Shown here: piece after piece, positions 1 to 23,973 of the stretch
How positions within the stretch are numbered: position 1 is the first letter of the stretch
Layout: each line of letters starts with the position of its first letter
Virus record (IMG/VR): IMGVR_UViG_3300021962_000647
Location: 1-23,973 of that record
Strand: one strand, 5' to 3'
Length of the DNA stretch: 23,973 nt
Source: a virus
The notes under the pieces: generated by a model
Databases searched by the model: none
Told to the model about the DNA's origin: nothing
What the model saw: only the letters and a program-made list of their open reading frames with translations
Made by a program: the position numbers and the translations under genes

Positions 1-152
1 GGGGACTGATTACGGTCGTAAAACCCGACAGCGTAAACGATATTGCTCCTCTGAATCAAATCAAAGTTCTTGCATATAAGGACAAAGGTGATTGGATTCT
101 GGAACAGAAGTATAATATTGGTAAGAAAGGAAAAACTGCAGAAGCAGAATAA
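1..152 (+). CDS. regA: RegA translational repressor, C-terminal end (5' truncated)
   Basis: Only the last 49 codons are present; the reading frame enters at base 3 and ends at TAA 150-152. The stretch LAYKDKGDWILEQKYNIGK lines up with the end of T4 RegA as I remember it (ISFKQKHEWKLVPKYTIGN), keeping the K.W.L..KY.IG pattern. RegA binds ribosome-binding regions of early phage mRNAs and represses their translation. Its place immediately before hsp20 and gp43 fits the replication-gene order of T4-like cyanophages (44-62-regA ... 43). The tail continues for about nine residues (KKGKTAEAE) beyond the T4 end. Family assignment rests on this short C-terminal match plus gene order. Confidence 0.8.
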   Translation, partial: GLITVVKPDSVNDIAPLNQIKVLAYKDKGDWILEQKYNIGKKGKTAEAE

Positions 153-200
153 ATAGTAATGTGCCATTCGTGCGGCACTCTACAAAAGTCGGAACACCCT

Positions 201-236
201 AAAAAGAGGTTGGGTTTTTACCCCTCCTCTTTTTTT
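201..236 (+). terminator. Rho-independent terminator after regA
   Basis: AAGAGG and GGG pair with CCC and CCTCTT across a short T/A loop, followed by a run of seven T. It closes the upstream regA-containing transcript before hsp20. Confidence 0.85.
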
Positions 237-245
237 CGTTTCTTG

Positions 246-251
246 TATAAT
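246..251 (+). promoter_or_regulatory. Candidate -10 box upstream of hsp20
   Basis: A perfect TATAAT lies just after the regA terminator and about 60 bases before the hsp20 start. No convincing -35 box sits 17 bases upstream, because that position falls in the terminator stem. It is therefore a weak call based on position and the -10 match only. Confidence 0.3.
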
Positions 252-311
252 TAATAATGGATGCCGAAAGGGTCCACAAAACACAAACTCGCTTTTAAAG
301 GAGCTACTAAG

Positions 312-746
312 ATGACTAACCTCGCAAGGTATACTGCTGCGGATCTGCCTGCCTTAATGGATAGGATCACTCGCCACAGTATTGGAATGGATGAATATTT
401 TGATAGGCTATTTAATATCCATGAAACTACAACAAACTATCCTCCATACAATCTTGTTCAAGTCAGTAATGTAGAGTCACGATTGGAACTTGCACTTGCT
501 GGTTTTAAAAAGAAGGAAGTTTATGTCTACACACAAGATGGCAAACTCTTTGTGGAGGGCCAAAAAGAAGATAAAGAAACGGAGTCCAACTATATCCACA
601 AAGGTTTGGCTCAACGGAGTTTTAAGAGAGCGTGGACACTCTCTGATGATACGGAAGTACGATCAGTTGATTTTGAGGATGGGCTTTTGAGCATCACTCT
701 TGGTAGAATTGTACCAGATCATCACAAGAGAAAAGACTATCTTTAA
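312..746 (+). CDS. hsp20: Hsp20 small heat-shock protein (alpha-crystallin domain)
   Basis: 144 aa. The frame is open from ATG 261, but ATG 312 is preferred because AAAGGAG (297-303) sits 8 bases before it; the upstream ATG has no such site. The C-terminal two-thirds shows the alpha-crystallin pattern: alternating beta strands with LELALAGFKKKEVYVY, GKLFVEGQK, an arginine-rich strand RSFKRAWTL, and the closing DGLLSITL strand (G-x-L). Small heat-shock proteins form oligomers that hold unfolding proteins. Hsp20 is a known core gene of T4-like cyanophages and lies, as here, between regA and gene 43. It stands alone between two terminators, so it is probably a single-gene transcription unit. Its role in infection is not established from sequence. 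Confidence 0.92.
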   Translation: MTNLARYTAADLPALMDRITRHSIGMDEYFDRLFNIHETTTNYPPYNLVQVSNVESRLELALAGFKKKEVYVYTQDGKLFVEGQKEDKETESNYIHKGLAQRSFKRAWTLSDDTEVRSVDFEDGLLSITLGRIVPDHHKRKDYL

Positions 747-762
747 TTATCGATTTTTTAAG

Positions 763-770
763 TCTAAATA
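763..770 (+). promoter_or_regulatory. Late-promoter-like octamer TCTAAATA before the gene 43 operon
   Basis: The same octamer occurs at 7511-7518 and 12105-12112 before late genes. Here it is followed by a perfect palindrome ATATTTAAATAT (770-781) and the hairpin at 793-827. RNA started here would meet that hairpin at once, so its use is uncertain. Confidence 0.3.
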
Positions 771-792
771 TATTTAAATATCGTCGGCGCAC

Positions 793-833
793 GGGAGGTA
801 ACTGGCAAAATCCAGTTGACACCTCCCATTTTT
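793..833 (+). terminator. Two-part hairpin terminator after hsp20
   Basis: The outer stem GGGAGGT (793-799) pairs with ACCTCCC (821-827). The inner stem AACTGG (800-805) pairs with CCAGTT (812-817), with a 6-base loop and a 3-base bulge (GAC). The run of five T is at 829-833. The descending arm also carries the -35 box of the next promoter. Confidence 0.75.
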
Positions 834-844
834 CTTGCTATAGT
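816..844 (+). promoter_or_regulatory. Sigma70-type early promoter of the gene 43-uvsX-41 operon
   Basis: TTGACA (816-821), exactly 17 bases, then TATAGT (839-844), with the extended -10 element TG at 836-837. This is one base from the full host sigma70 consensus. Transcription would begin near 851, about 16 bases before the first start codon at 867. The -35 box lies in the falling arm of the hsp20 terminator hairpin. Confidence 0.8.
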
Positions 845-866
845 GGATGAAGGAAGAACCTTAAAA

Positions 867-1358
867 ATGACAGTCAAATTAGTTTTATTGCAATCTGGTG
901 AACAAATTGTTACCGATGCTAGAGAAATAATTGCGGAAGAAAAGACAATAGCTTATCTGTTTAAAAAACCGCATAAAGTCACAATTAATAAACCATTTTT
1001 AGTTTCTGATGATAGTTCAGAAACTGATGATAAAGTTCAAATTACTCTAGGTCCTTGGATTCTTTTGACTCCAAACGATGAGATCGCGGTCCCAACAAGT
1101 TATGTCATAACTATTGTGGATCCTATTGAAAGTTTAGAAGCAATGTATTTGGAGAAAACTAATCCCCCCAAATCTAATGGTCTTCCAAATTTAAGTGATG
1201 ATCAAATGCAAAAATTGCGTGAGCAGCTTGATTTGAATAATTTAGATCTTGAAAAACTTACGCAAATATATTCTCCAGAAGAACTGGAGTCTTTAAAAGA
1301 AATGTATCTTGGTAGTACCGATGGAACAAACGATAAAGTGTCTTCTACTGAAGAATGA
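867..1358 (+). CDS. Conserved cyanophage protein of unknown function, possible Sm-like fold
   Basis: 163 aa. ATG 867 is chosen: AAGGAAG lies upstream, and the longer frame from TTG 816 would begin inside the promoter -35 box. Residues 1-110 are beta-rich and start with MTVKLVLLQSGEQIVTDARE. They end with a conserved-looking block PWILL..(N)DEIAVPTSYVITIVDPIESLEAMY. The C-terminal 50 residues are Leu/Glu-rich helices. The first 30 residues (strand, SGE turn, strand) resemble the start of an Sm/LSm-type small beta barrel, but that is inference from pattern only. The next gene is a shorter paralogue and overlaps this one by 38 bases. First gene of the early replication operon, so a role in DNA or RNA handling is plausible but unproven. 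Confidence 0.8.
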   Translation: MTVKLVLLQSGEQIVTDAREIIAEEKTIAYLFKKPHKVTINKPFLVSDDSSETDDKVQITLGPWILLTPNDEIAVPTSYVITIVDPIESLEAMYLEKTNPPKSNGLPNLSDDQMQKLREQLDLNNLDLEKLTQIYSPEELESLKEMYLGSTDGTNDKVSSTEE

Positions 1359-1584
1359 TTTAGTTTTAATTACTGAAGTTATTGAAGTTGGTTCTGAATT
1401 AGGTGAACCAGATTGTAAACTAGTTAAACCATTTAAACTTGTAGAGCACTCTAATTCTTTTATATTAGAACCTTGGATTACTTTCAGTTTACAAACTGAA
1501 TTTATGATTCATTCTGATAGTATACTGACAATTGTAGATCCAACTGAAGATCTACTTTCCAAATATTTTGAATTAACTACATAA
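1321..1584 (+). CDS. Small paralogue of the preceding gene, unknown function
   Basis: 87 aa. ATG 1321 lies inside the end of the previous gene (38-base overlap, different frame). An in-frame TTG at 1309 is also possible. I see no clear ribosome-binding site, so translation may be coupled. The protein lacks the C-terminal helices of its neighbour but repeats its plan: LKNDLVLITEVIEV matches LQSGEQIVTDAREI, CKLVKPFKL matches AYLFKKPHKV, and LEPWITFS...ILTIVDPTEDLLSKYFE matches LGPWILLT...VITIVDPIESLEAMYLE. This points to tandem duplication. Its stop and the gene 43 start share bases in TAATG (1582-1586). Function unknown. Confidence 0.75.
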   Translation: MEQTIKCLLLKNDLVLITEVIEVGSELGEPDCKLVKPFKLVEHSNSFILEPWITFSLQTEFMIHSDSILTIVDPTEDLLSKYFELTT

Positions 1585-4085
1585 TGCGATTTTACACAAA
1601 CGTCCAGATGGTTGGGGATCATTTCTTGGTCCGTGGATATGAAAATGGAAAACATTTCATGACACGAGAGAAATTTTCTCCAACTCTTTTTGTCCCTGCT
1701 AAAAAACAAACTAGGTATCAAACTTTAAATGGTGAGTATGTAGAAGCAGTTCAACCTGGTTCTGTGCGCGAATCCAGAGATTTTATTAAAAAATATGATG
1801 GTGTGGAGGGATTTAAAATTTATGGGAATGAAAGATTTATCTATCAATATATTTCTGAAACATATCCCGAAGAAGAACTAAAGTTTGATATCAACAAGAT
1901 TAAACTTACTACTCTTGATATTGAGGTTGCTTCTGAGAATGGATTTCCAGATGTAGAATCTGCAGCAGAAGAAATTTTATTGATTACACTTCAAGATTAT
2001 TCAACAAAGGAAATTATTACTTGGGGACAAGGACCATTTAAACTAAACCAAGGTAATGTCTATTACAAAAGGTTTAATAATGAATATGATCTTTTAAATG
2101 ATTTCATCAACTGGTGGATGATTGAAGAGAATACTCCTGAAGTTATCACTGGTTGGAACAGTAAACTTTACGATATTCCTTATATCGTTCGCCGCCTTGA
2201 TCGTGTTCTAGGTGAAAAATTAATGAAACGTATGTCTCCCTGGGGTCTTGTTACCGAAGAGGAAACTTATATTTCTGGTCGTAAATATTTGTCTTATGAC
2301 ATTGGTGGAATCTCCCAGTTAGATTATCTTGATCTGTATAAGAAGTTTACTTATACAAACCAAGAGTCATATCGTCTTGATCATATTGCCAATGTTGAAC
2401 TTGGACAGAAGAAACTTGACCACTCTGAGTTTGATACCTTTAAGGACTTCTATACAAATGGGTGGCAAAAATTTGTAGAGTACAACATTAAGGACGTGGA
2501 ACTTGTTGACCGATTAGAAGACAAGATGAAACTGATTGAACTCGCTCTCACTATGGCATATGACGCAAAGGTAAACTTTGAAGATGTATTTTATCAAGTG
2601 AGAATGTGGGATACGATTATCTACAACTATCTGAAAAAGAGGAACATTGTAATTCCTCCCAAAGAACGTTCTGATAAAGATTCTAAGTATGCTGGTGCTT
2701 ATGTTAAAGAACCTATTCCTGGAAAGTATGACTGGGTTGTGTCTTTTGACCTCAACTCGCTATACCCTCACCTCATTATGCAGTACAACATATCGCCAGA
2801 AACTCTTTTGGATGAAAAACATCCGAGTGTAACCGTTGATAAGATCCTGAATCAGGAACTTACTTTTGAGTTATATAAAGACAAGGCAGTATGTGCTAAC
2901 GGAGCAATGTTCCGTAAGGATGTGCGTGGATTTCTTCCTGAACTGATGGAGAAAATCTATCAGGATCGCACCATCTATAAAAAGAAAATGCTTGCTGCAA
3001 AGCAAGAATATGAAAAAACCAAGAACAAAGAATTGGTAAAAGAGATTGCTAGGTGCAATAACATTCAGATGGCGCGTAAGATCCAACTGAACTCTGCTTA
3101 TGGTGCTATCGGTAATCAGTATTTTCGTTATTACAAACTGGCAAATGCCGAGGCAATCACCTTGTCAGGACAAGTATCAATCCGTTGGATTGAGAACAAG
3201 ATGAATGCCTATCTAAACAAGATTCTTAAAACAAAAGAGGTTGATTATGTCATTGCTTCTGATACTGACTCCATTTATCTTAATATGGGTCCTTTGGTAC
3301 AAAGTGTATACAAGGGGAGAGAGACAACTACTACGAACATTGTCTCTTTCCTTGATAAGGTGTGTCGAGTGGAACTTGAAAAATATATTGAAGGTTGCTA
3401 CGAAGAACTGGCGACGTATGTAAATGCATATGATCAGAAGATGCAGATGAAGCGGGAGAATATTGCCGAGCGTGGAATCTGGACTGCCAAGAAGCGTTAC
3501 ATTCTGAATGTGTGGGATAGTGAAGGTGTTCGTTATGAAGAACCCAAACTCAAGATTATGGGTATCGAGGCAATTAAATCTTCTACTCCTGCTCCTTGTC
3601 GTAAGATGATTAAAGATGGACTCAAACTGATGATGAGTGGAACGGAGGAAGATGTAATCAACTTTATTGATAAGTGCCGTGAAGAGTTTAAGTCTTTACC
3701 TCCCGAACAGATTGCATTTCCTCGCACAGCATCCGATGTTCGTAAGTATCATTCATCATCTAGCATTTATGCACCAAAAACCCCTATTCATATTCGTGGA
3801 GCACTTCTTTTTAATTATTATGTAAAGGACAAAAAACTTACTAATAAGTACTCTCTTATTTCTAATGGTGAGAAAGTTAAGTATATCTTTCTTAAAAAAC
3901 CAAATATAATCCAGGAAAATGTAATTTCTTTCATTCAAGATTTTCCAAAAGAACTTGGTCTTGACAAATACATTGACTATGAACTACAATTTGAAAAGAG
4001 TTTTGTGGATCCGCTCAAATCTATTCTTGATACGATTGGGTGGAATATAGAAAAAACTGTAAACCTTGAACTATTCTTTGCCTAA
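1584..4085 (+). CDS. 43: DNA polymerase gp43 (family B)
   Basis: 833 aa, somewhat shorter than T4 gp43 (898 aa). It replicates phage DNA and proofreads 3' ends. Exonuclease motifs: Exo I LDIEVAS with D112 and E114, Exo II GWNSKLYDIP around 190-199 (N192, D197), Exo III YNIKDVELVD at 300-309. Polymerase motifs: A FDLNSLYPHLI with D389, B KIQLNSAYG (499-507), C ASDTDS with D560 and D562, then KKRY at 636-639. All catalytic residues are present and there is no intein or break. The C-terminus LELFFA looks like a sliding-clamp-binding tail. ATG 1584 overlaps the previous stop (TAATG). It is followed with one-base overlap by two small genes and uvsX, forming one early operon from the promoter at 816-844. 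Confidence 0.98.
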   Translation: MRFYTNVQMVGDHFLVRGYENGKHFMTREKFSPTLFVPAKKQTRYQTLNGEYVEAVQPGSVRESRDFIKKYDGVEGFKIYGNERFIYQYISETYPEEELKFDINKIKLTTLDIEVASENGFPDVESAAEEILLITLQDYSTKEIITWGQGPFKLNQGNVYYKRFNNEYDLLNDFINWWMIEENTPEVITGWNSKLYDIPYIVRRLDRVLGEKLMKRMSPWGLVTEEETYISGRKYLSYDIGGISQLDYLDLYKKFTYTNQESYRLDHIANVELGQKKLDHSEFDTFKDFYTNGWQKFVEYNIKDVELVDRLEDKMKLIELALTMAYDAKVNFEDVFYQVRMWDTIIYNYLKKRNIVIPPKERSDKDSKYAGAYVKEPIPGKYDWVVSFDLNSLYPHLIMQYNISPETLLDEKHPSVTVDKILNQELTFELYKDKAVCANGAMFRKDVRGFLPELMEKIYQDRTIYKKKMLAAKQEYEKTKNKELVKEIARCNNIQMARKIQLNSAYGAIGNQYFRYYKLANAEAITLSGQVSIRWIENKMNAYLNKILKTKEVDYVIASDTDSIYLNMGPLVQSVYKGRETTTTNIVSFLDKVCRVELEKYIEGCYEELATYVNAYDQKMQMKRENIAERGIWTAKKRYILNVWDSEGVRYEEPKLKIMGIEAIKSSTPAPCRKMIKDGLKLMMSGTEEDVINFIDKCREEFKSLPPEQIAFPRTASDVRKYHSSSSIYAPKTPIHIRGALLFNYYVKDKKLTNKYSLISNGEKVKYIFLKKPNIIQENVISFIQDFPKELGLDKYIDYELQFEKSFVDPLKSILDTIGWNIEKTVNLELFFA

Positions 4086-4249
4086 TGGATCTACCTATTA
4101 ACGATCAAGAACTGAATACTATTATTAATGCTATGACTCTTGGTGGAGACACAGCATTGTTTCAAAAACTTAAACTGGTAAAAGAACTCCGAGAACAGGG
4201 TTTACCTTATAAAAAGGTACTTCGTGAACAATATGGGATGGTAGCATGA
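4085..4249 (+). CDS. 54-aa protein of unknown function (paralogue of next gene)
   Basis: Start ATG 4085 shares a base with the gp43 stop (TAATG); stop TGA 4247-4249 overlaps the next ATG (ATGA). The protein begins MDLPINDQELNTIINAM and continues as charged helix (FQKLKLVKELREQG). It shares L-P-I-x-(D/E)-x-E-L-x-T-I-I and a later L-x-x-K-L with the gene just downstream, so the two look like a tandem duplication. The tight coupling on both sides between gp43 and uvsX supports a real gene. Such small genes inside the T4 replication operon are often undescribed accessory factors. I do not recognise a function. Confidence 0.72.
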   Translation: MDLPINDQELNTIINAMTLGGDTALFQKLKLVKELREQGLPYKKVLREQYGMVA

Positions 4250-4386
4250 TTCCACTTCCTATTACAGAAAAAGAGTTGGAAACTATTATCATTACTCTAA
4301 AAGGATCTCATCCATCTCTTTATGCTAAACTTTGGACATATAAAGTGAATGATTTGAATAAGGAGAAAAAAGATGGACTTTCTTAA
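4246..4386 (+). CDS. 46-aa protein of unknown function (paralogue of previous gene)
   Basis: ATG 4246 sits in an ATGA overlap with the previous gene; the end (TAA 4384-4386) overlaps the uvsX start at 4373. Sequence begins MIPLPITEKELETIIITL, matching the LPI..(D/Q)EL.TII pattern of its neighbour, followed by an S/Y/L helix and a lysine-rich end. The uvsX ribosome-binding site AAGGAG (4360-4365) lies inside this gene, so translation of the two is linked. Function not recognised. Confidence 0.68.
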   Translation: MIPLPITEKELETIIITLKGSHPSLYAKLWTYKVNDLNKEKKDGLS

Positions 4387-5380
4387 AGAAATTGTAAAAG
4401 AAGTTGGTGGTGAGTATACCAAACTCGCATCAGATATTGATGAGACCGAAACTTATGTTGACACAGGTTCGTATATTTTTAATGCACTGGTTTCAGGTAG
4501 CATATTTGGTGGTGTATCTGGCAATAAGATTACTGCTATTGCTGGAGAGTCTTCTACTGGAAAGACTTTCTTTTCTCTCGCTGTGGTTAAGAATTTTCTT
4601 GATACTAACCCCGATGGTTATTGTCTCTACTTTGATACTGAGGCTGCCATTACAAAATCACTCTTGGAGTCACGCGGCATTGACACATCACGCCTTGTCG
4701 TGGTTAATGTTGTCACCATAGAAGAGTTTCGTGGAAAAGCACTCAAGGCAGTAGATATTTACTTAAAAAAACCTGTAGAGGAACGCAAACCATGTATGTT
4801 TGTGCTAGACTCTCTAGGTATGCTTTCCACTGAGAAAGAGATTACTGACGCACTCAACGATAAACAAGTTCGTGACATGACCAAATCCCAACTGGTCAAA
4901 GGTGCATTCCGTATGCTCACTCTCAAGTTGGGGCAGGCAAACATCCCTATGATTGTAACTAACCACACCTACGATGTTATTGGCGCTTACGTTCCTACAA
5001 AAGAAATGGGTGGTGGTAGTGGTCTTAAGTATGCCGCTTCTACTATTATCTATCTCAGCAAATCGAAAGAGAAAGATGGAAAAGAAGTCATTGGAAACAT
5101 TATCAAAGCAAAGACTGCTAAGTCGCGTTTGAGTAAGGAGAACCAACAAGTTGAAATCCGTCTATTTTATGATGAGCGCGGTCTTGATCGCTATTATGGT
5201 CTTCTGGAACTCGGGGAACTCGCTGGACTCTGGAAAAATACTGCGGGGCGTTATGAGATCAATGGTAAAAAACTTTATGCGAAAGAGATCTTAAAAAACC
5301 CAGATCAATATTTTACCGAAGAAGTAATGCAGCAACTTGATGCTGCCGCGAAAAAAGAATTCTCTTATGGAACGAATTGA
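4373..5380 (+). CDS. uvsX: UvsX recombinase (RecA/Rad51 family)
   Basis: 335 aa. ATP-dependent strand exchange protein used in T4-type recombination-dependent replication and repair. Walker A GESSTGKT is at 58-65. The catalytic glutamate lies in FDTEAA (E90). Walker B is CMFVLDS around 141-147. The L2 DNA-binding region runs from VTNHTYDVIGAY (195 on) through the glycine-rich GGGSG. The start ATG 4373 has AAGGAG 7 bases upstream. The 3' end overlaps gp41 by 14 bases, so recombinase and replicative helicase are translated from one message. Length is a little below T4 UvsX (about 390 aa), the difference lying at the C-terminus. Confidence 0.97.
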   Translation: MDFLKEIVKEVGGEYTKLASDIDETETYVDTGSYIFNALVSGSIFGGVSGNKITAIAGESSTGKTFFSLAVVKNFLDTNPDGYCLYFDTEAAITKSLLESRGIDTSRLVVVNVVTIEEFRGKALKAVDIYLKKPVEERKPCMFVLDSLGMLSTEKEITDALNDKQVRDMTKSQLVKGAFRMLTLKLGQANIPMIVTNHTYDVIGAYVPTKEMGGGSGLKYAASTIIYLSKSKEKDGKEVIGNIIKAKTAKSRLSKENQQVEIRLFYDERGLDRYYGLLELGELAGLWKNTAGRYEINGKKLYAKEILKNPDQYFTEEVMQQLDAAAKKEFSYGTN

Positions 5381-6743
5381 GGCAACTATTCTCAGAAACT
5401 TAGTATTTAATGAAGACTATTCACGCAAGGTCATACCTTTCATACAACCAAATTATTTTGAGCAAAAGTCCGAAAAGGTTATTTTTGAAGAGATTGTCCA
5501 ATTTATTGTTAAATATGGTTCGGCAATTACAATCGAAGCACTTAATATTGAGGTAGAGAATCGCACCGATTTAACAGAAGATCAGATTAAAGAAATTAGA
5601 GAAATTAATACTTCTCTTAATGATTCTCCTGTAGATAAGCAGTGGTTGCTTGATACAACTGAGAAGTGGTGCCGTGATCGTGCTATTTACTTGGCACTAA
5701 TGGAGTCTATTCATATTGCTGATGGAAACAACAAAGATAAGAATCGTGATGCAATTCCAAGCATTCTATCGGATGCTCTTGCTGTAAGTTTTGATAACAA
5801 TATCGGACACGATTATCTTCAAAACTATGAGGAGCGATATGAGTTTTACCACCGTCAGGAAGATAAGATCGAATTTGATCTGGAATATTTCAACAAAATC
5901 ACAAAGGGTGGTCTCCCTAATAAGACTCTCAATATCGCTCTCGCTGGGACGGGCGTTGGGAAATCGCTATTCATGTGTCATGTGGCTAGTTCCGTCTTAT
6001 TGCAAGGCAGGAACGTTCTCTATATCACTCTTGAAATGGCGGAAGAGCGAATTGCAGAAAGAATTGATGCAAACCTTCTCAATGTACCGATTCAGCAACT
6101 GGTTGATCTCCCGCGCCAGATGTTTGAAAATAAGGTTACAAACTTATCTAAGAAGACGCAGGGAACTCTTATAATTAAGGAGTATCCAACTGCCTCTGCT
6201 CATAGTGGACACTTTAAGGCATTGCTTAATGAGTTGGCACTTAAGAAGTCATTTAGACCTGATATTATTTTCATTGATTACCTTAATATATGTGCTTCCA
6301 GCAGGTATAAGTCAAACCTTTCTGTTAATTCATATTCGTATATCAAGGCTATTGCTGAGGAACTTAGAGGACTCGCAGTGGAGTTTAATGTCCCAATTGT
6401 CTCCGCTACTCAGACCACCCGTTCAGGTTTTGGTAGTAGTGATGTTGAACTTACTGATACTTCTGAGTCCTTTGGTTTGCCTGCTACTGCTGATCTTATG
6501 TTTGCCCTTATTAGCACTGAAGAGCTTGAGCAGTTGGGACAGATTATGGTGAAACAACTTAAGAATCGATATAATGACCCCACTATCTACAAGCGTTTTA
6601 TTGTGGGCATTGACAGAGCAAAGATGAGATTGTATGATTGTGAACAGTCTGCTCAAAAAGACATACTTGACTCTGGACAGGATGACGAGTATAATGATGA
6701 GGACAAGAAACCTAAAAAGTCGTTTGAAGGATTTAAATTTTAA
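5367..6743 (+). CDS. 41: Replicative DNA helicase gp41 (DnaB-like)
   Basis: 458 aa from ATG 5367. The frame is open from ATG 5337, but MERIEATILRNLVF matches the start of T4 gp41 (MVEIILSHLIF), so the shorter form is used. The N-terminal domain is all helical, followed by a RecA-like motor: Walker A AGTGVGKS (193-200), catalytic glutamate in TLEMAEER (E223), Walker B IIFIDYLNIC with D304, and AEELRGLAVEFNVPIVSATQTTR (motif H3 region). The C-terminal part SESFGLPATADLM is also T4-like. gp41 forms a hexamer that unwinds DNA 5'-3' with the gp61 primase, whose gene lies about 7 kb downstream in a separate early block. No strong ribosome-binding site is seen; the overlap with uvsX suggests coupled translation. 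Confidence 0.97.
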   Translation: MERIEATILRNLVFNEDYSRKVIPFIQPNYFEQKSEKVIFEEIVQFIVKYGSAITIEALNIEVENRTDLTEDQIKEIREINTSLNDSPVDKQWLLDTTEKWCRDRAIYLALMESIHIADGNNKDKNRDAIPSILSDALAVSFDNNIGHDYLQNYEERYEFYHRQEDKIEFDLEYFNKITKGGLPNKTLNIALAGTGVGKSLFMCHVASSVLLQGRNVLYITLEMAEERIAERIDANLLNVPIQQLVDLPRQMFENKVTNLSKKTQGTLIIKEYPTASAHSGHFKALLNELALKKSFRPDIIFIDYLNICASSRYKSNLSVNSYSYIKAIAEELRGLAVEFNVPIVSATQTTRSGFGSSDVELTDTSESFGLPATADLMFALISTEELEQLGQIMVKQLKNRYNDPTIYKRFIVGIDRAKMRLYDCEQSAQKDILDSGQDDEYNDEDKKPKKSFEGFKF

Positions 6744-7159
6744 TGGAAACTGCTAGACACGTTAATTTTGATAAGTATGCAGAGTTTGTGGATGCTGTAA
6801 CTTCAGATGCATCTAAAGACTTTCTCTCTCTTTCAGATCGTCTTGTCGCACTGGATGAGAAAGGTGCTAATATTGAACGTCTTCTGACTGCTGCCGTTGG
6901 TATCAATGCCGAAGGTGGTGAGTTTATGGAGATTGTGAAGAAAATGATCTTCCAAGGCAAACCATTTAATGAAGATAATCGTGAGCATATGATTATTGAA
7001 TTGGGTGATATCATGTGGTATGTTGCTCAGGCTTGTATGGCACTTGAAGTAACTCTCGACGAAGTGGTTGCTCGTAATGTTCAAAAACTTCTCAAGCGTT
7101 ATCCTGAAGGTGCGTTTGATGTTTATTTCTCTGAAAATCGCGCCGCTGATGACCGATGA
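6743..7159 (+). CDS. mazG: MazG-like nucleotide pyrophosphohydrolase
   Basis: 138 aa; start ATG 6743 shares a base with the gp41 stop (TAATG). The all-helical MazG metal-binding pattern is clear: E57-x-x-E60 in AEGGEFMEIVKK and E86-x-x-D89 in ELGDIMWY, 25 residues apart, which is inside the usual spacing. MazG enzymes hydrolyse (d)NTPs to monophosphates. Cyanophage MazG proteins were proposed to act on the alarmone ppGpp or to favour AT-rich dNTP use, but the true substrate here cannot be read from sequence. Lying in the replication operon with ribonucleotide reductase in the second early block, a nucleotide-pool role is natural. It is a single-domain form, about half the length of E. coli MazG. 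Confidence 0.9.
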   Translation: METARHVNFDKYAEFVDAVTSDASKDFLSLSDRLVALDEKGANIERLLTAAVGINAEGGEFMEIVKKMIFQGKPFNEDNREHMIIELGDIMWYVAQACMALEVTLDEVVARNVQKLLKRYPEGAFDVYFSENRAADDR

Positions 7160-7323
7160 AAAAAGTAACTATTAAACTTGATGTTCGTTCTGCTGCAGCA
7201 GTTCGTCAAGTTCTGTTTGAAGAACAAAGGGGATATGGTCTTGATCATACCCCTGAGCGTATTGTTGATATCCGTTCAGTCATTCAAGATATTGACAATG
7301 CCATTAGTGCTGTAGTACAATAA
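7156..7323 (+). CDS. 55-aa protein of unknown function
   Basis: ATG 7156 overlaps the mazG stop in ATGA. The sequence begins MKKVTIKLDVRSAAAVRQVL, a short strand then a helix, continuing FEEQRGYGLDHTPERIVDIRSVIQDID. It is predicted soluble. The last 30 bases of the gene contain the promoter-like pair TTGACA and TACAAT that precede the tRNA genes. Last gene of the first early operon. Resemblance to a small ribbon-helix-helix protein (strand then two helices) is possible but not demonstrated. Confidence 0.75.
   Translation: MKKVTIKLDVRSAAAVRQVLFEEQRGYGLDHTPERIVDIRSVIQDIDNAISAVVQ
7292..7321 (+). promoter_or_regulatory. Sigma70-like promoter for the tRNA pair
   Basis: TTGACA (7292-7297), 18 bases, TACAAT (7316-7321). 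It overlaps the end of the 55-aa gene and its stop codon. Predicted start near 7328, about 11 bases before tRNA-Ala, which would give the tRNAs their own early promoter. Confidence 0.6.
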
Positions 7324-7335
7324 GCCTTCGGGCTT
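7322..7335 (+). other. UUCG-tetraloop hairpin before tRNA-Ala
   Basis: AAGCC, loop TTCG, GGCTT: a 5-bp stem closed by a very stable tetraloop, with no T run. In a read-through operon transcript it would separate mRNA from tRNA; it may aid processing or protect the mRNA 3' end. Confidence 0.5.
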
Positions 7336-7338
7336 CAT

Positions 7339-7411
7339 GGGGAATTAGCTCATTTGGTAGAGCACTGCCTTTGCACGGCAGGGGTGAGGGGTTCGAGTCC
7401 CCTATTCTCCA
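7339..7411 (+). tRNA. tRNA-Ala (anticodon TGC)
   Basis: 73 nt. Acceptor stem GGGGAAT pairs with ATTCTCC (one G-T pair). D arm GCTC/GAGC. Anticodon stem CTGCC/GGCAG with loop TTTGCAC gives anticodon TGC, reading GCA. T arm AGGGG/CCCCT with loop TTCGAGT. Discriminator A; the CCA end is not encoded and must be added by a host enzyme. T4-like cyanophages often carry tRNAs whose anticodons suit AT-rich phage codons. Confidence 0.96.
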
Positions 7412-7427
7412 TTCGCAAATAGCGAAT
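7411..7427 (+). other. Inverted repeat between the two tRNAs
   Basis: ATTCGC and GCGAAT form a 6-bp stem with loop AAATA filling most of the spacer between the tRNA genes. It may be a processing signal for separating the two tRNAs. Confidence 0.45.
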
Positions 7428-7430
7428 AAT

Positions 7431-7510
7431 GCCCAAGTGGTGAAATTGGTATACACGCATGACTTAGGATCATGTGCTTCGGCGTGGAGGTTCGAGTCCT
7501 CTCTTGGGCA
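7431..7510 (+). tRNA. tRNA-Leu (anticodon TAG)
   Basis: 80 nt, class II. Acceptor GCCCAAG pairs with CTTGGGC. Anticodon stem CATGA/TCATG with loop CTTAGGA gives anticodon TAG, reading CTA. A long variable arm with a TTCG loop (TGCTTCGGCG) is typical of leucine tRNAs. T arm GGAGG/CCTCT with TTCGAGT. Discriminator A and no encoded CCA. Confidence 0.95.
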
Positions 7511-7518
7511 TCTAAATA
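7511..7518 (+). promoter_or_regulatory. Late promoter TCTAAATA
   Basis: The octamer directly follows tRNA-Leu and lies only 9 bases before the next ATG. T4-type late promoters (consensus TATAAATA) start RNA about 6 bases downstream, so the mRNA would have almost no leader. Confidence 0.6.
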
Positions 7519-7527
7519 AAAATAAAA

Positions 7528-8811
7528 ATGGTAACAGGTAATAAGTTACTTCAACTTAACTCTGCACTTCAAAGTGTAAAGGAAAGTATTAAAGGTATTG
7601 ATATTACGGTTAAAACTGCTAGTGCCAGAGCAGTCAAATATGTTATTAAATCTGATGATAGAGAATCTACAAGAAATATTGTAGAGCAAAAATTAAAATC
7701 CGCTCAAGTTGGTCCTGTAACCAGGAAACAAAGTGGTGAATCATCTATGGCAGTTACACAATGCCAAATTGATCAAGTTACGCATACCTTCATATACAAA
7801 CCTAAACGTGGGGGAATGTCCCAGACGACGTTAAATGCTTCTATTACAGAATTATTTCCGTGTATAGCATTTACGACTGGCATCTCATCTAAAACCATAA
7901 AAAATACAAAAGATTTTTACAATAGGATTATACAGAATAATAAACCAAATTTACCTTGTTATCTAAATCCAAGAGATGCTGCTTCCGGTAAGGAGTTTAT
8001 TGATAAAGCAGAAACTGGTAAGTTTGAAGAGAAAGTTAGAAATGCAATTAATGTGTTAAGATGGATTGAAGGTGTTAATCGAGCACATCCAATTTCTAGA
8101 GTTTATTGGGGTTATCGTGCCAAACCTAAAGGAGTTATGGCAAATCATCCTGGTGATATTTTTCTTCAATTTGCAAACGGCAAAATATTAGGTGTAAGTT
8201 TAAAGGCAGGTGGTGAAACAACTGATGAACCAAAACTTAATACTTATGTAAAACCAATTTTTGAATTTTATGGAAAAGTGTCTGAGTATGAAAAATTAAA
8301 AGATAAACTCTGGCCTCAATATCTTCAGATTCCTGGAATTACTGAGGATGATAAGAAAAATTGGGGTAAAAATACTCTCGCACTAAAAACATATGAATAT
8401 GAAAAGATGAATCCTCAGGGTTATGATGCTCTTTATGATAAAAATCTTGCTATAATAAAACAAGAGTTGATTAATCTATTGAATAGTGATTTTGCAAAAA
8501 CTAGAAAGTGGCTATTGGAGAAAGTAGCTCAACAGCAGCAAGATGTTCCATTGGTGGTTGTTAAAACAACACAATCGACTGCAAGACGTGATAAATCCAG
8601 TGACTTATTAGTTGAAGCTTTAGCATCTGTAAGGGGAATTGTAGCAGCCCCTGCAACAGGATCCTCCAAACAATCTTGGAATATTACATTAACCGATGGA
8701 TCTAGATTAGAATTGGATTTTACAACTAGAACAAATAAAGTTGGCGCTACTCATAAATTAGGACAATTCTCAAATCTTGCAGTTAAATTTAATAAAGTGA
8801 AGAAAAAATGA
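7528..8811 (+). CDS. Conserved phage protein, possible PD-(D/E)XK-type nuclease
   Basis: 427 aa, first gene of the late island. No family is recognised with certainty. The central block PGDIFLQF..GKILGVSLKAG (208-228) has the shape of a PD-(D/E)XK nuclease core. D210 ends one strand, and S224-L225-K226 in the next strand stands where D/E-x-K is usual; some restriction-type enzymes have S-x-K there. An upstream helix with E108 (SITELFPCIAF) could be the core helix. The rest is charged helix, and the C-terminal 60 residues look like a small beta domain (WNITLTDGSRLELDF). The ATG at 7528 has no Shine-Dalgarno site and a very short leader. The end overlaps the next gene (ATGA). Alternatives: virion or packaged protein. 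The nuclease idea is inference. Confidence 0.8.
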   Translation: MVTGNKLLQLNSALQSVKESIKGIDITVKTASARAVKYVIKSDDRESTRNIVEQKLKSAQVGPVTRKQSGESSMAVTQCQIDQVTHTFIYKPKRGGMSQTTLNASITELFPCIAFTTGISSKTIKNTKDFYNRIIQNNKPNLPCYLNPRDAASGKEFIDKAETGKFEEKVRNAINVLRWIEGVNRAHPISRVYWGYRAKPKGVMANHPGDIFLQFANGKILGVSLKAGGETTDEPKLNTYVKPIFEFYGKVSEYEKLKDKLWPQYLQIPGITEDDKKNWGKNTLALKTYEYEKMNPQGYDALYDKNLAIIKQELINLLNSDFAKTRKWLLEKVAQQQQDVPLVVVKTTQSTARRDKSSDLLVEALASVRGIVAAPATGSSKQSWNITLTDGSRLELDFTTRTNKVGATHKLGQFSNLAVKFNKVKKK

Positions 8812-9032
8812 ATTCTCAAATACAAGATATCATTAAATCATTTGAATCACCATCTAAGACTAGAGGTGCAAGGTACAATGATCTCTTAGCACATGTCTAC
8901 ATGACTTTTGATAAAAAGATTTCTTTATGTAAGTCGGATAGAGAAATGAATAAATATAAGAAAATGAGGAATAGTGTCCTCAGATACATTGTTGCAAACG
9001 AACGAGCAATAACTACTGAAATCTGTAAGTAA
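8808..9032 (+). CDS. 74-aa protein of unknown function
   Basis: Starts in ATGA overlap with the possible nuclease gene and stops in TAATG overlap with the next gene, so all three are one translationally coupled unit. Basic and mostly helical, with KYKKMRNSVLRYIVANERA near the end and an N-terminal IQDIIKSFESPSKTRGARYNDL. No motif recognised. Position between the putative nuclease and the packaged-type protein suggests a late function. Confidence 0.75.
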   Translation: MNSQIQDIIKSFESPSKTRGARYNDLLAHVYMTFDKKISLCKSDREMNKYKKMRNSVLRYIVANERAITTEICK

Positions 9033-10297
9033 TGAAAAACCTTTTCCAATTTTTGTCCGAAGCAGCAGCATCAACCGCTGTTCAGCAAGCTCAGCGTATG
9101 GGATTGGTTGGTGATGGGCATGGTGGTTGGTATGATAAAAAAACTGGTGAGTTTGTTGCGAAGACGGAAAAAGGTCAACTGAAGTTTTATAATAAGCGTC
9201 AAAAGGTTGGTGCTAAAGATCCAGTACAGACTGATCAGGAAAAGAACTTATCTCAACCAACGCAAGAACCTGCACCACAGCAGGAACCACAGGCACAACA
9301 ACCTGTTGAAATGGTTCCACCAGAAGTAGAAAAAACTAAAGGAACTCTTACAATTGCTTTTGGTCGTTTCAATCCACCAACGACTGGGCATGAAAAACTT
9401 TTAGATACTGTGGCAAAGTCTTCTGATGATGGAGACTATGTTATTGTACCTTCAAGAAGTCAGGATAAGAAAAAAAATCCATTAGATCCTGACACCAAAG
9501 TTTCTGTGATGAGGCAAATGTTTCCTCAGCATAGTGAGAGGATCGTCAATGATACTGCAAATCGCACCATCTTTGATGTGCTCAAGAAAGCACATATGGA
9601 TGGTTATACAAATGTAAGAATTATTGGTGGCGCAGATCGAGTCAAGGAATTTGAGAAATTGACTGGTAGTTATAATGGAAAACTTTATCAGTTCGATAAT
9701 GTAGAAGTTCGTTCTGCTGGAGAAAGAGATCCAGATTCTGATGATGATGTAACTGGAATGTCTGCATCAAAGCAGAGAAAGGCAGCAGCAGAGGGTGATT
9801 ATAAAACATTCCGTAAGGGTGTACCTGCATCGATGAATGAAAAGCAGGCAAGAGAACTTTATAATACTCTTCGTTCTGCGATGCAAATTAAAGAGGGTTG
9901 GAGTCTATGGGAAATTGCACCTAAATTTGATTGGGTAAATCTTCGTGAAAATTATATTCAAGAGAAGATTTATCAGGTTGGACAACTTGTAGAAAATCTG
10001 AATACTGGTTTAGTTGGTCGCATTATTCGTCGTGGAACCAATTATCTGATTTGTGTAACCGAAGATCATATTATGTTTAAGTCTTGGATTAAAGATGTGA
10101 CTGAAGCATATCAAGAAAAAAGAATGGATCGCAAGATGAGACTTCCTGGAAAACCTAATACTCTTTCTGGGACTTCTGGTTATACGAAGTATGTGGAGCA
10201 GCAAACCAAAGGATCTGAACTTGGAAAAGAGAATCTTGCATATGGTCAAATCAATTTTGGATTGAATTTCATAAATAAGTATAGAAAGAATAAGTAA
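9032..10297 (+). CDS. Nucleotidyltransferase-domain protein with capsid-targeting-like N-terminus
   Basis: 421 aa in three parts. (a) Residues 1-15 begin MKNLFQFLSEAAAS, close to the targeting peptide of T4 internal head proteins (MKTYQEFIAEA...). FLSE10 fits the gp21 protease rule (L/I)-x-E. A glycine/lysine segment then a Pro/Gln-rich linker (about 75-95) follow. (b) Residues 104-270 form a cytidylyltransferase-like domain: AFGRFNPPTTGH (T/HxGH at 117-120), a later RIIGGADRV strand, and GMSASKQR (243-249), which resembles the second ISxSxxR motif of NMN adenylyltransferase-type enzymes. (c) Residues 313-360 (VGQLVENLNTGLVGRIIRRGTNY) form a small SH3/KOW-like beta domain common in marine phage head proteins. 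Both nucleotide-binding motifs look intact, so enzymatic activity is possible. Substrate unknown. Confidence 0.85.
   Translation: MKNLFQFLSEAAASTAVQQAQRMGLVGDGHGGWYDKKTGEFVAKTEKGQLKFYNKRQKVGAKDPVQTDQEKNLSQPTQEPAPQQEPQAQQPVEMVPPEVEKTKGTLTIAFGRFNPPTTGHEKLLDTVAKSSDDGDYVIVPSRSQDKKKNPLDPDTKVSVMRQMFPQHSERIVNDTANRTIFDVLKKAHMDGYTNVRIIGGADRVKEFEKLTGSYNGKLYQFDNVEVRSAGERDPDSDDDVTGMSASKQRKAAAEGDYKTFRKGVPASMNEKQARELYNTLRSAMQIKEGWSLWEIAPKFDWVNLRENYIQEKIYQVGQLVENLNTGLVGRIIRRGTNYLICVTEDHIMFKSWIKDVTEAYQEKRMDRKMRLPGKPNTLSGTSGYTKYVEQQTKGSELGKENLAYGQINFGLNFINKYRKNK
10270..10277 (+). promoter_or_regulatory. Candidate late promoter CATAAATA
   Basis: Lies inside the end of the previous coding sequence, 32 bases before ATG 10310. 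That spacing matches the clearer late promoters in this window. Confidence 0.4.
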
Positions 10298-10309
10298 TTA
10301 AATCTCCTA

Positions 10310-12103
10310 ATGGATAAACCTACAGCAGCTCCTGCCGGTGGAGCAAAGGAAAAAATTGAAAAGCAAGCAAGACAGCTGGCTTATGATACCCGTTATAAGG
10401 TAAAGCAGGCCATGTCTGCTAAGGCGGGTGGAAAGTCCGATCCTGTTACCGTAAAAAAAGCATATGCTGCACAACTTGCTAAGTCATCTGCTGCTCCAGC
10501 AGTAAAGGCAAGAGCAAAGCAAATGCTTCTTGGTGAGGATCTTGTAGATACAAAGAGACTTGCAACAGAGTCGGTTGTATCTGCATTATACAATGTATTC
10601 GTAACTGGGGAAGTTGAGCAAAAAGTAGTAGAAGAAGTAGAAGATGCTTATTTACTTCAACTTGAAGAGTCTGAGGATACAAAATATAAAGTAAGAGTTA
10701 CTGACAAGAAGACTGGCAATTCATATGTCAGAATGGCGACTCGTGCCAAAATCTCTGAACTTCGCGCTAATCCAAATATTTCTTCTGTAGAAATGACTGG
10801 ATATGGTGAACCAACAAAGTCTGAGAAAGCAAAAGGATCTTCAACTGCAAAGGCAAAAGCAGGTAAGGGATTAGATCCTGTTGGGCAGGAAGATAAAGAT
10901 GTTGATAATGATGGTGATCATGATAAGTCTGATAAGTATCTGATGAAGCGTCGTAAGGCAGTTGGTAAAGCAATTGCTACTCGTAAAGAAGATTACAATT
11001 GGCAAAATGGATTTGCCGAGTTGATTGAAAAAAAGAAAGAGGAAAAGAGTGAAAAAAAGTTGACGGGAGAAGGTGTAAATAATTCCAATCTTATTAAAGT
11101 TTTCCCAGATTCTGATAGAGGTATTAAAGAAGGAAAAGAAGAGGAAAAGAAAGAAGATAAAAAAGCAGATGCTGAAAAAAAGGATGCTGCTCAGGATAAG
11201 CAAACTGTTGCCCTTCAGAAGAAGACTTTGATGGCAAAACTTCAGCAACTTCAAAAGGGTATTCCCCTTTCCCAAGAAGAAGTTGAAACTGATGGTGAGG
11301 AGTTAATTGAAAAGGCACCTCCAGGTGCTAAGTATGAGCGTATGGTTAAGCATATTAAAGCAGGATATGCAGATGGAGGGTTAACTAAAAAAGAAAGATC
11401 GATTGCTTATGCTACTGCTTGGAAGGCAAAAAATAAAGCGGTGAAGGAAGAAGCATGTGGTTGTGAAGATAAAAAAGAACCAAAACTCAAGAAGAGTGAA
11501 GGTGGTGTTGAGGATCCTAGAGAAATCCCAACTAAACTTAATCTGGCAAAGAATAAGTTAAGAGCGATGGGACTTAAAATGTCCTATGAACCAGAAGGTG
11601 AGCAACTTCAAGAAAAACCTGGTGATGGATATCTTGGGCCAACACCAATTCCAAATCCAATTCGTCTTACAAAAGATGTAGTTGATGCAACTAATAGAGC
11701 AAGTCAAAAAAAAGTTGACGCTGTAAATGCAGTTCTTCCTGGTAGTGCATCGATGCCTAAAAATGTTACTTATTTTAATAAGGGACCAAGCGCAGCATCA
11801 CAGAAATATCTTGGTTTAAAAAATTCTTATGAACCAGAAGGTGAAGTGATTGATGAAAGAAGAAAGGAAGACAAGGTAGCAGGAACTCCAAGAAAACCAC
11901 GCAATCCAGCATTTGAATTGGTTGCAAAATCAATGGGAACTGGTAGAATGGGTGTTAAACCAAGAGGTCAGAAAAAAGTTCCTGGTAAAAAACCACCTGC
12001 TGCTGGTGAGTATGGTGCTCCTACATCACCTGCACAAAAAGTAGAAAAGATTCGTGCTGCTAGAAAAAGAGCACAGGATAATATGAGTTCTAGGTTTGAC
12101 TGA
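10310..12103 (+). CDS. Large Lys/Ala/Glu-rich late protein with gp21-type sites and EF-hand-like loop
   Basis: 597 aa, low complexity, probably a head-core, packaged or virion protein. Visible parts: basic Ala/Lys N-terminus (1-75); a small domain YKVRVTDKKTGNSYVRMATRAK (126-147); a perfect EF-hand-like loop of alternating Asp from D197 to D208 (DVDNDGDHDKSD) followed by KYLMKRRKAVGKAI; a long Lys/Glu stretch (240-300); a block common in marine phages MVKHIKAGYADGGLTKKERS...AYATAWKAKN (345-376); and two copies of SYEPEGE (425-431, 506-512), followed by LQE and IDE. ELIE, LQE and IDE fit the (L/I)-x-E cleavage rule of the T4 prohead protease, so the protein may be cut during capsid maturation. 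The basic C-terminus could bind DNA. ATG 10310 has no strong ribosome-binding site. Function is inferred. Confidence 0.88.
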   Translation: MDKPTAAPAGGAKEKIEKQARQLAYDTRYKVKQAMSAKAGGKSDPVTVKKAYAAQLAKSSAAPAVKARAKQMLLGEDLVDTKRLATESVVSALYNVFVTGEVEQKVVEEVEDAYLLQLEESEDTKYKVRVTDKKTGNSYVRMATRAKISELRANPNISSVEMTGYGEPTKSEKAKGSSTAKAKAGKGLDPVGQEDKDVDNDGDHDKSDKYLMKRRKAVGKAIATRKEDYNWQNGFAELIEKKKEEKSEKKLTGEGVNNSNLIKVFPDSDRGIKEGKEEEKKEDKKADAEKKDAAQDKQTVALQKKTLMAKLQQLQKGIPLSQEEVETDGEELIEKAPPGAKYERMVKHIKAGYADGGLTKKERSIAYATAWKAKNKAVKEEACGCEDKKEPKLKKSEGGVEDPREIPTKLNLAKNKLRAMGLKMSYEPEGEQLQEKPGDGYLGPTPIPNPIRLTKDVVDATNRASQKKVDAVNAVLPGSASMPKNVTYFNKGPSAASQKYLGLKNSYEPEGEVIDERRKEDKVAGTPRKPRNPAFELVAKSMGTGRMGVKPRGQKKVPGKKPPAAGEYGAPTSPAQKVEKIRAARKRAQDNMSSRFD

Positions 12104-12104
12104 T

Positions 12105-12112
12105 TCTAAATA
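12105..12112 (+). promoter_or_regulatory. Late promoter TCTAAATA
   Basis: Immediately after the stop of the large basic protein and 30 bases before ATG 12143. Its leader shares CTAAATAAG and TCACACGGA with the leader at 23839-23867. Confidence 0.65.
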
Positions 12113-12142
12113 AGACAGGATACTCTTCACACGGAGGTTATT

Positions 12143-12328
12143 ATGTCCGCAGTAATCGCATGGTGTCTTGCTAACCAAACTCTGCTTCTAACTCTTGCAC
12201 TTGCACTTTCGGAAGCATTGGGAGCAAACCCAAAAGTTAAATCAAATGGTATTCTCTCACTTGTTCTTCTTCAGGCACAAAAAGTTCTGAAGGAAAAGGG
12301 AGCAAAAGATTTAACTCCTGGGGAATGA
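12143..12328 (+). CDS. Small hydrophobic membrane protein
   Basis: 61 aa. ATG 12143 has GGAGG at 12133-12137, 5 bases away. Residues 3-28 are a hydrophobic segment (VIAWCLANQTLLLTLALAL), which would span the membrane once, followed by a short amphipathic tail with Lys. It has its own late promoter and is closed by a strong terminator, so it is a single-gene late unit. A holin-like role is possible because of the size and the late timing. There is no second membrane segment strong enough to settle that, and the lysozyme gene is 9 kb away. A virion or membrane accessory protein is equally possible. Confidence 0.8.
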   Translation: MSAVIAWCLANQTLLLTLALALSEALGANPKVKSNGILSLVLLQAQKVLKEKGAKDLTPGE

Positions 12329-12333
12329 ATTAC

Positions 12334-12364
12334 AAGGAGACCAAACATAAGGTCTCCTTTTTTT
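12334..12364 (+). terminator. Terminator merging into a late promoter
   Basis: AAGGAGACC (12334-12342) pairs with GGTCTCCTT (12351-12359); the T run covers 12358-12364. Its last T is the first base of the TATAAATA late promoter. Confidence 0.9.
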
Positions 12365-12371
12365 ATAAATA
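12364..12371 (+). promoter_or_regulatory. Late promoter TATAAATA (perfect T4 consensus)
   Basis: Exact match to the T4 gp55-dependent late promoter, 31 bases before ATG 12403. Confidence 0.85.
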
Positions 12372-12402
12372 TCTGTATACAAAGAATTATAGGTAGGGAA
12401 AC

Positions 12403-12966
12403 ATGGCTCTTTGGGGCAATAAAGATTCTTTAAGCACGGGTCTTACTGGAACTATAACAATTAATCTTTCTGCTAAAACAGTAACTGGAAGTGGCACAAC
12501 TTTCGTAGCTGCTGGAATCTCTACTGGAGATATTCTGGTTGTTGGAACTGGGGCCACTTATGGTCAAGCAGTTGTAACTGGAGTAACATCAGCAACTTTA
12601 CTTTCAATCGGTTCAACACAATTCTTGATTCCATTGAATGGTGCTATTGTGGGTGCTGCATACACTGTAACTCAAAAACCAAAATACACTCTTGAGGATC
12701 ATCAGTATAACGCACCTGATGCTAAGGCAAATAGATTCTCTGCAGTCTTTGGTGTAGATACTATTGAGACTGGTATTGCACGTACAACTACAGTTGGTTC
12801 TAAAGTTGGTGCGTATGGAGTTACCCATGCTGGTTGGGTTGGCGTAACAACTTATGTTGACAACCATGGAAACTTCAGAGTTAAGTCTGAGACTTTAGTG
12901 GCATTTAGTGGAATTACCACTGGTACAGGAGACGCTGGCGACGACGCAAGATTCCCAGATAGCTGA
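12403..12966 (+). CDS. Virion structural protein (marine T4-like type)
   Basis: 187 aa beginning MALWGNKDSLSTG. The sequence is Gly/Thr/Val-rich with regular beta strands: TGTITINLSAKTVTGSGTTF, then GDILVVG and VTGVTSATLLSI. The C-terminal block has GVTHAGWVGVTTYVDNHG..R.KSETLVAFSGITTG and an acidic end DDARFPDS. This plan (N-terminal beta domain, then HAGWV, ETLVA, FPDS) recurs in virion proteins of marine cyanophages and pelagiphages. The exact location in the particle is not known to me. It follows the perfect late promoter at 12364 and has a weak ribosome-binding site (AGGTAGGG). Expected to be abundant if it is a capsid decoration or neck component, but that is inference. Confidence 0.85.
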   Translation: MALWGNKDSLSTGLTGTITINLSAKTVTGSGTTFVAAGISTGDILVVGTGATYGQAVVTGVTSATLLSIGSTQFLIPLNGAIVGAAYTVTQKPKYTLEDHQYNAPDAKANRFSAVFGVDTIETGIARTTTVGSKVGAYGVTHAGWVGVTTYVDNHGNFRVKSETLVAFSGITTGTGDAGDDARFPDS

Positions 12967-12974
12967 TAACATGT

Positions 12975-13346
12975 ATGAGATTTGATGAATTGAATGAGAG
13001 CAATTATTTGCTCTTCGCTATAAAATTTTATAATAATCCTCATGCTCTGACTATGGAAGATTTTGAGGACGATTTGAAAAGAATCAAGTACATTAAGAGA
13101 TTATTAAAAAGATATAAAAACACTGGTGTCTTGAAGACTCATTTGATTCTAAATCATCTCACAGTTCTTTTTAATGTTTTTGATGATGCTGCAATTCCTT
13201 TGCTCTTTTACAATTTGGAGCAAAATCTGTGGCCACCTATAAAAAGTTTTCTATTGTTCTTAAATAGAATTCCAGAATATCCAAAAACTGAAATTCATGG
13301 AATACCTGAAGATCAGTATTGTGTAAACGAATTAAATTCAATCTAA
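12975..13346 (+). CDS. Conserved marine T4-like phage protein of unknown function
   Basis: 123 aa; ATG 12975 is 8 bases after the previous stop. Almost fully helical: MRFDELNESNYLLFAIKFY, DLKRIKYIKRLLKRYK, LKTHLILNHLTVLFNVFD, LLFYNLEQNLWPPIKSFLLFLNRIP. This pattern (a short acidic start, a basic helix, the LILNHL..L.NVF helix and a W..IK.FL.FLN.IP helix) is one I associate with a widely conserved protein of marine T4-like phages, often sitting near structural genes. No catalytic motif is visible. It is coupled to the next gene through TAATG. Confidence 0.85.
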   Translation: MRFDELNESNYLLFAIKFYNNPHALTMEDFEDDLKRIKYIKRLLKRYKNTGVLKTHLILNHLTVLFNVFDDAAIPLLFYNLEQNLWPPIKSFLLFLNRIPEYPKTEIHGIPEDQYCVNELNSI

Positions 13347-13537
13347 TGGATATCGACAGAATTATCGGCATTATTCGATCTTTAAAAGAAGAAGCACCAA
13401 CCATGAATCTTGGCGCTGGTCAAATTGCTGGTACTAAAGAAGCTGGTGACGATCCACCAGTTCGTAAAAGTAAAAAGTATATCTACGGTAAAGGATTTCG
13501 TAAAAACTGGTTACAAAGAAGAACTCCACCTCAGTAG
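13346..13537 (+). CDS. Small conserved basic protein of unknown function
   Basis: 63 aa from ATG 13346, which shares a base with the previous stop (13344-13348, TAATG). N-terminal amphipathic helix MDIDRIIGIIRSLKEE, a middle turn NLGAGQIAGTKEAGDDPP, and a basic end VRKSKKYIYGKGFRKNW. The GAG.IAGT.EAGDDPPVRK segment looks like a conserved signature in marine T4-like phages. The basic aromatic tail could contact nucleic acid or a virion partner. Function not known. Confidence 0.8.
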   Translation: MDIDRIIGIIRSLKEEAPTMNLGAGQIAGTKEAGDDPPVRKSKKYIYGKGFRKNWLQRRTPPQ

Positions 13538-13544
13538 GACAATG

Positions 13545-13955
13545 ATGTCAGGATCAAAATTAGCAGTTCTTGAATCTAAACTTGGCATTTATGAAGATCT
13601 ATCCCGAGAAATGCTGGCAAAGTTAGAGGCAGCTGTTGATAAGATCTCTGAAGGTAATGCTCGTATCGCCACAATTCTTGCAAAGCACGATGAAAGAATT
13701 GAGCAAAATATTAAAACTGATGAACTTCTTATTCGAATGATTGATGAAATCAAAAAAGATAATGAAGTTGAACATAATGAAATGGCAGAAAGATTTAATA
13801 AAATAGAAGAAAATATTGATAATCTTTTAAAATTTAGATGGCAAGTGGGTGGTGTACTTGCAGTCTTAGTCATTGTAATTACAGTCGCAAGTTCTTGGTT
13901 ACCAACTGTCTTGACTTCTCGCCCATCTCAGATTACAATAGAGAGAACGAAGTAA
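13545..13955 (+). CDS. Coiled-coil protein with C-terminal membrane segment
   Basis: 136 aa. ATG 13545 is 5 bases after AGGA (13536-13539); ATG 13542 is the alternative, and the longer frame from 13410 lies inside the preceding gene. Residues 1-105 are a long charged coiled coil (heptad-like LESKLGIYEDLSREMLAKLEAA, then repeats of I/L-x-x-(I/M) with E/K). One membrane span VGGVLAVLVIVITVASSW follows, then a short tail. This topology resembles XhlA-type phage membrane proteins, where a coiled coil precedes a C-terminal anchor and acts with a holin, but I see no specific sequence match. The end of the gene carries the promoter of the next early operon. Confidence 0.8.
   Translation: MSGSKLAVLESKLGIYEDLSREMLAKLEAAVDKISEGNARIATILAKHDERIEQNIKTDELLIRMIDEIKKDNEVEHNEMAERFNKIEENIDNLLKFRWQVGGVLAVLVIVITVASSWLPTVLTSRPSQITIERTK
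13911..13939 (+). promoter_or_regulatory. Sigma70-type early promoter of the gene 61-nrdA-nrdB operon
   Basis: TTGACT (13911-13916), exactly 17 bases, TACAAT (13934-13939). It lies inside the 3' end of the preceding late gene. Predicted start near 13946, 23 bases before the primase ATG. It restores early transcription inside a late region. Confidence 0.7.
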
Positions 13956-13968
13956 TACTCCCTTCATA

Positions 13969-14940
13969 ATGGATTTTGTTGACTCCAAGTATATTGGACT
14001 CGTTTCATCACGTTTGCAAAAATTTAAGAGGGTCAAGTCGGATCTCTACAATTTCCGCTGCCCTATCTGTGGAGACTCCCAGAAGAACAAGAACAAGACG
14101 AGGGGATATCTATATCCCGTAAAGAACAATACCAACTTCAAGTGCCACAATTGTGGTGCTAGTATGTCTTTCAATAACTTTCTCAAAGAGATTGATTCAA
14201 CGCTGTATAAGCAATACACGATGGAGAAGTTCAAGGAAGGACATACTGGAAAGAACTTCGTTGTAGAAGAACCAAAGTTTGAGTTCACTAAACCAGTCTT
14301 TAAAAAGAAACTGGATTTACCTAAAGCATCAGAAGTACAAATCGCCAGAGAATATCTAGAAAAAAGGCGACTTGATCCCGAAAAGTTTTATTTTGCTAAC
14401 AAATTTAAAGAGTGGACAAACGCTCAAAAAGTTACGTTCGACACTATTGGTAGGGATGAGAGTCGCATTATTATACCAATGTATGATACTGAAAGTAATC
14501 TCATTGGTTTTCAGGGAAGAGCATTGGGTCCTAACCCTGTTAAATATATCACTGTGATGCTTTCTGATGATGCCCCGAAGATTTATGGTCTTGACCAAGT
14601 GGATTCTTCGAAACCCATTTACATCGTTGAAGGACCCTTCGACTCCACGTTTGTACAAAATGCTGTTGCTATGTGTGGGTCCGACGTTGATATTGGGTCG
14701 TTTGGTTGGGGCAATTATATTTACGTTTTTGATAACGAACCTCGCAATCGAGAAATCGTCAACCGAATATCAAAAACAATCAACAGAGGCGAAAAGGTGA
14801 TTATCTGGCCAACATCCATTGAGCAAAAAGATATCAATGATATGGTGCTCACTGGACTTAACGTTATGGATGTGTTAAAATCAAATACCTACTCAGGTTT
14901 AGAAGCAAAAATTAAGTTTAACAACTGGAAAAAAATATGA
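13969..14940 (+). CDS. 61: DNA primase gp61
   Basis: 323 aa (T4 gp61 is 342 aa). Makes RNA primers for lagging-strand synthesis together with gp41 helicase. The N-terminal zinc-binding site is CPIC (C31, C34) and CHNC (C59, C62), used for template recognition. The catalytic TOPRIM fold is visible as IYIVEGPFD with E221 and then IYVFDNE with D255. A conserved IIIPMYDTESNLIGFQGRAL precedes it. ATG 13969 follows the early promoter; the ribosome-binding site is weak. The stop overlaps nrdA (ATGA). Lying with ribonucleotide reductase, it links priming with dNTP supply. Confidence 0.95.
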   Translation: MDFVDSKYIGLVSSRLQKFKRVKSDLYNFRCPICGDSQKNKNKTRGYLYPVKNNTNFKCHNCGASMSFNNFLKEIDSTLYKQYTMEKFKEGHTGKNFVVEEPKFEFTKPVFKKKLDLPKASEVQIAREYLEKRRLDPEKFYFANKFKEWTNAQKVTFDTIGRDESRIIIPMYDTESNLIGFQGRALGPNPVKYITVMLSDDAPKIYGLDQVDSSKPIYIVEGPFDSTFVQNAVAMCGSDVDIGSFGWGNYIYVFDNEPRNREIVNRISKTINRGEKVIIWPTSIEQKDINDMVLTGLNVMDVLKSNTYSGLEAKIKFNNWKKI

Positions 14941-17234
14941 GCAACGGAACGAAAGTCGTTAAGAGAAATGGTAAAACTGAACCCCTTGATTTAAATAAAC
15001 TCCACGTTATGGTGGAAGAGGCGTGTAAAGATCTAGCAAACGTATCTGCATCACAGGTTGAGATGCAGTCTGGTATCCAATTTTATGATGGTATTACCAC
15101 CGCAGAGATTCAGGAGATTCTGATTCGTTCTGCTTCTGACCTGATTGACTTGGACCACCCCAATTATCAGTTCGTTGCTGCCCGTCTGTTGCTGTTTGCC
15201 CTTCGCAAGCAGTTGTTTGGTCGTATGCACGAGTGTCCTACCGTGAAGCAGCATGTAGAGCGTTGTGTTGGTAGAGGTGTGTATGACCCTGAGATTCTAT
15301 CGCTATATACCGATGAAGAGTTTGAAAAACTTCAGTCGTTCATTGATCATAGCCGTGACTATCTGTTCACTTACGCAGGTTTACGTCAGGTCGTTGATAA
15401 GTACCTCGTGCAGGACAGAAGCACTGGGGCACTTTATGAAACGCCACAATTTATGTACCTTTTGATTGCGGCAACTATCTTCTCCAAGTATCCTAAGGAA
15501 ACACGTTTAGATTACGTTAGGAAGTACTACGATGCAATCTCAAAGCACAAAATCAACATTCCAACCCCCATCATGGCAGGAGTGCGAACGCCACTTAGAC
15601 AATACGCTAGCTGTGTCCTTGTTGATGTTGATGACACCCTCGATAGTATCTTTACTAGCGATATGTCTATTGGCAGATATGTTGCACAAAGGGCGGGAAT
15701 CGGTATCAATGCAGGTCGCATCCGTGGCATCAACAGCAAAATCCGTGGCGGAGAAGTACAACACACAGGCGTTGTCCCCTTCCTTAAAAAGTTTGAAGCA
15801 ACTGTACGATGCTGCACTCAAAACGGGATCCGAGGTGGTTCAGCTACAGTCCACTTTCCTATCTGGCATCAAGAAATCCAAGATATCCTAGTATTAAAGA
15901 ATAACAAAGGAACCGAGGATAATCGTGTTCGTAAGTTAGACTATAGTATCCAAATCTCTAAACTCTTCTATGAACGATTCATCCGCAACGAAGACATCTC
16001 TCTCTTCTCTCCGCACGATGTTCCTGGTTTGTATGATGCTTTTGGCACTGATGGATTTGACGAGTTATATGTATCTTATGAACGAAATGAGTCTGTTCCA
16101 AGAAAAACTATTGGCGGTCAAGAACTATTTCTTTCACTCCTGAAAGAACGTGCCGAAACTGGTCGTATTTACATTATGAATATTGACCATTGTAACTCTC
16201 ACTCATCTTTCTTGGATAAAGTTGAGATGAGTAACCTCTGCCAGGAAATCACTCTGCCCACCAAACCTCTTCAACATATTGATGATACTGATGGTGAAAT
16301 TGCTCTTTGCATTCTTTCTGCTATCAATGTTGGCAAAATCAGGGATCTTGAGGATCTTCAAGTTCTTTGCGATCTTGCTGTTAGGTCTCTTGATGAACTC
16401 ATTGATTTTCAGGGATACCCCGTCAGAGCGGCAGAAATCGCCACCAGAGCACGTCGGTCACTTGGGGTAGGGTTTATTGGTCTTGCCCATTATCTCGCCA
16501 AGCATGGCGAGCACTATGACGATCCTGGTGCCTGGAAACTGGTACATGATCTGACTGAGGCATTCCAGTACTATCTCATTCAGGCGACTGTTGATCTTGC
16601 AAAAGAAAAAGGTGCTTGTGAATATTCGCATCGCACCAAATATGGTCAAGGAATTCTTCCGATTGATACATACAAGAAGGATGTGGATGAAATCGTTCCA
16701 AACGAATTGAAGTATGATTGGGAGTCTCTTAGAGCACAGGTTCTACAATACGGGGTACGGAACTCAACATTGTCCGCACAGATGCCATCGGAGAGCAGTT
16801 CCGTTGTGTCAAACGCAACCAATGGAATCGAACCACCTCGCGGATACTTGTCCATTAAGAAGTCGAAGAAGGGTCCACTCAAGCAGATTGTTCCCCAATA
16901 TCAAACTCTTAAGAACAACTATACGCTGCTGTGGGATATGCCTAGCAATCGCGGGTACATTCATATTGTTGCTGTTATGCAAAAGTTCTTTGATCAAGCG
17001 ATTTCTGGAAACTGGTCCTATAATCCAGAAAATTACCCAGATAATGAAGTTCCTACTTCAGTAATGGCACAGGACCTTTTGACTACATATAAGTACGGCT
17101 GGAAAACCAGCTACTATCAAAATACACACGACATGAAGAATGATGAGGTTGAAGAAACCCGTCAGTCTCTTGAGAATTTAATTTCCGATATTCTAGATTC
17201 AGAGGAGGAAGATTGTGAGTCTTGTAAGATTTAA
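14937..17234 (+). CDS. nrdA: Ribonucleotide reductase class Ia, large subunit NrdA
   Basis: 765 aa, full length for the family. Reduces ribonucleoside diphosphates to deoxy forms, supplying dNTPs for phage DNA. Active-site residues by comparison with E. coli: C226 (in YASCVLVD), N433, C435 and E437 (SNLCQEI), C458 (ALCILSAIN), and the radical-transfer tyrosine pair Y726-Y727 (SYYQNTHD). The C-terminal redox pair is CESC (C760, C763), closer together than the E. coli CESGAC arrangement. The start region KVVKRNGKTEPLDLNKLHVMVEEAC is a reduced ATP-cone. No intein or intron, although phage nrdA is a common insertion site. The 3' end overlaps nrdB. Confidence 0.97.
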   Translation: MSNGTKVVKRNGKTEPLDLNKLHVMVEEACKDLANVSASQVEMQSGIQFYDGITTAEIQEILIRSASDLIDLDHPNYQFVAARLLLFALRKQLFGRMHECPTVKQHVERCVGRGVYDPEILSLYTDEEFEKLQSFIDHSRDYLFTYAGLRQVVDKYLVQDRSTGALYETPQFMYLLIAATIFSKYPKETRLDYVRKYYDAISKHKINIPTPIMAGVRTPLRQYASCVLVDVDDTLDSIFTSDMSIGRYVAQRAGIGINAGRIRGINSKIRGGEVQHTGVVPFLKKFEATVRCCTQNGIRGGSATVHFPIWHQEIQDILVLKNNKGTEDNRVRKLDYSIQISKLFYERFIRNEDISLFSPHDVPGLYDAFGTDGFDELYVSYERNESVPRKTIGGQELFLSLLKERAETGRIYIMNIDHCNSHSSFLDKVEMSNLCQEITLPTKPLQHIDDTDGEIALCILSAINVGKIRDLEDLQVLCDLAVRSLDELIDFQGYPVRAAEIATRARRSLGVGFIGLAHYLAKHGEHYDDPGAWKLVHDLTEAFQYYLIQATVDLAKEKGACEYSHRTKYGQGILPIDTYKKDVDEIVPNELKYDWESLRAQVLQYGVRNSTLSAQMPSESSSVVSNATNGIEPPRGYLSIKKSKKGPLKQIVPQYQTLKNNYTLLWDMPSNRGYIHIVAVMQKFFDQAISGNWSYNPENYPDNEVPTSVMAQDLLTTYKYGWKTSYYQNTHDMKNDEVEETRQSLENLISDILDSEEEDCESCKI
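17202..17209 (+). promoter_or_regulatory. Strong ribosome-binding site deciding the nrdB start
   Basis: GAGGAGGA lies 5 bases (AGGAGG 6 bases) before GTG 17215, inside the end of nrdA. The later in-frame ATG 17269 has no comparable site, so GTG is favoured. Confidence 0.75.
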
Positions 17235-18399
17235 AACAGGTTTAGAGGGTAAATCAGTGGTTGAGTCAATGACTGTTTTTAACCCCAACGAAGTAGACAC
17301 CAAAAAGCAACCAATGTTTTTTGGTCAACCATTGGGAATTCAAAGATATGATTCTTACAAGTATCCAATTTTTGATAAATTAACAACACAGCAATTGGGT
17401 TATTTCTGGAGACCCGAAGAGGTATCTCTTCAAAAAGATCGTAGCGACTATCATATGCTACGCCCAGAACAAAAACACATCTTTACCAGCAACCTGAAAT
17501 ATCAGGTAATGCTGGACTCAGTTCAGGGTCGTGGTCCTGGTATGGCGTTTGCTCCATACTGTTCATTGCCTGAACTGGAAGCGTGTATGAAAGTATGGGA
17601 GTTTATGGAAATGATCCATTCCCGTTCATACACTTATATCATCAAGAATGTTTACTCAGATCCATCTGAAGTTTTTGATACAATCTTAAAAGAAGATCGC
17701 ATTATGGAACGTGCCGTGAGTGTAACTCAGGCATACAATGACTTTATCAATAATGCTCATCATTATGATAATTCAAATGAGTGGGTCCACGCTTTGGAAC
17801 AAGTACCCTACGCGAAAGAAGCAAGGTATGAACTCAAAAGAAAACTTTTCAGAGCAGTTGCAAACGTTAATATTCTTGAAGGTATTCGCTTTTACGTCAG
17901 CTTCGCTTGTAGTTTTGCGTTTGGCGAGCTCAAGCTTATGGAAGGAAGTGCAAAAATCATCTCACTGATTGCCCGTGATGAGAACCAGCATCTGGTTATC
18001 ACTCAGAACATTCTGAACAAGTGGAAAGAAGGTGATGACCCAGAGATGGCACAAATTGCCAAAGAAGAAGAGCAATGGTTTTATAAAGCATTTGAGAATG
18101 CTGTAGACCAGGAAAAACTCTGGGCAGAATATCTGTTTAAAGATGGATCAATGATCGGTCTAAATGACAAACTGTTACAGCAGTATGTTGAGTGGATTGC
18201 AAATCGTAGAATGAAGGCAATTGGACTGAAACCACTTTATGATATTCCTGCAAAGAATAATCCTCTTCCTTGGACTGAGCATTGGATTTCTTCAAAGGGT
18301 CTTCAAGTTGCCCCACAAGAAACCGAAGTTGAATCGTACATCGTTGGAGGAATCAAACAGGATGTTACCAAAGATACTTTCTCAGGATTCCAACTATGA
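17215..18399 (+). CDS. nrdB: Ribonucleotide reductase class Ia, small subunit NrdB
   Basis: 394 aa from GTG 17215 (or 376 from ATG 17269). It houses the di-iron tyrosyl radical. Iron ligands by comparison with E. coli R2: D101 (LDSVQGR), E132 and H135 (EMIHSRSY), E222 (LEGIRFY), E256 and H259 (ARDENQHL). The radical tyrosine Y139 is present, so this is a Tyr-radical class Ia enzyme. The C-terminal tail DTFSGFQL matches the R2 tail that docks on NrdA. The N-terminal 18 residues (VRFKTGLEGKSVVES) extend beyond the usual start but have the better ribosome-binding site. nrdA overlaps by 20 bases and the next small gene by 38. Confidence 0.96.
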   Translation: MSLVRFKTGLEGKSVVESMTVFNPNEVDTKKQPMFFGQPLGIQRYDSYKYPIFDKLTTQQLGYFWRPEEVSLQKDRSDYHMLRPEQKHIFTSNLKYQVMLDSVQGRGPGMAFAPYCSLPELEACMKVWEFMEMIHSRSYTYIIKNVYSDPSEVFDTILKEDRIMERAVSVTQAYNDFINNAHHYDNSNEWVHALEQVPYAKEARYELKRKLFRAVANVNILEGIRFYVSFACSFAFGELKLMEGSAKIISLIARDENQHLVITQNILNKWKEGDDPEMAQIAKEEEQWFYKAFENAVDQEKLWAEYLFKDGSMIGLNDKLLQQYVEWIANRRMKAIGLKPLYDIPAKNNPLPWTEHWISSKGLQVAPQETEVESYIVGGIKQDVTKDTFSGFQL

Positions 18400-18523
18400 T
18401 GAATGGTGCGAACAGGCAATCCTGAACGCATACCAGGAAGCAGCAGAGTGTGATGAGTTTCTATTTGGGGACTACAACTACTCTGAAGAATGGCTAGGTA
18501 AATGTCATGATGATGTAAAATGA
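18362..18523 (+). CDS. 53-aa acidic protein after nrdB, unknown function
   Basis: ATG 18362 is 11 bases after GGAGG (18346-18350), inside the end of nrdB. The upstream part of the frame is antiparallel to nothing useful and is dropped. Sequence NYDEWCEQAILNAYQEAAECDEFLFGDYNYSEEWLGKCHDD: acidic, helical, with three Cys and two Trp. Three cysteines next to a reductase might suggest a redox role, but there is no CxxC, so it is not a glutaredoxin. The stop codon lies in the terminator stem. Last gene of the second early operon. Confidence 0.6.
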   Translation: MLPKILSQDSNYDEWCEQAILNAYQEAAECDEFLFGDYNYSEEWLGKCHDDVK

Positions 18524-18545
18524 GGATCTTTGACCCTCTTTTTTT
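18522..18545 (+). terminator. Terminator merging into a late promoter
   Basis: GAGG and TC (18522-18528) pair with GA and CCTC (18532-18538) around one A/C mismatch with loop TTT. The T run 18539-18545 ends in the TATAAATA promoter. It ends the nrd early operon. Confidence 0.75.
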
Positions 18546-18552
18546 ATAAATA
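18545..18552 (+). promoter_or_regulatory. Late promoter TATAAATA (perfect T4 consensus)
   Basis: Exact T4 late consensus, 27 bases before ATG 18580. A 10-base palindrome AGGAATTCCT (18558-18567) lies in the leader. Confidence 0.85.
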
Positions 18553-18579
18553 CTCACAGGAATTCCTGTAAGTATAAAA

Positions 18580-19701
18580 ATGTTAGGGTCTGATCTAAAA
18601 GCACTATACGATTCTTATCAAGATATGTATGAAGAGGGGGATGGAATCTCCTGTGAAATGATTGAAGATATCGTAGAAGAACTCGTTGAAGAATGTGTAG
18701 AGTTTGGATACACTATTGATGAAGCGACTACTGCTGTGGCAAATGCAGCAATTCTTTATATTGATGAAGCAAAGGTCACCTATGGTAGTGACACCGAAAG
18801 CCCAGAGCAGCGTCGTGAGCGTGCTAAGGCAAAAGTTGGTGAAAAGAAAGCAGCAGCACGTAAGGCAGCAGTAAAGACCGCTGTAGGGCGTGCTAAGGCA
18901 AAGGCAGTTGGTGCCGCTGCTGGTGCTAGTATTGCTGCTTCAGTCGCCAAGGACACTGCTAGAAGAGCAGCAAGAACTGCTGTTCATAAGGTTTCCTACG
19001 GAGCCCAGAAGAAGAAGGAGCAAGTCAAGAGTGGTGTTAAGAGTCTGATTGGAAAGGGTCTTCGTAAGGCAGCAGGAGCGGTTGGAAAGGTCGCTCAGAA
19101 GGCAGCAGGTGCTGCTTCAAGACTTGGTGAGGAGGTTGTTGGTGAGCAAAATGCAGGTCCAAGTACACCCGTAAAGTTCGATTCTCATATGGGTCAACTT
19201 GTTCCTAATCAAGGAGCAGGTAGAGTTGGTGCTGTTCGTCTTAAGCCAGGAATGGGTTTAAAGAAAGGTGGAACAGTAAAAGAAGCAAGTTTTGATATTG
19301 ATCCTGCTGCTCACAGACAACAGCAAAAGATTCAGAAAGCAACTAATCTCCAACAAGCAACAAAGGGTGCTGAATCTTCAGCAGCAGGAGCTGCTGTTAA
19401 GAGATTAGGTGGATCTGGTGTTACTCTTCCACTTGCAAACTCCTACGAACCAGAAGATATCTATGACCTGGTAATGGAATATCTGTTGCAAACAGGTCAG
19501 GCAGAAACAATTTCTGAGGCACAATATATTATGTCTCAAATGGATCTTCAAATGATTCAATCAATTGTTGAGCAACAAGTTCCAGTCACTCCAACAAAAA
19601 AAGCAACTTGGGATCAAGGACAAAGATTAAAAGATCCAAGAGCACAAAAAGTTTATGATCGCATGACTGGACCAAATCCAGTAAAACTTTCTCCTGCTTG
19701 A
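18580..19701 (+). CDS. Histone-H1-like Lys/Ala-rich late protein
   Basis: 373 aa. Residues 1-65 are an acidic helical head (DLKALYDSYQDMYEEG, MIEDIVEELVEECVE). Residues 75-175 are a strongly basic Ala/Lys/Arg/Gly tract (for example RRERAKAKVGEKKAAARKA and KGLRKAAGAVGKVAQKAAG) of histone-H1 type, expected to bind DNA. The C-terminal part has ANSYEPEDIYDLVMEYLL (286-303) and an helical segment ISEAQYIMSQMD. The SYEPE motif also occurs twice in the large basic protein at 10310-12103, linking the two late loci. Probably packaged or head-core protein; several (L/I)-x-E stretches could be prohead-protease sites. It stands alone between a late promoter and a terminator. Confidence 0.87.
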   Translation: MLGSDLKALYDSYQDMYEEGDGISCEMIEDIVEELVEECVEFGYTIDEATTAVANAAILYIDEAKVTYGSDTESPEQRRERAKAKVGEKKAAARKAAVKTAVGRAKAKAVGAAAGASIAASVAKDTARRAARTAVHKVSYGAQKKKEQVKSGVKSLIGKGLRKAAGAVGKVAQKAAGAASRLGEEVVGEQNAGPSTPVKFDSHMGQLVPNQGAGRVGAVRLKPGMGLKKGGTVKEASFDIDPAAHRQQQKIQKATNLQQATKGAESSAAGAAVKRLGGSGVTLPLANSYEPEDIYDLVMEYLLQTGQAETISEAQYIMSQMDLQMIQSIVEQQVPVTPTKKATWDQGQRLKDPRAQKVYDRMTGPNPVKLSPA

Positions 19702-19711
19702 TAACGTTATC
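19700..19711 (+). repeat. 12-base perfect palindrome at the stop codon
   Basis: GATAACGTTATC is perfectly self-complementary and overlaps the stop TGA (19699-19701). A short operator-like site or a chance palindrome; no function is known. Confidence 0.45.
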
Positions 19712-19723
19712 CTAACATAATTT

Positions 19724-19751
19724 AAGCACCTCTTGACAGAGGTGCTTTTTT
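19724..19751 (+). terminator. Rho-independent terminator
   Basis: AAGCACCTCT (19724-19733) pairs perfectly with AGAGGTGCTT (19738-19747), loop TGAC, T run to 19751. It ends the H1-like gene. Confidence 0.92.
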
Positions 19752-19780
19752 ATTGCTAGAATCGCTTTGCTAGGGTTGAA

Positions 19781-19788
19781 GATAAATA
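19781..19788 (+). promoter_or_regulatory. Late promoter GATAAATA
   Basis: Seven of eight bases match TATAAATA, 22 bases before ATG 19811. It would serve the nuclease-peptidase-lysozyme group. Confidence 0.7.
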
Positions 19789-19810
19789 ATAGCTCATAAA
19801 GTTCTTTAGT

Positions 19811-20260
19811 ATGAGCTATGAAAACCCTTGGAGATTCAATGGGGAAATTTTTGAGTCTTCTGATATTCAAGATAATTTTGGTTTTGTTTATCATATACAC
19901 TGCAATCAAACTGGTCGTAGTTATATTGGTAGAAAGTATTTCTGGTCTTTCCGAACACCAAGAGGAAAATCTAGAAAAGTTAAGTCAGAGTCCGATTGGA
20001 AAGCATATTACGGCTCCTGTCCTGAACTCAAAGATGACGTTAAGCTTTGGGGAAAGAATGCGTTTAGGAGAACAATCCTCAGCCTTCATAAAACCAAAGG
20101 ACAATGTAACTACGAAGAAACCAAACAGCTTTTCCTAAATAATGTGTTGATCGAGTCTCTTGACGATGGAACGCCTGCGTATTACAATAGTAATATCCTA
20201 GGACGCTACATGCGAAAAGATTATGGTAACTTTGGAAGAGACTCTGCAAACGACTCATGA
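19811..20260 (+). CDS. GIY-YIG-like endonuclease domain protein
   Basis: 149 aa. The GIY-YIG layout is visible: GFVYHIH (24-30) for the first strand and SYIGRKYFW (37-45) for the second, 12 residues apart. R41 is in the place of the catalytic arginine. A W..YYGS turn follows (63-69), then KLWGKNAF (78-85), and a helix with YEETKQLF where the metal-binding glutamate (E102 or E103) belongs. It is a single domain, without the DNA-binding extensions of the T4 Seg homing enzymes. It may be a free-standing homing or repair nuclease, or a general phage nuclease. No ribosome-binding site is clear. It overlaps the next gene by 38 bases, so it is an integral operon member rather than a recent insertion. 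Catalytic activity is inferred. Confidence 0.82.
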   Translation: MSYENPWRFNGEIFESSDIQDNFGFVYHIHCNQTGRSYIGRKYFWSFRTPRGKSRKVKSESDWKAYYGSCPELKDDVKLWGKNAFRRTILSLHKTKGQCNYEETKQLFLNNVLIESLDDGTPAYYNSNILGRYMRKDYGNFGRDSANDS

Positions 20261-20429
20261 TTGGGCAGTTGACCGCATTCATACTCTCTGTGAAGAAAAT
20301 ATTGAGAATGCCCACGCGATTCAATCTGAATTTAGTGAATGGTTGAATCCAAATATTTTAGACCATGATATTTTCTCATTAGAGTTCATAGGAGAGGGAG
20401 ATGACACTAGACCTTCACAATTTTTTTAA
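20223..20429 (+). CDS. 68-aa acidic protein of unknown function
   Basis: ATG 20223 lies inside the end of the nuclease gene. The frame ends inside the peptidase gene (29-base overlap), bridging what would otherwise be a 140-base gap. Acidic and helical: VTLEETLQTTHDWAVDRIHTLCEENIENAHAIQSEFSEWLNP, then DHDIFSLEFIGEGDD. The ribosome-binding site of the next gene (GGAGAGGGAG, 20391-20400) is within it. No motif recognised. It is real by position and by lack of a competing frame. Confidence 0.65.
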   Translation: MVTLEETLQTTHDWAVDRIHTLCEENIENAHAIQSEFSEWLNPNILDHDIFSLEFIGEGDDTRPSQFF

Positions 20430-21072
20430 ATTTTACGACGAAAAGAATTCAAATCATGTTGCAGCAGTTCAATGGTTAGAGGATAACCTACCTGCTGAGT
20501 TTCTGGATGATGCAGAAACTGATTGGATTGGAATGTTTAGAACTAAACCACCTACACCAGAGGTTCTAGCAGTTCCTTACTTTAACCAAGTAGACAACTA
20601 CAGAGATGCACATAGAACTTGTAACAGTTCATCGTGCGCTATGTGCCTTGCTTTCTTAAAGCCTGGTTCAATCAAAGGCGACGATGAATACGTTAAGAAA
20701 GTATTTGCGATTGGTGACACTACTGACCATGCGGTACAGACGAAAGTTCTGGCAGGTTATGGAGTTAAGTCACACTTTAGTTACAATCTTTCTTTTGCTG
20801 ATATTGATAAGAGTCTCGATGCTGGAAAACCTGTTGTTATTGGTATCCTTCACAGGGGTTCTTTATCTGCACCTACTGGTGGGCACATGTGTGTTGTAAT
20901 CGGCAAAACTCCAGATGGCAAAGGTTACTATGTAAATGATCCATATGGTTCTCTCAATGATAACTATACTGGACCTGTGACGAATGGTAAGAAAACCATT
21001 TACACCAAAGCAGTTCTTAAGCACCGCTGGTGTCCAGGAGGGAATGATGGATGGGGAAGAATTTTCGATTAA
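20401..21072 (+). CDS. C39-like cysteine peptidase with shared N-terminal module
   Basis: 223 aa. The start ATG 20401 has GGAG/GAGGGAG directly upstream. Residues 1-37 (LDLHNFFKFYDEKNSNHVAA, then VQWLEDNLPAEFL) are nearly the same as the N-terminus of the lysozyme encoded downstream. The rest is a papain-like C39-type fold: VPYFNQVDNYRDAHRTCNSSSC with the likely nucleophile C79 (SSCAMC), H162 in GGHMCVVIG, and D180 in VNDPYGS. C39 peptidases cut peptides after a double-Gly leader or, in phages, cell-wall peptides; the substrate here is unknown. Situated beside lysozyme under a late promoter, it probably helps cell-wall breakdown or processing at lysis. It could also be a virion component. Confidence 0.87.
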   Translation: MTLDLHNFFKFYDEKNSNHVAAVQWLEDNLPAEFLDDAETDWIGMFRTKPPTPEVLAVPYFNQVDNYRDAHRTCNSSSCAMCLAFLKPGSIKGDDEYVKKVFAIGDTTDHAVQTKVLAGYGVKSHFSYNLSFADIDKSLDAGKPVVIGILHRGSLSAPTGGHMCVVIGKTPDGKGYYVNDPYGSLNDNYTGPVTNGKKTIYTKAVLKHRWCPGGNDGWGRIFD

Positions 21073-21184
21073 TTTTAAAAGGAAGATCTTACAACGTATT
21101 AAAGATCTTACCAATCATGGTAAACATGTAGAAGCAAATCAACTTTATCAAAAATACTTCGGAGGTAACAATGGCAAGAGTTGA
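21047..21184 (+). CDS. 45-aa basic protein between peptidase and lysozyme
   Basis: ATG 21047 (or 21044) follows AGGAGGG (21036-21042). The frame is nested with the end of the peptidase gene and overlaps the lysozyme start by 14 bases. The lysozyme ribosome-binding site GGAGGT (21161-21166) is inside it. Helical and basic: FSINFKRKILQRIKDLTNHGKHVEANQLYQKYFGG. The good ribosome-binding site and the two-sided overlap support translation. Function not recognised; the context suggests an accessory of the two hydrolases. Confidence 0.6.
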   Translation: MDGEEFSINFKRKILQRIKDLTNHGKHVEANQLYQKYFGGNNGKS

Positions 21185-21836
21185 CCTACACAATTTCTTT
21201 CAATTCTATGATGAAAGAAATCCCAATCACGTTAAAGCAGTTCAGTGGTTAGAAGATAATCTCCCTGTTAAGTTCCTTGAGGACAATGTAGACTGGGCGG
21301 AGATCTATAGAGGAAAAAAGACTAGTGCTGCACCAGCACCCGCTGCTGCAGCTCCAGTAACAGGTGGTGATGATGTCCCACAGATGGGCATCAAATTAAT
21401 TAAGGAGTTTGAGGGATGCCATTTAAAAGCATATCCCGATCCTTTAACTGGTGGACTTCCAATCACAATTGGTTGGGGTTCAACCCGTAAGAAAGATGGT
21501 TCTCCATTCAAAATGGGAGATACACTTACACAGGCAGAAGCAGATGCACTTCTAATTGAGCAGTGCAAGAAAGAGTTTCTACCTGCACTCAGAAAAATTC
21601 CTCATTGGGGTGAAATGTCAGATGGAAAAAGAGGCGCTCTGCTCAGCTTTGCTTATAATCTTGGTGCCGGTTTTTACGGTGGCGCTAACTTTAATACTAT
21701 TACTAAACGCCTAAAGAATAAAGAGTGGGACCTAGTGCCTGATGCTCTTTATCTCTACCGCAATCCTGGTTCTAATGTTGAAGCAGGTTTAGCACGTAGA
21801 AGAAAGGCAGAAGGTGAATCCTGGAAAAAAGGCTAA
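21171..21836 (+). CDS. GH24 lysozyme (endolysin-type) with shared N-terminal module
   Basis: 221 aa. Start ATG 21171, GGAGGT at 21161-21166. The N-terminal module VDLHNFFQFYDERNPNHV..VQWLEDNLP (4-32) repeats that of the peptidase. A flexible Ala/Pro linker (52-62) follows. The catalytic domain is of T4-lysozyme type: FEG (E81), YPDP (D90) and ITIGWGS (T99) give the Glu-Asp-Thr triad. Then come GALLSFAYNLGAGFYGG and an RRKAEGESW end. It hydrolyses peptidoglycan between MurNAc and GlcNAc. There is no signal peptide, so release needs a holin or it is carried in the virion. The two-part design differs from single-domain T4 e lysozyme. Confidence 0.93.
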   Translation: MARVDLHNFFQFYDERNPNHVKAVQWLEDNLPVKFLEDNVDWAEIYRGKKTSAAPAPAAAAPVTGGDDVPQMGIKLIKEFEGCHLKAYPDPLTGGLPITIGWGSTRKKDGSPFKMGDTLTQAEADALLIEQCKKEFLPALRKIPHWGEMSDGKRGALLSFAYNLGAGFYGGANFNTITKRLKNKEWDLVPDALYLYRNPGSNVEAGLARRRKAEGESWKKG

Positions 21837-21839
21837 ATA
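21832..21839 (+). promoter_or_regulatory. Late promoter GCTAAATA overlapping the lysozyme stop
   Basis: The TAA stop (21834-21836) supplies the middle of the octamer. It lies 29 bases before ATG 21869. Confidence 0.65.
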
Positions 21840-21868
21840 ATGTGAAAATCATTCTACATTAAAGAATT

Positions 21869-22099
21869 ATGGCTACGGAAGAACAATCAACTCATATGTT
21901 AAACCTGTACAATCAGGCAAAACAATTAAGTTCTGATTTGGCAAATTTACAGGAACAAACTTCATCCAAAAGAGATTTGTTTCTTAAAGTCCAAGGTGCA
22001 ATTGAATATTTGACTCAAATTGGAGTGCCTATTCCAAGTGAAGCACCTGCAGAAATTGAAGATCCAGCAACAGAAGAAGCAGAAGCAACCGAAGAGTAA
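21869..22099 (+). CDS. Small acidic coiled-coil protein
   Basis: 76 aa. The start is ATG 21869. The N-terminal 48 residues are a helix with a heptad-like pattern (LNLYNQAKQLSSDLANLQEQ, KRDLFLKVQGAIEYL). The C-terminus is acidic and Ala/Pro-rich (EAPAEIEDPATEEAEATEE), an unstructured tail. It has its own late promoter. This is a type of small late protein seen in marine T4-like phages. A chaperone or virion accessory role fits the shape, but no family is recognised. Confidence 0.82.
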   Translation: MATEEQSTHMLNLYNQAKQLSSDLANLQEQTSSKRDLFLKVQGAIEYLTQIGVPIPSEAPAEIEDPATEEAEATEE

Positions 22100-22105
22100 T
22101 AAATA
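22098..22105 (+). promoter_or_regulatory. Late promoter AATAAATA overlapping a stop codon
   Basis: It begins within the TAA stop at 22097-22099. The distance to the next ATG (22207) is 101 bases, three times longer than for other late promoters here, leaving room for the structured leader. Confidence 0.6.
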
Positions 22106-22115
22106 GATTCAACCA

Positions 22116-22200
22116 GTGAGTTGAAACTGCAACTCAAACCCACACCAAGGTGAGTTGTGTTTGGTAGTTCTTAGAGATTTCTACCACACCAACTCACCTT
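22116..22200 (+). promoter_or_regulatory. Structured 5' leader with alternative pairings
   Basis: Two short stems can form. GAGTTG (22118-22123) pairs with CAACTC (22130-22135). AAGGTGAGTTG (22147-22157) with TGGTAG (22162-22167) pairs with CTACCA and CAACTCACCTT (22181-22200). GTGAGTTG occurs twice (22116-22123 and 22150-22157), and its complement CAACTCAC at 22190-22197 can pair with either copy. The leader can thus fold in more than one way just before the ATG at 22207. The structure ends 6 bases before the start codon and may cover the ribosome-binding region, since no Shine-Dalgarno site is seen there. Confidence 0.6.
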
Positions 22201-22206
22201 ATTTCC

Positions 22207-23835
22207 ATGTCTACCAACACGCAAAAGGCGCTCGCTGCAGCGTCTGTGCTTCTTCTTGGAGTGCCAACAGCAGCATTATCTCACACCAATTCTATCGGAT
22301 ATGTTGGTGGGGGCAACGGATCAGTTACCTTCTGGTATGGTAACTGGCATCCTGGAACCAACTTTAATGAAGGAACCTTAACTTTACAAGGTATTAACGG
22401 AACTAGTTTTTCTCCAACAACTGTAAACTGGTCTCTGTTATCAGGAACGATGCCAAATGGATTAATTCCTGGCACAAATTACTTTACATCTGATGGAACG
22501 CAACTAATCGCATATGATCCAAATAATCCTAATGGTGGTGGGGGATCATATACTTGGCAAGGTGTAACATTTACAGGTCTTTCTGCTGGTGATTATCAGT
22601 TTACTTATAATGCTGCAGGATCTCCAACAGTCAACTGGATGCCTATGGATAGTGTTATCCTTTCCAGCAATGTAAGTCTTTCAGCAGCAGCTCTCTCTGG
22701 TGATGCTAACCAGAATGGTGTTCTGGATATTTATGAGACGGGTGGAACACCTCCACCACCAACTTTAGTAAGTTCCAGTACAATTAATAATGTTGTTTCA
22801 TCAGTCGCTGTTCTTGCTCCTGTATCTCAAACAACTATTAATCACACAGCAACAGAAGATGATGGAAGACAGAGAATCAATCGCTACACTCAAACTGATG
22901 TAACAACTACATCTGTTACAACCACTACAACGACACCAGTTACAACTGATACTTATAGTGATAATTCAACTGTTGTTACTAATGGAACCCCAGTTGTAAC
23001 CACATCACAATCAAGTGTAGTTGCAACTTCACATGAGTATGCCGACTTCTATGGTCGTGTAGATCAGTACGAAGTTATGGATAAGATTGGTGAAGGACTA
23101 CAAGGACTTCTCAATCATGAACCATCCCAATCAAAAGAAAAGGTTAGAGTCTTCAGCAAGAATTATTATGCCTGGTCTCAGGGAGATAATGGATACTCTG
23201 GAACTTCATTCGTCTATGGTGGTGGTTTAGAAATCGATCTAAAACCAACTTGGACTATCGGTGGTCAATACAATAATGTAACTCTAAATCTGAATGGAAC
23301 TGATAGTGCTTCCAAACTGATGAAGAGTCACTATGGCGTCTTTAATATGTTCAGAGGTAATACTTTATCACTTCTGACCAATGCTGGTCTTGCTCAGAAC
23401 AACTATAGTGTTTCCAGAAACGTTGCTGGAGTTTTCAGTAATGATAGTCAGACTGCTGGACAAGAATGGTGGGTCAGCAATAGACTTTTCGTTCATGTCA
23501 ATAAGCATGTAACACCTTTTGTTGGACATACTGTTCGTAACTATAAGAGAAATGCATTCACTGAAACTGGTTCATCAGAATCGGCAAGAAGTGTTGAAGG
23601 TGTTAATGAAACCTATAATGTTGGTGAAGCAGGTCTAAGACTCGAAACTCGTTTCGGTGGTAAGAAGAGAAATCTCTTTGGTGTAAGTGTTGAGGGTTCT
23701 TATGCAACTGATAATGCGATTGAAGCATCAGCAACTCTTGATTATAAAGAAGTCATCAGTCTTCAAGGAGTTCATCAGATTAATAATGGTGTGAGCAACA
23801 CCGCAGTATCCGCAAATGTTAAGTTTAGGTTCTAG
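22207..23835 (+). CDS. Secreted autotransporter-like outer-membrane protein with EF-hand loop
   Basis: 542 aa. The N-terminus MSTNTQKALAAASVLLLGVP then TAALS is a signal peptide with a likely cut after ALS25. Residues 26-160 are Gly/Asn/Thr-rich beta segments (SIGYVGGGNGSVTFWYGNW). D166-E177 is a complete EF-hand calcium loop (DANQNGVLDIYE). Then come a Pro run, a Thr/Ser-rich low-complexity linker (about 230-276), and from about 280 to the end alternating beta strands like an autotransporter or OMP barrel. The protein ends ANVKFRF: the terminal Phe with alternating hydrophobics is the outer-membrane insertion signature. Secretion by a phage-encoded protein of this plan is unusual and suggests display or insertion at the cyanobacterial surface late in infection. 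A virion component is the alternative, but the signal peptide argues against it. Function is inferred from architecture only. Confidence 0.85.
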   Translation: MSTNTQKALAAASVLLLGVPTAALSHTNSIGYVGGGNGSVTFWYGNWHPGTNFNEGTLTLQGINGTSFSPTTVNWSLLSGTMPNGLIPGTNYFTSDGTQLIAYDPNNPNGGGGSYTWQGVTFTGLSAGDYQFTYNAAGSPTVNWMPMDSVILSSNVSLSAAALSGDANQNGVLDIYETGGTPPPPTLVSSSTINNVVSSVAVLAPVSQTTINHTATEDDGRQRINRYTQTDVTTTSVTTTTTTPVTTDTYSDNSTVVTNGTPVVTTSQSSVVATSHEYADFYGRVDQYEVMDKIGEGLQGLLNHEPSQSKEKVRVFSKNYYAWSQGDNGYSGTSFVYGGGLEIDLKPTWTIGGQYNNVTLNLNGTDSASKLMKSHYGVFNMFRGNTLSLLTNAGLAQNNYSVSRNVAGVFSNDSQTAGQEWWVSNRLFVHVNKHVTPFVGHTVRNYKRNAFTETGSSESARSVEGVNETYNVGEAGLRLETRFGGKKRNLFGVSVEGSYATDNAIEASATLDYKEVISLQGVHQINNGVSNTAVSANVKFRF

Positions 23836-23844
23836 AAACCTAAA
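23824..23844 (+). other. Perfect hairpin spanning the stop codon and late promoter
   Basis: TTTAGGTT (23824-23831) pairs with AACCTAAA (23837-23844), loop CTAGA. The stop TAG is at 23833-23835 and the right arm contains most of the CCTAAATA promoter. There is no T run, so it is not a standard terminator. Confidence 0.6.
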
Positions 23845-23846
23845 TA
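23839..23846 (+). promoter_or_regulatory. Late promoter CCTAAATA
   Basis: Lies 25 bases before ATG 23872. The leader shares CTAAATAAG and TCACACGGA (23859-23867) with the leader at 12106-12135. Confidence 0.65.
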
Positions 23847-23871
23847 AGTGAGACTTCATCACACGGAACTG

Positions 23872-23973
23872 ATGGATAACAAAAGAGAAAAAGCTATGGG
23901 ACAAGTTATTCGTATTGCGATTTTGAGTTGGTCTGCCGCTCTTCTGACTGCTAGTTATGCAGGTATGCTGTCC
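23872..23973 (+). CDS. Membrane protein, N-terminal part (3' truncated by window end)
   Basis: 34 codons are visible from ATG 23872. The sequence starts MDNKREKAMGQVIRIAILSW, then SAALLTASYAGMLS: a charged N-terminus followed by a hydrophobic, membrane-spanning segment. The window ends before the stop. It follows the outer-membrane-like protein under its own late promoter. Its leader resembles that of the small membrane protein at 12143. Function unknown. Confidence 0.7.
   Translation, partial: MDNKREKAMGQVIRIAILSWSAALLTASYAGMLS

Follow-up and report, generated by a model that had tools for sequence, protein, structure and literature searches.

The closest described systems to the protein considered here are the type Va autotransporters NalP, EstA, EspP and AIDA-I (PF03797), with which it shares a signal-peptide-like start, an N-terminal passenger, a helix predicted at the position of the lumen helix and a 12-strand barrel that ends in phenylalanine. 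The known ways in which phages alter the surfaces of their hosts mostly involve small lipoproteins or inner-membrane proteins. The gene lies in a viral record of 23,973 nucleotides, the whole of which is called the window in what follows.

The DNA of this 24 kb window is nearest to that of Synechococcus phage S-SRM01 (47% covered, 81.8% identity). Other cyanophages are also similar at the DNA level, and the shared stretches cover genes that carry the names DNA polymerase, primase-helicase and ribonucleotide reductase in those genomes. On the strength of these matches the window is taken as a fragment of a T4-like cyanophage (Kyanoviridae). Host and habitat are judged from relatives, S-SRM01 coming from a reservoir and the phages DSL-LC02 and DSL-LC03 from a lake, and the virus probably infects cyanobacteria. 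The family of Synechococcus sp. RCC307 was used as a stand-in for its host. Proteins scoring over the PF03797 cut-off are present in 60 of the 201 genomes of this family (and in 63 of 386 Cyanobacteria), so that the machinery for inserting such a barrel is presumably available in the host.

Barrel and domain layout

The reading frame is open from its ATG start codon, and its predicted parts are listed in Table 1 together with the neighbouring features. The AlphaFold2 model of the whole protein, built from an alignment of 43 rows, has a mean pLDDT of 77.3, with mean values of at least 90 in 16 of the 23 ten-residue blocks of residues 311–540. The twelve predicted strands cover residues 313–325, 331–346, 349–364, 367–383, 387–406, 410–429, 435–448, 466–483, 491–500, 505–513, 517–526 and 529–538. 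The original prediction had proposed an outer-membrane β-barrel of 10–14 strands, and the model agrees with this and narrows it to an autotransporter. When the model is compared with the PDB using Foldseek, NalP is the top match (E = 4e-8), followed by EstA, BrkA, AaaA, Hbp and EspP, all of which are autotransporter translocators. VIA-align superimposes model residues 284–542 on NalP with Z = 28.4 and an r.m.s.d. of 2.3 over 254 aligned residues, a range that includes the predicted helix 287–302 ahead of the barrel strands. EstA (Z = 26.5), EspP (24.0) and AIDA-I (23.2) come next, and the first barrel of another kind scores 17.8.

Table 1. Features of the locus, with positions in the window
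Feature	Position	Strand	Evidence
C39-type peptidase (endolysin-like), upstream neighbour	20401..21072	+	PF13529, E 4.2e-14
Phage lysozyme, upstream neighbour	21171..21836	+	PF00959, E 2.9e-22
Late-promoter-like ATAAATA, 108 nt before the start codon	22099..22105	+	Motif; relatives
Structured 5' leader: a long, interrupted hairpin that runs up to the start codon	22118..22206	+	Folding, pair counts, model R1
Probable autotransporter gene, 542 aa	22207..23835	+	ORF, AlphaFold2, VIA-align, Pfam
Putative signal peptide, residues 1-25	22207..22281	+	By eye; found with three types of passenger
Passenger head type A, residues 26-165, probably a beta-sandwich	22282..22701	+	Homology to bacterial autotransporter heads; model
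Single Ca-loop-like motif D166-E177, missing from some relatives	22702..22737	+	Pattern match
Pro- then Thr-rich stalk/linker, residues 178-284, long strands in the model	22738..23058	+	AlphaFold2
Predicted helix 287-302, at the autotransporter lumen-helix position	23065..23112	+	AlphaFold2, VIA-align
Predicted 12-strand translocator barrel, residues 313-542, KFRF end	23143..23832	+	AlphaFold2, Foldseek, VIA-align, Pfam
DUF6450-type small putative membrane protein, start, cut by the window end	23896..23973	+	PF20048, E 4.6e-5

Scored alone, the window barrel reaches 43.3 bits against PF03797 (E = 4.7e-11; cut-off 26). The same family is matched by 22 of the 23 barrel rows; a genome-mode search for PF03797 gives 45.4 bits in the window. 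Pfam and NCBIfam scans of the whole window protein returned nothing, likely because the HMMER composition filter acts on the Thr-rich stalk. In PHROGs the best match of the window protein has E = 0.22 and its barrel has none. PDB searches by sequence gave nothing solid; among autotransporters the barrel profile picked up EstA alone, with E = 0.21. The 144 closed barrel ORFs that were collected reduce to 102 distinct proteins, drawn from IMG/VR samples and two phages. Of their C-termini, 56 read KFRF, 45 KFKF and one QFKF, so that the terminal Phe pointed out in the original prediction is shared by all 102.

By eye, the N-terminus (MSTNTQKALAAASVLLLGVPTAALS followed by H) has the basic, hydrophobic and cleavage-like parts of a signal peptide, and this element recurs in front of three different passengers. 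Both the signal peptide and the Pro/Thr-rich linker were already proposed; the linker is plain in the sequence, and the signal peptide is a putative one. A layout of putative signal peptide, head, stalk, lumen helix and barrel makes it very probable, as judged from sequence comparison and structure models, that the gene encodes a classical (type Va-like) autotransporter and not merely an outer-membrane protein.

Residues D166–E177 (DANQNGVLDIYE) had been described as a full EF-hand loop. The 12-residue pattern, which we take to be PS00018, is indeed present (6 of 2000 shuffles of the protein also contain it), but there is no EF-hand helix pair around it, the moderate- and low-confidence models having short helical turns nearby. 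In our view the segment resembles a single loop of the thrombospondin-3/dockerin type more than an EF-hand. Among the 53 relatives with the same type of head, 35 have DANQNG, three DANLNG and nine the altered form DADGDG, while six have no loop. With some relatives lacking the loop and others having it in altered form, the suggestion that the protein senses calcium finds little in its favour; the loop may be a calcium-stabilized joint between head and stalk.

Rarity of such proteins among lytic phages, as claimed in the original prediction, agrees with the phage records, where a homologue occurs in two of 50,697 (DSL-LC02 and DSL-LC03) and more distant queries gave the same two. It does not agree with IMG/VR, where a barrel relative is encoded in 314 stretches, the best 80 of which were used. 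A whole-protein query of the same database gave 77 stretches, corresponding to 76 loci in a best-hit sample, and another search for relatives matched 153 stretches, of which again the best 80 were used. A scan of genome contigs with alignment A1 matched 11 stretches, none of which encodes a relative.

Exchangeable heads and their relatives

Three heads are found on one barrel with one kind of signal peptide. Type A, that of the window, is carried by 53 proteins, type C, with a Pro-Thr-Glu-rich linker, by 38 and type B by six, the types being assigned by short patterns. The other five of the 102 barrel proteins are truncated and have no passenger type. Comparison of the complete heads (46 A, six B and 30 C) with blastp gives best E values between types of 0.12 (A–C) and 0.54 (A–B). 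On a barrel tree of the quick kind, calculated without bootstraps for the 97 proteins that remain after omission of the truncated ones, head type needs four changes; the minimum is two and shuffled labels need 34 on average. One type B protein (L098) groups with two of type A (L101 and L103; SH-aLRT 95) and another (L102) with two of type C (L096 and L097; SH-aLRT 98). These numbers and mixed groupings indicate that heads are mostly inherited with their barrel and sometimes exchanged. The barrel is a common delivery device and the head is exchangeable cargo.

Within the whole protein the passenger is poorly modelled. A prediction of the head alone (43 rows) is of moderate quality, with a pLDDT of 76.5 and a pTM of 0.74, and consists mostly of strands. 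Its fold matches are weak: CBM56 comes first (Z = 6.5), followed mainly by Ig/FN3-like domains at about 5, and comparison with PDB folds gave no Foldseek match at E ≤ 0.001 and no VIA match with Z ≥ 8. In this model the head is likely to be a β-sandwich. With the best match being weak and the model moderate, we infer rather than observe that this is a binding head.

The head is well conserved (63–92% identity to the window over 42 rows). It is homologous to the heads of proteobacterial autotransporters, as seen in four proteins with 33–50% identity. Two of these came from a tblastn search of plasmids, with E = 1e-8 for Ochrobactrum sp. MT180101 and E = 6e-6 for Novosphingobium resinovorum pSA1. 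Both are large proteins that contain PATR repeats and have the homologous segment close to the N-terminus. In the Novosphingobium protein a PF03797 barrel forms the C-terminal end; the Ochrobactrum reading frame runs off the fetched DNA, and its annotation, which uses a later start codon, is autotransporter domain-containing. The other two come from a search of Pseudomonadota with the head profile, which matched two of 398 genomes (E = 1.2e-39 for L265 and 4.6e-29). Both L265 and L266 hold compact proteins made of head, linker and PF03797 barrel. The head of the L265 protein is 49.6% identical to that of the window over 139 residues (E = 9e-33 in the four-protein set), and that of the second compact protein 39% over 171 residues. 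These two proteins are probably cellular, since genes for a pilin-type methylation-motif protein and MscL adjoin them.

No direct host origin of the gene was found in Cyanobacteria using the barrel and head profiles. The head profile (alignment A3) matched none of 386 Cyanobacteria and none of the 201 RCC307-family genomes, a search that has no cyanobacterial positive control; the sister profile A7 does detect the head in Pseudomonadota. The phage barrel profile matched one of the 386 Cyanobacteria, weakly and over 55 positions. A profile–profile comparison of the phage barrel with 18 of 22 cyanobacterial barrels (alignment A4) aligns 162 columns with a probability of 95 and E = 3.6e-8. A quick tree of 49 barrels places the 24 from phages on one side of a branch with SH-aLRT 100. 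The length of the branch leading to them is about three changes per column, and because long branches meet there, as the tree program warns, their nearest relatives are unsure.

Leader and gene neighbourhood

The heptamer ATAAATA upstream of the gene corresponds to what we take to be the core of the late promoters of T4-like cyanophages. It is not enriched across the window, with eight copies against 6.6 expected by chance. Within 200 nt upstream of the gene it is present in 63 of 78 relatives, at 99–149 nt from the ATG, compared with 196 of 3900 random windows. The 78 leaders include near-copies; among 69 distinct leaders, 55 have the motif.

Between ATAAATA and the ATG lies a hairpin that occurs in two sequence forms. 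The region 22097–22260 folds with a z-score of −4.5, and covariance model R1 matches 22118–22209 of the window with 109.8 bits. Of 79 leaders, 22 have form i, which is that of the window, 49 have form ii and eight have neither. In form ii (alignment A8, 34 of 41 distinct leaders), seven of the 19 pairs have changed on both sides and still pair, and 98.6% of cells pair once identical rows are merged. Cells with changes on both sides number 33, against 8.1 in shuffles (none of 500 as high), while covarying pairs (7 versus 4.4; 25 of 500) and additional pair types (17 versus 16.1; 192 of 500) are only slightly more numerous than in shuffles. In form i (alignment A9, 21 leaders), two of 13 pairs have changes on both sides, compared with 1.6 in shuffles (284 of 500), and there are 11 cells with such changes against 3.1 (0 of 500). 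When the hairpin is slid along the alignment, 29–59% of cells pair. These comparisons give the hairpin good support in form ii and moderate support in form i.

In form ii the 3' arm of the hairpin contains AGAGGA, which resembles a ribosome-binding site. The RNA models were applied to 49 of the loci; on the strand of the gene they match the leader before this gene alone in the 49 sources (552 kb), and on the opposite strand there are weaker matches at the same places. A search of Rfam with positions 17000–23973 gave no match at E ≤ 0.1. The hairpin may gate translation or transcription. The late transcripts of T4 gene e start inside a hairpin, and a similar mode of action was considered here and set aside because ATAAATA is located upstream of the entire hairpin.

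Upstream of the gene, a lysozyme gene and a preceding C39-type gene are found in 70 of 71 distinct copies (the exception is L073). Lysozyme is the nearest upstream gene among those sought in 64 of them and is one sought gene away in six; in four of the 64 the gap between lysozyme and the frame is 631–1044 nt. Three of these 70 copies have a C39-type gene of the kind found in S-SRM01, which likewise belongs to PF13529. The first sought gene downstream, in 96 copies, is of the DUF6450 type in 86, encodes a small OMP-like protein in six and is psbA in two, with none in the last two. These counts leave out 31 of the 102 loci with less than 1 kb upstream and six with less than 500 bp downstream, and as neighbours were sought among a set of query proteins, a small unlisted gene may intervene. 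All but one of the 102 loci hold at least one of the lysozyme, C39-type and DUF6450-type genes; hli, psbA or psbD is found in the fetched DNA of 11.

The C39-type peptidase of the window matches phrog_3617 (unknown function; E = 6.9e-77) and phrog_10051 (endolysin; E = 6.1e-75). Its DUF6450-type fragment scores 23.6 bits against PF20048, below the cut-off of 25, and the full homologue in L003 scores 53.8 bits. DUF6450-type relatives are present in 433 phage records. By eye the protein has two membrane segments and a charged tail, and it could be a holin. Late expression, as the original prediction had it, is in line with both the late-promoter-like motif and the site beside endolysin genes.

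Possible role and comparison with known systems

We propose that the gene is transcribed late in infection near the lysis genes, a timing suggested by motif and place. Its product would be exported by Sec and inserted by the BAM machinery of the host, and the 12-strand barrel would then deliver the N-terminal head, carried on its Thr-rich stalk, to the outer face of the infected cyanobacterial cell. There the head would most likely bind a surface ligand, such as a glycan or a receptor, on the infected cell, on debris or on neighbouring cells. We put the probability of such late surface display, as read from sequences and models, at roughly three in four. The site among lysis genes together with the late-promoter-like motif makes it most likely that the protein decorates the infected cell before lysis and, with cell-bursting genes alongside, the protein may serve at this late stage to control which material adheres to the host as it dies.

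Several benefits are conceivable: less loss of progeny, fewer rival phages entering or cells being held together. Among the uses considered, preventing re-adsorption to debris, excluding superinfecting phages and adhesion would be the likeliest. That the purpose is to block re-adsorption or superinfection is a possibility that we put forward tentatively. More doubtful is the wider view that T4-like cyanophages own a modular, lysis-linked surface display with a structured RNA leader and at least three host-matched, swapped heads that block re-adsorption or rivals; if true, phages would have a type V secretion device of their own for use in virus–virus or virus–debris conflict.

The head could also act as an adhesin that makes infected cells stick together or to neighbours, such that progeny meet new hosts. 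In many bacterial adhesins a stalk rises from an autotransporter barrel and is topped by a head, and the present head has homologues in bacterial autotransporters. Picocyanobacterial hosts, however, are dilute planktonic cells, and this use is rather unlikely.

Less probable again is a lysis factor, in which barrel or passenger would weaken the outer membrane and replace spanins, acting with the endolysins and perhaps the holin-like DUF6450-type protein. The regular presence of lysozyme and C39-type genes upstream and of the DUF6450-type gene downstream is what would be expected from it. Three unlike heads serving on one barrel are nevertheless odd for a lytic mechanism and make this role less likely, and the fold is that of a translocator. 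Moreover, S-SRM01 has the C39-type and lysozyme genes, yet no homologue was found there, and in four other cyanophages the DUF6450-type gene has no annotated endolysin gene next to it, although many of its neighbours are labelled 'hypothetical'. A virion component, decorating tail or capsid with its N-terminus uncleaved, is very improbable. Structural proteins with a YadA domain, which takes its name from a trimeric autotransporter adhesin, can be part of cyanophage virions (PMC9146016), but a complete translocator barrel, a C-terminal Phe and a signal peptide would serve no obvious purpose in a virion. That the ORF is spurious or due to chance is refuted by an open frame conserved in 102 distinct homologues with family and fold matches.

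If late surface display is correct, a full autotransporter that is found in hundreds of viral stretches, is linked to lysis genes and has swappable heads suggests that phages rebuild the outer surface of the cell before bursting it. The locus allows a concrete test of the way in which cyanophages cope with superinfection and with the loss of progeny to debris, and is a small natural candidate for cyanobacterial surface display.

Among the known relatives, the proteins of the Dishui Lake Kyanoviridae DSL-LC03 (WJZ47857) and DSL-LC02 (WJZ48311) are homologous over most of their length, with about 55% identity, and have lysozyme just upstream, as in the window. They are annotated as 'autotransporter outer membrane beta-barrel domain-containing protein' and 'hypothetical protein', respectively. 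Both genomes were assembled from lake metagenomes, and the terms 'autotransporter' and 'outer membrane' are absent from the main text of the paper on these phages (PMC10611076). The BFVD entries A0A6J5R861, A0A6J5L9T3 and A0A6J5KUW0 rank first, second and fourth among the predicted viral structures matched by our model; compared by name only, they are 'Autotransporter beta-domain containing protein' from uncultured Caudovirales phages. Among the literature matches listed, titles and abstract openings describe no phage-encoded classical autotransporter, subscription journals being mostly outside the coverage.

Two other kinds of surface-type protein are found in cyanophages. PF24653, a cyanophage small OMP, is a barrel family of 122 positions; the YadA-domain proteins are reported to be structural components of virions (PMC9146016). 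The four bacterial proteins from L265, L266, Ochrobactrum and Novosphingobium share a homologous N-terminal head with the window protein and have a PF03797 barrel in three cases out of four. They differ in that the two plasmid proteins carry PATR repeats and in that the phage barrel profile, used with the default HMMER filters, matches none of the four. Compared with NalP, EstA, EspP and AIDA-I, the protein of the window is encoded by a phage, beside endolysin genes. Where the type Va proteins have a recognized β-helix it has a Thr-rich stalk without a Pfam match, and the barrels from phages make up a separate, divergent clade.

Leader and passenger head

The leader of the autotransporter gene takes two sequence forms across the window and its relatives, and among the loci searched it is present upstream of this gene only. 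In form ii, the one that differs from that of the window, a putative ribosome-binding site lies within the 3' arm of the hairpin. The type C head, one of three unlike passenger heads carried on the same kind of barrel, is joined by a Pro-Thr-Glu-rich linker of variable length, and its copy in locus L039 has a weak likeness to the PEP-named NCBIfam family NF038132 (30.3 bits versus a cut-off of 90).

Features of the autotransporter region and of S-SRM01 (L-numbers are the loci compared)
Feature	Location	Remarks
Structured leader of autotransporter gene	window 22118-22206	3' end at start codon; also in relatives
DUF6450-type small putative membrane protein	window 23896-23973	relatives in phage records
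Type C head	L039, L097, part of L104-L153	
Small cyanophage outer-membrane protein (OMP)	L002:8156-8527; also L034, L073	PF24653 (L002 copy); same region as autotransporter
Second small OMP-like gene	L002:13868-14383; also L028, L029, L031, L047, L048, L050	by eye
Phage-encoded SLH-OprB porin	L154:12432-13892 (S-SRM01 184931-186391)	PF04966 and PF00395 in S-SRM01

Other genes of the window

Relatives of the DUF6450-type protein, a candidate holin, occur in 433 phage records, including T4-like and T7-like cyanophages. Window 19811-20260 matches phrog_447, which is named NAD synthetase, and also homing-endonuclease PHROGs; the name of phrog_447 may be wrong.

Outer-membrane genes near the autotransporter

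The second small OMP-like gene, whose L002 copy has no Pfam or PHROG match, lies in some copies immediately 3' of the autotransporter. A relative of the porin is located a few kilobases upstream of the autotransporter in five loci (L027, L028, L029, L039 and L059). Together, the PF24653-type small OMP, the porin and the autotransporter suggest an outer-membrane remodelling set. SLH-OprB porins are a kind known as major outer-membrane porins in cyanobacteria.
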